From NCBI GenBank assembly GCA_020721005.1, contig DYNP01000008.1:62001-126000 (forward strand): 64,000 nt of DNA, in the 5' to 3' direction. The notes under the pieces are model-generated. The model saw nothing but the letters and a program-made list of their open reading frames with translations, was not told where the DNA came from and did no database searches. Positions within the stretch are counted from its first letter, which is position 1, and the number at the start of each line of letters is the position of its first letter. This DNA is from Thiomargarita sp. Its GTDB lineage: Bacteria > Pseudomonadota > Gammaproteobacteria > Beggiatoales > Beggiatoaceae. This document shows, piece after piece, positions 1 through 64,000 of the stretch. Made by a program: the position numbers and the translations under genes.

Positions 1-1
1 T

Positions 2-3000
2 CCTTATACCTTGGCTACCATGCGCATTTTATCCTTGTTGCATATTGCTGCTTACAAGGCCAAACCGGAATTGTTCCCACTGGTGGTATTCAAACAAGTT
101 TCATTGTCCATTCGACAAGGGAATGCTAATGAATCTGCATTTGCTTATTCTGCATTGGGTATGATTTTAGGTGCTCTTGAAAATGATGTTGCCACAGCTT
201 CCCAATTTGCAGAAATTGCCTTGGAATTGGTGGAAAAGTTAGAAGCCAAGGAAGTTAAAGCAAGGACCCTCGTGATAGTCAATTCTCATATCAAACATTG
301 GCAAGCTCATCTTCAAGACAGTTTACCCATTTTACAAGAAGCTCATCATATTGGTTTAGAAACGGGTGAAATTGAATTTGCCGCTTTGTCCATAAATGCC
401 TATTGTTATGCCAGTTATCTGGTTGGTAATTCATTGAATATATGTGAAAAAGAGGCAGAGGCTTATACCCAAACCTTGTTGCAATTAAAACATATCAGTG
501 GCATTACTGTAAATGAAATGTTACAGCAAATGTTATTTAATTTGTCCAGTTTGACTGGAGATACTTCCGAGGTGACTCCCTGTTGTTTGGTGGGCAAATA
601 TTTTGATGAGGATTACAGTGTGCCCCTATTGAGGCAAGCCAATGATCAGAGCAGTTTATTTTTATTTCACAGCAGTAAATTAAATTTATGTTATTTGTTT
701 CAATATTATGAGCAGGCTTTAGAGCATGCCAGACTGGCTGAATCCTGTCTGAATGGAGTGATGGGATTTTTTGGGGTGCCTTGGTTTTATTTTTATGATT
801 CACTAACCTGTTTGGCGCTGTATGAGCGAGAACTAAATCAAGCATCTCCCTCTGATCCCTCCAACCATTCCCAAGTTAATATACGATCCCAGGATCAACC
901 ACGGTCTCAAGATCAACAATTACTGAAAAAAGTCCTTGTTAACCAAAAGAAAATGAAAGAATGGGCAGATTGGGCACCAATGAATTATTTGCACAAGTAC
1001 TATTTAATCGAAGCAGAGCGGACCAGAATTTTAGGACAGCATTCTTTAGCCAGAGAATATTATCACAAAGCCATTGCTTTGGCCCAACGCAGCGAATATT
1101 TAAATGAGGAAGCTTTGGCTTATGAGTTAACTGCCCATTTTTATCAGTTGATTCAAGAGGAACAATTGGCTCATTACTATTATCGTAATGCCCATCATGC
1201 TTATCAGCGCTGGGGAGCCACTTCCAAAGTTATTGACTTGGAGCAACGGTGCGCAGGAATTTTCTTTCAGCCAGAAGGGCCATTGAATTTTAACCAAACT
1301 ATTCAACCTACTTTGACTGCTTCAGTCAGTTATTCAACTGAACAGAATTTGGTGGATATTTTTGATCTAAAAGGAGTATTTAAAGCTTCGCAAGCCATCT
1401 CTGAAGAATTGGTGTTGGAAAAGTTATTGAGCAAACTGATGAAAATTGTGCTGGAGAATGCAGGTGCTCAGCATTGTACATTGCTACTGATGGAAAAGGG
1501 AGAATTGAGAATAGAAGCCCAAGGTTCCGTTGATCAAAAGCAAATCACAGTGTTGCAATCTTTACCCTTGTCTCGAGATTCTGCTTTGCCTGTCAGTTTG
1601 ATCAACTATGTGGCTCGTTCTCAAGAATTGGTTATTTTATCAGAAGCAGCTCACAGCGGTAAATTTACCCGGGATCCTTATATTATTCAACATCAAATAA
1701 AATCCATATTATGCGTTCCCTTATTAAATCAGGGAGGGTTAATCGGCCTATTTTATTTGGAAAATAATCTGATGAAAGGGGCATTTACAGCAAACCGTTT
1801 GGAAATTGTGAATTTATTGTCTTCCCAAATTGCAGTGTCTATTAAAAACGCACGCTTGTATGCGGATACTAAGGCTTTGAATTATAAGCTGAAAGAGAGC
1901 GAGGAACGTTTTCGGATCATTGCGGAGACCACTCCTATTCCTTTGGTGATTACTCGGATTTCCGACCATATTATTTTATATGCCAATGCCCAGATGGTAA
2001 AAACATTTGGTTTATCCACTTTGGAACCGCTGGGACATCGAAGTATGACTGATTTCTTTTATAATCCTGATGAGCAAATGAAGTTGGAGCAAGTGTATCA
2101 GCAACGCAACTCGATTCAAAATTATGAGTTGCAGCTAAAAAGATTGGACAGTTCATTGCTGTGGATGGCAATGTTCAGTCATCCCATTATCTATTTGAAT
2201 GAAAAGGTGTTATTAACTGCCTTGTATGATATTACCGCTCGTAAACGGGCTGAGGAAGAGCGATTGCTCTTCACTCAACAGTTGGCAGAAAGTGAGGAAC
2301 GGTTTCGAGTTATTGCGGAGACCAGTCCTATTCCCTTAATCATTGCCAAAGTTTCTGATGGATTAATTTTATATGCCAATGCCCAAGTGAACAGTATTTT
2401 TGGATTAATGCCCACAGAATTGATGAAAGGGTATAAAACTACAGATTTTTATCATAATCCATCGGAAAGAGAACGGATGTTGGCAGTGTTTGAACAAGAG
2501 GGCATGGTTCACAATTATGAGGTGAGTTTTCAACGCAGGGACAACAGTGTTATCAGCGTGGCCCTGTTTGCCCAATCTATTGTTTTTCAAGGGGAACAGG
2601 CCATGGTTACTGCCATTTATGATATTACTGATCGGAAACGGGCAGAGGAGGAACGCATTCGGTTTATTCAGGAGCGGGAGGCTAAAAATGCAGCTTTGCA
2701 ACTGAATGCAAAATTGCAACAGGAAATTGTAGAGCGGCAACGGGCTGAGGAGGCTTTGGCCAAAGCCAATGAGGAATTGAGTCGTTTGGCAAAATTGGAT
2801 GGCTTAACCAAAGTGGCGAATCGTCGCTATTTAGATGAATATTTGAACACGGAATGGCGACGCATGTCTCGGGAACATTTGCCATTGTCGTTAATTTTAT
2901 GTGATATTGATTATTTCAAATTGTATAATGATAAATATGGTCATCAGGCTGGAGATGATTGTTTGCGACAGGTGGCGCAAGCCATGGTGCGATCTGTGAA

Positions 3001-3301
3001 ACGAGCCTCGGATTTGGTGGCCCGCTATGGGGGAGAGGAATTTGCGGTGATATTACCGAATACTTCTTTAGAAGGTGCGGTGCAAGTGGCAACAGTGATG
3101 CAACAGCAGGTGGAGGCTTTGCAAATCGAGCATGCGGATTCTAAAGTTCATGCTTATGTGAGCTTAAGTATCGGGGTGTCGAGCATGATTCCCAATTCCA
3201 ATTTTTTGCCAGAAGTGTTGATTAATATGGCAGATAATGCTTTGTATGAAGCAAAAAGACAAGGTAGGAATCAAGTGGTGGCCTCTCGTCAAAATTTTTA
3301 G
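2..3301 (+). CDS. Sensor diguanylate cyclase (GAF-PAS-PAS-GGDEF), 5' end cut by window
   Basis: The protein should synthesise c-di-GMP from two GTP in response to a ligand or redox signal. The frame is open to the window edge, so the start is missing. Counting from the first TTG at 11, about 430 residues of helical TPR-like sequence come first, of the kind that follows the AAA ATPase part of large multi-sensor proteins. Then come a GAF domain (about 460-620), two PAS domains (about 635-745 and 765-870), each ending in a typical DIT-RKRAEEE linker, a coiled coil, and a GGDEF domain (about 930-1090). The active site is GGEEF at 1007-1011. The product-inhibition site RxxD (R998-D1001) lies exactly five residues before it, so activity and feedback inhibition are both expected. 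An N-terminal kinase or ATPase part outside the window is inferred from family architecture. It converges with the next gene. Confidence 0.88.
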   Translation, partial: PYTLATMRILSLLHIAAYKAKPELFPLVVFKQVSLSIRQGNANESAFAYSALGMILGALENDVATASQFAEIALELVEKLEAKEVKARTLVIVNSHIKHWQAHLQDSLPILQEAHHIGLETGEIEFAALSINAYCYASYLVGNSLNICEKEAEAYTQTLLQLKHISGITVNEMLQQMLFNLSSLTGDTSEVTPCCLVGKYFDEDYSVPLLRQANDQSSLFLFHSSKLNLCYLFQYYEQALEHARLAESCLNGVMGFFGVPWFYFYDSLTCLALYERELNQASPSDPSNHSQVNIRSQDQPRSQDQQLLKKVLVNQKKMKEWADWAPMNYLHKYYLIEAERTRILGQHSLAREYYHKAIALAQRSEYLNEEALAYELTAHFYQLIQEEQLAHYYYRNAHHAYQRWGATSKVIDLEQRCAGIFFQPEGPLNFNQTIQPTLTASVSYSTEQNLVDIFDLKGVFKASQAISEELVLEKLLSKLMKIVLENAGAQHCTLLLMEKGELRIEAQGSVDQKQITVLQSLPLSRDSALPVSLINYVARSQELVILSEAAHSGKFTRDPYIIQHQIKSILCVPLLNQGGLIGLFYLENNLMKGAFTANRLEIVNLLSSQIAVSIKNARLYADTKALNYKLKESEERFRIIAETTPIPLVITRISDHIILYANAQMVKTFGLSTLEPLGHRSMTDFFYNPDEQMKLEQVYQQRNSIQNYELQLKRLDSSLLWMAMFSHPIIYLNEKVLLTALYDITARKRAEEERLLFTQQLAESEERFRVIAETSPIPLIIAKVSDGLILYANAQVNSIFGLMPTELMKGYKTTDFYHNPSERERMLAVFEQEGMVHNYEVSFQRRDNSVISVALFAQSIVFQGEQAMVTAIYDITDRKRAEEERIRFIQEREAKNAALQLNAKLQQEIVERQRAEEALAKANEELSRLAKLDGLTKVANRRYLDEYLNTEWRRMSREHLPLSLILCDIDYFKLYNDKYGHQAGDDCLRQVAQAMVRSVKRASDLVARYGGEEFAVILPNTSLEGAVQVATVMQQQVEALQIEHADSKVHAYVSLSIGVSSMIPNSNFLPEVLINMADNALYEAKRQGRNQVVASRQNF

Positions 3302-3462
3302 GAGAGCGATAGAGTTATTCCTAGGGAAGTCATTTTTTAACTTCCCCAATAGCTCAACGTTATTTTGGGAAAAAATGGGTTGATTCCTTTACCTTGATCA
3401 ATCAGGGTTTGAGTAAACCCAACTTATGATTGAGAACCTATGATTCAGATGGGAGGACCAAG

Positions 3463-6144
3463 CTATGGATATCCCTCTAAATGAGGATTATGAAAACAAC
3501 ATTGTCCTCCCCCTCTTTGTTGGGCACGTTGTGCAGCCAGTTGGGCTAATTTGACCAGTTCGTCAATTTCTTGCCCATCTTCAGGAGAAACAACAATGCC
3601 AATGCTGGTAGGACATTGAATTTTCTGGTCTTTTATGAGAAAAGGTTGGGTCAATTTGAACAAAATCATTTGCGCCACCAATCCCGCATCTTGAGGCTTG
3701 CTGATTTCATCCAAGTTGACGGCGAAACAACTGCCGCTGAGTCGGGCCACACTGTCACTGTCTCTTACCGAAGAGCGGAGATTTTGTGCAATGCCCTGCA
3801 GTAATAAGTCAATATTTAAGCATCCATGTTGTTGATTGAGTTCGGGTAGTTTTTCGAGTTTAACCAATAGGATAGCAAATCGTTTGCTGTAACGTTGGGC
3901 CACGGCTTGAGTGCGAAGCAATTGTTGACGAAATAGATTGTCAGTGGGCAATTGGGTTAGAGGATCTAAGAGGGACGTGCGATTGGTTTGCCGATTGGAA
4001 AGGATGGCTAGGTAGCCAATTGGGGAATTTTTGTGAGTTTGATAAACTTGTATTTTAAGGTCACAACGGTAAAGGGATTGATTTTTATGGCGTTGCCACA
4101 ATTGTCCCTCCCAATGGCCTTGTTCAATCAGGCTTTGGTTCAAAGCTTGATAAAATTTTTCATCCTGTTGCCCTGCATTTAACATGGGCACTTGGAGAGC
4201 ACTTAGCTCTTCTGAAGTGTAGCCAGTGAATTCTAAACTGGCAGGATTGGCTTGCTTAATTCCCAGTTGTTTATCCAGCAAAAATAGAGCTTCTGGGCTG
4301 CTGTTCCACAGGGCAGTGTGTAAGTTAGGTCCCTTGTCCAATTCTAGAAGATCGGGATGTTCCTCTAACAACCAGGTGGATTTTCCGTGAGCGGTAAGGG
4401 GACGAAGGGTGAGTTTGAAGTGGATCAGGTTGCCTTCTTTACGAGATAGCCAAGGGAAATAGGAGAAGGTAGCTGGTCCCGAGTGGCAAGCCCATTGGGT
4501 TTGAAAAAGTTGATAGTCTTCTTCGGTTTGGAACAGTTTAGAAACAGGCAGTTGCAAGAGTTCCGCTTGGTTGTAGCCTAATAAAATGGTTGCTTGGGAA
4601 TTGACGCGAGTGATTTTTTGCCCTTCTACATACAGTAAGCCGACATTGCTGTAGGGTGCTAACAATTCCAATTCTTGTAAGCTGCTTTTCAAACGTGCTT
4701 TCAGCATCTTGTTCTCGGTAACGTCATGAAATACAACTAGGGTCCCAATCCATTCTTCCTGTTTTAACCAGGGTATAAATTTGACGTCAAAATACAGTCC
4801 CTTGTAATGAACATGCCGGCTAAAGTGTTCTCCTCCCAAAGCGCGTTGCCAACTGGATTGTAAATCTCGTAATTCATGGGCAACTTCCCAAATTGGCAGT
4901 CCCAATATGTCTTCCTCTTGCCAATTTAGGGTTTCCAGTAAGGGACCTTTGGCAAACGCCACGTAACCTTCTCGATCTAAGCATAGGGTGGTGACTAGGG
5001 AATGGGTGAAGAGCAGTTGTAGCCATTCTTCATTGTGTAACAGGTCCACCGATTCGCTGAGATTTTTGGTACTTTTTTCTAAACTGGGAATGACAAATGT
5101 GATTCTAAACACTCGTTTGTCTGGCAGGGTTAATTTGTCTTCCCAATATTGTTTGTTAATCAGTTGTCCTTGTCGATGTTGCCTGGGCCATTGACCACTG
5201 CTTTCGGCTTTTCCAGCGAGGAAATCAGCATGGTAGGAAAGGGCTTCTTTGCGAATGGGAGCTGCCAGGAGAATGGTAAACAGTTGTCCGATCAATTCTT
5301 CAACTCGATACCCATAGAGTTGACAATAAGTGGAGTTTAAGCGGACAAAGCGCCCATCTTCGTTGATAATAGCCACTCCAATTTGTTGATTCTCAAATAG
5401 GGCAGATAAGAGGGTAATTTTTTCTTGTAATTCTTCTTCCCGATATTGGGAATCGGAAACATCCGTGAAACAAAGCACTGCGGCATCATGGTGAGTGGTG
5501 TCATAGAGGCGCAAGGGATAGGCATTGATATTAAACCAAGCCAAATTGCCTTCTGGTTTGTAAAAACCCAAGGTATTGTGGTGGGGAATTTTGGACTGCA
5601 GAGTCAATTGAGCCGGGTGAGCCGTGTCCGGTAAATGGCTGCCGTCTTCTTTGACTAAGGTATTGCCCCAGTCTGTTTTGCCCAACAATTCTGCAGCAGT
5701 TTTGCCCAGCAATTTTTCTGCTCCAGGATTGCACAGGGTGATGGTGCCGTCGGCGTCATAAAGCAAGATGCCTTCTTGTAACCCATTGATAATAGCTCGA
5801 TAACGTTGTTCCAAATATTTTTGGGGACTGGCTTCTAAACCCACAGCCCGCAGAGTGTCTTCGGTAATTTTGGCGATGCCCCATAGGATCCAACGATATT
5901 CTCCGGAAATGTCGCGCCACCGGGTTTCAACTGTAACAGGGTCTTTGGGTTGTTGTTGCAAGTGAGCCAAGGAAATTTCCACCTGAGGCAAGTCATCAGG
6001 ATGAATCCAATGGGTAAATGTGGTGGTCAATAAGGCATTTGCAGAAATGCCGAAACGTTGCCAGGCTCGATTGACTTCTTTAATTCCCATGGAGGGAGTT
6101 AGAATGATTAAAAGTGCTGGCCAAGGTAATTCAGTGTCTGTCAT
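3463..6144 (-). CDS. Multi-PAS protein with degenerate GGDEF domain (probable c-di-GMP receptor)
   Basis: This is a cytoplasmic signalling protein of 893 residues with no signal peptide or membrane segment. About six PAS-like units fill residues 1-720, each with the usual N-P-A or N-S-T turn after the first strands. A GGDEF-fold domain fills about 730-885. Its signature is SGSCF at 803-807 instead of GG(D/E)EF, so it should not make c-di-GMP. The inhibitory-site motif RxxD (R794-D797) is nevertheless kept at the exact spacing. In other families this combination marks c-di-GMP binding receptors. No EAL domain follows and the protein ends just after the GGDEF fold. The ATG at 6144 starts a continuous PAS fold. 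The partner pathway is unknown; the convergent neighbour is an active cyclase. Confidence 0.85.
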   Translation of the reverse strand: MTDTELPWPALLIILTPSMGIKEVNRAWQRFGISANALLTTTFTHWIHPDDLPQVEISLAHLQQQPKDPVTVETRWRDISGEYRWILWGIAKITEDTLRAVGLEASPQKYLEQRYRAIINGLQEGILLYDADGTITLCNPGAEKLLGKTAAELLGKTDWGNTLVKEDGSHLPDTAHPAQLTLQSKIPHHNTLGFYKPEGNLAWFNINAYPLRLYDTTHHDAAVLCFTDVSDSQYREEELQEKITLLSALFENQQIGVAIINEDGRFVRLNSTYCQLYGYRVEELIGQLFTILLAAPIRKEALSYHADFLAGKAESSGQWPRQHRQGQLINKQYWEDKLTLPDKRVFRITFVIPSLEKSTKNLSESVDLLHNEEWLQLLFTHSLVTTLCLDREGYVAFAKGPLLETLNWQEEDILGLPIWEVAHELRDLQSSWQRALGGEHFSRHVHYKGLYFDVKFIPWLKQEEWIGTLVVFHDVTENKMLKARLKSSLQELELLAPYSNVGLLYVEGQKITRVNSQATILLGYNQAELLQLPVSKLFQTEEDYQLFQTQWACHSGPATFSYFPWLSRKEGNLIHFKLTLRPLTAHGKSTWLLEEHPDLLELDKGPNLHTALWNSSPEALFLLDKQLGIKQANPASLEFTGYTSEELSALQVPMLNAGQQDEKFYQALNQSLIEQGHWEGQLWQRHKNQSLYRCDLKIQVYQTHKNSPIGYLAILSNRQTNRTSLLDPLTQLPTDNLFRQQLLRTQAVAQRYSKRFAILLVKLEKLPELNQQHGCLNIDLLLQGIAQNLRSSVRDSDSVARLSGSCFAVNLDEISKPQDAGLVAQMILFKLTQPFLIKDQKIQCPTSIGIVVSPEDGQEIDELVKLAQLAAQRAQQRGGGQCCFHNPHLEGYP

Positions 6145-6363
6145 GATTTTTTACTGTACTTTTGCTATACTTAAAGCTTAGTGGAAGAAAGAATGCAGCA
6201 GATGATGAGCAATAGATTTTAATGCTGCGTGATCAGAATGTCAATGTGAAGACCGATTAATGACGCATTATTGAAAATTGACATCCGTAGTTTATCATGA
6301 TTGAGCATTCAACACAGTTTTAGGTGGATGGATGAGCAATCTGTTATTTTTAGGAAAATTATT

Positions 6364-9300
6364 ATGAAAATCAAGCATTTTACCCATCTCCTATTGGGAT
6401 GGCTACTCTTTTTTCAATTACTCCCATTGTCAGCAACTACCCTGACTGTCGAAAATTTGGGCGGCAGTGAAGTGGTGAGCAGTTTACCCACGGGTATTCA
6501 ATGTGGGAATAATTGTACGGCAGATTATCCACAAGATACGATTGTGCAACTGCAAGCTGTTTTCAATAGCACAACTCATTCCATTCGTTGGAGCGGGCAC
6601 TGTTTGGGACAAAGTAATCCTACTTATGTCATTCTTGACCGCGATAAAGTTTGTCAGGTGCAATTTGAGACTCTGCCCTTGGACAGTTATGAATTAGCCA
6701 TTATTAAAACCCAATATGGACAGGTGACCAGTGAAGATGGGGGCATTCAGTGTGGTCAACAATGTGTGAAAAATTACGATAAAGGCACTCAAATTAACTT
6801 ACAAGCCAAGGCAGATGAATCGGCTCAATTTCTCGGTTGGGAAGGCGCTTGTGGTGGGAGCAATCCCCAAATCACCCTAACTATAGATGCCGCCAAAGCT
6901 TGTGTGGCCAGATTCAAATTAAAACCTCTGGAACTGAAAATTATTTCCGCAAATGGCGGTCAAATCATCAGTAAACCCACTGGCATCCAATGTGGGAACA
7001 CCTGCAGCGCTCTATATGACGTGGGACAAACCATTGAATTAACTGCCACTCCCGATTCCAATTACCAATTCACAGGCTGGGGAATTGATTGCGAAGGACA
7101 AGAGAATCCCTTGACAGTGACGGTTGATCGGGCCAAAACCTGCACGGCCACTTTTGAACTGGGACTTGATATCAATATTATCGGTCAAGGTCAAGTCACC
7201 AGTGAGCCAGGAGGCATTGCCTGTCAAACCGAACAACAAGGAGACTGCCAAGCCCATTTTGGCGCTGCTCAACAAATCACTCTCACCGCCGAAGCCTTGG
7301 AAGATTATCAATTCAGTCAATGGCAAGGTGATTGTCAAGGTCAAGACCCTCAACTGAACTTAACCTTGGACACCAGCAAACAATGCACCGCTCTCTTTGA
7401 ACGTTACTTGCAAATCAGCACAGTTGGCCAAGGCACAGTTACCAGCAGTCCCAGTGGCATTGACTGTGGGGAACGTTGTCAAATGCCCATCACCGATCAA
7501 CAAAAAATCGAACTCACTGCTCAAGCGGCTACTGGCTACCAATTTACCCATTGGGAAGGTGACTGTGCCGGCAGCACCGATCCCAATGTCACTCTGACCT
7601 TAGAGAACAGCAAACACTGCACTGCTCACTTTGGGGTCTTACTCATTGTAGAAAAATTGGGACAAGGGACCGGAGAAATTCAAACTCAACCTGCTGGTCT
7701 GATTTGTCCAGAAGACGTGATGACTTGCCAAGTCGCTTTCAGTGGCGATGAACCCATTACCTTACAAGCCAATCCTCGCATAGACAGCGAATTTGCAGGT
7801 TGGGACGGCGATTGTGAAAGCACTGACCTCGAAACTCTAGTAACCCTGGACCAGGCTAAAACCTGTCAAGCTCATTTTATCCCCTTACCTCCCACTGACC
7901 AACAAAATCTCACCATTTTATCTTGGGGAGGAACTGGGACTGTCACCAGTGAACCGGCTGGCATCATTTGTGGGAACGAATGCAGTGCTCCATTTGATGA
8001 AAACTTAGGCGTGCTCCTAACCGTTAAAGAAGATCAAGAAGCCCGTTTTCTCGGCTGGGAAGGGAATTGCTCAGGCACTGACACTGCCACTTCGGTCACC
8101 ATTGCCCAAGACTTACCCACCATTTGCATCGCCCGTTTTGAAAAATTACCCCCCAAATTTGACGTCACAGTTCAAATTCAAGGCGGGAATGGGACCATTG
8201 ACAGCATACCAAAAGGCATCAGTTGCGGAAGTGACTGCCTAGCCTTCCCAGAAAACACCCAAGTTGCCTTCACTCTTATCCCAGATCCAGATTCCCTCTT
8301 TCTCGGTTGGAGTGGACATTGCAGCGGCACCGCGCCCACTGCCGCCCTTTTCATTGACAAAGCCGGCAAAAAATGCACGGCTCATCTGGAATTAAAACCC
8401 ACGGTCAATTTAACTGTACAAACCACTGGCCATGGCAATGTCACCAGTCAGCCCACCGGTCTCGACTGTCAACAACCTGAATGCATTCAAGCCTTTTACC
8501 AAGGCGCCAATTTAACCCTCACTGCCACCCCACAACCTGATTCTACCCTTGTCAACTGGGCAGGAGATTGTGTTGGGAATGGCAATCAAGCCACAGTTAC
8601 CTTAGACACTGCCAAAACCTGTCAAGCCAACTTTACCCTCAAACCCACCTATTCCTTCACTGTGGAAAAAACTGGGACTGGACAAGGCAATATTACCAGC
8701 GAGCCTGCCGGCCTTGACTGTGGAAATCGTTGCAACCTAACCACTTACCAAGATGCTACTTTTACTCTCACTGCCATTCCCGATCTAAGTTCCCAATTTA
8801 TTGCCTGGACTGGAGACTGCCAAGCCAATACCAATGTGCCTGCCGATGCGCCTGCCCAAACCACAGTAACGCTGACTGCCAACACCACTTGCATTGCCCA
8901 ATTTGATCTGTTGCCCCCTTTATCGCTTACCGTGCAGAAATTTGGGACTGGGACTGGTCGTCTCACTGCTCCCCCAGGTCGTGGACAAGGCATTGATTGT
9001 GGAGAAGTTTGTGTGGAGAATTACAATATTGGCAGTCAAGTTATCCTCACTGCCCAAGCCGAGTCTCAATCCCTGTTCATTGGGTGGCGTGGTGATTGCC
9101 AAGGCACTGATCCATCAATCACCTTATCAATGACAGAGACCGCCAAAACTTGTACCGCTCTCTTTCATCCAGTGCCCCCTGCCGGTCAACACCTGGTCAG
9201 TCTGGCTGAAGTTCAACAAGGCAAAGTCATCAGTCGTCCAGAGGGCATAAATTGTGAACCCCATTGCGTAGCTGCCTATCCCAATAATACAGTGCTCACT

Positions 9301-12300
9301 TTAGAAGCCACGCCCGAAACCGGCTATCTTTTTACCCATTGGAGTGGGGATTGTACTGGCACCGAACCATTGTTGGGAATTCCAATTAATCAACCACTTA
9401 ACTGTGGTGCTCACTTCTTCAGCATCCCAACAGCAGGCTATCAACTGCTCACCGTGACCCAACAGGGCAAAGGACACCTTGCCAGTTTACCCGATCCCAA
9501 TTCGCTGGCTACAACTGATGAGGCAACCACAAATAATTCGGATATAAATTTGGGAACAGAAACGCCCAGTTTAGACTGTGGAGACCGTTGTACTGCCCTC
9601 TATGCTCAAGGCAGTGTGGTCTCTATCCAAGCTGTTGCCGATCCAGACTTTGTTTTTACCGGTTGGCAATGTGTGGGCACAGTCACCCCGGCTTCAAACA
9701 CCTTGATTTTGGACAATCCATTGACTGTGACCGTTGACGAACGCAGCATCTGCACTGCGCATTTTGATCCCACTCCAAGCACTTTACAATTTGCGATTCC
9801 CAGCTATTTTTTCAATGAATTTGCCGGCGAGGCGGTGCTCATCGTGACCCGAGCGGCTAGCAATGCGGGCCTGATCAGTGTAGATTATGCTACCCAAGAT
9901 GGGACTGCCATTGCCGGTCAAGATTACCAAAGTCGTACCGGTACCTTGACTTGGTTGGATGGAGACACTGCACACAAAACCATTCACATTCCCTTGATCG
10001 CTGATGACTTGGCAGAAGAAGATAAAGTTTTCCGGGTATTATTGTCTAATCCCACAAATAAGGCCACTATTTCCAATGGGACTGCCCAAGTTACCTTGAT
10101 AGATACTCCTCCAAGTGGTGCAGGATTATTGCAATTTACTGCCGGTCATTACACGGTGGATGAAAAAAGTCGCGAATTGAGAATTGGAGTGCAGCGCTTG
10201 GGAGGGCAAGTGGGTGCCACCAGTGTCCAATACAGTACTTTGGATCAAGTGGCCACTGCTGGGACTGACTACACAGCTCAACAGGGAACTTTAAATTGGA
10301 GAGAAGGCGAGGCGGGCCCTCAATTTTTTACCATTCCCATTTTACAGGATAATTTGTCAGAAAAAGCAGAAACTTTCTTGCTCAATTTGAGCAGTCCCAC
10401 TGGAGATTCCAGATTGGGTGCCATTCGATCAGCCACGGTTACAGTGCTGGACAGTTTGGAACAGGCTGATTTTACAGCCGGTATTTTTCAATTCAGTCAA
10501 GGAACTTATCAGGGGCAAGAAGGGGAACTGGCCCGTTTGTCAGTGACACGTACTCAAGGAAATCAAGGACAAGTTACGGTCTCCTATGGCACTCAACCAT
10601 TGACAGCTCAAGCGGGCTTAGATTACAGTCCCATTGACAATGCCACCTTAACTTGGTTGGCAGGAGACTCCAGTCCCAAAGAGATTACCATTTCTTTATT
10701 GGCTGACAATATCACTGAATCAGAGGAAAGTTTGAGCGTTTACTTGTCCAATCCAGTGGTTACCGGGCTGCAACAAGAAATGATGGCCAGTCTCGGCAGC
10801 CTTTCCACTGCGTCGGTGCGATTGTTGGACAGCTTGGGAACTCCCACTACCATAGGTCCCGATCCCAATGCTCCGGGAATTTTGGAGTTGGTAGCGGACA
10901 ATTATCAGGTCTCAGAAAGTGCAGGCAGTATCACAATTACCGTGGCTCGAATTGGCGGCAGCCAGGGGGTGGTGGAAGTGGATTATATCACTGAGGATGG
11001 CACGGCCAAAACCAGTCGCGACTATTTGAGCACCCGCGGCACTTTGCGCTGGTTGGATGGGGACAGTCAAAATAAGCAGTTTGAAATTGGCTTATTAGAC
11101 AATGGGTTAGTTGAAGAGGATCGGTATTTGACCATTCGTTTATTAAACCCAAAAAATACTCAGCTGGGAGGAAATTCGGAGGCAATTTTAACCTTGGTGG
11201 ATGACGATGCCACCACCTTGCAATTCTCTTCGACTACTTATGCGGTCAATGAAAATCGTTCCCAAGTGATAATTTCAGTGACTCGAGAAGGGGGTAATAT
11301 TGGACAGGTTTCTGCCTGGTATGAAATGGAAGATTTAACAGCCAAAGCGGGTCCCGATTATGTAGCCAGCACGGGTCTCTTAACTTGGGTAAGTGGAGAC
11401 CGCACGCCCAAAACTTTTACCGTGACTATTTTAGATGATCAAGAGGTGGAAGGGAATGAGCAGTTTCTGGTGCGTTTGGCCAGTGTGGAAGGGAATGCCA
11501 GTTTTGGCGATCCAGAGAAGGCTACAGTGATGATTATTGAGAATGATTCTGGGGTTTGTGAGCCTCCGATAATCGATTGTTTTTATGTGAATGAAGGCAT
11601 TCTCACTGATGTAAAAATCACTCCTTTGGGCACAGTTTCCGGTGGCCAATTGGGGGGAATTATTGTTAATGAAGGCGTGATTGAAGATGTTACTTTTTTG
11701 CCCAAAACTCAGGTAAACAGTGGCTTGGAACGTGGTGTGATCCGGGGAGTGATTGGCAGTGATCCTGTGGAAAGAGCGGTTTTAAATCAGATGGATATTG
11801 TGGCTGAAGCGCAGTTGACTCAGGTGATCATTGGCAGAGGGTCTCGATTGGACAGTCAGGTGGAATTGGGGGCTGGGGTGTGTTTTGAGGATAACAGTTC
11901 AGTGCCGTCTATTAAGGATTTAGAGAGTTTGTTGGGGCGCATGACCACACCGTATTTGCCTTGGAATGCAATGCGTTTAACCGGAGATGTGTTGTGTTAT
12001 AATCCCGGAGGAATTGTGAAAACTATCAATGGGTTATATGAGTTGAGAAATTGGGACTTGAGTCAGAATGCCAAGACGGGTTATTTGGAGGTGGATATTG
12101 GCGATTATCATTATGCGGTGTTGCCATTGCGAGTGCGACAAATTTTGTGGCGCCAGGTGGATAAGGCAATTGCTATGGGCATGTTGGTAAGTCCCGAAGC
12201 GGAAATTACTTTTATCACCAAGGACAGTCGTGAGGTGGTGGCGGTGCCGGTGGTGCAGTCTCCTTTGTCTTTGCAGACGGCTTTGGATGGTTTGCAGTTG

Positions 12301-12816
12301 GGGAATTGGACGATGTTGGAGAATGGGAATTTGAGGGTTGGCGCTGCCAAGGGTCATTATTACAGCGCGCGTCCCAATTTGTTTACTTCTGTAGTTTCGA
12401 CAGAGTTGCCTTTGGGGTTGGATGCAGAGGAGTCGTTGTGGTTGGATAAGGTGGGCACAGTATTTTTGATATTTGAGGCGGTTCAAAACTCGGGAGGAAT
12501 GACGAATTTGTCAAATATTTCCAGTTTGCGACGCAAGCAATATTTTTATCCAACCGCGGCTGATCCAGAGTCTCTTTATAGTTTGTCGGAGGAAAGTCAA
12601 ACGATTTTGGAGTTGGATGGACGGGCTTTTATTTATGTGGGCAATGGGACTAATAAGCAGCGTTATCAGGGAGTGTTGGATTATTTGGTGCGCCCTGGGA
12701 CTGGGACTGGTCAGGTGAATTTTGTTGAAGCAGGAGATATGAACGAGGATGGAATAGCGGATTATGATATTGTGTTTCCCAATGGGGATCGGCAATGGTT
12801 GTATGGATTACCGTAA
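6364..12816 (+). CDS. Giant secreted protein: 13 four-cysteine InlB-like repeats plus five Calx-beta domains
   Basis: This is probably a cell-surface or extracellular structural or adhesive protein of about 2150 residues. I chose ATG 6364 because it has AGGA nine bases upstream and begins a classic signal peptide (MKIKHF, hydrophobic core, cleavage near LSA-TT). The frame is open further up to a TTG at 6301 that has no such context. Residues of about 24-1139 hold 13 repeats of 70-110 residues. Each follows the plan G-x-V-x-S-x-P-x-GI-x-CG-x2-C, then GW-x-G-x-C, then C-x-A-x-F, so there are four cysteines per repeat. This is the divergent InlB B-repeat pattern. Five Calx-beta domains follow (about 1139-1735). 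The last 415 residues are unrecognised; their first part has V-I-based periodicity suggesting a beta-helix. Disulphide bonding within repeats is inferred. No sorting motif is visible. Confidence 0.85.
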   Translation: MKIKHFTHLLLGWLLFFQLLPLSATTLTVENLGGSEVVSSLPTGIQCGNNCTADYPQDTIVQLQAVFNSTTHSIRWSGHCLGQSNPTYVILDRDKVCQVQFETLPLDSYELAIIKTQYGQVTSEDGGIQCGQQCVKNYDKGTQINLQAKADESAQFLGWEGACGGSNPQITLTIDAAKACVARFKLKPLELKIISANGGQIISKPTGIQCGNTCSALYDVGQTIELTATPDSNYQFTGWGIDCEGQENPLTVTVDRAKTCTATFELGLDINIIGQGQVTSEPGGIACQTEQQGDCQAHFGAAQQITLTAEALEDYQFSQWQGDCQGQDPQLNLTLDTSKQCTALFERYLQISTVGQGTVTSSPSGIDCGERCQMPITDQQKIELTAQAATGYQFTHWEGDCAGSTDPNVTLTLENSKHCTAHFGVLLIVEKLGQGTGEIQTQPAGLICPEDVMTCQVAFSGDEPITLQANPRIDSEFAGWDGDCESTDLETLVTLDQAKTCQAHFIPLPPTDQQNLTILSWGGTGTVTSEPAGIICGNECSAPFDENLGVLLTVKEDQEARFLGWEGNCSGTDTATSVTIAQDLPTICIARFEKLPPKFDVTVQIQGGNGTIDSIPKGISCGSDCLAFPENTQVAFTLIPDPDSLFLGWSGHCSGTAPTAALFIDKAGKKCTAHLELKPTVNLTVQTTGHGNVTSQPTGLDCQQPECIQAFYQGANLTLTATPQPDSTLVNWAGDCVGNGNQATVTLDTAKTCQANFTLKPTYSFTVEKTGTGQGNITSEPAGLDCGNRCNLTTYQDATFTLTAIPDLSSQFIAWTGDCQANTNVPADAPAQTTVTLTANTTCIAQFDLLPPLSLTVQKFGTGTGRLTAPPGRGQGIDCGEVCVENYNIGSQVILTAQAESQSLFIGWRGDCQGTDPSITLSMTETAKTCTALFHPVPPAGQHLVSLAEVQQGKVISRPEGINCEPHCVAAYPNNTVLTLEATPETGYLFTHWSGDCTGTEPLLGIPINQPLNCGAHFFSIPTAGYQLLTVTQQGKGHLASLPDPNSLATTDEATTNNSDINLGTETPSLDCGDRCTALYAQGSVVSIQAVADPDFVFTGWQCVGTVTPASNTLILDNPLTVTVDERSICTAHFDPTPSTLQFAIPSYFFNEFAGEAVLIVTRAASNAGLISVDYATQDGTAIAGQDYQSRTGTLTWLDGDTAHKTIHIPLIADDLAEEDKVFRVLLSNPTNKATISNGTAQVTLIDTPPSGAGLLQFTAGHYTVDEKSRELRIGVQRLGGQVGATSVQYSTLDQVATAGTDYTAQQGTLNWREGEAGPQFFTIPILQDNLSEKAETFLLNLSSPTGDSRLGAIRSATVTVLDSLEQADFTAGIFQFSQGTYQGQEGELARLSVTRTQGNQGQVTVSYGTQPLTAQAGLDYSPIDNATLTWLAGDSSPKEITISLLADNITESEESLSVYLSNPVVTGLQQEMMASLGSLSTASVRLLDSLGTPTTIGPDPNAPGILELVADNYQVSESAGSITITVARIGGSQGVVEVDYITEDGTAKTSRDYLSTRGTLRWLDGDSQNKQFEIGLLDNGLVEEDRYLTIRLLNPKNTQLGGNSEAILTLVDDDATTLQFSSTTYAVNENRSQVIISVTREGGNIGQVSAWYEMEDLTAKAGPDYVASTGLLTWVSGDRTPKTFTVTILDDQEVEGNEQFLVRLASVEGNASFGDPEKATVMIIENDSGVCEPPIIDCFYVNEGILTDVKITPLGTVSGGQLGGIIVNEGVIEDVTFLPKTQVNSGLERGVIRGVIGSDPVERAVLNQMDIVAEAQLTQVIIGRGSRLDSQVELGAGVCFEDNSSVPSIKDLESLLGRMTTPYLPWNAMRLTGDVLCYNPGGIVKTINGLYELRNWDLSQNAKTGYLEVDIGDYHYAVLPLRVRQILWRQVDKAIAMGMLVSPEAEITFITKDSREVVAVPVVQSPLSLQTALDGLQLGNWTMLENGNLRVGAAKGHYYSARPNLFTSVVSTELPLGLDAEESLWLDKVGTVFLIFEAVQNSGGMTNLSNISSLRRKQYFYPTAADPESLYSLSEESQTILELDGRAFIYVGNGTNKQRYQGVLDYLVRPGTGTGQVNFVEAGDMNEDGIADYDIVFPNGDRQWLYGLP

Positions 12817-12828
12817 TTTTATATAGTT

Positions 12829-12944
12829 TAGGAGTTACGCAGTTTAAATCTAATTTTCAATTTATTCAAAAAGTTAGTATTTTGAGCGATTTTTCGATAT
12901 TTCAATAAAATCAATTGAATAACGATTCAACTGCGTAACTCCTA
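12829..12944. mobile_element. MITE-like element, copy 1 (ends TAGGAGTTACGCA)
   Basis: A 116-bp element has perfect 16-bp terminal inverted repeats (12829-12844 and 12929-12944) starting TAGGAGTTACGCA. It is flanked by the 5-bp direct repeat TAGTT (12824-12828 and 12945-12949), which reads as a target-site duplication. It carries no ORF. The AT-rich interior is itself partly palindromic. A second copy with the same ends lies at 39582-39718. The mobilising transposase is not in this window. Confidence 0.85.
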
Positions 12945-12993
12945 TAGTTTTTAAGTTGTTGAAATTTTGAACAGTGGTTGAAGTTTTTGAGGG

Positions 12994-13029
12994 AAAAATT
13001 GTCCCTCCCAACGGAGAATTAAGGGAGGG
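12994..13029 (-). terminator. Probable rho-independent terminator of the aminotransferase gene
   Basis: Read on the minus strand, CCCTCCC pairs with GGGAGGG (13023-13029 with 13003-13009) and is followed by AATTTTT, about 20 bases after the stop codon of the leftward gene at 13049. Confidence 0.6.
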
Positions 13030-13048
13030 AAAGGGTTTGGGATTGAGT

Positions 13049-14179
13049 TTATGGTAAGGTGTTTGCCAAGGCTTTCAAACAATAGCTGACATTTTTGAGG
13101 TTGCTGGCATAGCCCATGAGACCAATGCGCCAGATTTTGCCGGCCAGGCTGCCCAGACCGGCGCCAATTTCCAGGTTGTATTCGTTGAGTAAACGGGCTC
13201 TGATTTGGGCTTCATCTACCCCTTCTGGTACATTGATGGCATTGAGTTGGGGGAGACGGTCCGCTTCAGCAACGGTGAAACTGAGTCCCAAGTTTTCAAT
13301 GCCGATGCGCAAGGCTTCATAATTTTGGGTGTGGCGCTGCCAGGAGTTTTCGAGACCTTCTTCTTTGAGAATGAGGAGGGCTTCGTGCAGTCCATACAGG
13401 GCATTGATCGGGGCAGTGTGGTGATAGCTGCGTTTGGCTGCAGTTCCCCAATAGCCCATGACGAGGTTGAGGTCTAAAAACCAGCTTTGTACTTTTTGCT
13501 GGCGTTGTTTGATTTTTTCTATGGCTTGTTCGCTGAAAGTCACCGGGGATAAACCGGGGGCACAGGAAAGGCATTTTTGGGTGCCGGAATAGACTGCATC
13601 CATTTGCCAGTCGTCTACTTTTACGGGAATACCTCCCAATGAGGTGACTGTATCGACAATGGTCAGGCAGTGGTGATTATGGGCGAGTTTGCAGAGTTGT
13701 TGGGCATCTGAGCGCACGCCTGTGGAAGTTTCCGCGTGCACAAAGGCGAGGATTTTGGCATCTGGATGAGTTTTCAGTGCCGTTTCTACTTTGTTAAGGT
13801 CAATTGCCGTTCCCCAAGGGTCTTCAATCAAGATGGGAATGCCACCGCTGCGTTCGACGTTTTCTTTCATGCGTCCTCCAAAAACTCCATTTTGGCAGAC
13901 GATGATTTTGTCTCCGGGTTCTACGAGGTTGACGAAGCAGGCTTCCATGCCGGCAGAGCCAGGACCAGAGATGGGAATGGTGAGGGTGTTTTGGGTTTGA
14001 AAGGCATATTGCAGGAGCAGTTTGACTTCTTCCATCATGTCGATGAACAGAGGATCAAGGTGCCCTAAAGTCGGACGTGCCATGGCTTGTAGGACTCTGG
14101 GTGAGACATCGGAGGGCCCAGGTCCCATTAAGGTACGAACTGGTGGAGTAAATTGTTGCAGGTTATCAAGGGTTTTCAT
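13049..14179 (-). CDS. Class V PLP aminotransferase (alanine/serine-glyoxylate aminotransferase family)
   Basis: The protein should be a cytoplasmic PLP enzyme that moves an amino group from alanine or serine to glyoxylate. Length (376 residues) is normal for the family. The N-terminal L-x-GPGP-S-D and the small-residue loop SGPGSAGMEA (about 71-80) form the phosphate-binding region. The strand IVDTVTSLGG (about 174-183) carries the PLP-contacting Asp. SGTQKCL gives the Schiff-base Lys at residue 202. The C-terminal WRIGLMGY is also typical. It ends before a terminator-like hairpin. Which glyoxylate transaminase it is (AGT, SGA, or the phosphonate enzyme PhnW) cannot be decided from sequence alone. 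No glycolate or serine-cycle gene is adjacent. Confidence 0.85.
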   Translation of the reverse strand: MKTLDNLQQFTPPVRTLMGPGPSDVSPRVLQAMARPTLGHLDPLFIDMMEEVKLLLQYAFQTQNTLTIPISGPGSAGMEACFVNLVEPGDKIIVCQNGVFGGRMKENVERSGGIPILIEDPWGTAIDLNKVETALKTHPDAKILAFVHAETSTGVRSDAQQLCKLAHNHHCLTIVDTVTSLGGIPVKVDDWQMDAVYSGTQKCLSCAPGLSPVTFSEQAIEKIKQRQQKVQSWFLDLNLVMGYWGTAAKRSYHHTAPINALYGLHEALLILKEEGLENSWQRHTQNYEALRIGIENLGLSFTVAEADRLPQLNAINVPEGVDEAQIRARLLNEYNLEIGAGLGSLAGKIWRIGLMGYASNLKNVSYCLKALANTLP

Positions 14180-14335
14180 GAAAGTTGGGTCCTAAAGGGG
14201 TTGTCATGTGAAAGGATTTGATTTTATCATAAATTGAGATGGAATGAATTAAAAAGCTCTGCCAGTCTTTAAAGGATTGGCAGGTCTAGTGATCAATGAT
14301 AGGTTGTAAATTTTAGTTAATTAAGGAATTTTAGG

Positions 14336-15703
14336 ATGCAGTTAAGGGACAATCAAGGGTGCCGTGGATGGTTTTTGATCATGATGGTCAGTGGTTTAGG
14401 GTCAGTCAGTTTGCCTGGTCAGGCCGATGATTTGGATGAATTGAGGAAACAATTGCAGGAGCAGCACCGGGTGCTTGAGCGATTGGAGCGGAAAATTGAG
14501 GAGTTGGAGAAAAGTCGGGCGGTTGTTGGCAAACCCTCCGCATCATCAGGGTCAATTCCAGTGGAGACCGCCGCTCCAGCCGTGGTTGCCGGCCCGTTTA
14601 AAAATGCGATTCAGTTGCCCAATGGAACGGCTATGGCTTGGGGAGGATATGTTAAGCTGGATGCGATTTATAATGATTATGCAGCAATTATGCAGGTGGG
14701 AGATGATACTTTGGCAGGAGCATTGATATCATTGGAGGGCACAGCTGAGCACAGACGCCATAAGTTGAATATTCATGCTAAGGAAAGTCGTTTTGGGTTT
14801 GAGACTCGCACGCCCACTGCTTGGGGTGAATTGAGCACGCAGTTGCAACTGGATTTTTTTGTCAGTGATCAAGGTAATGAGCGCAATAGTAATTCTTATG
14901 CACCTCGTTTGCGTCATGCTTATGCAAAGATGGGGAATTGGCTATTGGGTCAAACTTGGTCAACATTTCAGATTTTGGAATCGGGCAATGAGACCAATGA
15001 TTTTACCGGTGCCATTTCAGAAGTGTTTGCGCGTCAGGGGCAAATTCGTTATACCCATCCGTTTGAATGGGGAAATGTCCAAGTGGCTTTGGAGAATCCA
15101 GAAACCAGTTTAGAAAGTATTGAAGGACAACGGATTTATGTCAGTCACGATCGATGGCCGGACACTGTGATGCGCTTGAATTGGTTGGGTGCCCAACATA
15201 TGACCAGTGTGGCAGTGATCTTACGAAATTTGAGAGCAGTGGGCAGTTTTGGCAATATCAGCGTGGATGATGAAGTGTGGGCACCTGGAATCAGTGTGGG
15301 TGGACAGGTGACAGTGGGCCCAAGGGACAGTGTGACTTGGCAGATCAATTATGGGATGATCGGTCGTTATGTTGGGATCAACCACACCGCAGATGGCAGT
15401 TTTGGTTGGCAGGGAGAATTGTCGCCTACTTTTTTATCTGCATTTAAAATGGGTTATCAGCATGGGTGGACGTCTAATTTACGGTCCACCCTTTTATTCG
15501 GTTATGTGGAAGCTGATTATGAGGAAGATAACGTATTGGAAAAAGTGAATCATCGATTTTGGAGCACCCATGCCAATTTGATGTGGTCATTGGCACCCAC
15601 GGTTCGCTTGGGAATTGAGTATTTGCATGCTCATCGAGAATTGAGAAGCGGTCAGGAAGGTGCCTTAAATCGTTTGCAATTTTCTGGACAATATGTTTTT
15701 TGA
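14336..15703 (+). CDS. DcaP-like trimeric outer-membrane channel
   Basis: This is an outer-membrane porin of 455 residues, probably for uptake of organic acids or similar small anions. A signal peptide covers about residues 1-30 (cleavage near GQA-DD). A coiled coil (about 31-60, LDELRKQLQEQ heptads) follows, as in DcaP and related porins where it trimerises in the periplasm. The rest is a beta-barrel of alternating aromatic and polar strands and ends in FSGQYVF, with the terminal Phe expected for Bam insertion. ATG 14336 has AGGAATTTTAGG just upstream. It stands alone, divergent from the aminotransferase and followed by a terminator-like hairpin. The substrate is not inferable. Confidence 0.78.
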   Translation: MQLRDNQGCRGWFLIMMVSGLGSVSLPGQADDLDELRKQLQEQHRVLERLERKIEELEKSRAVVGKPSASSGSIPVETAAPAVVAGPFKNAIQLPNGTAMAWGGYVKLDAIYNDYAAIMQVGDDTLAGALISLEGTAEHRRHKLNIHAKESRFGFETRTPTAWGELSTQLQLDFFVSDQGNERNSNSYAPRLRHAYAKMGNWLLGQTWSTFQILESGNETNDFTGAISEVFARQGQIRYTHPFEWGNVQVALENPETSLESIEGQRIYVSHDRWPDTVMRLNWLGAQHMTSVAVILRNLRAVGSFGNISVDDEVWAPGISVGGQVTVGPRDSVTWQINYGMIGRYVGINHTADGSFGWQGELSPTFLSAFKMGYQHGWTSNLRSTLLFGYVEADYEEDNVLEKVNHRFWSTHANLMWSLAPTVRLGIEYLHAHRELRSGQEGALNRLQFSGQYVF

Positions 15704-15747
15704 GTTGGTCTATATTTCAATTTGATTGAACATAGTAAGCCAGGTAG

Positions 15748-15788
15748 GGTGCGTTAAGCGCGTTTGTTTGCGCCGTAACGCACCTTTT
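15748..15788 (+). terminator. Hairpin repeat and probable terminator after the porin gene
   Basis: GGTGCGTTA (15748-15756) pairs perfectly with TAACGCACC (15776-15784), with a second inner stem, and TTTT follows. The TAGGGTGCGTT motif recurs near 35101-35130 and its complement near 15868-15880, so this hairpin also belongs to a dispersed repeat. The rest of 15704-15971 shows no gene I can support. Confidence 0.55.
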
Positions 15789-15971
15789 GGGATCCCGAAT
15801 CGGCAAGGGGTTGACGACCTACAGACTATCTGGTAGTCTTAATTAATCCGCTTTTTGTCATCAGCGCACCCTACGCGGACTTGGTATCAGTGCGATAGTA
15901 AATTCTTTAAAATGAAAAGAGTACGCAATCGTACCGTTTTTGTGAGATGGATGTCAGTCCTTTTTGAATAT

Positions 15972-18900
15972 ATGAAAAATCAAATCAATCAATATATTAC
16001 TGAAATTCAGAAAAATTTACACACCGGTGACGCTACAGAACACACGCATCGTCCTGCTTTAGTCAATTTGTTAAAAGCATTGAATCCTTCCATTGAGGTC
16101 ATTAATGAGCCAAAACGGATTGAATGCGGTTCACCCGATTTGGTGATTTTGAATCCGCAAGCAGTACCGTTGGGTTATATCGAAGCCAAAGACATCGGTA
16201 TATCGTTAGATAATACCTTGAAAACTGAGCAGTTAAAACGTTATTTGGATTCTTTACATAATTTGATTTTAACGGATTATCTGGAATTTCGTTGGTTTGT
16301 ACAAGGCAATTCACCAGCAGAAATGACGGTACGTTTGGCAGAAATTGATAAAACCGGCGTGTTGAAGCCGTTACCAGACGCATTCCCAGCTTTTGAGCGG
16401 TTGTTGGATACATTTGTTCAGGCGCAAACGATCACGTTACGCAGTCCAGAAGATTTAGCCGAACGCATGGCAAAAATCGCAATTCTCATGCGTGAAGCTG
16501 TATTGACTGCCTATGATAAAGATGAATCCAGCCCATTACGTGCGCAGTTTGAGAGTTTTCGAGAAATTTTGGTAGACAGTTTAACTGTTGCACAATTTGC
16601 GGATATGTATGCTCAAACCGCGTGTTATGGTTTGTTTGCTGCCAAATGTAGTGCTTCATTGCAAGCCCCTTTTTCTCGAATTCACGCGAATCATTATGTG
16701 CCAAAAACGAATCCATTTTTACGCAATTTATTTAATCAAATTGTGGGAATAGATATTGATGAACGTTTAGTGTGGGCGATTGAGCATTTGGTGATGGTGT
16801 TAAATCATGCTGATATTGCAGCAATTTTGGCAGATTTTGGGAAACGGTCACGCCAAGAAGACCCGGTTGTTCATTTTTATGAAACGTTTTTAAAACATTA
16901 TGATCCGACAATGCGGGAAGTGCGCGGGGTGTATTACACGCCAGAACCGGTCGTGTCGTACATTGTGCGTTCGGTAGATTGGTTGTTAAAAGAACGGTTT
17001 GCGTTGCGCGACGGCTTGGCGGATAGCAGTCGTTTGGAATCGGGCGTACATCAGGTGCAGATTTTAGACCCCGCCGTTGGTACGGGTACGTTTTTGTATG
17101 CGGTGTTTAAGCAGATTTTTGCTAAGTTTAAGAAGAATAAGGGGATGTGGTCAAATTATGTGAAAACGCACTTATTGCCGCGTGTGCATGGATTTGAGTT
17201 GTTGATGGCACCATATACGGTCGCGCACATGAAGTTGGGGTTGCAGTTGCAGGATATGGGCTATGCGTTTGATTCGGATGAACGCTTGCGAATTTTTTTG
17301 ACGAATAGTTTAGAAAATGCGTTTGAAAAGGACGGTACGCCGTCTTTGCCGTTTGCGCAGTGGTTGTTGAATGAGGGGAAAGCCGCTAGTGAGGTGAAGC
17401 GAGATACGCCAGTGATGGTGATTGTAGGGAATCCGCCGTATTCTGGGCATTCTTTAAATACTGGTCAATGGATTAGTGAGTTAATTCGTGATTACTATCA
17501 AGTGGATGGCAAACCTTTGAAAGAGAGAAATCCAAAGTGGTTGCAAGATGATTATGTGAAATTTATCCGTTTTGCCCAATGGCGTATTCAACAAACGGGT
17601 TACGGGATTTTAGGATTTATTACCAATCATGGTTATTTGGACAATCCAACGTTTCGCGGAATGCGTCAGGCGTTGATGCAGGATTTTGATGAGATTTATA
17701 TTCTGGATTTACATGGTAATTCTAAAAAGAAAGAAAAATCTCCAGACGGCAGTGTTGACAAAAATGTGTTTGATATTCAACAAGGAGTTGCGATAGGAAT
17801 CTTTGTTAAATATCAATCGAAACAGTCGGCTAAAGTATTTCATGCGGAGTTGTGGGGAGAACGCGCGGGTAAATATACTTGGTTAGAAGAACAAGATGTT
17901 AAATCAACGGATTGGAAAGAATTAAAACCAACCTCGCCGTTTTATTTGTTTATTCCACAAAATATTGCTTTAAGAGCAGAGTATGAGCAATTTTGGAAAA
18001 CTACAGAGATGATGCCTGTTAATAGCACAGGTATGGTTAGTAAACGTGATAGCCTCGCTTTTCAATTTGAAAAAGAAAACGTTAGAAAAGTTATTGAAGA
18101 TATTTTTAATTTATCTGAACCAGAAATTGTAGAAAAATACCCTCTGTCAAGTTGGAGTAGTCGTGACGGAAAAGTTGAATATGTAAAAAAATCGGTTGTT
18201 CATTTTGGAATAGACGAATCAAGGTTTATCCAAGCACTTTACCGTCCATTTGACAAGCGATGGACATATTATACGCCCGAATCGAAAGGTTTTATTGCTT
18301 GGCCGGTTTATGATGTAATGCAACACATGTTAGCGGGAGAAAATTTGGGTTTAATTACTTGTCGTCAAAAATCACAACAAAGTCAAGATTGGGAATTAGT
18401 AGGAGTTTCAAACAATATAATAGAGTGTTGTTCTATATCGAATAAGACAAAGGAAATTAATTACCTTTTCCCACTCTACATTTATCCCATAGAAAAAAAA
18501 GGACTGTTCACGCCCAGTCGTGCCAACGACAAACGCCAACCCAATTTCGCCCCAAAATTCATTCAAGATTTAGAAACTCATCTAAAACTGCAATTTATTC
18601 CCGAAGGCAACGGCGATTTCCAAAACACCGTCAGCGCAACCGACGTATTTCATTACATTTACGCCATTTTTCACAGCCCCACTTATCGCCAACGCTACGC
18701 CGAATTTCTAAAAATAGACTTTCCACGTTTACCCCTCACCCGCGACAAAACTTTGTTTCAACAACTCGCAGGACTCGGCGCGCAACTGGTCAAAATTCAC
18801 CTCATGGAAGCCGACATTGACAACGAAAGCAGTTATCCCATCGAAGGCAATAATCTTGTTGAAAAAGTTGCTTACCAAGATGAAAAAATCTACCTCAACA

Positions 18901-19112
18901 AAACCCAATATTTCGATAACGTCAAAGAAACCGTGTGGCAATTTCACATTGGCGGCTACCAAGTTTGCCAAAAATGGCTTAAAGACCGCAAAGGACGAGT
19001 TTTAAACTACGACGAGTTAAATCACTATTTATACATTTTAGCGGCACTAGAAAAAACCGCGAAACTAATGGAAAAGATTGATGAAATCTGCCCAGAATTT
19101 CCCTTGTCCTGA
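15972..19112 (+). CDS. Single-chain restriction-modification enzyme (type ISP/IIG-like N6-adenine methylase with nuclease domain)
   Basis: The protein should methylate adenine at its own recognition site and cleave unmodified DNA. I chose ATG 15972 because it begins the family's usual N-terminus; upstream codons run into a repeat. The product is 1046 residues. The N-terminal PD-(D/E)xK nuclease shows P55-D56 and E71-A-K73. Helical linkers lead to the methylase: DPAVGTGTF (motif I, about 366) and NPPY (motif IV, about 485). A long target-recognition region follows. The family's usual LYRPFD motif is present near residue 757. Full-length type ISP enzymes carry an SF2 helicase; none is visible here. 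The region encoding about residues 670-835 is more AT-rich than its flanks. The downstream gene overlaps it by 32 bp. Confidence 0.8.
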   Translation: MKNQINQYITEIQKNLHTGDATEHTHRPALVNLLKALNPSIEVINEPKRIECGSPDLVILNPQAVPLGYIEAKDIGISLDNTLKTEQLKRYLDSLHNLILTDYLEFRWFVQGNSPAEMTVRLAEIDKTGVLKPLPDAFPAFERLLDTFVQAQTITLRSPEDLAERMAKIAILMREAVLTAYDKDESSPLRAQFESFREILVDSLTVAQFADMYAQTACYGLFAAKCSASLQAPFSRIHANHYVPKTNPFLRNLFNQIVGIDIDERLVWAIEHLVMVLNHADIAAILADFGKRSRQEDPVVHFYETFLKHYDPTMREVRGVYYTPEPVVSYIVRSVDWLLKERFALRDGLADSSRLESGVHQVQILDPAVGTGTFLYAVFKQIFAKFKKNKGMWSNYVKTHLLPRVHGFELLMAPYTVAHMKLGLQLQDMGYAFDSDERLRIFLTNSLENAFEKDGTPSLPFAQWLLNEGKAASEVKRDTPVMVIVGNPPYSGHSLNTGQWISELIRDYYQVDGKPLKERNPKWLQDDYVKFIRFAQWRIQQTGYGILGFITNHGYLDNPTFRGMRQALMQDFDEIYILDLHGNSKKKEKSPDGSVDKNVFDIQQGVAIGIFVKYQSKQSAKVFHAELWGERAGKYTWLEEQDVKSTDWKELKPTSPFYLFIPQNIALRAEYEQFWKTTEMMPVNSTGMVSKRDSLAFQFEKENVRKVIEDIFNLSEPEIVEKYPLSSWSSRDGKVEYVKKSVVHFGIDESRFIQALYRPFDKRWTYYTPESKGFIAWPVYDVMQHMLAGENLGLITCRQKSQQSQDWELVGVSNNIIECCSISNKTKEINYLFPLYIYPIEKKGLFTPSRANDKRQPNFAPKFIQDLETHLKLQFIPEGNGDFQNTVSATDVFHYIYAIFHSPTYRQRYAEFLKIDFPRLPLTRDKTLFQQLAGLGAQLVKIHLMEADIDNESSYPIEGNNLVEKVAYQDEKIYLNKTQYFDNVKETVWQFHIGGYQVCQKWLKDRKGRVLNYDELNHYLYILAALEKTAKLMEKIDEICPEFPLS

Positions 19113-19350
19113 ACAATTAGGTTTAAATTTCAACCCCATCGCGCCACAAACTGATCCCGTTATTTGGCAGTGGCATCAATTATCCCCTCAATTGAGAGCG
19201 GTGATTGTTGAATGGGCGGGATTTAATTCTAAAACTATCAAACGGTTGCCAAAAAAAGACGCGGCCGAACTTGAACCTTGGCTCAAATGTACGTTGAATT
19301 GGACGATGGGACTAATAAGTCGAGGATGGGTAGATTTACGTTTTGATTAA
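19081..19350 (+). CDS. Small protein coupled to the restriction-modification gene
   Basis: This 89-residue protein of unknown function starts inside the end of the restriction-modification gene (32-bp overlap from ATG 19081), so translation is probably coupled. It is tryptophan-rich (six Trp), with a basic patch KTIKRLPKKD in the middle. It has no signal peptide or membrane segment. The position suggests an accessory or control role for the enzyme, but nothing in the sequence identifies one. It is the last rightward gene before the leftward TA array. Confidence 0.6.
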   Translation: MKSAQNFPCPEQLGLNFNPIAPQTDPVIWQWHQLSPQLRAVIVEWAGFNSKTIKRLPKKDAAELEPWLKCTLNWTMGLISRGWVDLRFD

Positions 19351-19394
19351 TACCGGGCAAATCATCCAAATCCCACGCATTCAAAGTAGAATAT

Positions 19395-19490
19395 CTACCT
19401 GACTAATGCTCTAGCTTTTTGAGTTTGTTGCGGTTGCTGAAGGTCATCCACTAAAATACGCACTAATACATTCGTATCAATTGCTATCAT
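19395..19490 (-). pseudogene. Truncated vapC-like PIN toxin (N-terminal fragment)
   Basis: ATG at 19490 opens a 31-codon reading frame whose start, MIAIDTNVLVRILVDD, is a textbook PIN-domain first strand with the catalytic Asp at residue 5. It stops at TAG 19395-19397, before the other three acidic residues. It overlaps the end of the preceding antitoxin gene by 14 bases, the normal vapBC arrangement. The toxin is therefore a remnant and should be inactive. Sequence beyond the stop no longer reads as a PIN domain. Confidence 0.75.
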
Positions 19491-19704
19491 CAATAGCACC
19501 TCGTTGAATAGCTTGTTCTATTTGTTCTAAAGTAGCTGTTTCAGTCGTTTGCACTAAACCAAAAGCAGAAGTAATATCAAATTGATGATGGAGTGGTGTG
19601 TTTTCCAAGCCATAACGTAACCACCGTTCTGCAAATTGGTTAATATCAGGTATAGTGGTAAGTTCTTTACTTAATTTTTCTGGGAGATTAAGAGTGATTT
19701 GCAT
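19477..19704 (-). CDS. VapB-like antitoxin, toxin partner truncated
   Basis: This 75-residue protein starts MQITLNLPEKLSKEL, a short beta strand plus helix as in ribbon-helix-helix or AbrB-like antitoxins. An acidic C-terminal tail would normally wrap the toxin. Its stop codon overlaps the start of the PIN fragment at 19490. With the toxin broken, it may persist as an orphan antitoxin able to neutralise related VapC proteins nearby. That role is inference. Confidence 0.65.
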   Translation of the reverse strand: MQITLNLPEKLSKELTTIPDINQFAERWLRYGLENTPLHHQFDITSAFGLVQTTETATLEQIEQAIQRGAIDDSN

Positions 19705-19772
19705 AAACGCTCCGTTGGATGTTAAGTCGAACTATTCAATGTTCTAAAAACAAGAGTTTAACGCAAACTAAA

Positions 19773-19804
19773 ATCCCCTGCAACGTTTTGCCATTACAAG
19801 GGAT
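19773..19804 (-). terminator. TA-island terminator unit 1
   Basis: On the minus strand ATCCCTTG pairs with CAGGGGAT across a short loop and runs into TTTTAG. It ends the vapBC unit at 19955-20622. It belongs to a family of six related hairpins in the island. Here the shared block continues to about 19934, with the inverted motif GTAAGTCGG/CCGACTTAC. Confidence 0.65.
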
Positions 19805-19954
19805 CAGTGTGAAAGTCAATTTCTTCCTTTATCAAGAAGGGGTTAGAAACGTAAGTCGGGAATCCTTTCCCAACCTTTCAAAGTAATATCGTCATCAAAA
19901 GTCGGCAAGAGGTTGCCGACTTACCTGGCTAACGCATTCCACGCTCATTAATGT

Positions 19955-20416
19955 TTATTTAATAGCCTCTATTTCAGGATTAAATGTCTTAAAACCAGAT
20001 TGTGCAAAACTCAATAGCCTTTTATCGCAAGCTACAAAATAATCAATAACCAATTCTTGATGAGACAAAAAAGCAGTTGCCAGTTGCATCGCATCTAAGG
20101 TAGCTAAGTTGTTTTGAGGTGCGAGTTGGTGTAATAACTGGATAGCAAGGTCTTTAGCAATTTTGTCCACTGTAACGACCCGAAACCGTTTTAACTGTTG
20201 TTCTAGTAAGGTCGCTGCTTCAGTCGCTTTGGTGAGAGACAATTTTCCAATTCTCACTCGCTTCATTAAAGCCGAATGAAATTCCACTCTGGAAAGATCG
20301 GTCAAAGTGATGACTAAGTTATCTGGGTAACGAGATAAACTTTGAATAAGGTTATCGGTACCCGGCTCATGGTGATACAGTTTGACCAATGCACTGGTAT
20401 CCAGAAACCAATTCAT
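19955..20416 (-). CDS. vapC: VapC-like PIN-domain ribonuclease toxin
   Basis: This 153-residue PIN domain should cleave RNA, classically initiator tRNA or rRNA, when the antitoxin is lost. All four acidic positions are visible: D6 in FLDTSALVKLY, E45 in LSRVEFHSAL, D108 in ATLDAMQLA and D131 in ACDKRL, so it looks active. The start overlaps the antitoxin stop by four bases (ATGA), the usual vapBC coupling. The exact RNA target cannot be read from sequence. Confidence 0.85.
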   Translation of the reverse strand: MNWFLDTSALVKLYHHEPGTDNLIQSLSRYPDNLVITLTDLSRVEFHSALMKRVRIGKLSLTKATEAATLLEQQLKRFRVVTVDKIAKDLAIQLLHQLAPQNNLATLDAMQLATAFLSHQELVIDYFVACDKRLLSFAQSGFKTFNPEIEAIK

Positions 20417-20622
20417 GAAGGGTTTCTTTCTTGAAGGATGTCTTCAGACCAGTTACCGGAAGATTGGGTGAGGGCTTGAATTTGGATAAACCATTGTTTC
20501 TCAACTTCGATATTGAGGCTAGGAATCACCACAACTTTAACTTTTGTGTCATCTGGAAAAGGGAGATTATCAAGATGTAATTGGCCCTGCTTAATAGATG
20601 TTTCTATAGTCACTTGGCTCAT
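20413..20622 (-). CDS. vapB: Antitoxin of the vapBC-like pair
   Basis: This 69-residue protein has a short N-terminal beta segment (VTIETSIKQGQLHL) and a Trp-containing C-terminal region (WFIQI, NWSEDIL) that likely binds the PIN toxin. It overlaps the toxin gene by four bases. Autorepression of the promoter upstream (20623-20706) is expected from the family but not visible as a clear operator. Confidence 0.75.
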   Translation of the reverse strand: MSQVTIETSIKQGQLHLDNLPFPDDTKVKVVVIPSLNIEVEKQWFIQIQALTQSSGNWSEDILQERNPS

Positions 20623-20706
20623 AGTCGTTTTCCGTTGGGTTAATTAATAAAGTAAGGTGGTTATTTAATTGAATTTACCTATTCTAATAGGATAACACCC
20701 ACAAAA

Positions 20707-20738
20707 ATCCCCGGCAACGTTTTACCATTGCCAGGGAT
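20707..20738 (-). terminator. TA-island terminator unit 2
   Basis: On the minus strand ATCCCTGGCAATGG folds on CGTTGCCGGGGAT and is followed by TTTTTGTGGG. It begins 26 bases after the stop of the broken hicA, so it ends the hicBA unit. Confidence 0.65.
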
Positions 20739-20763
20739 CAGTGTGAGAGTAAATTTACTCTTG

Positions 20764-20952
20764 CTATCTGATCGATGGTACCCCTAAATCCTTACAGATT
20801 TTATTAGCCAATATATCACTTAATTCAGTATGCCCTGGTACGGCTGATCTTTTATTCAAAAGCGGGTTGTGCTACCATGAGTGTTTAGCACCTTCCTTTA
20901 ACAATTCACATCCGTAGTATTTTAAATGTTCAATCAATTCTCGGCGTTTCAT
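20764..20952 (-). pseudogene. hicA: hicA toxin gene interrupted by an in-frame TAG
   Basis: The 62-codon frame reads as a full HicA mRNA interferase: MKRRELIEHLKYYGCELLKEGAKHSW, then TAG, then HNPLLNKRSAVPGHTELSDI and KICKDLGVPSIR. Codon 27 (20872-20874) is TAG where the family normally has a second Trp (TGG), so one base change explains the break. The catalytic His of G-x-x-H (codon 24) is kept, and the downstream R-H-T motif has Gly for Arg. The start overlaps hicB by ATGA. Without suppression, only 26 residues would be made. Confidence 0.85.
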
Positions 20953-21161
20953 AACCGGATAGGTTCTTCAAAAAAATGAGAACCTGCTGTGGAGATAGCC
21001 TCTAACCGATTGAATTCTAATGTTTCTTTCAAAGTGATGGTCAAACTTTTCAACAATTCCTCACGAGTGCTTTCTTGGCAGTTGACCCCCGGTATTTCTT
21101 CAATCCAACCAATCCACCAATCACCATCAGCCTTAATAACAGCAGTATAAGTATTTGACAT
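20949..21161 (-). CDS. hicB: HicB antitoxin (partner toxin nonsense-mutated)
   Basis: This 70-residue protein shows the partial RNase H-like HicB fold: YTAVIKADGDWWIGWIEEIPGVNCQESTREELLKSLTITLKETLE. The normal length for short HicB is 65-75. No C-terminal DNA-binding domain is visible in this short form. Gene order hicB then hicA with a four-base overlap is one of the two common arrangements. The antitoxin is intact although hicA carries a stop. Confidence 0.85.
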   Translation of the reverse strand: MSNTYTAVIKADGDWWIGWIEEIPGVNCQESTREELLKSLTITLKETLEFNRLEAISTAGSHFFEEPIRL

Positions 21162-21292
21162 AGATTTTGTTCTCTATTTTAGAAGAATGGAGAGTGATTC
21201 TAACACTTTTGGACAAAAAAATCTGAACCCCAAAACTTCAAGGTTCAGATTTGAGAGACAAATTCCCCTATATAAGTCTAGCACCCACAAAA

Positions 21293-21322
21293 ATCCCCTG
21301 CAACTTTACCATTGCAAGGGAT
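21293..21322 (-). terminator. TA-island terminator unit 3
   Basis: ATCCCTTGCAATGG folds on GTTGCAGGGGAT on the minus strand, followed by TTTTTGTGGG. It lies in the 333-base gap 21162-21494. The same repeat block as unit 1 continues to about 21390 (GAAGGGGTTAGAAACGTAAG). I see no gene in this gap. It would end the brnTA unit. Confidence 0.65.
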
Positions 21323-21494
21323 CAGTGTGAAAGTCAATTTCTTCCTTTATCAAGAAGGGGTTAGAAACGTAAGTCGGGAATCCTTTCTCGACATTCTAAG
21401 CTACGGTCGTTTCCCCTTTTGATAAGGTGATAGCACCCTAGTCAACATCGGAAAATGTTTGGTGTTCAACGTTACCAAAGTGCAACCTCGCAGT

Positions 21495-21740
21495 CTACAC
21501 TTGCTTGCCCAACGTACTCCCTTGCATATAATCTCGCAATACGCTATTTAACAACGTTTGATAATCCATATGTTTTTCAATTGCACGTTTCTTTATAAAC
21601 AACAAAATATCATTATCAAGTTCGATTGTCGTGGTCACTTTTTTTGACTGGTAAAAGCGTCCACGAATGCCATCACTGAAATCATAATTATCAGCAAGTT
21701 CAAACTCATCAAGTTCTGCTCGCTGTTCAATAGTTCTCAT
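21495..21740 (-). CDS. brnA: BrnA-type antitoxin
   Basis: This 81-residue protein has an acidic N-terminal half (ELDEFELADNYDFSDG) and a C-terminal ribbon-helix-helix (KVTTTIELDNDILLFIKKRAIEK), as in BrnA. The gene overlaps the end of the toxin gene by 14 bases, and the toxin-first order is the hallmark of brnTA. It should bind BrnT and repress the shared promoter. Confidence 0.8.
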   Translation of the reverse strand: MRTIEQRAELDEFELADNYDFSDGIRGRFYQSKKVTTTIELDNDILLFIKKRAIEKHMDYQTLLNSVLRDYMQGSTLGKQV

Positions 21741-22011
21741 AATACTTTTTCTCTTTTACATTTGCTGGTCTGGCGGAAATGATTCTAATAATTTCTTCGC
21801 CCTCGTCTGAAAAAAACAAGTTGGCTACAACTAAAATGAGTCCTTTTTGTGTTGAACCAATGGTAATCCATCTTTCTTCAAAGTAGCTGAAGCGATGATC
21901 GAGCCTAGCGATGTGCAAGGCATCATCGAATACTTCTTTGGCATCTTCAAAGGATACGTCATGTTTGTTCTGGTTTAGTGTATTTTTCTTGGTATCCCAT
22001 TCAAATTTCAT
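21727..22011 (-). CDS. brnT: BrnT ribonuclease toxin
   Basis: This 94-residue protein matches the BrnT/DUF497 plan: start MKFEWDTKKN, then NKHDVSFEDAKEVFDD, then RWITIG and the C-terminal IIRIISARPA-x-x-KEKKYYE. The conserved R/E/H/R-type residues of the family are present, so it appears intact. It is RelE-like and should cleave RNA. It is first in the operon and overlaps brnA. Confidence 0.87.
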   Translation of the reverse strand: MKFEWDTKKNTLNQNKHDVSFEDAKEVFDDALHIARLDHRFSYFEERWITIGSTQKGLILVVANLFFSDEGEEIIRIISARPANVKEKKYYENY

Positions 22012-22061
22012 ATATGGTGATTTTGTAGAATATTACCGCTATCAATGGTCAGAATCAGGAC

Positions 22062-22201
22062 TTACGAGATTTTAGGATAAACAGGATAAAACTGAAATCT
22101 CATCCTGAAAATCCTTTAATCTTGAGAATCCTGATTCAGACCCTAAGAAGCGAAGGTGGGGCGTGAGGGCGCAAACCGACACGCTTAACGTCCCTCACCT
22201 T
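22062..22201. repeat. 140-bp direct repeat, copy A (left of vapBC module)
   Basis: The block from TTACGAGATTTTAGG to CTCACCTTG recurs at 22979-23119 in the same orientation with about five differences. Copies A and B flank the vapBC module 22250-22884. Both continue into a GGGCAAAC/GTTTGCCC-type hairpin and CCTACCTGGCTA just before the next stop codon. Confidence 0.85.
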
Positions 22202-22249
22202 GCTTTCAAGCCAGTGGGCAACAAAAGGACGTTTGCCCACCCTACCTGG

Positions 22250-22654
22250 CTACCATAGTATCTGTAGTCCACATTTTTGATAATCTTCAAACTGGCTATC
22301 TTTGGAGATAAGGGCAAGTCCCCTGGAAATAGCTTGCCAAATTAACATTCTATCGAATGGATCTTTATGTTGAATTAAAGGCAGTTGGTGAAAACTTGCC
22401 GCTTCTATGGGAGATAACGGCAACAATACGAATCTCATAGATTCTTCAGCAACTTTAAGTAATTCTATCGGCGTATAACTTTCTACAGAAAGTTTCTTCA
22501 AAGCGATTTTCAGAGAAATTTCCCAAAAAGTGATACTACTCACATAAATAACGTTCTGAGTATTTAGAATAGTCTCAATTGCAGAGTGACTCAACTTTTC
22601 AGGTTGTTCAATGCTCCAAAGAAAACTGTGGGTATCCAACAAGTAGCCATTCAT
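22250..22654 (-). CDS. vapC: VapC-like PIN-domain toxin
   Basis: This 134-residue protein has D7 (LLDTHSFLW), E45 (ITFWEISLK), D98 and D101 in the family motif HKDPFDRML, and D119 (ISKDSQF). The catalytic set is complete. The start overlaps its antitoxin by four bases. It belongs to the widespread DTH-x-x-LW subgroup of PIN toxins. The module sits between two nearly identical 140-bp repeats. Confidence 0.87.
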   Translation of the reverse strand: MNGYLLDTHSFLWSIEQPEKLSHSAIETILNTQNVIYVSSITFWEISLKIALKKLSVESYTPIELLKVAEESMRFVLLPLSPIEAASFHQLPLIQHKDPFDRMLIWQAISRGLALISKDSQFEDYQKCGLQILW

Positions 22655-22884
22655 GATTGTAGGAATTCCTCTTCGGTCATTTTAAAATCGTCAGCAAAAT
22701 GAGCATTGAGTTGACCCTTTAACAGACCTAGGGGTCGGTTTAACTTATTTGGCATTGTATGGGCAGAGTTATCTAATAAAACAATGACTCGTACTGTTTG
22801 CGTTGTTTGTAGTTGAAATTGGGCCGGCAATTCGATAATGCCATTATGGATTTGAGTTTCAAATTCGATAGCTTGCATTTTCAT
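22651..22884 (-). CDS. vapB: Antitoxin of the repeat-flanked vapBC module
   Basis: This 77-residue protein has an N-terminal AbrB/DUF2281-like strand pattern (FETQIHNGIIELPAQF, then TVRVIVLLD) and a C-terminal toxin-binding tail (NAHFADDFKMTEEEFLQS). A four-base overlap with vapC supports the assignment. The start may be ATG 22884 or the second Met two codons in. Confidence 0.75.
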   Translation of the reverse strand: MKMQAIEFETQIHNGIIELPAQFQLQTTQTVRVIVLLDNSAHTMPNKLNRPLGLLKGQLNAHFADDFKMTEEEFLQS

Positions 22885-22924
22885 TCTCCATTCTGATTTA
22901 CTAAGGATTTTAACACAAACAAAA

Positions 22925-22955
22925 ATCCCCTATCCAGTTTAGCTCGATAGGGGAT
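22925..22955 (-). terminator. TA-island terminator unit 4
   Basis: A perfect 10-bp stem ATCCCCTATC/GATAGGGGAT is followed on the minus strand by TTTTTGTTTG. It is the most divergent member of the island's hairpin family in its loop. It lies at the start of the 346-base gap 22885-23230, whose remainder is direct-repeat copy B plus a hairpin tail; no gene is seen there. Confidence 0.75.
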
Positions 22956-22978
22956 GGAAACATGGTAAGAGTCAAGAT

Positions 22979-23119
22979 TTACGAGATTTTAGGATAAACA
23001 GGATAAAACTGAAATCTCATCCTGAAAATCTTTTAATCTTGAGAATCCTGATTCAGACCCTAAGAAGCGAAGGTAGGGCGCGAGGGCGCAAACCGACATG
23101 CTTAACGTCCCTCACTTTG
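22979..23119. repeat. 140-bp direct repeat, copy B (right of vapBC module)
   Basis: This is a near-identical copy of 22062-22201 (about five substitutions by eye). The tail differs: a GAAATGGTGGGCAAA motif occurs twice (about 23130 and 23165) before the shared TTGCCCACCCTACCTGGCTA end. Confidence 0.85.
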
Positions 23120-23230
23120 TTTTTAAAGTAGAAATGGTGGGCAAATTACCTGGCTTTCAAACCAGAAATGGTGGGCAAACAAAAGGATATTTGCCCACCC
23201 TACCTGGCTACTTGGCTAACAAAATTTTCA

Positions 23231-23461
23231 TCAGGATAAGTAATCTTGCAAAGGCGTAGTGAAATCTTCAGCTATATAAGTAATGATTGTTTTTGCCGAT
23301 CCTCGTTTAATGGAAACCGGTTGATAAGAATCAGGGTATTGTGTTGCCGATTGTTGATTGACCTGTTGAGAGTCTATGTAATACTTCAATTGGTCTTGCA
23401 ACCCAGTCAATTGTTGTTGCATTTGTAAATATTCACTTTCAGGAATAGTAATCGTTTTCAT
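23231..23461 (-). CDS. Orphan antitoxin-like protein
   Basis: This 76-residue protein starts MKTITIPESEYLQMQQQLTGLQDQL, the strand-then-helix start common in antitoxins that pair with PIN toxins. A flexible Gln/Ser-rich middle and an acidic end follow. No toxin gene follows: the next 110 bases downstream are repeat copy B. It is either an orphan antitoxin or a unit that lost its toxin. I cannot assign a family with certainty. Confidence 0.55.
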   Translation of the reverse strand: MKTITIPESEYLQMQQQLTGLQDQLKYYIDSQQVNQQSATQYPDSYQPVSIKRGSAKTIITYIAEDFTTPLQDYLS

Positions 23462-23517
23462 AGAAACATCGTCATGTTGAGCAGTTTTGATTATTATATA
23501 AGTTTAGTACCAACAAA

Positions 23518-23550
23518 AGTCCCCCGCAACGTTTTACCCTTTCAGGGGAT
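23518..23550 (-). terminator. TA-island terminator unit 5
   Basis: ATCCCCTGAAAGGG folds imperfectly on CGTTGCGGGGGACT on the minus strand, followed by TTTGTTGG. The homologous block (AAGAAGGGGTTAGAAACGTAGGTCGGGAAT) runs to about 23670. It ends the vapBC unit 23675-24261. Confidence 0.5.
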
Positions 23551-23674
23551 CATTGTGAGAGTCAATTTCTTCTTTTATCAAGAAGGGGTTAGAAACGTAG
23601 GTCGGGAATTCTTTCCCGACACTTTAGAGTATTACCGTCATCAAAAGTTGGTGAGGGATTGCTGACCTATTTGG

Positions 23675-24070
23675 CTATAGATGTCTCACTGATAAGAATA
23701 AATATTGTTCGATGACTTCAAAATCTCGGTCAGCATGTAACAATTCGTGTTGATTTTCTATACAAAAAGTGGCGATCATCATATCAATGGTTTTGCGCAC
23801 AGTGATACCCTTAGTACGTAAATAACGATAATTTTGAGCCGTTTGTAGTGCTAATGCGACTCCAGTTAAATTTTGACAGGGAAAACTGAGCAATAATCGA
23901 CGGGCATTTAGGAAATCCGATTCTGACCGAAATCCTTGTAAAACTTCGCACAAAATTAAATCTCCTAACAAGATTTCCTGTCGTTCAACTTCGTCACGCA
24001 AATAAAGTGTTTGTGGAGTGGGTTTTCCATTGAAGAAGTCGATCCACACAGAACTGTCTACTAATAACAT
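23675..24070 (-). CDS. vapC: VapC-like PIN-domain toxin
   Basis: This 131-residue protein starts MLLVDSSVWIDFF (D5) and has E42 (LILCEVLQGF), D96 (KTIDMMIATFC) and D114/D116 (HADRDFE). It is the canonical VapC subgroup with the VDSSVWID start and an intact catalytic set. It overlaps the antitoxin gene by ten bases. It is the first TA unit of the leftward array. Confidence 0.88.
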   Translation of the reverse strand: MLLVDSSVWIDFFNGKPTPQTLYLRDEVERQEILLGDLILCEVLQGFRSESDFLNARRLLLSFPCQNLTGVALALQTAQNYRYLRTKGITVRKTIDMMIATFCIENQHELLHADRDFEVIEQYLFLSVRHL

Positions 24071-24261
24071 TGATCAGTCCGCATTTTGTCTAAATTTCCT
24101 TCCCAACGATATTGACCAAAGGCTTGAGCGAGAGGGTCTGATCTTCTCCGAACGAGGAATTCACGCAATACCGTTTCTATCACGTCTTGCGGATTCTTTA
24201 ATCCCGTTAATTCAACGGCTTGTTGGAAGAGTTGGTCATCTAAGGTAATTTGGGTGTTCAT
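24061..24261 (-). CDS. vapB: VapB antitoxin (DUF2191 type)
   Basis: The start at 24261 (MNTQITLDDQL) is preferred over an ATG four codons upstream because GGAA lies just before it. The product is 66 residues: a ribbon-helix-helix (QITLDDQLFQQAVELTGLKNPQDVIETVLREFL), then RR-x-DPLAQAFGQYRWEGNLDKMR, the typical tail of VapB proteins paired with this VapC subgroup. Confidence 0.85.
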   Translation of the reverse strand: MNTQITLDDQLFQQAVELTGLKNPQDVIETVLREFLVRRRSDPLAQAFGQYRWEGNLDKMRTDQCY

Positions 24262-24312
24262 TGTAATTTCCATAAGTGAGAAGTTGATGATTGAAGTCTA
24301 GCACCAACAAAA

Positions 24313-24344
24313 ATCCCCTGCAACGTTTTGCCATTGCAAGGGAT
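24313..24344 (-). terminator. TA-island terminator unit 6
   Basis: ATCCCTTGCAATGG folds on CGTTGCAGGGGAT, then TTTTTGTTGG, on the minus strand. It lies downstream of the 600-residue secreted protein gene and ends its transcript before the TA array. A GGGCAAC/GTTGCCC hairpin follows at about 24394-24418. Confidence 0.65.
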
Positions 24345-24485
24345 CACTGTGAGAGTCAATTTCCTTCTTTATCAAGAAGGCGTTAGAAACGTAGGGCAAC
24401 GGGTTTGTCGTTGCCCACTAAAGATTAGCAATTAATCAAAGATTTGGTGGGCAAAACCAAAGAATGTTTTGCCCACCCTACTGGA

Positions 24486-26288
24486 CTAACGAGGCCATTC
24501 TTTACCAACATCTAAACACATATGTCCACCTGCCCAACAATGATCGTGATAGTAAACCCCACAGGGATTTTCACCATGCTCACAAAGCGCGGGGTGCCCA
24601 ATATCGCTGATATTACAAGAACAGCTATTTTTGTAAATTCCCTTTACCCCATTGGATGCTTCACAAAACTCTGCAAATCCATGACAATACCCCTCCTCAT
24701 ACTGCGGCTGATCTTTTTCACAAATTTCCTGTGCCATTTCCTTTGAATTCTTCAAAGCCTGATTTATCACATGTGGAGCTAAACCTTGTAAACAATCAAC
24801 CCATCTTTTTGTGATGCAATTAAAAGCAGTCGAAGCAACATCATTGATTTGATTTCCCTTTTTGAGAGGTGAGTTTCCTTTCGAGATTGCATCAGCCATT
24901 TTATCGATCCCATTCAGAATAACAGAACCACACGCCCAAATCGCTATAGGCGTTGCCATGCCGCCGGTTAAAAATGCTGTTGTTACACTTGCCGCACAAG
25001 AATAGGCTGATACAAGTTGAAAAGCACCCCAAACAAGATTATCTATTGCATCATAAAAAAGATTTACAACGTCAACACAAATAGAATTTTCCCATAAAAT
25101 TGGGTCTGATGATGAAGATGGGATAGGATTATTTTGTGTAGGTAGTGGAGAATTAAAATATCCTTTTAACTTACCAATCGCATCATTTACCTCATCCATA
25201 GGTAAAGTCAATGTGGTTTGACCTGATTCGTTTCCATCTGGATCATAGTAGGTAACTGTTGCACCATCATTAGTGTATTCGTCCAAGTCAAGTCGGGAGT
25301 TGTCTGGAAATTTTAATGATCTAGGTAAGTAGTTCTCATCTAATACAATTTCCATACTTTTATTTGGTTCCTGAGAGCTAACTACGATTCGCTCGATGCT
25401 AGTTAAACGTCCTTCGCTATCTTTAATTCCAAATATACCAACAATTTCACCATTATCATGTGTAGCAATAACACCTAAATCAGTTTCAGGATCAACAACG
25501 GGAACTACACTAATACCTAGTGTTTGTTTATCTTCTTCTGTAGGTTGATCATCCGTAGGTGTATCTGTTGGAGTTGATTTTGGAGCAGACCACGTCAAAT
25601 CCCGCGTTCCATCCGCTTTCTGATAATACACCTCCAAATGTGGTTGTTCAGAACCCAATTCCCCATAATTACTACCAAACAACAATTTAAAGGTTACCTT
25701 TCTGGGAATAGGTATGTCAAACGCGGCAAATCCCACTCCAGTGACCGAATCTAGCCATCCCCCACTGACTCCTCCAAATAAGTTGGGACTGAGTAAAGAC
25801 AAACCAAAAAAGTCTTTTCCAGCCGTCGAATTGGCTAAGGCTATGTAAAATCCAGCGTCCAATAGTGGCGTGGTATAATTTTGACCTGGAGTTACCAAGG
25901 TGGGTCCCCAAATCGAGCGAGTCGCTTGATTGCCTTGATCTTTAAACAGTTCTAAATTAAAGGGAATGGGATCATTGGGGTAATTAAACGGGTAAATTTG
26001 TACGGTATCTGGCTGGGCAAGGGAGAAACCAACCCAACTGGAGAGCCCTGGAATATCCGCTAATACACCGCCTCCATGGAAATCTCCGCGGTGAACAATT
26101 GGAGGTTCGATGACTAAACTCCAAATACCTTCTTTTTGTCCAGTTGGCAGAGTGACTGCTGCCACGTAAAAACCGGCTTTTTCTAGATTAATGGAGTAGG
26201 AACAACTGTGATCGTCACAGGGGGGGGAGTCTTGAGCATTGGCGGTGGGAAGTATGAGCAGTCCACAGAGGAGAAGTAGAGTGCTCAA
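24486..26288 (-). CDS. Secreted protein of unknown function with cysteine-rich C-terminus
   Basis: The assigned frame starts at TTG 26288 and gives about 600 residues. Its N-terminus is a hydrophobic export segment (TLLLLCGLLILPTANA, cleavage before QDSPP) with no preceding positive charge. Residues of about 20-230 form a beta-rich region. A Thr/Pro/Asp linker follows (TPTDTPTDDQPTEED), then beta-hairpin repeats. The C-terminal 200 residues hold about 15 Cys and a hydrophobic stretch (about 430-460). I do not recognise a family. The frame remains open upstream with several Lys codons, and a well-placed ATG lies one base out of frame (see findings), so the real N-terminus is uncertain. Confidence 0.65.
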   Translation of the reverse strand: MSTLLLLCGLLILPTANAQDSPPCDDHSCSYSINLEKAGFYVAAVTLPTGQKEGIWSLVIEPPIVHRGDFHGGGVLADIPGLSSWVGFSLAQPDTVQIYPFNYPNDPIPFNLELFKDQGNQATRSIWGPTLVTPGQNYTTPLLDAGFYIALANSTAGKDFFGLSLLSPNLFGGVSGGWLDSVTGVGFAAFDIPIPRKVTFKLLFGSNYGELGSEQPHLEVYYQKADGTRDLTWSAPKSTPTDTPTDDQPTEEDKQTLGISVVPVVDPETDLGVIATHDNGEIVGIFGIKDSEGRLTSIERIVVSSQEPNKSMEIVLDENYLPRSLKFPDNSRLDLDEYTNDGATVTYYDPDGNESGQTTLTLPMDEVNDAIGKLKGYFNSPLPTQNNPIPSSSSDPILWENSICVDVVNLFYDAIDNLVWGAFQLVSAYSCAASVTTAFLTGGMATPIAIWACGSVILNGIDKMADAISKGNSPLKKGNQINDVASTAFNCITKRWVDCLQGLAPHVINQALKNSKEMAQEICEKDQPQYEEGYCHGFAEFCEASNGVKGIYKNSCSCNISDIGHPALCEHGENPCGVYYHDHCWAGGHMCLDVGKEWPR

Positions 26289-26781
26289 ATAGGAGATTAG
26301 ACAGGACGGCTTGGAAGGAACAGCCTGTTTTTTGAGGGGGGGATCAAGGGAACAGTTTAGACTCTTTCGAGTGACGGTGGGGGGTAATGAGCTATTACAA
26401 ACATTGCGTAGTCTCCTGGTGGTTAAACATGAGTTTCGGTCGTGTCAATACTACAAGACCAAGGATAAACTACTTTTTTAGGATTGTCAAGAGTCTGGAG
26501 GTATCAGCCTGGTCAGGGCTAAAATGCAGCATAAGTAGGATGGGTTTAGCTACAGGAGGTTAGTCAATCTTCCCCCTTACCAAAGAGGGGCAGGGGGGCA
26601 CAGTTGGGGAATTAATCACCTCTAACCCCTTTTTGAGGAGGAGGAGACTTGTTTTTAATTCTCTTTCTTGTCAAACACTTTGTAGGATGGGTTGAGCTGC
26701 CGGAAGCTTATCAATCGCGAGTTAAGATGGACTTCATAGCTGTATTTCAAGGAGAAGGCGAGATTTGGTGGGTGCTAACGA
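26289..26781. other. Gap with a possible displaced start and processed repeats
   Basis: On the minus strand AGGAG lies eight bases before ATG 26404. That frame runs MFVIAHYPP and stops near the poly-C tract at 26379-26384. One extra C would join it to the 24486-26288 frame and supply a Lys-rich n-region for its signal peptide. The rest (about 26500-26780) has short CCCCTTT and TTTGAGGAGG repeats. I see no supported gene on the plus strand. Confidence 0.4.
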
Positions 26782-27543
26782 TTATTTTTCAGCAATTATT
26801 AGCATTTCAAAGTCCTCGGCTGTCAATTTATCTTCTCTCGAAAAAGCACCGAGTTTTGCTCCGTAAATATCAATTTTGCTAAATCCCACGGTTTTTAACA
26901 GCCATGTTATTTCGGGAGGAATGTAAAATCGTTCGTTGCATGTCAATACTTTTGTGTTCCCCTGATCGTCTTCCAGAGTTGTTACATTGTGGTCTCGAAA
27001 TGTCATCAGATCAAAGGTATTTTTTTGACAGGAGGAATTACCCTTTTCAGTGTTGGCGGAACAGAATGCTTCGACTGAATGAAATAATGGGAATAATCCG
27101 TTCAGCGTAGTGAAAATCAATTTGCCTTTTTCTGTCAAGGAACGCGCGATACCTTTCAATATTTCATAGTTCATCTCATCTGTTTCCATCAAAGAGAATC
27201 CCCCTTCACACAACATGATTGCCACGTTAAACTCTTGAGTAAATGGCAATTTTCTGGCGTCGCCTTGGCAAAAATTGATGGATAGCTTGAGCTTACCCGC
27301 TTTTTCTCTTGCTTTTGCGAGCATTGAATCAGACAAATCAAATCCTGTGACTTGATAGCCTCTTTGAGTCAATTCGATGGTATGTCTTCCCGTACCACAA
27401 CCAACGTCAATGATCTTGAGTGATTTGTCAAAGTTTATTTCTCGTTCAATGAAATCACACTCACCATGAGTTCCTCGGACAAAACTCTCGCGATCGTACT
27501 TTTCTCCATAGTTTTCAAATAGTTGTTCGTACCATTGTTTCAT
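26782..27543 (-). CDS. Class I SAM-dependent methyltransferase
   Basis: This soluble enzyme of 253 residues should transfer a methyl group from SAM to an unknown small molecule. The Rossmann core is clear: motif I IDVGCGTGRH (about 44-53), acidic end of strand 2 at VTGFDLSDSML, and motif for adenine binding at GDARKLPF. The C-terminal part has a substrate-lid pattern seen in small-molecule methyltransferases. It starts at the overlapping ATGA of a 51-codon gene upstream, so the two are translationally coupled. The substrate is not inferable. Confidence 0.85.
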   Translation of the reverse strand: MKQWYEQLFENYGEKYDRESFVRGTHGECDFIEREINFDKSLKIIDVGCGTGRHTIELTQRGYQVTGFDLSDSMLAKAREKAGKLKLSINFCQGDARKLPFTQEFNVAIMLCEGGFSLMETDEMNYEILKGIARSLTEKGKLIFTTLNGLFPLFHSVEAFCSANTEKGNSSCQKNTFDLMTFRDHNVTTLEDDQGNTKVLTCNERFYIPPEITWLLKTVGFSKIDIYGAKLGAFSREDKLTAEDFEMLIIAEK

Positions 27544-27695
27544 TCTAACAGTCCTTTAGGATATTTACTGATTTGGCGGCTAAGTAATTTTTTGACATTG
27601 CTTTTATTCAGTGGGTCCTGAACAAGTTTTTCGATGTCATCCAGAATTCTGTCACAGTCTTTGCGTTCGACTTGGTAAGTCATTTCATTACCCAT
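27540..27695 (-). CDS. 51-residue protein coupled to the methyltransferase
   Basis: ATG 27695 opens a 51-codon frame that ends exactly in the ATGA overlap with the methyltransferase start. The product is hydrophilic and helical (ERKDCDRILDDIEKLVQDPL, then KKLLSRQISKYPKG), with one Cys. It has no signal peptide. An internal Met at codon 5 could also start. The four-base stop/start overlap is the main evidence that it is translated. The function is unknown. Confidence 0.5.
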   Translation of the reverse strand: MGNEMTYQVERKDCDRILDDIEKLVQDPLNKSNVKKLLSRQISKYPKGLLE

Positions 27696-27700
27696 TGTTT

Positions 27701-27919
27701 TTATTGGATTGATTGCTGATTGTTCACAGGCTTACACCGCGCCATCTCATCCAAAAAATGCCGATGGCGTTCCGCACAAATCATTAGATAGTTTCTTATC
27801 CAACGATTTAACGTGCTTATCCCTATTTTGAATACTTCTACCAACTTTTCTTTCGGCATTCCTTCTTCGTAATTCTTTATTACACGTTCTCTTAGATCAT
27901 TGCTGTATGCTTTGCTCAT
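27701..27919 (-). pseudogene. IS630-family transposase N-terminal remnant
   Basis: AAGGAGG five bases before ATG 27919 gives a strong start. The first 45 residues, with MSKAYSNDLRERVIKNYEEG and STLNRWIRNY, are the helix-turn-helix domain of IS630-family transposases. The rest of the 72-residue frame does not match a transposase, and no DDE catalytic domain follows. This is a broken element. It abuts the micro-ORF at 27695. Confidence 0.7.
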
Positions 27920-27985
27920 TTTTTCCTCCTTATTTTTAGGTAATATGTTTATTATAACAAATCAATATAAAAATAAAATACTATA

Positions 27986-28240
27986 TTATAACTGGTGAAC
28001 CATAAAAAGAGCCCGCGTGGGATGCGCTGAGCATCTTTTTGCAAAGTGTATCTGTCGCGTCACTTTCGGGTATGAATTTCAAATTTACTCTCATGTCCCC
28101 AATTTGCCGAATAAACACCCCGCGCCACAAAATTATGGAAATTTGAATATTACCTTCTCTCGATTGATGCACTTTGTAAAAAGACGCTCAGCATATCCCA
28201 AGCGGGCTATGAATTTCTGCTTGTGCGGGAATGATGCTCA
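27986..28240. repeat. Palindromic dispersed element, copy 1
   Basis: Imperfect 34-bp inverted arms lie at 28019-28052 and 28166-28199 (GGATGCGCTGAGC outermost). The left side reads CATAAAAAGAG, as in copies at 35200-35471 and 59298-59539. The interior carries the shared motif GCCACAAAATTATGG in the opposite orientation to the other two copies. It has no ORF of its own. It occupies most of the 400-base gap 27920-28321; the rest is AT-rich. Confidence 0.75.
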
Positions 28241-28321
28241 CTGAAAAAGGTCTTTTACTGATCATATTACTGTGATAGAATACAGTTTTTTCGTTCCTGT
28301 AAAAAGGAGGTTCATTCAATC

Positions 28322-28915
28322 ATGCCTGGATCACACATGTTCATTCAATCTCATCCCGCAATAAGACCGTTATGGTTACTTGGCTTAGTCGTATGTTTTT
28401 TAATAGGACAACCGCCCTATAGTCATGCAAATAAGTCGCAAGGAATTCCTGAATATCAGGTGAAAGCGACTTTTTTGTTAAATTTTAGTAAATTTGTGAC
28501 TTATCCTGAAGAATCATTTAGTGATTCTGCTTCAGAAATTAGGATATGTCTGCTCGGTGATGACCCCTTTCAAGGTTCTCTGGAGATTCTCGTTAAAGGC
28601 GAAAAAATCCAAGGACGATCTATCAAGGTTAATTATATCCGCGATGTCGAGAAAACCAGCGAATGTCATACTTTATTCATTAGCGCATCCGAACAAAAGC
28701 AGATAGTCAATATCATTGCTTACCTCAGAAATAAACCGATTCTTACCGTGAGTGATATAGCCGATTTTGTGATTCGTGGTGGTATGGTTCAATTCTACAT
28801 TTTAAATAATAATGTCCGTTTTTTTATTGATCCTGTCACGATTAGCGAAGCAAAGCTAAAAGTCAGTTCTCGCTTGTTGCAAGTTGCCAATGTTGTGGGT
28901 AAAGAAGTGAAATAA
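28322..28915 (+). CDS. YfiR family (DUF4154) periplasmic protein
   Basis: The protein is exported to the periplasm. A signal peptide covers about residues 1-38 (LWLLGLVVCFLIG, cleavage after SHA), and AAGGAGG lies 11 bases before ATG 28322. The mature part matches YfiR: EYQVKATFLLNFSKFVTYPEE, ICLLGDDPFQGSLE, then a SDIADFVIRGGMVQFYI strand and the end NVRFFIDPVTISEAKLKVSSRLL-x-VA. In Pseudomonas YfiR holds the diguanylate cyclase YfiN inactive. Here the only partner is the TonB-dependent receptor starting three bases downstream; no membrane cyclase or kinase is adjacent. YfiR-like domains next to receptors may modulate them; that is inference. Confidence 0.85.
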   Translation: MPGSHMFIQSHPAIRPLWLLGLVVCFLIGQPPYSHANKSQGIPEYQVKATFLLNFSKFVTYPEESFSDSASEIRICLLGDDPFQGSLEILVKGEKIQGRSIKVNYIRDVEKTSECHTLFISASEQKQIVNIIAYLRNKPILTVSDIADFVIRGGMVQFYILNNNVRFFIDPVTISEAKLKVSSRLLQVANVVGKEVK

Positions 28916-28918
28916 AAC

Positions 28919-31108
28919 ATGATGAACATCAAATCACTTTCATTCCACCAATTCCTTACGCTTTGCGCTTTACTTTTTACGCAAATGTCTTGTTATGGAA
29001 ATGATCTACAAGAACGTAATTATAATTATCTGAAAAACTTGGATATTGAACAGCTGATCAATGTTGAGATCACGCTTGATGAGGTCTTTGATGTGTTCGA
29101 TGGTCTTATTAAGGCAAGGAAAGTCAGTGTAGCGACGGGTAATCAACAGGCGGCGGAACGGGCACCCGCAGTCACAACCGTGATTACTGCCCAGGATATT
29201 GAAGCGATGGGGGCCAGGGATTTGGATGAAGTGTTGGAAACGGTGCCAGGTCTCCATGTTTCAAGGTCTAACTATGCTTACAGACCCATTTATGTGATAC
29301 GGGGAATGTATACTGACTATAATCCAGAAGTATTAGTGTTAATTAACGGGATACCCATTACTGTGCTTTATTCAGGAAATAGAGGTACTTGGGGAGGAAT
29401 GTCTGTCAATGCTATTTCTCGGATTGAGGTGATTCGGGGGCCCGGCTCAGCCGTTTATGGTGCCGATGCACTTGCTGGGGTTATCAATATTTTTACGAAA
29501 ACGACAGACGATATTAAAAGAAATGAAGTGGGAGTGAGACTCGGTCGTTTTAATACCTACGAAGGTTGGATACTCCATGGTACTGATTGGAATGGATTTA
29601 AAATTGCCTCCAGCATGGAATATAACACCACAGATGGATATGACAGCATCGTTGAAGCGGATGCTCAGACCTATCATGACCGAGTTTTCAACACTCATGC
29701 TTCGCTCGCACCCGGCCCAGTCAATATGGAAACTGATAATCTGGATGCAAGGCTCGATATTAAAAAAGGCTTATGGCAAGCCCGCGCCGGTTTTCAGGGA
29801 CGACATCATGCCGGGCTCGCGGCTGGGCAAGCACAGGCTTTAGACCCTGAAGGATATACTGATACTCGTCGCACTAATGCCGATTTGACTTATCATAATC
29901 CAACATTCACGCCTTATTGGGATGTGACTGCCCAACTTAGTTATTTTGAAAATGTAAGAAAAGTACACTTTGTTATCTATCCACCCGGGGCTTTTGGAGG
30001 TGCTTACCCCGACGGATTTATTGGTCAACCTAACTTTGTAAATCGGGTATTGCGTTTGGATACGTTTGCCTTTTACTCAGGTTTTCCCAAACATCTCTTT
30101 CGCATCGGTGCGGGTTATCACGATATTGATCAACCTGAAGTCACCCATATTGTGAATTTTGGGATTAATCCTGCGACCGGACAACCGTTACCACGCGGTA
30201 GCCCACTGATAGATACCAGTGATACTCCTTATACTTTCAATAGAGAAGAAAAACGTAAGAATCAATATCTTTCTTTACAAGATAGCTGGACGCTGGCAAA
30301 TGAATGGGAATTGACCGCCGGGGTTCGTTATGACGACTATTCAGATTTTGGGAGTACCACCAATCCACGTTTGGCTTTAGTATGGCAACCGCAACTTCAT
30401 TTAACAAGTAAATTGTTGTATGGGCGGGCATTTCGTGCGCCTTCCTTTATGGAAATGTACACGATGAATAATCCCTCAATAAAAGGTAATCCGAATCTAA
30501 AAGCTGAAGTTATTGATACATGGGAAGTTGCCTTTGATTATCGGATTAAAGAGAATTTGCATTTGTCCACAAACTTATTCCATTATAAAGCGACTGACAA
30601 AATTCAGATGGTCGCGGCCTCTGGCACCGTCGCCGCCCTCTATCAAAATATTGGTGTTTTGGAAGGCAATGGCTTAGAACTAGAAGCGCGTTGGAAAATG
30701 AGTGCGCGGTCTAGCTTATTAGCTAACTATTCATATGCGAAAGTGGCTAATAAAGGCAATGGCCATGATTTAGGCAACTATCCTCGCCATTTGGCTTACA
30801 TTCGCACCGATTGGTTACTCATGCCTGACTGGTATTTAGATGTCCAAGCGAATTGGGTTGCGAATAGACAACGAACTTTGGGCGATCCACGTTCTCCAAT
30901 CGCTGATGATACAACTGTGGATTTAACCTTGCGTTACAAAGACATTCACGATGGACGAATGAATTTTGCGTTGAGTATTCGTAATCTCTTGAATGCTGAT
31001 GCCCGTGAACCGAGTTTGGGTCCGGATGCTAAAGGTATGATTAGTATTCCCAATGATTTGCCGTTAGCCGGGCGGAGTTTTTTTGTGGAATTTCGGTATC
31101 AGTTTTAA
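28919..31108 (+). CDS. TonB-dependent outer-membrane receptor
   Basis: This outer-membrane active importer of 729 residues has a signal peptide (about 1-27). The plug domain (about 65-190) has AVTTVITAQDIEAMGARDLDEVLETVPG, the conserved IRGM, VLVLINGIP and IEVIRGPGSAVYGADALAGVINI. The barrel follows to the terminal FFVEFRYQF. The TonB box is probably the segment near KARKVSVATG. Late strands with RAPSFMEMYTMNNP, NPNLKAE and TWEVAFDYR are typical of siderophore, cobalamin or other metal-complex receptors, but the ligand cannot be named. It is in an operon with the YfiR-like gene. No TonB or ABC transporter is nearby. Confidence 0.9.
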   Translation: MMNIKSLSFHQFLTLCALLFTQMSCYGNDLQERNYNYLKNLDIEQLINVEITLDEVFDVFDGLIKARKVSVATGNQQAAERAPAVTTVITAQDIEAMGARDLDEVLETVPGLHVSRSNYAYRPIYVIRGMYTDYNPEVLVLINGIPITVLYSGNRGTWGGMSVNAISRIEVIRGPGSAVYGADALAGVINIFTKTTDDIKRNEVGVRLGRFNTYEGWILHGTDWNGFKIASSMEYNTTDGYDSIVEADAQTYHDRVFNTHASLAPGPVNMETDNLDARLDIKKGLWQARAGFQGRHHAGLAAGQAQALDPEGYTDTRRTNADLTYHNPTFTPYWDVTAQLSYFENVRKVHFVIYPPGAFGGAYPDGFIGQPNFVNRVLRLDTFAFYSGFPKHLFRIGAGYHDIDQPEVTHIVNFGINPATGQPLPRGSPLIDTSDTPYTFNREEKRKNQYLSLQDSWTLANEWELTAGVRYDDYSDFGSTTNPRLALVWQPQLHLTSKLLYGRAFRAPSFMEMYTMNNPSIKGNPNLKAEVIDTWEVAFDYRIKENLHLSTNLFHYKATDKIQMVAASGTVAALYQNIGVLEGNGLELEARWKMSARSSLLANYSYAKVANKGNGHDLGNYPRHLAYIRTDWLLMPDWYLDVQANWVANRQRTLGDPRSPIADDTTVDLTLRYKDIHDGRMNFALSIRNLLNADAREPSLGPDAKGMISIPNDLPLAGRSFFVEFRYQF

Positions 31109-31353
31109 ATCGTCTGGTGAATGCTATTCAAGGGGTAGTTGGCTGAATCTAAACCTGTCAGGTTTCTGATTCTGATGAGTCGTTGACGAAAATGCTTCAG
31201 TCTAGGTTTTAATTTAATTTTCTCCCCATCTATAATCTCGAAATTTAAACCACTACATGACTTTTGCAAGAAGTCTATTGTCTCTATAAGTTCAGTCCTT
31301 TTTGGATGAATGAGGAAGCAGTTGGTGATGTTCTTCCTCACACTGCGTAACAT
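31105..31353 (-). CDS. Doubtful small ORF
   Basis: This 82-residue frame is convergent with the receptor gene (four-base overlap at the 3' ends). It has a basic, helical middle (KLKPRLKHFRQRLIRIRNL) and two Cys. It contains the AAACCTGACAGGTTT palindrome often seen in non-coding repeats. There is no good ribosome site. It may be a fragment of a longer lost gene. I recognise no family. Confidence 0.28.
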   Translation of the reverse strand: MLRSVRKNITNCFLIHPKRTELIETIDFLQKSCSGLNFEIIDGEKIKLKPRLKHFRQRLIRIRNLTGLDSANYPLNSIHQTI

Positions 31354-31400
31354 TAATTAGCTGTTGGGAATTAAATTATTGTGGTCCAGCATTAATCATG

Positions 31401-33761
31401 TCAGTGCCAATTGCCTATCAATAAAAAGGGAGACCAGAAAGCAGGATGTTGATATTCCTTTCGTTTAAGTAAAAGTTGTTGGGCATTTTGCAATGATTTG
31501 ACTTTTGATAGTTTTTCCATTTTTAGGGAACGATAAAAGTCATTCATCAATAAACTGGTGGACCGATCTTCGATAAACCAAAGGCTGGCTAAGGCACTTA
31601 AGGCTCCCGCTTTGATAGCCACTCCTGCCAGTCCCAACGCCGCTTGTTCATCTCCCACTGCGGTTTGACAGGCGCTGAGGGTAATCAAGTCAAGTGGTTC
31701 GTTGCGTAATTTCCCCAGGAGAATGGTTTTTCGAAAGTCGCCCATGGTCAGTTTGCCTTGTTGGGTGAGAATAAAAGTTTTTTGGGGATCGCTGTCAAAT
31801 TGGCCATGGGAGGCTAAATGGATAATTGAGAAGGAGTTTTTTTCCAGTACTTGTTTAAAGTTGTGGACAGTAAATGCCTGATCCATGAGCAAGGTGGCAT
31901 GGGGGCCGTAAAGTTGTTGAAGAGAATGCACTTCGTTGCTCACATTGAGCAATTCGGGATAGCCCTCAATAGCCATGGAAAGGGCGCCAATGAGAATGTC
32001 GTCTACTTTCTCTTCCACAGTCGAGGATTTTGTGGTCAGGGTTAAACCTGGGGTAATGGCAATGGCATAGCGTTCAATGAGAAATTGTTGTTCGTCGTGC
32101 AGGGCAGCTAGAGGAACCGTTCTCAAGACTCCATCGGGAACAAAAATGAGGGTATGAATGTGGTGTTTGGCTAGGGTGGTTTCTAGGGGAGCAATTAACC
32201 ATCGGTAAAGTCGTTGGGCATAGTCTAAGTAGTCTTGGGTGTGATGAGTTTGCAGTTCAAAACGAAATTCGTTGATTTGATCTTTGAGTTGTTCAGCGGT
32301 GATGGGTAGATTGAATTGTTGAATGTCAGTGGCTAAGTTGAGTAACAATTCTAAACGGTCAGGAAGCAATACCGGGTAGAGAATGGCGGTGTGGGGTTGT
32401 ATTTGAGTGTCTAGGGAGTTTTGGGTGGTTTGAAAGTCGGTGGTGATGCAGTCGTCTTTAAAATAGTCTTGTAATTCAGCTGTTTTGAGATTTTCAATGG
32501 TGTGTTGGGCTTCTTTTAGCCATTGGATTTTGTGTTTTTGGTCGGTAACTGCCTTTTGTAGTAGCAAATCGGCGAGTTCGTAATAGACAGGGCCAATGGC
32601 TTCGCGAAAAGATTGGGAGCTGTTACGGTAGCCAATGGCCAGTTCCGAACGTACTGGTTGGAGACTGTTGACTGCTTTTCGATAGGCGCTGATGGCTTCT
32701 TCTGGATGATTGGTGGTTTGAAGAAGACGCCCCAATTGCCATTCCCAGCGATATAAAATTTCTGAGGCTTGATTTTGTTGGGTGAAGAAGGTGCTCTTGT
32801 CTTGTTGGGCAAAAAATAGGGCTTGGCGAGTGGCCTGCAGACTGTCAGAATATTTTTTTTGCAGTTCATATAGGTGTCCCAAATAACCGTAAGAATAGGA
32901 TAGTAAACGGGCATTGTTGAGGGTTTTGGCCAGATCAAGTGCTTGATTTAGGGCTTCCAAAGACAGGGCATGGAGGGTTGGGGTGGTTTTTGGACAAGTT
33001 TTGGGGTTTGGGCAGGGGGTTTCTGCAAATCGTTGTGCTAAGCTGCCAATGCTCAGCCAAGTTAGGGTTTGTCGATAGTTAGGAGAATCGAGATTGTTTT
33101 CGGAGGGGAAGTCAGAGGAAAGATTGGATTGGTTTTTTCTGAGTGCTTCTACGGCACTGAGTAAGCTTTCTATGGCTCTGGCGGTTTGTTTATTTTTAAA
33201 ATAGGCTTGAGCCATGTTGATCAGGGCGGTGGCGATGAGGATGGGATCTTGTTCGGCCAATTCAATGGCTTGGGCATAGTGTTGGATGGCTTGGGGATAA
33301 TAGGCTTCTACCGTGAGCACGTTGCCCAAATTGTTGAGCAGGCTTGCTCGAATGCGATTGGGAGCGGTGGTTGGTAAGTTGTGCATGCTCTTATCGGCAT
33401 AATCACGGGCTTTGGTATCTTGACGGCTTGCCAAGAAAAGGTCAGTTAGGCTACCATAGATCAAGGCTTGCTGCAGGGGGGCGTTGTCCACCAGGGGAAG
33501 CGCTTGTTCCGTGAGCAGTTTAATCGCTTCTTGGGTAAATCCCAAGTATTGGTAGGTTTGGGCCAATTGTAGGTAGATGTCAATACGGCTACTTAAGTCC
33601 AAATGGGGATCGTTGAGAGTGGCTTGATAGTTGGCGATTGCTTGTTTAAAATGCCCACTGTTTTGCGGAGCATTCCCTTGATCAGGTGTGGGTAAGCTAT
33701 AGGACGGATAAGCGATAAGGTTAAGTAAACCAATCATCAGGAGTGTGTGCAAGTATTTCAT
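31401..33761 (-). CDS. Exported TPR protein with CHAT (caspase-like) protease domain
   Basis: ATG 33761 begins a signal peptide (MKYLHTLLMIGLLNLIA, cleavage after YS) and has AAGG upstream, giving 786 residues. Tetratricopeptide repeats fill about 30-430 (HFKQAIANYQATL, DYADKSM, QAIQHYAQAIELA and others). A linker follows, and the CHAT domain fills the last 330 residues. The catalytic His is in HLASHGQF and the catalytic Cys in LSACQTAVG; the block after it, LGLAGVAIKAGALSALASLW, is also diagnostic. The family occurs in filamentous cyanobacteria and Beggiatoa-like bacteria, with substrates mostly unknown. Its start codon lies two bases from that of miaA on the other strand. Confidence 0.87.
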   Translation of the reverse strand: MKYLHTLLMIGLLNLIAYPSYSLPTPDQGNAPQNSGHFKQAIANYQATLNDPHLDLSSRIDIYLQLAQTYQYLGFTQEAIKLLTEQALPLVDNAPLQQALIYGSLTDLFLASRQDTKARDYADKSMHNLPTTAPNRIRASLLNNLGNVLTVEAYYPQAIQHYAQAIELAEQDPILIATALINMAQAYFKNKQTARAIESLLSAVEALRKNQSNLSSDFPSENNLDSPNYRQTLTWLSIGSLAQRFAETPCPNPKTCPKTTPTLHALSLEALNQALDLAKTLNNARLLSYSYGYLGHLYELQKKYSDSLQATRQALFFAQQDKSTFFTQQNQASEILYRWEWQLGRLLQTTNHPEEAISAYRKAVNSLQPVRSELAIGYRNSSQSFREAIGPVYYELADLLLQKAVTDQKHKIQWLKEAQHTIENLKTAELQDYFKDDCITTDFQTTQNSLDTQIQPHTAILYPVLLPDRLELLLNLATDIQQFNLPITAEQLKDQINEFRFELQTHHTQDYLDYAQRLYRWLIAPLETTLAKHHIHTLIFVPDGVLRTVPLAALHDEQQFLIERYAIAITPGLTLTTKSSTVEEKVDDILIGALSMAIEGYPELLNVSNEVHSLQQLYGPHATLLMDQAFTVHNFKQVLEKNSFSIIHLASHGQFDSDPQKTFILTQQGKLTMGDFRKTILLGKLRNEPLDLITLSACQTAVGDEQAALGLAGVAIKAGALSALASLWFIEDRSTSLLMNDFYRSLKMEKLSKVKSLQNAQQLLLKRKEYQHPAFWSPFLLIGNWH

Positions 33762-33763
33762 AC

Positions 33764-34702
33764 ATGAAACAACCTTATATTGTATTGATGGGACCCACGG
33801 CATCTGGGAAGACTGATTTAGCGTTGGAGATTGTGCAACATTGGCCTTGTGAGATTGTCAGTGTCGATTCGGCAATGGTTTATCGGGGGATGGATATTGG
33901 AACAGCCAAACCGTGTCCGACCATTTTACGACAATTCCCTCATCATTTGATTGATATTCGAGATCCGGCGGATCCTTTTTCTGCGGCTGAATTTTGTCAG
34001 GCAGCGACTCAGGCTATGCAAATTATCCATAGCAAAGGGCGTATTCCCTTGTTAGTTGGGGGAACTGGGTTGTATTTTCGCAGTTTACAACAGGGGCTTT
34101 CGGAACTGCCACCGGCTGATCCGGAAGGACGTCAAAAATTGGTGCAACAGGCTGCGGAAGTGGGTTGGGAAGCTCTTCATCAAAGGTTAGCTGATTGTGA
34201 TCCCATATCTGCAAAGAGGATTCATCCGCATGATTCTCAACGCATTCAACGGGCTTTAGAGGTTTATGAGTTGACTGGTTGTACTATGACTGAGTGGTTT
34301 GCTAAATCCACCCATCAAATGGGGATAAGGCCGACAATAAAAATCGTGCTGACTCCTACGCAACGACACGTTCTACATGATAGAATAGCACAAAGATTTA
34401 AAACGATGTTACGGCAAGGCTTCATTGAAGAGGTTTATCAGTTGTATCAACGGTCTGATTTGGATTTGAATAAACCTGCGTTAAAAGCGGTAGGTTATCG
34501 ACAGGTTTGGCAATACTTAGCCGGAGATTATGATGAACAGCGCCTCATGGAAAAAGGGATTGCAGCCACCCGCCAATTAGCGAAACGGCAATTGACTTGG
34601 TTACGGGCAGAGCAGGAGGCTCATTGGATTGAGAGTCAACATCCTAATCTCCAACAACAAGTGCATGAACTACTGGATCCCTTATGTTCATCCCACCTTT
34701 AA
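33764..34702 (+). CDS. miaA: tRNA dimethylallyltransferase
   Basis: The enzyme transfers the dimethylallyl group to N6 of A37 in tRNAs that read UNN codons. ATG 33764 gives 312 residues, the family norm. The P-loop GPTASGKT is at 10-17. The catalytic region VSVDSAMVYRGMDIGTAKP and HHLIDIRDP are conserved, as are LVGGTGLY-x-R and the late KAVGYRQVW. It is followed by hfq, the classic gammaproteobacterial order. No clear ribosome site precedes the start, and the promoter must lie inside the divergent protease gene. Confidence 0.95.
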   Translation: MKQPYIVLMGPTASGKTDLALEIVQHWPCEIVSVDSAMVYRGMDIGTAKPCPTILRQFPHHLIDIRDPADPFSAAEFCQAATQAMQIIHSKGRIPLLVGGTGLYFRSLQQGLSELPPADPEGRQKLVQQAAEVGWEALHQRLADCDPISAKRIHPHDSQRIQRALEVYELTGCTMTEWFAKSTHQMGIRPTIKIVLTPTQRHVLHDRIAQRFKTMLRQGFIEEVYQLYQRSDLDLNKPALKAVGYRQVWQYLAGDYDEQRLMEKGIAATRQLAKRQLTWLRAEQEAHWIESQHPNLQQQVHELLDPLCSSHL

Positions 34703-34799
34703 GTAAGGATTAGGGGGGTGTCCCTAACTCAAACCATGAAGCCCTAAACCAGAAGACACAACAACAATAATGATCCCCCATTTACCAGGAGAAAACATC

Positions 34800-35051
34800 A
34801 TGAGCAAAGGGCAGTCACTACAAGACCCTTTTCTAAATGCTTTACGTAAAGAGCGAGTATCTGTGTCCATTTACCTCGTCAATGGTATCAAGCTACAAGG
34901 ACAAATAGAGTCTTTCGATCAATTCGTCGTGTTATTGAAAAATACCGTCAGTCAAATGGTTTATAAGCACGCTATCTCAACTATAGTTCCTTCACGTAAT
35001 GTCAAAATTACCCCAGATGAAGGAGGAGACGAAGGCTCTACCGACATTTGA
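34800..35051 (+). CDS. hfq: RNA chaperone Hfq
   Basis: Hfq is an Sm-like hexameric RNA chaperone that pairs small RNAs with mRNAs. ATG 34800 follows AGGAG and gives 83 residues starting [20 protein letters not shown]. Sm1 ([25 protein letters not shown]) and Sm2 ([13 protein letters not shown], with the YKHA proximal-face motif) are complete. The C-terminal tail is short, acidic and disordered ([11 protein letters not shown]), shorter than in enterics. It lies downstream of miaA. The usual next gene hflX is absent. Confidence 0.96.
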
Positions 35052-35199
35052 GTTTTTTATTTTTCACAGATTGACGCAATTTAAGTGCAACATAATTAAG
35101 TAGGGTGCGTTGCCAAAAGCGTAACGTACCCGATGCACCCGTTGTTTTTTAATCCGTTGCGTTAGGGTGTCATAAAACGCACCTAACATTCCCTAACCT

Positions 35200-35471
35200 T
35201 ATAGCTAACGAACCCTAAAAAGAGACCGCACACTCCTTTGTAGAATATGCTGAAGGTTTTTTGCGAAGCGCAGCAATCGAATGAAAGCAATAAGTCTGCA
35301 TAATTTTGTGGCGCGCAGTGTTTATTCAGCAGTTTTGTAGAAACGCGATTAATCGCGTTTGTACCATTGTTATTGGATATCGGAGGGTGACGCGACAGAT
35401 ACACTTCGCAAAAAACGCCCAGCGCATCCTACGAAATCTAGATAAACTCTTTTTCTGGTGCGTTAGTTATA
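35200..35471. repeat. Palindromic dispersed element, copy 2
   Basis: The outer arms TATAGCTAACG (35200-35210) and CGTTAGTTATA (35461-35471) are inverted. Inner 38-bp arms at 35237-35274 and 35398-35435 share TTTTTTGCGAAG and its complement. The centre carries CATAATTTTGTGGCGCG in common with the other two copies, plus a GATTAATC palindrome unique to this copy. It has no ORF. Confidence 0.8.
35337..35364. repeat. GATTAATC-centred palindrome 1
   Basis: A 28-bp near-perfect palindrome with half-site GTAGAAACGCGATT lies inside dispersed-element copy 2. Two relatives are at 38086-38109 and 38136-38163. Confidence 0.75.
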
Positions 35472-35523
35472 GCATTGTAAATTAACTTGTTTTTTTCAAC
35501 TTTGTATAATGGAGATCACTGGT

Positions 35524-36663
35524 ATGGCCTGGAATGAACCGGGAAATAGAGATCCCTGGGGACATCGAAAAGATGACCAGGGGCCTCCTGATTTAGATGA
35601 AATTGTGAGGAGAATGCAGGAGAAATTTCGAGGTTTATGGGGAAATAATGGGGGCAACGGTGATGGTTTGGGGTGGGGCAGTTTTCTGTTCCTGGTACTC
35701 ATCGCCCTCATCGTGTGGGGCAGTTTAGGTTTTTATGTGGTACAACCAGCCGAACAGGGCGTGGTTACCCGCTTCGGCGCCTATCGGATAACGACGTCTC
35801 AAGGATTAAATTGGCACATTCCATACCCTATTGAGCAAGTTGAAAAGGTGGATGTGGAACAAGTACGCGCCATCCAACACAAAGCCCTGATGTTGACTCA
35901 AGATGAAAATATTGTTGAGATTGAATTGGTTGTGCAGTATCGAGTTAGCAGCGTACAAAATTATTTATTCAAAGTCAATGAACCTGATAATACCTTGCAA
36001 CATGCGACAGAAAGCGCCTTGAGGGAAATAGTTGGCACCAGCAGAATGGATGAAGTGCTGACCAGTGAGCGTACTAGAGTCGCCCTGGACACGAAAGCCC
36101 TCATTCAAGACATCGTTGATCGCTATGAACTTGGGCTCAATGTCATCAGCGTCAACATGCAGAATGCACAGCCGCCTGAGGCAGTGCAAGAAGCATTTGC
36201 CGACGTTATTAAAGCTCGGGAAGATGAGGAGCGGCTCAAAAACAAAGCGGAAGCCTATGCTAATGAAGTGGTACAGCGGGCAGGCGGTAATGCCGATCGA
36301 CTTCGTCAAGAAGCCCAAGCCTACCAATCCCAAGTCATTGCCTATGCTGAGGGGGAAACCAAACGCTTTTTGAGTGTTTTGGAGGAGTATGAAAAGGCCC
36401 CAGAAGTGACTCGCAATCGTATTTATATCGATGCCATGGAAACGGTACTTGGCCAAACCACGCAAGTCCTCGTAGACACCTCCTCCAACAATAATCAACT
36501 TATGGTCCTGCCATTGGAGGGACTGCTCAAAAACATTGGAAAACCACAAGGAACGGTTTCCACTTCCTCTGGTGATGCTACTGGAGGGGGGGGTGCAGTT
36601 CTCCCCGGGACCGATGCACAACAACCTGGGCTGTCAGATAATCGCGGTAGAGGAGAACGCTAA
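35524..36663 (+). CDS. hflK: FtsH protease modulator HflK
   Basis: This inner-membrane SPFH protein forms, with HflC, the periplasmic cage that regulates FtsH. ATG 35524 is preferred over the upstream ATG because GGAG lies nine bases before it and the product then starts MAWNEPG-NRDPWG, the family norm. It has a Gly/Pro-rich cytoplasmic N-terminus, one membrane helix (about 52-75, FLVLIALIVWGSLGFYVV), the SPFH domain (VQPAEQGVVTRFG), then a long coiled coil. It is 379 residues and lies two bases from hflC. Confidence 0.94.
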   Translation: MAWNEPGNRDPWGHRKDDQGPPDLDEIVRRMQEKFRGLWGNNGGNGDGLGWGSFLFLVLIALIVWGSLGFYVVQPAEQGVVTRFGAYRITTSQGLNWHIPYPIEQVEKVDVEQVRAIQHKALMLTQDENIVEIELVVQYRVSSVQNYLFKVNEPDNTLQHATESALREIVGTSRMDEVLTSERTRVALDTKALIQDIVDRYELGLNVISVNMQNAQPPEAVQEAFADVIKAREDEERLKNKAEAYANEVVQRAGGNADRLRQEAQAYQSQVIAYAEGETKRFLSVLEEYEKAPEVTRNRIYIDAMETVLGQTTQVLVDTSSNNNQLMVLPLEGLLKNIGKPQGTVSTSSGDATGGGGAVLPGTDAQQPGLSDNRGRGER

Positions 36664-36664
36664 C

Positions 36665-37693
36665 ATGAGTGCAGGAAAATTCAGTGTCTTAATAGTGATG
36701 GTTATTATCATCAGCGTTGGCTTAATGTCCGTATTTACCGTCAAACAGACTGAGCGTGCGATCAAGTTGTTGTTTGGAAAGGTAGTCAGTACTGATTACA
36801 GTGCCGGATTGCATTTTAAAGTGCCCTTTGCGCATCAGATACGTAAATTTGATGCCCGTATCCAGACTTTGAATGCCCAACCGGAACAATTTCTCACTGC
36901 GGAAAAAAAGAATGTAATTGTCGATTCTTATGTGAAGTGGAAAATCAAGGACTTACTTTCATACTATACTGCTGTTGGAGGAAATGTACAAAGGGCAGGT
37001 GACCGGTTAGCAGAAATCATTGCAGACGGCTTGAGAAGTGAATTTGGGAAACGAACCATTCAAGAAGTCGTCTCCGGCGATCGTTCAAAAATTATGGAGC
37101 TTATCACGACGGAAGCTAGAAATCGTGCAAACGAGTTTGGCATTGAAATAGTGGACGTGCGGATCAGACGCATTGAATTGCCCAAAGAAGTCAGCACCTC
37201 AGTGTATAGACGGATGGAAGCAGAACGTGAGCGGGTTGCCAAAGAACTGCGTTCTCGAGGAGAAGCAGCCGCTTTAAGGATTCAGGCAGAAGCGGATCGT
37301 TCCAGGATAGAAGTCATTGCTCAAGCGGAACGGGAAGCCGAAATCATTCGTGGTAAAGGAGATGCCCAATCTACGGCCATTTATGCCCAAGCTTTTAACA
37401 AAAATCCGGAATTCTTCCGATTCTATCGCAGCCTCAATGCCTACAAAAAAGTATTTAAGACAGGAAAGGATATCTTGGTACTGCAGCCCAATTCTGACTT
37501 TTTCCAATACTTTAAAGACTCTGAACACAACATGGGGATGAATAAACCCCACGTTCCCAAATCACCTCAGTCCTTGGCGCCTGATTTGGAAGCCTCGCAA
37601 CCTGCGCTTCCCCAACCTGCTCTCAATCCTCCAATTCCCGGAGGAGAAACGCGGGAAAATACTTCCTCTGAACCCAGCCCTGTTGCAGAATAG
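36665..37693 (+). CDS. hflC: FtsH protease modulator HflC
   Basis: HflC is the partner of HflK in the FtsH cage. ATG 36665 starts one base after the hflK stop codon. It has 342 residues: an N-terminal membrane anchor (about 6-27), the SPFH domain (VKQTERAIKLLFGKV), a coiled coil (AERERVAKELRSRGEAAALRIQAEADR) and the motif YRSLNAY. The final 50 residues form an unusual Pro-rich tail (PHVPKSPQSLAPD, PALNPPIPGGE) that is longer than in E. coli HflC. Confidence 0.94.
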   Translation: MSAGKFSVLIVMVIIISVGLMSVFTVKQTERAIKLLFGKVVSTDYSAGLHFKVPFAHQIRKFDARIQTLNAQPEQFLTAEKKNVIVDSYVKWKIKDLLSYYTAVGGNVQRAGDRLAEIIADGLRSEFGKRTIQEVVSGDRSKIMELITTEARNRANEFGIEIVDVRIRRIELPKEVSTSVYRRMEAERERVAKELRSRGEAAALRIQAEADRSRIEVIAQAEREAEIIRGKGDAQSTAIYAQAFNKNPEFFRFYRSLNAYKKVFKTGKDILVLQPNSDFFQYFKDSEHNMGMNKPHVPKSPQSLAPDLEASQPALPQPALNPPIPGGETRENTSSEPSPVAE

Positions 37694-37800
37694 GCTGGAT
37701 TGAGACTGTACAAAATAGCAGTAGGTACCGGCTTAATTAGGCGGACTAACCCAGTTATCTAAAGTGCAGGCTTTGGTTTGCACTCTCTCAAAACTCAAAC

Positions 37801-37992
37801 ATGATGATGTGGAAAGATTTAGGAACAGCCTTGGCTTTATTACTGGTCATAGAAGGGATCTTGCCATTCTTGAATCCGAGTGGATTGCGTGAAACTCTGG
37901 TTAAGATAATAGAAATGAAGAATGGAGATTTGCGCATGCTAGGCGCATTTTTCATGGGTCTAGGCTTACTTCTATTGTATATGGTCCACTGA
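37801..37992 (+). CDS. DUF2065 (YjeT-like) small membrane protein
   Basis: This 63-residue protein has two hydrophobic segments (LGTALALLLVIEGILPFL and MLGAFFMGLGLLLLYMV) joined by a loop with the family signature NP-x-G-x-R. YjeT-type genes follow hflC in many gammaproteobacteria, and the position here agrees. The function is unknown. Confidence 0.88.
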   Translation: MMMWKDLGTALALLLVIEGILPFLNPSGLRETLVKIIEMKNGDLRMLGAFFMGLGLLLLYMVH

Positions 37993-38085
37993 ATTTTGGA
38001 TGAACCACTTCTCCCTCAGTATAACCTTATACCCTCTTCTTCCGAAGAGGTAGATAAATCCTGTGTAACGCGTAAATTAACATAG

Positions 38086-38109
38086 AGAGACGCGATTAAT
38101 CGCGTCTCT
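38086..38109. repeat. GATTAATC-centred palindrome 2 (perfect)
   Basis: All 24 bases form a perfect palindrome, half-site AGAGACGCGATT. It can form a strong hairpin on either strand and could act as a transcript stem between yjeT-like and hisZ. Confidence 0.8.
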
Positions 38110-38135
38110 ACCGTTATTAATCGTATCTACCATTT

Positions 38136-38163
38136 GTAGAGGCGCGATTAATCACGTTTCTAC
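38136..38163. repeat. GATTAATC-centred palindrome 3
   Basis: A 28-bp palindrome with three mismatched pairs (GTAGAGGCGCGATT and its imperfect complement), 26 bases after palindrome 2. Confidence 0.75.
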
Positions 38164-38326
38164 CGTTTCTTAATCTCGTTCACCCATCATAAAATCAAGG
38201 ATTAGAGGGGTTGCCTGGTCTATCGTGTTTTCATGCGGCGCAATACGCTAAAGCTATTGTGCCCTATATTACCATTTAACGCATTGATTAACCTTCCTTT
38301 ATTACACTAAACCCTTAAGGCCCAAT

Positions 38327-39520
38327 ATGGGAGAAGAACGCTGGATGTTGCCTGCTGGAGTCATTGAAATACTCCCTTCTGAAGCACAGCCCTTAGAAAA
38401 CTTACGGCGTCGCCTCTTGGACACCTACAAGAGCTGGGGATACGAACTCCTCATAACTCCTTTGATTGAATATTTGGACACCCTACTTGTCAAGCCAGGA
38501 GATACTTTAGACCTCCAAACTTTCAAACTCATTGACCAATTGACGGGAAGAATGATGGGAGTCCGTGCAGATATGACACCCCAAGTCGCTCGAATTGAAG
38601 CCCGTCAACTTCAAAAGCCAGTGCCCACCCGATTGTGTTACTTAGATACCGTATTACATACCCGCCCAAGCAAATTCGCGGGGTTGCGAACACCTATCCA
38701 ATTGGGCGCAGAATTGTATGGATATCAGGGTATTGCCGGAGATGTTGAAATCATTCAACTGATGATCGAAACCATGCAACAAGCCGGAATTCGCGACTAC
38801 CAGATAGACATTGGACATCTGGGTGTTTATCAGGAATTCCTCAATCAATTCACTCCTGAAGTACAAAATTGCCTGCTCGATATCATCAAAAGGCGGGCGG
38901 CCGCTGAATTACCCGATTTGGTCAAAACACACCGAATTACGGCAACTCACCAAACTTGGTTAGAAAACCTCTTAAACCTCAGTGGCGATCAAAGTATCCT
39001 GATCGAGGCTCAAGATAACCTTATAGGTTATCAAAAAACCACTCAGGCGCTGAAAGAACTGACTCTTTTAGCCGAACAGTTGCAAAACATTCCCATTCAC
39101 TTCGACTTGGCTGAATATCGGGGTTACCAATATCACACCGGCTTAACCTATGGAATCTACGTTCCCAATCACGGCCGCGCCCTTATTAAAGGGGGACGTT
39201 ATGATTTGGGACTCCAACACATTGGCCGACCTCAACCGGCGACTGGATTCAGTACGAATTTAACCCTGCTTGCCGCCTTGGCGCCGCCAAGTCCGCTTAA
39301 GCAACGTAAAATTTTTGCTCCAGCAAATCCTGACCCCCAACTCAGTCAAGAAATTGCGCGCCTCCGCAGTGAACCTGACACAACTGTCATTTGTGAACTG
39401 CCAGAAATCTCAGATCTGCCTCCCCAATTGACAAAAACTGAACAGGCTCAGATCATGGGATGTCAATATGAGTTGCAATGGAAAGGTAAGTGTTGGGAAA
39501 TAGTCGCCATCTCAACATAA
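38327..39520 (+). CDS. hisZ: ATP phosphoribosyltransferase regulatory subunit HisZ
   Basis: HisZ is a catalytically dead HisRS-like subunit that activates the short form of HisG in the first step of histidine synthesis. It has 397 residues with class II aaRS motifs: LPSEAQPLENLRRRLLDTYKSWGYELLITPLIEYLDTL, then TGRMMGVRADMTPQVARI and the late GGRYD. ATG 38327 is preceded by AAGG at six bases. It sits upstream of purA, the order common in gammaproteobacteria with short HisG. No hisG gene is in the window. Confidence 0.94.
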   Translation: MGEERWMLPAGVIEILPSEAQPLENLRRRLLDTYKSWGYELLITPLIEYLDTLLVKPGDTLDLQTFKLIDQLTGRMMGVRADMTPQVARIEARQLQKPVPTRLCYLDTVLHTRPSKFAGLRTPIQLGAELYGYQGIAGDVEIIQLMIETMQQAGIRDYQIDIGHLGVYQEFLNQFTPEVQNCLLDIIKRRAAAELPDLVKTHRITATHQTWLENLLNLSGDQSILIEAQDNLIGYQKTTQALKELTLLAEQLQNIPIHFDLAEYRGYQYHTGLTYGIYVPNHGRALIKGGRYDLGLQHIGRPQPATGFSTNLTLLAALAPPSPLKQRKIFAPANPDPQLSQEIARLRSEPDTTVICELPEISDLPPQLTKTEQAQIMGCQYELQWKGKCWEIVAIST

Positions 39521-39542
39521 CCACCCCTAACCCCTCCTTTAT

Positions 39543-39786
39543 AAGGAGGGGGAAATAAATAGCCTTCTCTTTTTTCAAGGATAGGAGTTACGCATTGACA
39601 AAAAGAGTATTTTTAAAATCAACAACTTACAAGAAAATTTACACCCCAAAATGTGTAGATTTTTTATCTGTAACTAATTGATTTTACGATTTTAAAATTT
39701 GTCAATGCGTAACTCCTAAAGGAGAGGAAAATAAATAGCCTCCTCTTTTTTCAAGGAGGGGAAAATAAATAGCCCCCCCTTTTTTC
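39543..39786 (+). repeat. Three tandem 34-bp terminator-like units, the second split by a MITE
   Basis: The units are 39543-39576, 39577-39581 plus 39724-39752, and 39753-39786. Each reads AAGGAGGGGAAAATAAATAG followed by CCTCCT-type pyrimidines and TTTTTTC, a GGAGG/CCTCC stem with a T-run on the plus strand. They follow hisZ and probably terminate it. Removing the MITE and one 5-bp AAGGA duplication restores the 34-bp phase exactly. Confidence 0.75.
39582..39718. mobile_element. MITE-like element, copy 2 (ends TAGGAGTTACGCA)
   Basis: A 137-bp element has perfect 21-bp terminal inverted repeats (39582-39602 and 39698-39718) that share the first 13 bases with copy 1 at 12829. The target duplication AAGGA is at 39577-39581 and 39719-39723. 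There is no ORF. The interior differs from copy 1 beyond the tips, so the two are related by their ends rather than being recent copies of each other. Confidence 0.88.
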
Positions 39787-41281
<1,495 letters not shown>

Positions 41282-41433
41282 TATCTGAATTAATCTGTTG
41301 GAGGGATAATCTTCCTTTAACCAGTGTTATCCCTTTAACAAGGCATAAGGGGAAAGTCTCCTTTTACCCTCTCCCCCCTTATACCTGTTAGAAACTGTAA
41401 ACCCAACATCCTACTTGGAATTGGAAAACGACC

Positions 41434-42234
41434 TTGTTTGAACGCCTAAAAGAAGATATCCAATGTGTTTTTCAACGGGACCCAGCAGCACGCACCCGTT
41501 TTGAAGTGCTCACCAATTATCCAGGACTGCACGCTCTACAACTCTATCGCCTCAGCCATGCCCTCTGGAAAAATAACTGGAAATGGACTGCCCGCACCCT
41601 TTCCACAATTACCCGTTGGTTAACCGGCATAGAAATTCACCCCGGAGCCCAAATTGGCCGCCGATTTTTCATTGACCATGGCATGGGAGTAGTCATTGGA
41701 GAAACAGCTGAAATTGGGAATGATTGCACACTCTACCATGGAGTTACTTTAGGAGGAACCTCTTGGCAAAAAGGCAAACGCCATCCTACCCTAGGGAATG
41801 AAGTGATCGTAGGCGCTGGTGCCAAAATTTTGGGACCCATCACCATTGGTCATGGAGCACGGGTAGGCTCTAATGCCGTTGTCATGAAATCAGTGCCCCC
41901 CGGAGCCACGGTGGTTGGCATTCCCGCCCGTATTGTACGAGTCGATACCGACTATGAAAGACACCACCATCAAGCCTTGGAGAAAAAAATCTTTGATGCC
42001 TATGGTATTTCCCAAGATGCCCCTTACCTAGACCCCATTCAACATGCCATCAATCACATGCTAGATGACATCCACCGCCTCGACGAAAAAATGCAATTCC
42101 TTTGCGAAACTTTAAAGAAAATGGGCGTCAACCCTGCAATTTATCCAGAACTCAACTCCTGCCAACTGCGACCCAAACCCCCAGCAACTCCCCCCATTTC
42201 GGAATCTCAACAAGAACCCACCCAACCCAATTGA
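41434..42234 (+). CDS. cysE: Serine O-acetyltransferase
   Basis: CysE makes O-acetylserine from serine and acetyl-CoA, the first step of cysteine synthesis. The only suitable start is TTG 41434 ([26 protein letters not shown], the family N-terminus), with GGAA seven bases before it. It has 266 residues: a helical N-terminal domain, then left-handed beta-helix hexapeptides with the catalytic [25 protein letters not shown] and [22 protein letters not shown] 90-residue C-terminal extension ends Pro-rich. In many relatives iscR follows; here it does not. Confidence 0.93.
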
Positions 42235-42445
42235 AAAATCAGCACGCTGTGTTAAATATCCATCTGTTCACATCGCGGAGCAGTATCACACAAATTCCCA
42301 CGCATAGCATGGGAATGAAAAAATTACCAATTAATCAGTGAATTGGACTGTACAAACTTTTGTGTGCAGCAATCTGACAACCCTCACAAAATATTGGATA
42401 ACGCTAACTTATCCTTATCAAGGGAAAAAATCGATGTAGGCAAGA

Positions 42446-43732
42446 TCAGTTAACAGAAACTGATTCAACCCGTTTAGCCAGCCACTCCCTAGCCAATCGT
42501 TCCCCTTCAGCAATCTGGGAAGGAGTCAAACGAGAAGCAAAAAATTCCCGAGCTTTAAGAGCCTCTGGATGTTCTTTTAAGGCGGATAAAGATGCCCATT
42601 GGTAGGATAGAATATAATTTTGTTTGACCCCTTCACCCTTAAAATACATCAAAGCAAGATTATTCTGAGCCTCAGCTGAACCCTGCTCAGCGGATTTTTC
42701 AAACCATCTGAATGCTTCATAATAATCCTGGGGAACTCCCTGTCCCTGATAAAACAAGACGCCTAACCACTTTTGAGCCTCTGGCAAATTTTGCTGAGCA
42801 GCTTGAGAAAACCAATATTTAGCCATCACATACTCCCTTTCATCATAACTTACTTCTCCCAAACGCAATTGAGATAACCCATCCTTCTGCTCAGCCGCCC
42901 GTTTAAACCAGCGCTTAGCTTGCTCAACATCCAAAGCAATTCCCCTTCCACTGTAGTACATTTGCCCTAAATTATACTGTGCTTCAGACAAATCCTGTTC
43001 AGCGGCTTTGCGAAACCACTGCTCAGCAGACCCAAGATTCTGTTGAACACCAATTCCCTGATGATACATCATTCCCAAACTATTTTGAGCCTCGGCATAG
43101 CCCAACTCAGCCGCTTTTTGATAATATTCAAGTGCTAACGCGTAATTCTTTTTAACCTCCTGATATTCTTGAGCCAACTGAAATAGTTCCTCAGGAGTAT
43201 TCTCTCGTCGATTTCCAAACTCTTGTAATACCTTGGCTTTTTGAATTTCTAAAGAATTCTCCTCCCGATCATCGATAGGGGAATCAGTAACCATAAATGG
43301 TTTTTCTACAACAGGCAATTTTCCACTGCTTCCTTGCTCCTTTTCAACTGGATTAACCTCAATCTTTTCTAAAGAGGAACTTGTTTTAACCTCCGTTTTA
43401 ACCTTGACCTCGCTTGAATCAGTTGAAGCAACCTCGCTTTTCCCAGAAGAAGAACTACTTTCATTCTCGGTTTTAACCACAACCTCACTATCAACTGAAG
43501 TAACTTTAGTTTTCTCGGAAGAACTGTTGTCATCCTCGGTTTTAACCGTGGCCTCACCTGTATTGATCCCAGTAGACTTAACAACATCCTTACCTTCACC
43601 AGTCACTGCTGACTCCTTCACTTGTGATGGAGAATCTTCTTCTTGCACCGCCACTTGGCTACACCCTGTTAAACCTAAGTTAATCAGCAGCAAAGGAAAA
43701 ATTAATACCCAGTAAATCAACCATTTACACAT
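42446..43732 (-). CDS. Lipoprotein with Sel1-like repeats
   Basis: ATG 43732 (with GAGG nine bases before) starts MCKWLIYWVLIFPLLLINLGLTGC, a signal peptide ending in lipobox LTGC, so the protein is membrane-anchored by lipid. The product is 428 residues. A low-complexity Ser/Thr/Lys/Glu region (about 25-125) has KTE and SSS repeats. Then about six Sel1-like repeats of 36 residues follow (ALEYYQKAAELGYAEAQNSLGMMYHQGIGVQQN and onward), which usually bind partner proteins. The last helix (RLTPSQIAEGERLAREWLAKR) is a common end of the family. The partner is unknown. Confidence 0.85.
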   Translation of the reverse strand: MCKWLIYWVLIFPLLLINLGLTGCSQVAVQEEDSPSQVKESAVTGEGKDVVKSTGINTGEATVKTEDDNSSSEKTKVTSVDSEVVVKTENESSSSSGKSEVASTDSSEVKVKTEVKTSSSLEKIEVNPVEKEQGSSGKLPVVEKPFMVTDSPIDDREENSLEIQKAKVLQEFGNRRENTPEELFQLAQEYQEVKKNYALALEYYQKAAELGYAEAQNSLGMMYHQGIGVQQNLGSAEQWFRKAAEQDLSEAQYNLGQMYYSGRGIALDVEQAKRWFKRAAEQKDGLSQLRLGEVSYDEREYVMAKYWFSQAAQQNLPEAQKWLGVLFYQGQGVPQDYYEAFRWFEKSAEQGSAEAQNNLALMYFKGEGVKQNYILSYQWASLSALKEHPEALKAREFFASRLTPSQIAEGERLAREWLAKRVESVSVN

Positions 43733-43864
43733 ACTTTCACACCTCATCTAATGAAATTTCCGAATGTCACCACTTAATCTAGTTTTCGAAGTGCAAATTG
43801 TCTGCCATGCGCTAAGAATCCAGTGAGTTGAAAATCAATTGGGACTCTTGCCATGACAATCTGT

Positions 43865-44290
43865 TTAATGACACTGACACCCCTCATCTGGATCAGAATG
43901 ATCATGGTCAGAATGAGAATGATCATGTGTTGCATGATGATGTTCCACTTCCTCAGCTGATAAAATCGGCAATTCTTGGCGTGAAAATAAGCGCACTGCC
44001 TGTATAGGATCAATCTCCGAAGTCAACACCACCTTAATGTTACGTTGAGCCAAACGCTGAATAAATCCCTGCCCACAACTGGCAGTGATCACCACCTCTG
44101 CAATATCCAGAGGGTGAGTCTGTTCCCCAACCGGATGCCAATCATGAAAAGCATACTCCTTAGGCAAATCCAAACGGGTGATTTCTTGAGGTTCCCCACT
44201 GGCATCTGTCTCATAAATTAAAAACCGCCGTCCCTTACCCGCATGACCTGTAATAGTGCGAAAATTCTGGGAAGTCACTGCAATTTTCAT
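43865..44290 (-). CDS. NifX/NifB-type FeMo-cofactor-binding domain protein with His-rich tail
   Basis: The 141-residue protein starts with the dinitrogenase FeMo-co-binding fold (MKIAVTSQNFRTITGHAGKGRRFLIYE, then VVITASCGQGFIQRLAQRNIKVVLT). A 25-residue tail holds about ten His and two Cys (EHHHATHDHSHSDHD, ending CQCH). Such tails bind Zn, Ni or Co. No nif gene is nearby. Single-domain members of this family occur in non-fixers and may bind metal clusters; the role here is unknown. Confidence 0.82.
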   Translation of the reverse strand: MKIAVTSQNFRTITGHAGKGRRFLIYETDASGEPQEITRLDLPKEYAFHDWHPVGEQTHPLDIAEVVITASCGQGFIQRLAQRNIKVVLTSEIDPIQAVRLFSRQELPILSAEEVEHHHATHDHSHSDHDHSDPDEGCQCH

Positions 44291-44472
44291 AAATTATTCC
44301 TTAAATTGGTAAAAACAAATACTGAAAAAAAATCAGCCTATTTTCCCACTGTTTAAGATAAACTCTATACAAATTGAGAAAAATAGGTCTATAATTGCAA
44401 TCAAATAAATTGTCATTGACAGTTTACCATTTTCACTGCCAAAATACAAATTTTCGAGAATAAAGCAATCTT

Positions 44473-45417
44473 ATGGATTTCTCATCCAAGCCAATCCTCC
44501 ACCTCCAAAAAGGGATTGCCCTGATCATGGCTCTACTGGTCATGAGTTTGGTGGTTATCAGTACAGTTGCCCTCACCAGTCGTCAACACTTGGATATTCA
44601 ACGCACCACTCACTTGCTTAACCAAGATCAAGCCTATGTATATGCATTGGGGGCAGAGCAATGGGCCTTGTGGATTTTACAACGAGACCAACAAAGTAAT
44701 GCTGTAGATCATCTGCAGGAAACTTGGTCTCAACAATTGCCATTCCTTCCTATTCCTGGAGGTCATATACAAGGACAACTTATTGATTTACAAGGTTATT
44801 TTAACATTAACAACTTGATACAAAAAGATCAGCCACACAAAGAAAGTATTCAAATTTTCGAACAATTGCTGACTTTGCTGGACTTGGCGCCCACTCTTTC
44901 TGCCGCCTTTATAGATTGGCTAGATACTGATCAGTCTCCTTATTCTTCTGACGGAGCAGAAGACACTTTCTACCTACTCAAAACTCCAGCTTATCGTAGC
45001 GCCGGTCGACAATTTACCAGTCCTACCGAAATTCGGTTAATTGCTGGCATCACTGAAGACATTTATCAAACTTTATTCCCATTTATTTGCACTTTACCCG
45101 GTCCCACTTCAATCAATATCAATACTGCAAATCAATATATTCTCCGAGCAATTGCGGACCCTCTTTCTGAATCAGAAGCCTTAGACTTGATTGCTGATCG
45201 AGAAACTGCCCACTTTAACAATATACCGGATTTTTTGAATCACTCCAGTTTAGCCAATGCAGAAGTATTGTCAAAGCAACTTTCTGTATCCAGTCAATAT
45301 TTTTTACTCATGACCCAAGTTGAAATCGATCGTCAAGTTGTCCATTTGAACAGTTTATTGTATCGTGCTCCAGAAAAAATCCAGGTCTTGTTGCGCAGCC
45401 AAGGAATTTTCTATTGA
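44473..45417 (+). CDS. gspK: Type II secretion minor pseudopilin GspK
   Basis: GspK caps the type II secretion pseudopilus. The 314-residue protein has a short leader ending in KG-I (prepilin peptidase site) followed by IALIMALLVMSLVVISTVAL. GspK lacks the usual Glu at +5, as here. The large periplasmic part includes LIDLQGYFNINNL, FIDWLDTDQ and the late SININTAN motif, all typical. Start ATG 44473 is plausible. No other gsp gene is in the window before it, and an efflux adaptor follows 84 bases downstream. Confidence 0.88.
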   Translation: MDFSSKPILHLQKGIALIMALLVMSLVVISTVALTSRQHLDIQRTTHLLNQDQAYVYALGAEQWALWILQRDQQSNAVDHLQETWSQQLPFLPIPGGHIQGQLIDLQGYFNINNLIQKDQPHKESIQIFEQLLTLLDLAPTLSAAFIDWLDTDQSPYSSDGAEDTFYLLKTPAYRSAGRQFTSPTEIRLIAGITEDIYQTLFPFICTLPGPTSININTANQYILRAIADPLSESEALDLIADRETAHFNNIPDFLNHSSLANAEVLSKQLSVSSQYFLLMTQVEIDRQVVHLNSLLYRAPEKIQVLLRSQGIFY

Positions 45418-45501
45418 TCTAAAAATAATCTGTAAACAAAATGAGTTAAATGTATTGGGAATCTATAGAATGAATGAGATCGTTTAAAGAGATGGTTAAT
45501 C

Positions 45502-46545
45502 ATGTTACGCTATTTTTCTATTAGTTTGGGGATAATTGGGTTATTTTTGATTACTCAGCCACTTTTTCCGCAATCAGCCAAAAATTCCTCAACCAAACCC
45601 TCAAATTCTCCTCACTTGGTTAAAGTGGAGACCTTAACTTTGCAGCCATTCTCAGTGGCAGCCAATTATTTGGGACAGTTGCGAGCAAAACGAATGTTGC
45701 GCGTTTACACTCAAGAAGCCGGGCGTCTTATTTTTTTCCCTTATGATTTGGGAGATCAAGTAAAACCAGGACAACAGTTGGCTGGTTTGGAAGACACCTT
45801 GTTACAAGCGGAACTGACCAAGGCTTTGGCAATACAGCAACAAGCTGAGATAAAACGGGAACGATTGGAAAAATTGTTTAAAAAACAATTGGTTGCAGAA
45901 GACAGTTTATTGGAAGCTCAGACCACCGAAATTATTGCTGGCGCTGAAGTAGAAATTCTCAAGACTCGAATAGGATATACCAAAATTTATGTTCCATTTG
46001 AGGGTATCATTGTCGAACGAAGGGTAGAGTTGGGGGATATAGTTTCCAACCAAACTCATATTTTAACTTTGATTGATCCCAATTCCCTGGTAATTGAATT
46101 GGCGGCTTCTGAATATTTTTTATCTCAATTGTACTTGAAACAGCCAGTTGAAGTTCACATTGAGGCTTTGGAAAATACTTCTTTCAAGGGTACAATTACT
46201 CGTCTACCTCCCACCATTCATGAAACTACTCGTTTAGGTCAATTAGAAATTACATTAACTCCCTTACCCAAAGGCGCCTTGGCAGGCCAAACTGTTCAGG
46301 TAACTTTTCAAACTCAGTCCCAATCTCGTTTGGCAGTCCCTTATCAAGCGTTGCGTCAAGATCAGAAAGGGGAATATGTTTGGGTATTGGAAGAGACCAA
46401 ACAGGTTAGGAAACAAGTCGTACGCAGTGGTTTACAATTGGCGGATCGAGTGGAAATCGTGGAAGGGTTACAAGCCGGGCAATTGATCGTGACCAAAGGC
46501 TTTCTTGGCTTAGAGCCTGATAAAATCGTCAAAGTGACCGATTAA
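45502..46545 (+). CDS. RND efflux periplasmic adaptor subunit
   Basis: This membrane-fusion protein links an inner-membrane pump to an outer-membrane channel. It has 347 residues: an N-terminal membrane anchor (about 5-20), a lipoyl-like half motif (AGRLIFFPYDLGDQVKPGQQLAGLEDT), an alpha-hairpin (LTKALAIQQQAEIKRERLEKLFKKQ), the second half (YVPFEGIIVERRVELGDIV) and beta-barrel domains ending QAGQLIVTKGFLGL. No RND pump gene follows; the next 400 bases are non-coding. The pump it serves must lie elsewhere. Confidence 0.87.
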   Translation: MLRYFSISLGIIGLFLITQPLFPQSAKNSSTKPSNSPHLVKVETLTLQPFSVAANYLGQLRAKRMLRVYTQEAGRLIFFPYDLGDQVKPGQQLAGLEDTLLQAELTKALAIQQQAEIKRERLEKLFKKQLVAEDSLLEAQTTEIIAGAEVEILKTRIGYTKIYVPFEGIIVERRVELGDIVSNQTHILTLIDPNSLVIELAASEYFLSQLYLKQPVEVHIEALENTSFKGTITRLPPTIHETTRLGQLEITLTPLPKGALAGQTVQVTFQTQSQSRLAVPYQALRQDQKGEYVWVLEETKQVRKQVVRSGLQLADRVEIVEGLQAGQLIVTKGFLGLEPDKIVKVTD

Positions 46546-46943
46546 ACACGCAGGCATCTGAGAGTTTGGAAATTACTGCAATTTTAAGTAAATACCATTT
46601 TTATTATAGAAGTATAAACTGACCAGTCAGGCAGAGAACTTTTTAACGTCCTCCCTTGTTTAAGGTAAATTATTTTTACAAAAAAACCTGTTTATTCATA
46701 GCGTTAGTGAGCAGATTTGGAAGAACTGAGCATTCCTTTCAACAAATTGTCTGACGATAAAATTTATCATGTGATAAGATGAATTATATGGTAAAATTAA
46801 CCCGTACACAGTTTTATCACAGTCACTTGTTTTATGGACCACCGACCTAAAAATGTCCTTAAAGTGCACGCTAATATTAACCCCCCTTATCCTTCATTGT
46901 ATCTTGTAAAAAGACTGTTTGACATCATTATGAGGTAACTAAC
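46546..46943. other. Non-coding gap before ybiB
   Basis: There is no supported ORF, repeat or RNA here. The region is AT-rich with short inverted motifs (TGACCAGTCA near 46620, AAATTTATCATGTGATAA near 46758). The ribosome site GAGG lies eight bases before the ybiB ATG. The promoter of ybiB is presumably within it. Confidence 0.4.
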
Positions 46944-47960
46944 ATGCTTACAACCACTTATATAGAACACCCTTTTGCCCAGTATGTCCGAATATTGGGT
47001 AAAGGCAAGCAGGGTGCTCGTCCTTTAACCCAGGAAGAGGCTTATGCTGCCATGCGTATGATCATGTCTAACCAGATTGAGCCCGTTCAATTGGGCGCTT
47101 TTCTTATGTTGATGCGAGTTAAAGAAGAGACTCGAGAAGAATTGGCTGGATTTATACGTGGAGTACGTGATTCCTTTCAAACCGAGGTTCCACAAATTTC
47201 GATCGACTTAGATTGGTCTTCTTATGCGGGAAAACGCCGCCATCTTCCTTGGTTCATTCTATCCACCTTGCTGTTGGCAGAAAATGGCGTCAAAGTTTTT
47301 ATGCATGGTGCCAGTGGGCACACAGCTGGCCGACTTTATACAGAAGAAGTTTTATCTTATTTGGGAATTGAAAATGCTTATTCCCTTACCCAAGCAGCTC
47401 AACAACTGAACGAACACAATTTTGCTTACCTGCCACTGCGCTGCTTTTCTCCAAAATTGCAAGAAATCATGGCGTTGCGTCCACTGTTTGGTTTACGTTC
47501 TCCGGTACATACTGTTGCTCGAATGCTCAATCCTCTCAACGCCCAATATGTTATGCAAGGTATTTTTCATCCCGGCTATCGTCCTGTACATCAAGAAGCT
47601 GCCTTATTGCTTGATCAACCGCATTTAGCGGTATTAAAAGGCGATGGGGGTGAAATTGAACGGGACCCAGATATTGAGTGTTTGGTACAAAGTGTTCACC
47701 GAGGAGAATTGAGCGATGAAATTTGGCCCTCCATGTTTAGCCAACGTCATGTTAAGGAAGAAACCATGGATCCCAAACGCTTGTCTGCCTTATGGTCTGG
47801 GGAATTGATTGACGAATATGCAGAAGCTGCAGTTGTAGGCACTGCAGCCATTGCTTGGCGATTGATGGAAAAAGCAAACAGTCCTGCCGAAGCTTTGAAA
47901 GCCACTTGGGACTTATGGCACCGTCGTCCCAAAGGTAAATATCACACGAAAACTGCCTAA
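46944..47960 (+). CDS. ybiB: YbiB/TrpD2-family DNA-binding protein
   Basis: The 338-residue protein is a homologue of anthranilate phosphoribosyltransferase that lacks the tryptophan-pathway role; E. coli YbiB binds DNA without sequence preference. Seen here are the N-terminal helical bundle (FAQYVRILGKGKQGARPLTQEEAYAAMRMI), the modified glycine-rich segment (VFMHGASGHTAGRLYTEEVL), LRPLFGLRSPVHTVARMLNP and KGDGGEIERDPD. GAGG lies eight bases before ATG 46944. The start of the next gene follows after 43 bases. A stress or DNA-repair role is inferred from the family. Confidence 0.8.
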   Translation: MLTTTYIEHPFAQYVRILGKGKQGARPLTQEEAYAAMRMIMSNQIEPVQLGAFLMLMRVKEETREELAGFIRGVRDSFQTEVPQISIDLDWSSYAGKRRHLPWFILSTLLLAENGVKVFMHGASGHTAGRLYTEEVLSYLGIENAYSLTQAAQQLNEHNFAYLPLRCFSPKLQEIMALRPLFGLRSPVHTVARMLNPLNAQYVMQGIFHPGYRPVHQEAALLLDQPHLAVLKGDGGEIERDPDIECLVQSVHRGELSDEIWPSMFSQRHVKEETMDPKRLSALWSGELIDEYAEAAVVGTAAIAWRLMEKANSPAEALKATWDLWHRRPKGKYHTKTA

Positions 47961-48003
47961 CCCTAAAAACAAACTGATCAGCCCCCAATTCCCCAAAACC
48001 CTA

Positions 48004-48657
48004 ATGGTGAACTTTATGCCCAGCCTGCTTCATTTTTGGCCCCCCTTTTTCGGAATATTCTTATTTTGCCTGACCCATTTGGCAGTTGCTCAAATCAATT
48101 GCGAACAAGCCAAAGAAGGGATAGAGAAATTTATATGTACCCATGATGATCTAAGTTATGTCAATAAGCAACTGAATCGGGCTCACAGCTTACTGTCTAA
48201 TTCTCTAGTGACTTCTCAATCCAAAAAATCTCTTGAAGAACAACGATCAGTTTGGATAAAGGAATTGGACTCCTGTGCCACCGATGTGGATTGCTTGTTG
48301 GAAATGAGTGATGAACGATTTGTGTGGCTCATCGATCGTTACAATTCCCGAGAATTATTTGATATTCTTAGTAACACTTGTTGGGTTGTACAACAAGAAT
48401 TGCCTTTTTATCAAAGTTTGTCTTTGGAAAGCCCCCTATTACATCGTCTTAAAGAAGGTACTTTAATTACGGTAAAACGCATTCTCATTGAAATTGATCA
48501 TCAATCGGTTGGTCATAAAAAAACTTGGTTGCATATCCAATCCACAGGAGAACTTCATAACAGCTATCAACAAACTCCAGCTCAACCCACAACAACTTTT
48601 CCGATAACCCAAGGTTGGATCACAGGAGTTGTTAATGAGATTATTCGTTGTCCCTGA
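48004..48657 (+). CDS. Exported protein with LprI-like (DUF1311) domain
   Basis: The 217-residue protein has a signal peptide (LLHFWPPFFGIFLFCLTHLAVA, cleavage before QINC). An LprI/DUF1311-type four-cysteine domain (about 32-118) has INCEQAKEGIEKFICTHDDL, ALN-type helices and LDSCATDVDCLLEMSDERF. LprI inhibits lysozyme in Mycobacterium; most members are uncharacterised. The C-terminal 100 residues are beta-rich and unrecognised. The start may be ATG 48004 or ATG 48016, the latter with a GGTGA site. Confidence 0.75.
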   Translation: MVNFMPSLLHFWPPFFGIFLFCLTHLAVAQINCEQAKEGIEKFICTHDDLSYVNKQLNRAHSLLSNSLVTSQSKKSLEEQRSVWIKELDSCATDVDCLLEMSDERFVWLIDRYNSRELFDILSNTCWVVQQELPFYQSLSLESPLLHRLKEGTLITVKRILIEIDHQSVGHKKTWLHIQSTGELHNSYQQTPAQPTTTFPITQGWITGVVNEIIRCP

Positions 48658-48723
48658 TGACTGCTCTCTAAAAACTTAAGTTCTTTCAACCCCTGTGTTA
48701 CCACTTTCCATGAATTTAAGCTT

Positions 48724-49623
48724 ATGAAAATATCCCCTTTTCGTTGGTTAATCATCACCTTATTGATCTTATCACAAACTGCTTGTGAGGCCCAAGAATC
48801 CAATTATCTTCATCAGGATCCCAAGGCATGTGCCAGTCTCCTCCTCAATTGTCAAGAAGATCAACACCCTTTTCATGATGCCCAAGGATGTGGCTGCCAA
48901 AAACGCACAGCCACCAATTCAAATCCTGATCGTTATTATGTTAATCAAAATCGTCAGACATGTGCTACTTTGCTATTTCGTTGTGAACCCCAGGACGCTC
49001 CCTTTTTTGATGAGCAAGGATGTGGATGTCAAAAAAGTGAATGCGTTGAGGATGAAAAAATATCGCCTGCCAATGTGAAATATCAAAGAATCGAAATGGA
49101 AAAGGCAGGAGTGTCTTTTGAAGTTCCGGATACTTGGGTGCAAGCCAAGACAGATTCAGAATGGTCCCCTTCTGCTCAAAACCCAGTAGTTTTAGGTTTT
49201 AAATGGGTAGAGGTGGGACAGAAATGGGAACCTCATGATATGCTCCCAGAAAAGGCTGATTACCTAGGTCCTTATAATATTGATTTAGGTTGGGAACGTG
49301 GATTGTTGTATTTGGTTCAACCCACTCAAAATAAAACCAATGGTTTTGAAATTCATGTGGTTATTCCTCGTATGGAAGTTGAAATGGCCTATGACTTTTA
49401 TGCCAAGGCTCCCGGTTTGATTCAATTGAAGGCTATCGAAGTCATTCAACAAAACTTTATTTCTTCTGGACAGCTGAATTCTGTAAAATATTATGTGATT
49501 CATGATGTTGAAGAATGTGAAAAAGTAGAAATTGAGTGTCAAGTGGGCGAAGAAACTTTTTCTGATGAGACAGGTTGTGGATGCGTAACTTCTCCCCAAG
49601 AGGAGGCTATTTATGATAATTAG
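48724..49623 (+). CDS. Lipoprotein with three C-x-GCGC cysteine motifs
   Basis: The 299-residue protein has a signal peptide ending in lipobox SQTAC (Cys 21). A short motif recurs three times: an early Cys, a second Cys seven or so residues on, then F-x-D-E/A-x-GCGC (at about 36-58, 82-104 and 264-285), four Cys each. The first two are adjacent and the third is at the C-terminus, with a 150-residue beta-rich domain between (KAGVSFEVPDTWVQAK). I do not recognise the family. The motif looks like a small disulphide-bonded or metal-binding knot. Confidence 0.65.
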   Translation: MKISPFRWLIITLLILSQTACEAQESNYLHQDPKACASLLLNCQEDQHPFHDAQGCGCQKRTATNSNPDRYYVNQNRQTCATLLFRCEPQDAPFFDEQGCGCQKSECVEDEKISPANVKYQRIEMEKAGVSFEVPDTWVQAKTDSEWSPSAQNPVVLGFKWVEVGQKWEPHDMLPEKADYLGPYNIDLGWERGLLYLVQPTQNKTNGFEIHVVIPRMEVEMAYDFYAKAPGLIQLKAIEVIQQNFISSGQLNSVKYYVIHDVEECEKVEIECQVGEETFSDETGCGCVTSPQEEAIYDN

Positions 49624-49671
49624 GGGAATAGCGTTCAGTTCCCTGTCGTTTCGATAATTAAGGAGAACAGC

Positions 49672-50460
49672 ATGCAAATTGATCTGCCCTCTGGGCAGTT
49701 TTTAAGTCACTTACTTATGGGGATGCTTCTCCTATTGGCATTCCCCAGTTGGTCGGATACAGTGATCGAGCGACAAGATACCCAAGGGGATCGGCAAACT
49801 ATTCTCATGGGAGAACATCGGGCGCGCTTCCAAGGTCAGACTCCCGAACATTATATGTTGATCGATTTGGAAACTAAGCAAGTTTACATCGTGGACAGTT
49901 TGGAAAAGCAAATTCTTGAAATGCCAATTACAGGTCGCCCTCACGGTGATTCTCCACAAAATCTTCCTCCGGCAATTGAAGTTGAGTCCAAATTGGTGAA
50001 CCAAGGAGAAGGTCCGAAAATGGCGGGATATCCAACTCTCAAGTATGAGGTGACTGCCAATGGCAAGTTTTGTTCTGAAAATTATTTGTCTGAGAAGGCA
50101 GCCAAAATTCCTCATGTATTATCATTTCTAAATGCTTTGTATGAGGTGTCTGATTCGAGAAAAATCAAAGGAATCCCCGCTCATCCTTGCCAGTTGGCCC
50201 ATGATGAGTTGGAAATTGAAATGATGAAGTTGGGAGTTCCTATGAAGAGCGTAAGAAGGACGACCAATGGGAATAAAGTGCGTCACGAAATCATGGAGAT
50301 TAAGATCGGGGTAACGATTAAACCGGAGCAGTTGAGTTTACCCAAAGATTATCGAATCGTTTCTGAAGAGACCATGATAAAGCAGGAACAATCTGAGATC
50401 CAAAAACGGCGGGAACAATCACAGTCTCAAGAAGAATTTCCCGATGAGCGTCAACGTTAA
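49672..50460 (+). CDS. Exported DUF4412-like protein
   Basis: The 262-residue protein follows AAGGAG (six bases before ATG 49672) and has a signal peptide (LLMGMLLLLAFPSWS). The mature part is beta-rich with an internal YMLIDLETKQVYIVD repeat, similar to DUF4412-type periplasmic proteins. A Cys pair (about 141 and 172) may bond. The tail is a charged Gln/Glu/Arg helix. It forms a run with the two preceding exported genes (gaps 66 and 48 bases). The function is unknown. Confidence 0.65.
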   Translation: MQIDLPSGQFLSHLLMGMLLLLAFPSWSDTVIERQDTQGDRQTILMGEHRARFQGQTPEHYMLIDLETKQVYIVDSLEKQILEMPITGRPHGDSPQNLPPAIEVESKLVNQGEGPKMAGYPTLKYEVTANGKFCSENYLSEKAAKIPHVLSFLNALYEVSDSRKIKGIPAHPCQLAHDELEIEMMKLGVPMKSVRRTTNGNKVRHEIMEIKIGVTIKPEQLSLPKDYRIVSEETMIKQEQSEIQKRREQSQSQEEFPDERQR

Positions 50461-50539
50461 TCTCAAATAGGTTATCATTCCATTTGAGATTGCATTTCCT
50501 GATTGACTGTTGAGAAAATTCCCAATTGACCCAATTTGG

Positions 50540-50571
50540 ACTGGCAATCTTTTTAGACTGCCAGTTTTTTT
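50540..50571 (+). terminator. Rho-independent terminator
   Basis: ACTGGCA (50540-50546) pairs with TGCCAGT (50559-50565) and runs directly into a T-run. It ends the 48004-50460 gene run. Confidence 0.75.
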
Positions 50572-50658
50572 CAAATGGGAAGCTCAGTCTATTTGGGAGT
50601 TTATAAATAACTTCCTGTTATTTTAAGAAAATGATCTGCACTTGCTGTTTCTAACATC

Positions 50659-50943
50659 CTATCCCACCACAGTTATACTTCCCTTGCAAGTTGCCACGTC
50701 CACCCGTTCTCCTAACTGTAGAGGCGTTAAATGGGGGTAATAGACAACTTGATGTGATGTAGAATGTTCAAGCAAATTAAATGGTTTCAGTTGTAATCGG
50801 TGCAATAGTCCATGAATTTCTCCAATAAAACTGACGGTTTGAGCCCGTATTTCTTCACCGATGTGTTCATAGTTACTCAAAGTGCCATGTAAATCGCAAA
50901 TCGGATATCGCTGCGAACCTGTTAAATATTGATAGGATAACAT
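50659..50943 (-). CDS. Uncharacterised 94-residue protein
   Basis: AAGGAGG five bases before ATG 50943 makes this a convincing gene. It is cytoplasmic with no signal peptide or membrane segment, and two Cys (about residues 16 and 87). The sequence alternates short strands and helices (ICDLHGTLSNYEH, TVSFIGEIHGLLHRL, LGERVDVATCKGSITVVG). I recognise no family. It is divergent from the cation exporter gene, with 78 bases between. Confidence 0.6.
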   Translation of the reverse strand: MLSYQYLTGSQRYPICDLHGTLSNYEHIGEEIRAQTVSFIGEIHGLLHRLQLKPFNLLEHSTSHQVVYYPHLTPLQLGERVDVATCKGSITVVG

Positions 50944-51021
50944 ATTATCCTCCTTAAGAAAAATTGAACGAAATTAGGCAATTTCTTGCAATAAACATAC
51001 CTTAAAAATAGAGAATTAACC

Positions 51022-52179
51022 ATGAATGACGGATTATCTCAACAAGAACGTTACTTATCCATACGTAATGTAACTTTAGTGGGCGTTGTTGTTAATATAG
51101 GACTGACCATTGCCCAAATTTTATTTGGCATTATTGATCAATCACAGGCGCTACTTGCGGATGGATTACATACTTTGTCCGATTTGGTTAGCGATGTAGT
51201 AGTACTTATTGCAGCCAAGTACAGTGCTGAAGAAGCTGATACGACTCACCCCTATGGACATGCCCGGTTTGAGACCTTAGCCACGGTTATCGTGGGAGCA
51301 ATTTTGTTATTTGTGGCCATGGAAATCCTATTGAATGCAGTACAAAAATTACTTTCTCCAGAATCGTTACCTCAGCCCGGTTTTCTCAGTTTAACAATAG
51401 TCATTATTGCTATTCTCAGCAAAGAGGCACTTTATCAATACACTATTTACGTGTCAAAGCGAACTCAATCCCTGATGTTAAAAGCCAATGCTTGGCATCA
51501 CCGCTCTGATGCGATTTCATCAGTCATCGTGCTCATTGGTATCGGAGGAACCCTGTGGGGATTTTACTGGTTAGATGCAGTGGCGGCAATCGGAGTCAGT
51601 TTCATGATTGCTCACATTGGCTGGTCGTTGGGACGTTCCGGTTTACAGCAACTGGTCGACACTGGTTTGGCGGATGAACAATTACAACACATCAAAGGGA
51701 TTATCAGCAGTGTAGATGGTGTACATACTTTACATGATTTACGTACTAGAAGCATGGGCTCAACTGTCCTTGTGGACGTGCATATCCTTGTGGATCCCCG
51801 CATCAGTGTTTCTGAAGGGCATCAAATTGGAGAAGTTGTGCGTCAAACCTTGATCAAAGAAGTTGCGGAAATTGGAGACGTGCTTGTCCATATTGATCCA
51901 GAGAACGATGAGCAACATTTGGCCAATTTAACATTGCCACTGCGGAAAGAAATTACCGGTCGTCTTCAAACAAAATGGCAGATATGGGGAATTAAAGCCT
52001 CCATTCAACAAATGACCTTGCATTACCTTGGGGGACGTTTAACCATTGACATTTACCTCTCATTGAGAACCTGTGAAAATTTGGAAGAAACTGCCCAGTT
52101 ATCTCAACGTTTAACCAATATGATTCAAGAAGAAGAGCTTAATATTCATACAGTTAGAGTCTACTTTTCTCAAAACTGA
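51022..52179 (+). CDS. Cation diffusion facilitator (Zn/Fe/Co exporter family)
   Basis: This inner-membrane proton antiporter exports divalent metal. It has 385 residues and six membrane segments. Metal-site residues are visible: ADGLHTLSDLVSD in segment 2 (D-x-x-x-D type) and the paired NAWHHRSDAISS in segment 5 (H-x-x-x-D). The HPYGHARFE loop is also conserved. The C-terminal cytoplasmic domain (about 215-290) has VDVHILVDPRISVSEGHQIGE and VHIDPENDE, and an extra 80 residues follow that exceed typical FieF length. The metal cannot be assigned without tests. Confidence 0.88.
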   Translation: MNDGLSQQERYLSIRNVTLVGVVVNIGLTIAQILFGIIDQSQALLADGLHTLSDLVSDVVVLIAAKYSAEEADTTHPYGHARFETLATVIVGAILLFVAMEILLNAVQKLLSPESLPQPGFLSLTIVIIAILSKEALYQYTIYVSKRTQSLMLKANAWHHRSDAISSVIVLIGIGGTLWGFYWLDAVAAIGVSFMIAHIGWSLGRSGLQQLVDTGLADEQLQHIKGIISSVDGVHTLHDLRTRSMGSTVLVDVHILVDPRISVSEGHQIGEVVRQTLIKEVAEIGDVLVHIDPENDEQHLANLTLPLRKEITGRLQTKWQIWGIKASIQQMTLHYLGGRLTIDIYLSLRTCENLEETAQLSQRLTNMIQEEELNIHTVRVYFSQN

Positions 52180-52205
52180 TTCATTCAAAATTAGGATATA
52201 TCCTT

Positions 52206-53165
52206 ATGTCAGCCATTCCAGACAGCCAATCTGTTGAACAACTCATTATTCAAAAGTTGCCCTCGTTGATACAACAAAATCCGGTGCTCAAGGAATCTAT
52301 CCGGAAATTGTTGGAAAATGATTTCGCAGGACGTCAAGAAACAGAAGATAAGTTTTATTACCTGTTGAACGAGTTACAAAAAGAGAGAGAGGAGCGATCT
52401 CGTCAATGGACCAAGTATATGGAGGAACAGAGTCGTCAATGGACCAAGTATATGGAGGAACAGAGTCGTCAATGGAAAGAATACACAGGAGAGCAAAACC
52501 GCAAATGGGAGGAACAAAACCGCAAATGGGAGGAACAAAACCGTAAGTGGGAGAAACAAAACCGTAAGTGGGATGAGCAAAACCGTAAATTAAAGGAGTC
52601 CAATGAGGAACAAAACCGCAAATGGGATGAGCAAAACCGCAAATTAAAGGAGTCCAATGAGGAACAAAACCGCAAATGGGAGGAACAAAATCGTAAGTGG
52701 GATAAAAATCAACAAGTTATTGACCAAATTTTGGAGTCTATCCAAAGTTTAAATAGAAAATATGACCAGAGTTTGGGCGCTTTGGGAACTCGTTGGGGTT
52801 TGCATTCCGAAGAATCTTTTCGCAATGCGTTGGCAGGTATTTTGGAAGAAATTCCAGGGGGAATGAAAGTGATACATGTCAATGAGTTTGATGATGCAGG
52901 GGAAGTATTTGGGCGGCCAGACCAGGTTGAATTGGATCTGCTGGTTCACAATGGCTTATTATTGATTGCAGAGATCAAGTCTTCAATGAGCCGGGCTGAT
53001 ATGTATCTATTTGAACGGAAAGCTCGTTTTTATGAAAGGAAGCATCAACGAGTGGCTAATAAATTAATAGTGATTTCTCCCATGGTTGATAAGTGGGCTC
53101 AAAGAGTTGCAGATAAATTGGGAATTACAGTCTACTCTCACACTGATGAAGTGAAATTCATGTGA
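52206..53165 (+). CDS. DUF3782-type PD-(D/E)xK nuclease with EEQNRKW heptad coiled coil
   Basis: The 319-residue protein has three parts: an N-terminal helical region (1-58), a coiled coil (about 60-170) built from seven-residue repeats EEQNRKW and relatives, and a C-terminal nuclease fold (about 190-319). The nuclease shows QVELDLLVH then LLIAEIKSS, the E-x-D then E-x-K pattern of the PD-(D/E)xK family. Proteins of this kind are numerous in cyanobacteria and Beggiatoa-like genomes; their target is unknown. AGGA precedes the ATG. Confidence 0.75.
   Translation: MSAIPDSQSVEQLIIQKLPSLIQQNPVLKESIRKLLENDFAGRQETEDKFYYLLNELQKEREERSRQWTKYMEEQSRQWTKYMEEQSRQWKEYTGEQNRKWEEQNRKWEEQNRKWEKQNRKWDEQNRKLKESNEEQNRKWDEQNRKLKESNEEQNRKWEEQNRKWDKNQQVIDQILESIQSLNRKYDQSLGALGTRWGLHSEESFRNALAGILEEIPGGMKVIHVNEFDDAGEVFGRPDQVELDLLVHNGLLLIAEIKSSMSRADMYLFERKARFYERKHQRVANKLIVISPMVDKWAQRVADKLGITVYSHTDEVKFM
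52387..52705 (+). repeat. Coding minisatellite in the nuclease gene
   Basis: Two 33-bp units (each TGGACCAAGTATATGGAGGA...) and then about ten 21-bp units of type GAGGAACAAAACCGCAAATGG lie in frame and build the coiled coil. Several units are identical or differ in the third base, so copy number could change by slippage without breaking the frame. Confidence 0.85.
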
Positions 53166-53242
53166 ATCAACATATGAATCTTATTGTTTCTGACCTTATT
53201 GTCTTCAGTTAGTTTTTCATTCTTGAGCATTTTGGAATTTCC

Positions 53243-54016
53243 ATGTCCCCTTTAAAAACACCTCATGCCACGGCTAGAAATCGAGAGCATAAAGCACATG
53301 CCATTTTACAAACAATAAAACATTTTATAAATAATGATTTGTGTCAAACGGATTGGTTGGATTTGGGATGTGGTCAGGGTGGAATTGCGGTGGTTATTGC
53401 TGCCCAAGTAAATTCTATAATTGGTATTGATCCTTTTGCTTGGCCCGATTGGCAGGAATTTCAAAAACAACAATTGAATCTTCATTTTCGTCAACAGACG
53501 GTTGAGCAATTGGAAATTGAGACTGGCAGTTTGGATATTGTGTTATGTAACCAAGTTTATGAACATGTTCAGAATCCCCGCCAGTTAATTGGCGAAATTG
53601 GGCGAGTTTTAAAACCTGGTGGCCATTGTTATTTTGCAGGTCCCAATTGGTTATTTCCGATTGAACCGCATGTTTTTTGGCCATTTGTGCATTGGTTACC
53701 TCGCCCTTTGGCTTTAAAATTGCTAAATTGGTGTGGAGTTACCAAGATTTTAGATGCCGATTCGGTAACTTATTGGACCTTAAAACGTTGGTTTAGAGAA
53801 TTTGAGGTTCACAATGCGATTCCCTTTATTGTTAAACATCCTGAAATTTATGGACGCCACAGTTGGTTAAAACCATTTTGGTTGTGGAAAATGATATCTT
53901 ATTTGCCAACTCAATTGATTGATGGATTGAGTTTTTTATCTCCAGGATTTGTCTTTGTCTTGAAAAAACCGAATTTTTCTGAGTATAGGAATGAATCATC
54001 TATTGGTCTTAAATAA
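53243..54016 (+). CDS. Class I SAM-dependent methyltransferase
   Basis: The 257-residue enzyme has Rossmann motif I WLDLGCGQGGIAVVIA (about 34-49), IGIDPFAWPD (end of strand 2), LDIVLCNQVYEHVQNP (strand 4) and LKPGGHCYFAGPNW. The C-terminal third is Trp-rich and aromatic, ending FVFVLKKP. These traits fit methyltransferases acting on lipid-linked or polysaccharide substrates, but the substrate is unknown. It is convergent with the membrane protein gene, with 3' ends overlapping by 21 bases. Confidence 0.83.
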   Translation: MSPLKTPHATARNREHKAHAILQTIKHFINNDLCQTDWLDLGCGQGGIAVVIAAQVNSIIGIDPFAWPDWQEFQKQQLNLHFRQQTVEQLEIETGSLDIVLCNQVYEHVQNPRQLIGEIGRVLKPGGHCYFAGPNWLFPIEPHVFWPFVHWLPRPLALKLLNWCGVTKILDADSVTYWTLKRWFREFEVHNAIPFIVKHPEIYGRHSWLKPFWLWKMISYLPTQLIDGLSFLSPGFVFVLKKPNFSEYRNESSIGLK

Positions 54017-54880
54017 CCAGTGTATTCCCCATAACATTCCATCCCCAATCAGGGCACAAACTCGAAATCCAGCAATTAATACAGCCAATTCTGTTAAGGA
54101 TAGGGGAATGGTCAGTAGATGGCCAGCCATAACTTCAAATATTCCTATTCCTTGGGGTGCAAAAATTACCAAAAATCCTGTTCCCCAAGAGAATAGATAG
54201 ACTCCAATCACTTCTAGGAGAGCAACTTGATCCAATAAGTGGGGAAAGGCCATCAAATAGCTTATGAAGGCGGCGCTCAAGGCTATCCAAATTGGTAAGT
54301 AGAAAAAAATACTCAGACTGTACAATACCTTATCGATGGCAATTGTGGCATACCAGCGCTGCCAATTCAGTAAATAAGGCAGCAGAATAAGTCCTAAGAG
54401 ACTGCCAATTCCAGCTGAGATTGCTGTAATAACCCAAAAATCTTGGAAGTCCCGGTAATGATAGATGAGGGGACAACTGAATAGGAAGGCGGTGCCCACG
54501 GCCAGTCCATTTTCCAGGATTACAAAATTGCTAAGTTGCTTAGATTGAGCGCCTTGATTGTGAAAGTCGACCATTCTGCCTACTGTGTGCCAGATTCCTC
54601 CTGGCAAATAACGAGCCGGTAAACGGTGAAGGTGTATGCTTAGGATGATTGGATAGGGAATGTGAAGGTGGCAGGTTTTGAGTAAGAGGTAGGTGGCGAA
54701 GGTGGTCAGTAAATGAGCGCTTATCCAAGCGATGATTGAGAGGCTTATCCAAATAAGTTGAGCCCGATTGAGTAAGTCAATTAATAGGTTACGAGTTTGC
54801 CAAGCAGCTATCAATAGGGCCAGTAGGGCCAATGGAGTGAAGAGGTGTTTGCTCCAGGTGAGCAGGATAGAGTTGGGCAT
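53996..54880 (-). CDS. Flippase-like integral membrane protein (LPG synthase TM / UPF0104 family)
   Basis: The 294-residue protein has about eight membrane segments. The family mark LPARYLPGGIWHTVGR (about 88-103) and the FVILENGLAVGTAFL helix are clear, as in the transmembrane part of lysylphosphatidylglycerol synthases and related lipid or polyprenyl carriers. The late segment ends APQGIGIFEVMAGHLL. No soluble lysyl-transferase domain is present, so it probably moves a lipid-linked substrate. A surface-glycan role is inferred. Confidence 0.75.
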   Translation of the reverse strand: MPNSILLTWSKHLFTPLALLALLIAAWQTRNLLIDLLNRAQLIWISLSIIAWISAHLLTTFATYLLLKTCHLHIPYPIILSIHLHRLPARYLPGGIWHTVGRMVDFHNQGAQSKQLSNFVILENGLAVGTAFLFSCPLIYHYRDFQDFWVITAISAGIGSLLGLILLPYLLNWQRWYATIAIDKVLYSLSIFFYLPIWIALSAAFISYLMAFPHLLDQVALLEVIGVYLFSWGTGFLVIFAPQGIGIFEVMAGHLLTIPLSLTELAVLIAGFRVCALIGDGMLWGIHWLFKTNR

Positions 54881-54906
54881 GGCAGTTTGGAAATTCTTAA
54901 ATTGGA

Positions 54907-54939
54907 AAACCTGCCAGGTTTTTAAAATTTGGCAGGTTT
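54907..54939. repeat. AAACCTGCCA hairpin repeat
   Basis: A perfect 10-bp stem (AAACCTGCCA/TGGCAGGTTT) lies in the leader of the membrane protein gene. A relative is at about 14262-14287. It belongs to a widespread class of small intergenic hairpins. Confidence 0.65.
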
Positions 54940-55020
54940 GGAGTTGGCTTGAAAGTGTTTGTTAAATCTGAGACTTAAGTGGACAGGGTTCAACAGTTGT
55001 GTAAAAAAGGAAGATGTTGG

Positions 55021-57438
55021 TCAGTTTACTTTTTGAAAGTCGATGATTTCAAACCATATTTCTTCTGCACTTGGAGCTGGAATAAGTTGTAAGGTGATGT
55101 CGGTAAAGGTGTGTGATTTTTGGGCAGTTTGGTAAATTACTTTGGCAATTTTGACTTGTCCATTTTCAGTCAGAAGTATGGATGTACATTCGTTGGGATC
55201 GTTGAAATTCAAGTCTCCGTATTCAGTAACTTTTAGGATGAGACGCCCATCTATTAAACTGTCTAAGGTGAGTTTTGCCCAGTAATGTCGGTCTTGATAC
55301 TGTAATTGGGGAATGAACAGTTGTAATTGAGAATTGAGGGTTAGGGGTTGGCAGGTGGTTTCAGGTTTATCCTCTCCAGAAGGTTGAATCGTTTCATCTT
55401 GATCATCAGCGGGACTGATTTCAGAATCGAATTCTGTTGCTTCTTCATTTTCCTCTTTAGAGGATTCTCCAGCAGTTACCGCCTCTGTTTGCGGCGTGAC
55501 AGGGGAGATGTCTGCAAAAGGAGCGTCAGCACTGACTTCTTCGATTGGGAATGGCTCTGGTAGAGGTCTAGGAGGGGGAATAGGAGCATTTTCGGTTTCG
55601 GTACCTTCTCCTCCAATTTGACTTTCATCTTCCGGAGAGCCGGAAAGGTTTTGAAGGGCAATACCGGCCAGGTCTCTTTCTATCCGCTCTACGCCATGTT
55701 CGGCATACAGTTCTTCAGTTTCCAGAGCCAAGAGGGAGGAATAGCGGGTGAGAATGCCATATTTGCGAGCCAATGCCACCGCTTCATTGATCAGGGTTGA
55801 GGTTTCTCCTTGCCGATCAATGTGTCTTTCTAATTCATCGGCCCAGGCTTTGGCAGCTAGAGGGGCAGCCAGTCTTGAGAATTCAGGCAGTAAGGGAGAA
55901 TAGAGGGTTGGAGTGGTATTGAGTTGAATTTCTAAGAGTTGGGCAGTTTGTCCAGTCAGGTGCAGTTGAGGAGCGGTTGAGGTGGTGGCTAGGGTTAGGG
56001 AATTGCCTGGGAACAGTCGTGGCCAGTTGAACGTGTCTGACAAGGTAGATTGGCTGAGGAGTTCAACGGTAAGTTGTTGTAATCCGCCGCTTCTGACTCG
56101 GGAGAACAGTTGTAAAACTTGGGGGGCAATTTCATTGTCTTTGAGGGCAAAAGTGGATTCTCCTGCTGTTTGTTGAGCGAGTCCATTGAGTAGGGTTTGG
56201 TCCAAGTCGTTGCCAATGCCCACAGTGAAAATACGGATGGATCGATTGGCGGTGTCAGCTGCATTTTTGACATCGGTGAGGATTGCGGGTACTGTCGTGC
56301 TGCCTTCATTGGGCAAACCGTCGGTGATGAGGATGAGATCTAGGGGTTGGGTGGGGAGGGAATTGCCAATGTTGACGGCTTGGATCAGTCCCGCGGCCAT
56401 GGCGGTGCCACTGCCAGCTTCCAGTCGGGAGACCCAACGGGTGGCGGCTTCTATTTGGGATGAGGTGAGCATTTCTTGACGGAATGTATAGACTTCACTG
56501 TCAAAGGCAACGAGTCCAAAATAGTCTTGGTCGGTGAGGGCTTGTAGGCAGCTGATGATGGCTTGTCGGGTTTGGGCCATTTTGGCGCCACTCATGGAAC
56601 CAGAGACGTCAATAACAAAGATCACGTGACGGTTTTGGGCTTGAAGTTCAGGGTACTGATTGAGGTTGGGGGTCCAGTGGATGAAATGGTGAGGAGACAG
56701 GGTTTGAGCCGCGGGTTGATAGGTGAGTTGCAGGGCTTCTGGGATGGGTTGGGGGGCAGTCAGGGTCAGGTGAAAATTCCGATCTAGAGTGAAATTTTCA
56801 AGTTCTAGGAATTGGGAGGAGTTTGACTGGGTGGTGGAGTGTCCGAGTTCGTCTTGGACTTGCCAATTGCCCAGAGACCATTCTTCATTTTCAGTGTGTA
56901 GGTTGAGGGTCAAGGTTTGGGCAGCGGCTGAAGTGGAGTCGGGGTTGATGAGGGGAACTTTTAAAAGATGCTGAAGGTTATCAAGGGGTTCAAGGAGGTG
57001 GGCATAGTAGACGCGAATGCGCAGTCCCACTTGTTCATTGATGGGGAACACTCTGGCTCGATAAAGGTCAGGACCAATTCGTTGAATCAGTAAGGGGTCT
57101 ATATTTTGTCGGACAATGTCGTTGTAGATGGTTTGGCCGTGTTGGCGACCCAAGGTTTCGGCAGTCATCCATTTTTCGGTTTGGGGAATGAAAATTTCGG
57201 CTTTGTAGAGTACGGATCCAGTGGGCAGGGGAAAGCGAAGGTGAGCAGAATGATTGAGACCTTGTTCTGCGCTGAATTGAACTTCCATCTTACCTCCCAC
57301 ATAGGGACCTGCAACTTTGAGGTCAAAGTCTAAGTTACGAATATAAACGGGAGTACTGTCATCAAGGTTTTCTAAACTTATGGCGTAAACTGAAATGGGA
57401 AGTAGATAAAAAAGTAGGAGGTAGTTAAAAATGCGCAT
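55021..57438 (-). CDS. Exported VIT-VWA domain protein
   Basis: ATG 57438 (GAGGA five bases before) starts a signal peptide (MRIFNYLLLFYLLPISVYA), giving 805 residues. A VIT domain (about 25-150) has PLPTGSVLYKAEIFIP and the LYRARVFPI core. A VWA domain (about 265-440) has the MIDAS motif FVIDVSGSMSG. The C-terminal 180 residues are Pro/Glu-rich and then beta. This layout resembles the marine proteobacterial sortase-target proteins and the inter-alpha-inhibitor-like surface proteins. No sortase is adjacent and no clear sorting motif is seen. A role in surface adhesion is inference. Confidence 0.85.
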   Translation of the reverse strand: MRIFNYLLLFYLLPISVYAISLENLDDSTPVYIRNLDFDLKVAGPYVGGKMEVQFSAEQGLNHSAHLRFPLPTGSVLYKAEIFIPQTEKWMTAETLGRQHGQTIYNDIVRQNIDPLLIQRIGPDLYRARVFPINEQVGLRIRVYYAHLLEPLDNLQHLLKVPLINPDSTSAAAQTLTLNLHTENEEWSLGNWQVQDELGHSTTQSNSSQFLELENFTLDRNFHLTLTAPQPIPEALQLTYQPAAQTLSPHHFIHWTPNLNQYPELQAQNRHVIFVIDVSGSMSGAKMAQTRQAIISCLQALTDQDYFGLVAFDSEVYTFRQEMLTSSQIEAATRWVSRLEAGSGTAMAAGLIQAVNIGNSLPTQPLDLILITDGLPNEGSTTVPAILTDVKNAADTANRSIRIFTVGIGNDLDQTLLNGLAQQTAGESTFALKDNEIAPQVLQLFSRVRSGGLQQLTVELLSQSTLSDTFNWPRLFPGNSLTLATTSTAPQLHLTGQTAQLLEIQLNTTPTLYSPLLPEFSRLAAPLAAKAWADELERHIDRQGETSTLINEAVALARKYGILTRYSSLLALETEELYAEHGVERIERDLAGIALQNLSGSPEDESQIGGEGTETENAPIPPPRPLPEPFPIEEVSADAPFADISPVTPQTEAVTAGESSKEENEEATEFDSEISPADDQDETIQPSGEDKPETTCQPLTLNSQLQLFIPQLQYQDRHYWAKLTLDSLIDGRLILKVTEYGDLNFNDPNECTSILLTENGQVKIAKVIYQTAQKSHTFTDITLQLIPAPSAEEIWFEIIDFQKVN

Positions 57439-57731
57439 GGGATTCCTCAAAAAAGGGGATTGGGAAAAGGATTTGGGCAAATTAAGGTGTGCCCTTGAGT
57501 TAGTATAGCTTATATTTGGAATTTGAGTGGATGGGTTTAGAAAATTCTGTGAAGGCTGTTTTTAGGTTATAATTGCGCTTGGAGTTTTAATGTATGCGTT
57601 CGTGTGCGTCAAAATTACCCCATTTGGAAAAGTGGCGCGAAATATGCCTTGGTACTCTGTTGCAAACATCATACTGAATTGTTGATGGTAAACCTTATGT
57701 ATATGACCTTAATAATGAAAGGGAGTGAATC

Positions 57732-59231
57732 ATGCCTAACTACTTGTCTTGGATATTGACTCAATTGGTGATTGTTGTCAGTGGGGTCCTCATTGGGTTG
57801 AGCCCTGTTCAAGCAAATCCCTTGTTAATTGGCGAAATTGATAATGCTTTAAAAACACGTTGTCTAAGTCCCACTAAAACTGCAGTGAGTATTGTGGAAT
57901 TACCAACGGGGAATACAGTTTATGCCCGTAATGTCCATGAATCCTTGTTGCCGGCATCGATCATGAAAATTGTTACCACGGCAGCGGCTTTACATTATTT
58001 GGGACCAGAATATCGGTTCACGACACGTTTTTTAACCAATGGCTCACGAGTGGGTAATCAAATTCAAGGAGACTTGATTATCAAAGGAGGTGGTGATCCT
58101 TCCTTGTTGCCGGAGCATTTGTGGTTAATTGCCAATCGATTAAAAGCCAGTGGTATTCAAGAGATCACCGGTAATTTGCTGGTGGATGCTCACTTTTTCG
58201 ATCAGCATGATCGAGCCCCCAGTTGGACTCAGGAGATGACCCAATACTCCTATGATGCAAAATTAGCCGCTTTCTCTTTGAATTTCAATACGTTATCAGT
58301 CCGAGTGTTGCCGGGAACTCAAGTGGGTTCAGAATTAACAGTGTGGTTGGAACCTGCTCCCGGTTATATGAAACTGAGCAATTATGGGAAGACGATTGCT
58401 CAGGGCAGAAATACCGTTTCGATTTCTCGCAAGGAAACCGAATGGGGAGACAGTGAAGTGGTGGTCAATGGTCGTTTACCTTTGGGAAGTGCGGAAAAGG
58501 TGGTGAATTTGACGATTGAGAATCCACTTCGTTATGCTGGGGAAGCATTTCGAGCTTTTTTGGCTCAAGCCGGTATTGGAGTGCGTGGAACTACCCAAAT
58601 AGTGAATACCGATGCTTTTGGGACTGAGTTGTATCTACACAGTTCAGTACCTATCTCCCTGATTTTAAAGAATTTGAACACGTATTCAAATAACTTTACT
58701 GCTGAACAAATTGTCAAAACCATCGCTGCAGAACGTTATGGCACTCCAGGTTCTCATGCGGAAGGATTGCGTTTGGTGACTGATTTTTTACGGATCATTG
58801 GAGTGGACACGCAAAATCTAGTGTTGGCAGATGGATCGGGTTTGTCCCGTAAAAATCGCTTCACAGCTAAGGCAATGACCGACTTGTTGGCCGCCATGTA
58901 TCCACGTTTTGATACCGGCCCCGATTTCTTGGCTTCCCTGCGAGTGATGGGGGCGTATGGGGTATTGTCCAATCGATTGGCTCAATCTCCTGCTCAGGGG
59001 CAAATTCGGGCTAAAACGGGAACTTTAAATGGAGTCAGCACCTTGGCTGGTTATGTGGCCAGTCCCGGCAATAAAGTGTTCGCTTACGCCTTGTTTTTGA
59101 ATGATAATCGTTGTGGATATTATGGAGCGGATAAAGTGGAAGATCGTATTGTCAATGCCATTCACACCTATGGTAACAATATGTTGCTGACTACTGTGGG
59201 ACCAGGTTCTACCATGGGACCAAGTCAATAA
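57732..59231 (+). CDS. dacB: D-alanyl-D-alanine carboxypeptidase/endopeptidase PBP4 (peptidase S13)
   Basis: DacB removes terminal D-Ala and cuts cross-links in peptidoglycan in the periplasm. It has 499 residues, a signal peptide (about 1-28, ending VQA-NP), SxxK active site SIMK (S76, K79), SxN motif SNN (319-321) and KTG motif (428-430). AGGGAG precedes ATG 57732. It is divergent from the VWA gene. The penicillin-binding domain and the long insertion between SxxK and SxN match the S13 family. Confidence 0.93.
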   Translation: MPNYLSWILTQLVIVVSGVLIGLSPVQANPLLIGEIDNALKTRCLSPTKTAVSIVELPTGNTVYARNVHESLLPASIMKIVTTAAALHYLGPEYRFTTRFLTNGSRVGNQIQGDLIIKGGGDPSLLPEHLWLIANRLKASGIQEITGNLLVDAHFFDQHDRAPSWTQEMTQYSYDAKLAAFSLNFNTLSVRVLPGTQVGSELTVWLEPAPGYMKLSNYGKTIAQGRNTVSISRKETEWGDSEVVVNGRLPLGSAEKVVNLTIENPLRYAGEAFRAFLAQAGIGVRGTTQIVNTDAFGTELYLHSSVPISLILKNLNTYSNNFTAEQIVKTIAAERYGTPGSHAEGLRLVTDFLRIIGVDTQNLVLADGSGLSRKNRFTAKAMTDLLAAMYPRFDTGPDFLASLRVMGAYGVLSNRLAQSPAQGQIRAKTGTLNGVSTLAGYVASPGNKVFAYALFLNDNRCGYYGADKVEDRIVNAIHTYGNNMLLTTVGPGSTMGPSQ

Positions 59232-59297
59232 ATTAAGCCAATTTCCCCCTTGGAATAGTGAATAGTAGGTACGCCCAATCTGAACTGATGACTGACC

Positions 59298-59539
59298 TTA
59301 GCTAACGAATCATAAAAAGAGTTCGCATGTCCTGTGTAGGATGTGCTGAGTGTTTTTTGCGAAGCGCATCAGTCTTTAATTGTGAATTATAAATTATGAA
59401 TGGTTAGTGTGTAGGATGCGCTGAACATCAATCGAGGAAGGCAATAATCGAGTCTCCATAATTTTGTGGTGCGGGGTGTTCATTCGGCAGATTAACGCGA
59501 CAGATGCGCTTCGCAAAAAACGCTCAGCACATCCTACAC
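59298..59539. repeat. Palindromic dispersed element, copy 3
   Basis: Near-perfect 37-bp inverted arms at 59334-59370 and 59503-59539 differ at one position (GTGTAGGATGTGCTGAG outermost). The left flank CTAACGAATCATAAAAAGAG matches copies 1 and 2, and the shared CATAATTTTGTGG motif is central. The right outer arm is missing because the element abuts the bepA stop codon (59546). It fills most of the gap 59232-59545. Confidence 0.82.
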
Positions 59540-59545
59540 ACCTCC

Positions 59546-60961
59546 TTAATCTTGATCAGACTGATATTCTGCTTGCAATTCTTGATAGCGGGCTTCTATG
59601 CGGGACAGTAGGGGAGGCGGTAAATTTTCTCGTTGCCGGGCAATTTCCAATTGCACAATAGCCAATTCAAGTTGTCCAGACCAATAAAAATGCTCAGCCA
59701 ATGCCAAGTCACTTTCAGGCAATTCTCCCGTTTTTTGATAAGCAGTGGCCAGTAAATGATAGTATTGGGGATGCCCAGTCTTCTCCAATTTTAACAACAA
59801 AGATTTTGCCTCAAGTCCCAAATTTTGTTGTAACAATTTATCAGCATATTCCAAACTTAACAAAGCATCATTAGGATAAATTTGTAGCGCTTGTTCATAC
59901 ACTTGCAAGGCTGCTGAACGCTGTTCCTGCAACCAAGCCAGTTGAGCTTTTAGGGAATGATAAACCACTCGATCTACATCGTTTTCGACTAACCAATTGA
60001 TTTGCTGCTCAGCCTCGAACAATTTCCTTTTTTGAAGTAAACTCAAAGCCAAAGCATAATGGACAGCTCGCTCATCTCGATAACGTCCTTCCTTTAACAT
60101 AGACTGTAATTTTTTGAGCAATTGCCCCACTTCTTTTTCAGTTAATACCCACAATTTAGCCTTGGCTAAATGATAAGCTGGCGAATCCATTTGCCATTTT
60201 GTAACATATTCCTCTGCCCGATCTTGGGCTTCGGCAATCCGTTCCTCATTTACAGGATGAGTACGCAAAAAACTGGGAATATTGTTATTTTGAATCTGTT
60301 CTTGAGGTCGAAGTCGTTCAAAAAATGAGGACATACCTCGCGGATCGTAGCCTGCCTCCGCCAAAGTTTGCATCCCAATTCGATCAGCCTCCTTTTCATG
60401 TTCAAGTGTAAAATTCAATTGCATTTGAATGCTACCTGCAATGACAGAAGTCAAAGCAGCCTCAGCAAGAGCCGGATTTTGACCAGATACCGCTATCGCA
60501 GCAATCAAAATCGCCATTTTAACCAAGGAAAACGGTTGACTGCCTTCAGCAGTACGCGCAACATGACGTTGAGTTACATGTGCAATTTCGTGAGCGATAA
60601 CCGAAGCCAATTCACTTTCATTGCGAGAATGGAGAATTAAACCACTGTGAATTGCAATCATCCCTCCCGGCACTGCAAAAGCATTAATACTCTTCTCTTC
60701 AATCACGAAAAATTGGAACGATTGAGTGGGTTGCTGGCTAAAAGAAGCAAGACGTTGTCCCAAAGAATTGATATAATTATTCACCTCTGGATCTTCAATG
60801 ACATGAACTTTGTTACGTAATTGACGAAAAAACGTCCGTCCCATCTGACTTTCCTCGGACAATGAAAACACCGTATTGGCCGAAGTGCCCATATCTGGTA
60901 AATTTACGGCACTGCAATATGTACTGATGGCATAAAATATAAACCAAAAATAGCGCATCAT
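59546..60961 (-). CDS. bepA: BepA-like periplasmic M48 metalloprotease with TPR domain
   Basis: BepA is a periplasmic chaperone/protease for outer-membrane assembly (LptD maturation, BamA quality control). It has 471 residues: a signal peptide (about 1-18), the M48 zinc site H124-E125-x-x-H128 (AHEIAHVTQRH), the loop FAVPGGMIAIHSGL, and later EKEADRIG with the third ligand. TPR repeats fill the last 200 residues. GGAGG precedes the ATG pair at 60961/60958. It is a single gene, convergent with dacB. Confidence 0.9.
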   Translation of the reverse strand: MMRYFWFIFYAISTYCSAVNLPDMGTSANTVFSLSEESQMGRTFFRQLRNKVHVIEDPEVNNYINSLGQRLASFSQQPTQSFQFFVIEEKSINAFAVPGGMIAIHSGLILHSRNESELASVIAHEIAHVTQRHVARTAEGSQPFSLVKMAILIAAIAVSGQNPALAEAALTSVIAGSIQMQLNFTLEHEKEADRIGMQTLAEAGYDPRGMSSFFERLRPQEQIQNNNIPSFLRTHPVNEERIAEAQDRAEEYVTKWQMDSPAYHLAKAKLWVLTEKEVGQLLKKLQSMLKEGRYRDERAVHYALALSLLQKRKLFEAEQQINWLVENDVDRVVYHSLKAQLAWLQEQRSAALQVYEQALQIYPNDALLSLEYADKLLQQNLGLEAKSLLLKLEKTGHPQYYHLLATAYQKTGELPESDLALAEHFYWSGQLELAIVQLEIARQRENLPPPLLSRIEARYQELQAEYQSDQD

Positions 60962-61334
60962 TAATTCCTCCCAAGGTTTGGAACATTTCGGGGTTTAAAA
61001 AATACTTAAAATCACTCAACCAGCACTTTATTTTGAGGATTCCCTATTTTAGACTAAATAACCAAAGTTGGTCATTCACCTGTAAACACTTGATCCAACA
61101 CAACCGCTAAATCTTCCTCTTTAAAGGGATAAATTTGACCAGTTCATACCCCTTTTTAAAGATAGATTACCCCTAATAAACAACAATTGAGCAGGTTATT
61201 CAATCGAGCTCCCTCTTTAAGGGAAGCCTCGTATTTCCTGCAATTACGGAAATAGACTCCCCCTTTTTGAGGAAAACTCAAGGGTATTCCTTGTTTCGAC
61301 TCTAGGTATCACTTTATTTTAAGAGAAATAATCC
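60962..61334. other. Divergent gap between bepA and the rhodanese gene
   Basis: There is no supported ORF. There are short CTTTAAAGGG and TTTAAGGGA inverted motifs (about 61120 and 61213) and a CCCCCTTTTTGAGG repeat (about 61260). Promoters for both flanking genes should be here, but none is clear enough to place. Confidence 0.4.
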
Positions 61335-61664
61335 ATGTTGGTTAAAGAAATTGACCCACAAGAACTGGCCAAATGGTTAGCCGAAGACAAGCCGCCAGTA
61401 TTGATTGACGTGCGAACCTTACAAGAAATGGCTCAAGCCTCCATACCCAATGGCAAAGCCCTGCCCTTAAGTCTACTTCCTTTAAGAACTGATGAAATTC
61501 CCCAAAATGAACAAGTCGTTTTTTACTGTCGGACGGGTGCCCGCTCCGCCCAAGCCTGTCTCTACATGGCCCAACGCGGCTACCAAAATGTGTATAATCT
61601 ACATGGAGGCATCGTCAGTTGGATCCGCAACGGCTTACCTGTATCCCCAATGACCTTCAATTAA
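61335..61664 (+). CDS. Rhodanese-like sulfurtransferase
   Basis: The 109-residue single-domain rhodanese has VLIDVRTLQEMAQASIPNGKALPL at the start and the active loop C-R-T-G-A-R (Cys at about residue 64), then LYMAQRGYQNVYNLHGGI. It transfers sulfane sulfur to cyanide, thioredoxin or an unknown acceptor. The Arg/Gly-type loop suggests a sulfurtransferase rather than phosphatase. It is cytoplasmic. It precedes the globin-Mop genes by 124 bases. Confidence 0.9.
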   Translation: MLVKEIDPQELAKWLAEDKPPVLIDVRTLQEMAQASIPNGKALPLSLLPLRTDEIPQNEQVVFYCRTGARSAQACLYMAQRGYQNVYNLHGGIVSWIRNGLPVSPMTFN

Positions 61665-61788
61665 CCATCAAAAGGAGACTATTTTCACTCAACTACCATT
61701 CCCAACCCTCATGTAACCCAAACTCTATAGAGTCATCCCATTCTTCCTTTTATTTAAAACTCAATTTAAACTATGAGGACAAGCTATC

Positions 61789-62652
61789 ATGAACACTGAA
61801 TTAATAGGACAAACCTGGGATAAATTGGCCGATCGACAAAAAGAACTCGGACGAACCTTCTTCACGCAACTGTTCGAACAATTTCCTCAATACAAACCCT
61901 TGTTCTCAGAAACCCTCGATCGGCAATTAGACAAGATTATTGAAACCATGGCCATGGTTGCCCGCATTGCCAACGACACTGAAGTCCTACATCCCAAAAT
62001 GATTAAACTGGGGATGAAACACAGCCAATTCAAACTCAACAAAGAAGACTTGCAGAATTTCAAACAAGTCTTTCTAGACGTATTGACCTCATTCTGTTTG
62101 GAAACCTGGACCGAAGAAAGACGTCAAGCTTGGGAAGAAGTTTTTGACCAACGCATTATCCCCTACATGGTAGAGGGTCTAAAACAACCAGAGCCCAAGG
62201 CCCAAACCTTTACTGACATCAAGAAACGAACCAGTGTCCGCAACCAATTGCTGGGGACCGTTCTCCATATCAAACCCCGTATGTATCATGCTGAAGTAAT
62301 GCTAAAATTAATGGGAGGCCAAGAACTCATGGCCATTCTCACTCTAGACAGCATCAATCGCTTGGGACTTACTGAAGGCAGTCAAGCTCATGTCCTCATC
62401 CGAGCTCCTCACCTGATTCTCGTCAGAGAAAACTGCCAACTGAAATTCAGCGCCACCAACTACCTATGTGGAAAAGTAGTTGAAATCCAACAAGCCCGTC
62501 TGAATACCGAAGTTACCCTGGAATTACAAGGTGGAGACCTGTTGAAAGCCATGGTTTTTACCGAATCAGTTGAAGATTTGGGTATCAAGTTCGGAGAACG
62601 ATTCTGTGGTATTCTCAAAGCCAGTAATGTAGTACTTGCCGTCGAAGAATAA
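61789..62652 (+). CDS. Globin fused to two Mop/TOBE molybdate-binding domains (paralogue 1)
   Basis: GAGGA precedes ATG 61789. The 287-residue cytoplasmic protein has a bacterial haemoglobin-like globin at about 1-135: FFTQLFEQFPQYKPLFSE with the CD1-type Phe39, a Gln at 46 in the E-helix position, and LGMKHSQFKL with candidate proximal His78. Two Mop/TOBE units follow: 147-213 (SVRNQLLGTVLHIKP ... SINRLGLTEGSQAHVLIRAPHLIL) and 217-287 (FSATNYLCGKVVEIQQ ... ILKASNVVLAVEE). Mop units bind molybdate or tungstate and oligomerise in ModE, ModG and ModC. I know no characterised globin-Mop protein. Possible roles include NO or oxygen-linked molybdate storage or sensing; that is inference. A paralogue follows after 36 bases. 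Confidence 0.82.
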   Translation: MNTELIGQTWDKLADRQKELGRTFFTQLFEQFPQYKPLFSETLDRQLDKIIETMAMVARIANDTEVLHPKMIKLGMKHSQFKLNKEDLQNFKQVFLDVLTSFCLETWTEERRQAWEEVFDQRIIPYMVEGLKQPEPKAQTFTDIKKRTSVRNQLLGTVLHIKPRMYHAEVMLKLMGGQELMAILTLDSINRLGLTEGSQAHVLIRAPHLILVRENCQLKFSATNYLCGKVVEIQQARLNTEVTLELQGGDLLKAMVFTESVEDLGIKFGERFCGILKASNVVLAVEE

Positions 62653-62688
62653 TTAAATCACTACAACTAAACGGAGGATGGAGAATTT

Positions 62689-63558
62689 ATGAACTCAGAA
62701 TTACTGGGACAAACCTGGGACAGTCTGGCTGGCAAACAGGAGGAATTGATCCGAACCTTTTATCAACGCCTGTTCGAAAAGTATCCGGAATACAATCACT
62801 TGTTTTCCGAATCATTTGAACGACAAATGGGAAAAATGATTGAGACCATGGCTCTGCTAGCCAGAATCTCACACGAAACAGAAGTTACCCACCCCAAAAT
62901 GGTTAAATTGGGAGAACGACATACCCAATTCAAACTGGAACCCGAAGACTTGCAACGCTTCAAAACCCTGTTTGTAGAAGTGCTCTCAGAATACTGTGCT
63001 GAAAGCTGGACCACCGACTGCCAACAAGCTTGGCAAGAAGTCTTTGACAAACGAGTCATTCCCTATATGACTGAAGGTTTCAAAACCTCTGAAACCCCTT
63101 CTCAAATCGATATGAAACCCATCAGCAATCGCACCAGTATTCGCAACCAACTGATTGGGACTGTCAAATCCATCAATCGCCGAATATACCATGGAGACGT
63201 TGTCCTCGAATTAAAGGGAGGAGAAACTGTCTCAGCCACCTTAACCCTGCACAGCATCAACAAAATGCAACTGACTGAGGGCAATCAAGCCCACATTCTT
63301 ATCAGAGCACCCCACTTGATTTTAGCTCGTGCAGACAGTGGTCTCAAATTCAGCGCTGGCAACCGCTTATGCGGTCAAGTCATCCATATTGAACAAGCCC
63401 GTTTGAGTGCAGAAATTACTCTACAATTGAAGGGTGAACAACGCCTGAAAGCCATTGTTTCCCAAGAAGCCATCAGTGATCTGGGAATCAAAGAAGGAGA
63501 AAGCATCTGTGCCATATTCAAGGGTTCTAATGTTGTATTGGCGGTAGAGGAAAAATAA
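62689..63558 (+). CDS. Globin fused to two Mop/TOBE molybdate-binding domains (paralogue 2)
   Basis: GGAG lies five bases before ATG 62689. The product is 289 residues with the same architecture as the gene before it. The globin part has FYQRLFEKYPEYNHLFSE (Phe39), Gln46 and LGERHTQFKL (candidate proximal His78). The first Mop unit has SIRNQLIGTVKSINRR and INKMQLTEGNQAHILIRAPHLIL; the second has FSAGNRLCGQVIHIEQ and IFKGSNVVLAVEE. The two genes clearly arose by duplication but differ through both domains, so the copy is not recent. Both copies keep the haem positions and the Mop signature, suggesting selection on both functions. Confidence 0.82.
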   Translation: MNSELLGQTWDSLAGKQEELIRTFYQRLFEKYPEYNHLFSESFERQMGKMIETMALLARISHETEVTHPKMVKLGERHTQFKLEPEDLQRFKTLFVEVLSEYCAESWTTDCQQAWQEVFDKRVIPYMTEGFKTSETPSQIDMKPISNRTSIRNQLIGTVKSINRRIYHGDVVLELKGGETVSATLTLHSINKMQLTEGNQAHILIRAPHLILARADSGLKFSAGNRLCGQVIHIEQARLSAEITLQLKGEQRLKAIVSQEAISDLGIKEGESICAIFKGSNVVLAVEEK

Positions 63559-63709
63559 TTCCCTATCCTCTAAATGGGAGAGAATTCATTGGCAATCCAC
63601 GGAGTATTCACCTCTCTTGAGCAAATGAATTCTCTATCCTCATCATTTTTACACAACCCAAACTTTCCCCTCTCAAATAAACCACTCTATTTCCATGGAG
63701 ACCTGATGA

Positions 63710-64000
63710 ATGCAAGATGACACCATTCGTCTCATTGTTATTGAAGAATCTGCTAATGATGCGGAAGTCATTCTCAACAGCTTACGCAAAGCTCGTTATC
63801 CCATTCGGCCCCGCCATGTCGAAGATGAAGAAGACCTTCAAGAAGCGTTGACTGAACAAGAATGGGACCTTATCATTTCTGTACCCCAAATCGGAGAAGT
63901 TGGAATTGGACTCTCGGTTATCCAAGTCTTCCAAATGGTTAAGTCCTGTAAACAAGACATTCCCATCATTGTACTCCTCAACAAATTCGATGGCAAAAGT
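63710..64000 (+). CDS. FimX-like protein with degenerate receiver domain, 3' end cut by window
   Basis: ATG 63710 follows GGAG by nine bases and the frame is open for 97 codons to the edge. The residues read as a receiver fold (DTIRLIVIEESANDAEVIL, RHVEDEEDLQEAL, WDLIISVPQIGEV), but the strand 3 position that carries the phosphorylated Asp is Val/Pro, so it should not be phosphorylated. This start closely resembles FimX-type proteins (receiver-PAS-GGDEF-EAL), c-di-GMP effectors of type IV pilus assembly. The C-terminal domains are outside the window. Confidence 0.65.
   Translation, partial: MQDDTIRLIVIEESANDAEVILNSLRKARYPIRPRHVEDEEDLQEALTEQEWDLIISVPQIGEVGIGLSVIQVFQMVKSCKQDIPIIVLLNKFDGKS

Follow-up and report, generated by a model that had tools for sequence, protein, structure and literature searches.

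The window analysed here is a 64,000-nucleotide stretch of the genome of a Thiomargarita sp., whose assembly is 4.05 Mb long and 99.7% complete. Near its end lie two adjacent open reading frames on the forward strand, at positions 61789 to 62652 (fusion protein a, P0001, 287 aa) and 62689 to 63558 (fusion protein b, P0002, 289 aa). Both are intact, they are separated by a gap of 36 bp, and a Shine-Dalgarno-like stretch, recognised by eye, precedes each. The two proteins are 59% identical to each other, which bears out an earlier, sequence-only reading of the pair as adjacent paralogues. That reading had also proposed that each joins a globin to two Mop units (Mop1 and Mop2), and profile scans confirmed this for both: Pfam Globin (PF00042) matched with E values of 1e-9 (a) and 5.7e-13 (b), Pfam TOBE with 1.1e-18 and 2.5e-18, and the NCBIfam Mop model TIGR00638 with 1.5e-33 and 1.2e-31, the last two over two stretches per protein. 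The globin and the Mop/TOBE matches exceed the curated cut-offs of their families in both proteins, and the TIGR00638 scores (114.6 bits for a and 108.5 bits for b, against a cut-off of 55) place the Mop units in the molbindin family. The fusions are the sole PF00042 matches in this genome, which holds one truncated globin elsewhere. Pfam and NCBIfam scans found no winged helix-turn-helix (HTH) domain (TIGR00637) in either protein, and Roadblock/LC7 was absent from their Pfam matches up to an E value of 1. The C terminus carries no reductase domain (FAD/NAD, Hmp type) but Mop-Mop instead, and NF009805 matches the globin part only.

The globin domain, by its Pfam extent, covers positions 61855 to 62151 in a and 62755 to 63051 in b. 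Haem residues were read from an alignment of 29 globin rows (of which L032, L033 and L034 are distant, L032 and L034 being from genomes of the family though labelled outside); protein a was also aligned to Hell's Gate globin I. Both proteins have CD1 Phe39, E7 Gln46, E10 Lys49 and, at F8, the candidate proximal His78 (codons at 62020 to 62022 and 62920 to 62922), so the haem residues picked out beforehand are present in each; B10 is Phe25 in a and Tyr25 in b. With a globin fold in the Pfam matches and in the predicted model, Phe39 and His78 mark both as F-type globins. Mop1 (62227 to 62427 in a, 63130 to 63330 in b) retains S4, R6 and T40 in both proteins and has Arg in place of K60. Mop2 retains S4 and K60 in both; in a (62440 to 62646) R6 is replaced by Thr and T40 by Phe, and in b (63343 to 63549) R6 is replaced by Gly and position 40 is Ser. 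Two Mop starts per protein had been noticed in the sequence: the two units are there, but the second motif is altered to SATN (a) or SAGN (b) and is not SxRN.

Upstream of the pair lie an M48-peptidase-like gene on the reverse strand (59546 to 60961; HExxH seen by eye) and a forward-strand single-domain rhodanese (61335 to 61664; Pfam Rhodanese, E value of 6.8e-17). Directly downstream, also on the forward strand, begins a FimX-like PAS-GGDEF-EAL protein of 700 aa (63710 to 64000, extending beyond the window; L004:5711-7813; FimX 4j40, E value of 5e-78), which is a neighbour only and has no counterpart in the corresponding stretch of G007, the other genome with a tandem. The block of M48-peptidase-like gene, rhodanese, fusion a and fusion b is common only to the window's genome (G000) and G007 among the contexts compared; gene order is not kept beyond it, and a conserved operon was rejected. 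Twenty neighbour proteins were scanned, 19 of them from next to a fusion and 1 from next to a separate globin; 18 had Pfam matches, largely to housekeeping or unrelated families (DapB, SHMT, ScpB, sugar-nucleotide genes, mechanosensitive channels, DsbD, an HTH protein and a group II intron), and none was a molybdenum gene. The group II intron reverse transcriptase (L039:9126-11471) adjoins the fusion gene of G016. An FNR-like upstream box was considered and rejected: of the 14 starts scanned, 6 have a one-mismatch site ahead of them, at scattered distances and in a count made without a chance control.

In the window's family, 12 of the 42 genomes have the fusion, as 14 proteins in all, since G000 and G007 each have a tandem pair; five of the 42 have a close globin that lacks Mop. 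No full-length fusion was found outside the family among the matches listed from samples of 369 class and 398 phylum genomes, which overlap and each include the window's genome; the matches listed there are globin-only or di-Mop-only. These searches used thresholds of 1e-15 and 1e-30, with at most six candidates per genome scored. Two short peptide patterns, run against a named genome collection, gave 11 loci, titled Thiotrichaceae bacterium, Candidatus Thiomargarita nelsonii, Thiomargarita sp., Candidatus Parabeggiatoa, Gammaproteobacteria bacterium and Thioploca sp. (the last with the globin only). Viral contigs and PHROGs yielded no relative of the fusion, and of 71 matching plasmid records none covered 80% of the query, the best ten matching the di-Mop half only.

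The monomer model of protein b, made by AlphaFold2 on 14 sequences, comprises a globin fold and a ModG-like di-Mop (mean pLDDT 84.1, pTM 0.49), with linker residues 134 to 143 below a pLDDT of 50; the domains are well formed, and the low pTM leaves their relative placement open. The best solved match of its di-Mop half is ModG (Z 22.6; 1.3 Å over 141 residues), followed by the di-Mop of ModE (Z 19.9). Its globin part matches Hell's Gate globin I with Z 17.5, and other globins score alike (Z 16.4 to 17.7 among the matches listed), including wild-type Vitreoscilla haemoglobin (Z 16.9); a Foldseek search was run on the same model beside the Z-score comparison. From the ModG fold and symmetry, applied to monomer models, we infer a ModG-like trimer in which Mop1 pairs with Mop2: if three Mop1 units sit at one pole of a 3-fold trimer and three Mop2 units at the other, then on geometric grounds each 2-fold would bring a Mop1 together with a Mop2.

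This pairing matters for the oxyanion sites. In Tub, as described in PMC11980592, the type-2 site takes side chains from Ser4 and Lys60 of one unit and both backbone and side chain from Ser40 of the 2-fold neighbour, with further backbone contributions from Arg6 and Ala61, and the type-1 site is formed by the backbone of residues 20-22. The 4-40-60 spacing is identical in Mop1 of the reference ModE, and in Mop2 one extra residue lies between 4 and 40. Site A was defined as Ser4 and Lys60 of Mop1 with residue 40 of Mop2, and site B as Ser4 and Lys60 of Mop2 with Thr40 of Mop1; residues were tabulated for 61 di-Mop rows and 29 globin rows. None of the 14 fusions has the strict ligands of site A intact (4 of 14 do if Arg is accepted for Lys), 6 have those of site B (12 with Arg), and among non-fused di-Mops each site is intact in 46 of 47. 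Lys60 of Mop1 is Arg in 11 fusions, Gly in 1 and still Lys in 2; Mop2 has Ser or Thr at position 40 in 7 of the 14, and Arg6 of Mop1 is retained in 6 of 14. The general Mop residues persist, with Asn7 in 28 of 28 units and Gly11 in both units of all 14 fusions. In site B, Ser4 is present in 14 and Thr40 in 13 of the 14, and this near invariance makes a remaining oxyanion site plausible.

At least 10 changes on the tree are needed to account for the three side chains of site A, as against 4 for those of site B, although one change in each Lys60 count may fall in a non-fused row. The type-2 ligand columns alone do not differ significantly (78 of 140 cells retained versus 300 of 420; two-sided p 0.14). 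Site columns that include type-1 residues retain 94 of 196 cells versus 284 of 364 for other conserved columns (one-sided p 0.002), in related rows and with the type-1 residues chosen after the first test had been seen. The only departure of protein b from site A is Lys to Arg, which leaves it uncertain whether binding has been lost there. It is plausible from these patterns that at most one oxyanion site per chain remains in the di-Mop of the fusions.

The origin of the di-Mop was examined in the 61-row tree, from which L030, L031, L135 and L143 (fewer than 130 model positions) were left out, as were G014 C444, C24 and C128, G010 C2:367446, G028 C1:449974 and lower-ranked class and phylum matches. 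The 14 fused di-Mops fall in a 27-row family clade with nine ModEs and four stand-alone di-Mops (support 96/94), within which they form two groups; the AU test does not reject one clade for all of them (p 0.447). In the globin tree one clade (100/99) unites the fusions with five separate globins of the family and four single-domain globins from outside it. By a pattern of our own making, the end of the ModE linker precedes the di-Mop in 6 of 14 fusions, 9 of 10 family ModEs and none of 4 family stand-alone di-Mops (outside the family, 13 of 27 ModEs and 1 of 6 stand-alone di-Mops), for example MRIINMQTSA in a fusion and MHRLNMQTSA in a family ModE; the stand-alone di-Mop of G014 carries NMQTSA though it misses the pattern. 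TIGR00637 was run on 7 of the 10 family ModEs compared and matches all 7 at an E value of 6e-27 or better, 3 of them above the cut-off. The ModE of the window's genome adjoins modA on another contig and falls outside the 27-row clade. This protein (L005:5701-6519) groups with the ModE of another family (100/99) and not with the family ModEs, which suggests transfer.

Probably, then, the di-Mop of a ModE, minus its DNA-binding domain, joined a separate globin, and a ModE is the likely donor rather than a stand-alone di-Mop derived from one. We infer that the two partners, still separate in the Thioploca-like genomes G002 and G026, were joined with loss of the HTH. On an rpoB tree the fusion requires five changes, and the Thioploca-like genomes, with separate globin and ModE, are nested within a fusion clade, so that loss, transfer and a second fusion fit this tree equally; in it the row of G011 is a wrong frame (a 496-aa ORF, with the rpoB match in a 90-aa frame), those of G034 and G061 are fragments, and G060 is absent. 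The rpoB of the window's genome (G000:C133:192099-197804, outside the window) lies in a 1913-aa open frame with large in-frame insertions, possibly inteins, separating the matched parts, and long frames occur in G007, G025, G020, G014, G021 and G018. Mutual exclusion of fusion and ModE was considered and rejected as too weak: ModE-length di-Mop frames occur in 2 of 12 fusion genomes versus 9 of 30 others, with G014, G024, G028 and G030 counted without an HTH scan.

We favour, with slightly more confidence than doubt, the interpretation that the fusion is an F-type single-domain haem globin trimerised by a di-Mop captured from ModE, with no more than one oxyanion site per chain. Decay of one of the two molybdate sites per chain points to what is probably a haemoglobin on a borrowed three-part scaffold, and oligomerisation of the globin by Mop, which the sequence-only reading had offered as its alternative, fits best. 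By sequence and model, each chain consists of a globin like Hell's Gate globin I, followed by a short linker and a di-Mop with the ModG fold; self-assembly of the di-Mop as a ModG-like trimer would set three globins around a compact core. ModE would have lost its DNA-binding part, with the formerly separate globin taking that place. With site A broken or weakened and site B apparently retained, its Lys often changed to Arg, a residual oxyanion site is possible; a trimer would then hold at most about three type-2 oxyanions, as structural or weakly regulatory ligands, and the molybdate signalling of ModE is expected to be lost. The working end would be the haem, and the pocket residues shared by the two window proteins (CD1 Phe, E7 Gln, E10 Lys and F8 His) would suit O2 or NO binding or Lys/His ligand switching. 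Sulphur bacteria of this kind live at the oxic-anoxic interface, and NO or O2 chemistry or sensing there would be the most likely use.

An unlikely alternative, close to what the sequence-only reading had preferred, is a molybdate-coupled haem sensor, in which an oxyanion in the di-Mop alters the globin, or the haem state gates molybdate, and O2 or NO is thereby linked to molybdenum supply. The side chains of site B are complete in both window proteins, which are among the six fusions counted above, and the upstream rhodanese resembles, below their cut-offs, the rhodanese part of MoeB/MoeZ. The ModE di-Mop is moreover a ligand-driven actuator: according to PMC3589368, it responds to molybdate when linked to fluorescent proteins, and that response is lost in a double mutant with Thr changed to Ala in the binding sites. 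Against such coupling, site A is broken in every fusion (in four of them only by Lys to Arg), and Lys60 of Mop1 is replaced in 12 of 14.

The specific proposal of coupling to molybdate supply for nitrate reductase is not supported. NarG scores above its cut-off in 16 of the 42 family genomes, the window's genome not among them, and NapA gave no match there at 1e-30; the neighbours scanned, as noted, include no molybdenum gene. The fusion is present without NarG or NapA above cut-off in G000, G007, G021 and G023, and likewise in G011, where NarG is cut by the contig end (1022 bits, cut-off 1084); thus the fusion seems not to depend on these enzymes. Other molybdenum enzymes exist, and the partial NarG match of the window's genome sits in an operon distantly related to the type II DMSO-reductase family, which is in keeping with a molybdate-coupled sensor. 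In that operon (L182:132-5656), alpha, beta and gamma subunits all score below their cut-offs.

A bolder and quite improbable variant is a ModE repressor turned haem machine. Here the one oxyanion site that survives in each chain would communicate with the haem, for instance by Lys-E10/His-F8 switching; an oxyanion would then be captured or released according to O2, NO or redox state, or would itself tune the haem.

Across the family, all 14 fusions have CD1 Phe and E10 Lys; according to PMC11203436, E10 Lys occupies the distal haem site in HGbRL and may serve as a ligand in Hell's Gate globin I. At F8, 11 fusions have His and 3 have Tyr (loci L041, L043 and L044; genomes G011, G029 and G023), the Tyr forms falling in two gene-tree groups; B10 is Tyr in 11 of 14; and E7 is Gln in 5 of 14 and elsewhere His or one of eight other residues. 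Together, Tyr at F8 and the wide variation at E7 mean that haem binding may not be general. It is distinctly improbable that in much of the family the globin has ceased to work with haem and instead contacts other proteins or small molecules as a module of the scaffold. This variation and a Tyr78 form (L083) that is still modelled with a globin fold (mean pLDDT 84.6) count in favour of such a module, but both window proteins have His at F8, as do most fusions, CD1 Phe and E10 Lys are invariant, and the globin part appears from substitution rates to be mostly under purifying selection. NG86 dN/dS was 0.09 to 0.36 in 19 of 24 domain comparisons and 0.61 in one (Mop1 of the closest pair), with no value in 4; YN00 gave 0.14 to 0.67 in 9 comparisons, the highest in the closest pair.

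It is very improbable that the fusion is simply a molbindin, storing molybdate, to which a globin was added by chance: ModG is the best fold match and both proteins pass the Mop cut-off, yet the storage sites are the decaying part, the fusions lack the molbindin set of Ser4, Ser/Thr40 and Lys60 in both units, and the same sites are retained in 4 of 4 family stand-alone di-Mops compared.

On the favoured reading, a regulatory domain that senses metal, and that seems to have lost its output, would have become attached to a haemoglobin and been retained even as half of the metal sites decayed. The asymmetric decay of the sites predicts a trimer with a maximum of about three type-2 oxyanions, and relatives with a separate globin and ModE, set against relatives with the fusion, provide a natural comparison set. 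If the haem-coupled variant were true, giant sulphur bacteria would possess a haem-oxyanion switch tying molybdate or another oxyanion to O2, NO or redox state. The architecture appears to be undescribed, in agreement with the sequence-only reading. Literature searches, outside the scope of which most subscription papers fall, gave no paper on globin with TOBE, on a Mop domain with molybdate or on a globin-molybdate fusion; a search on Thiomargarita and globin gave one unrelated paper, and a term search of the 2006 globin census gave no word beginning with molybd and no TOBE.

Globin chimaeras are known, and the fusions can be set beside these and beside the systems from which their parts derive. 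They share with ModE a homologous di-Mop and, in several cases, the end of its linker; unlike ModE, they carry a globin where it has the HTH, and their site A ligands are lost or changed. With ModG and the molbindins Mop and Tub they share the di-Mop fold and Asn7 and Gly11 in both units, but they add a globin and retain the ligand residues only in part. The window proteins resemble Hell's Gate globin I and other F-type single-domain globins in fold, CD1 Phe, E7 Gln and F8 His, with E10 Lys invariant among the fusions; they differ in the additional C-terminal di-Mop, and E7 and F8 vary in other fusions. HGbRL of Methylacidiphilum likewise joins a related globin (3wfw, E value of 1.7e-7) to a small second domain and has the E10 Lys found throughout the fusions (PMC11203436), but its second domain is Roadblock/LC7 in place of the di-Mop. 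Finally, the globin-PAS and globin-chemoreceptor proteins of other Gammaproteobacteria (L027-L029) have an N-terminal Pfam Globin domain that is matched by the globin profile of the fusions, whereas their other domains are PAS, HAMP or MCP rather than Mop and they occupy a separate branch of the globin tree.
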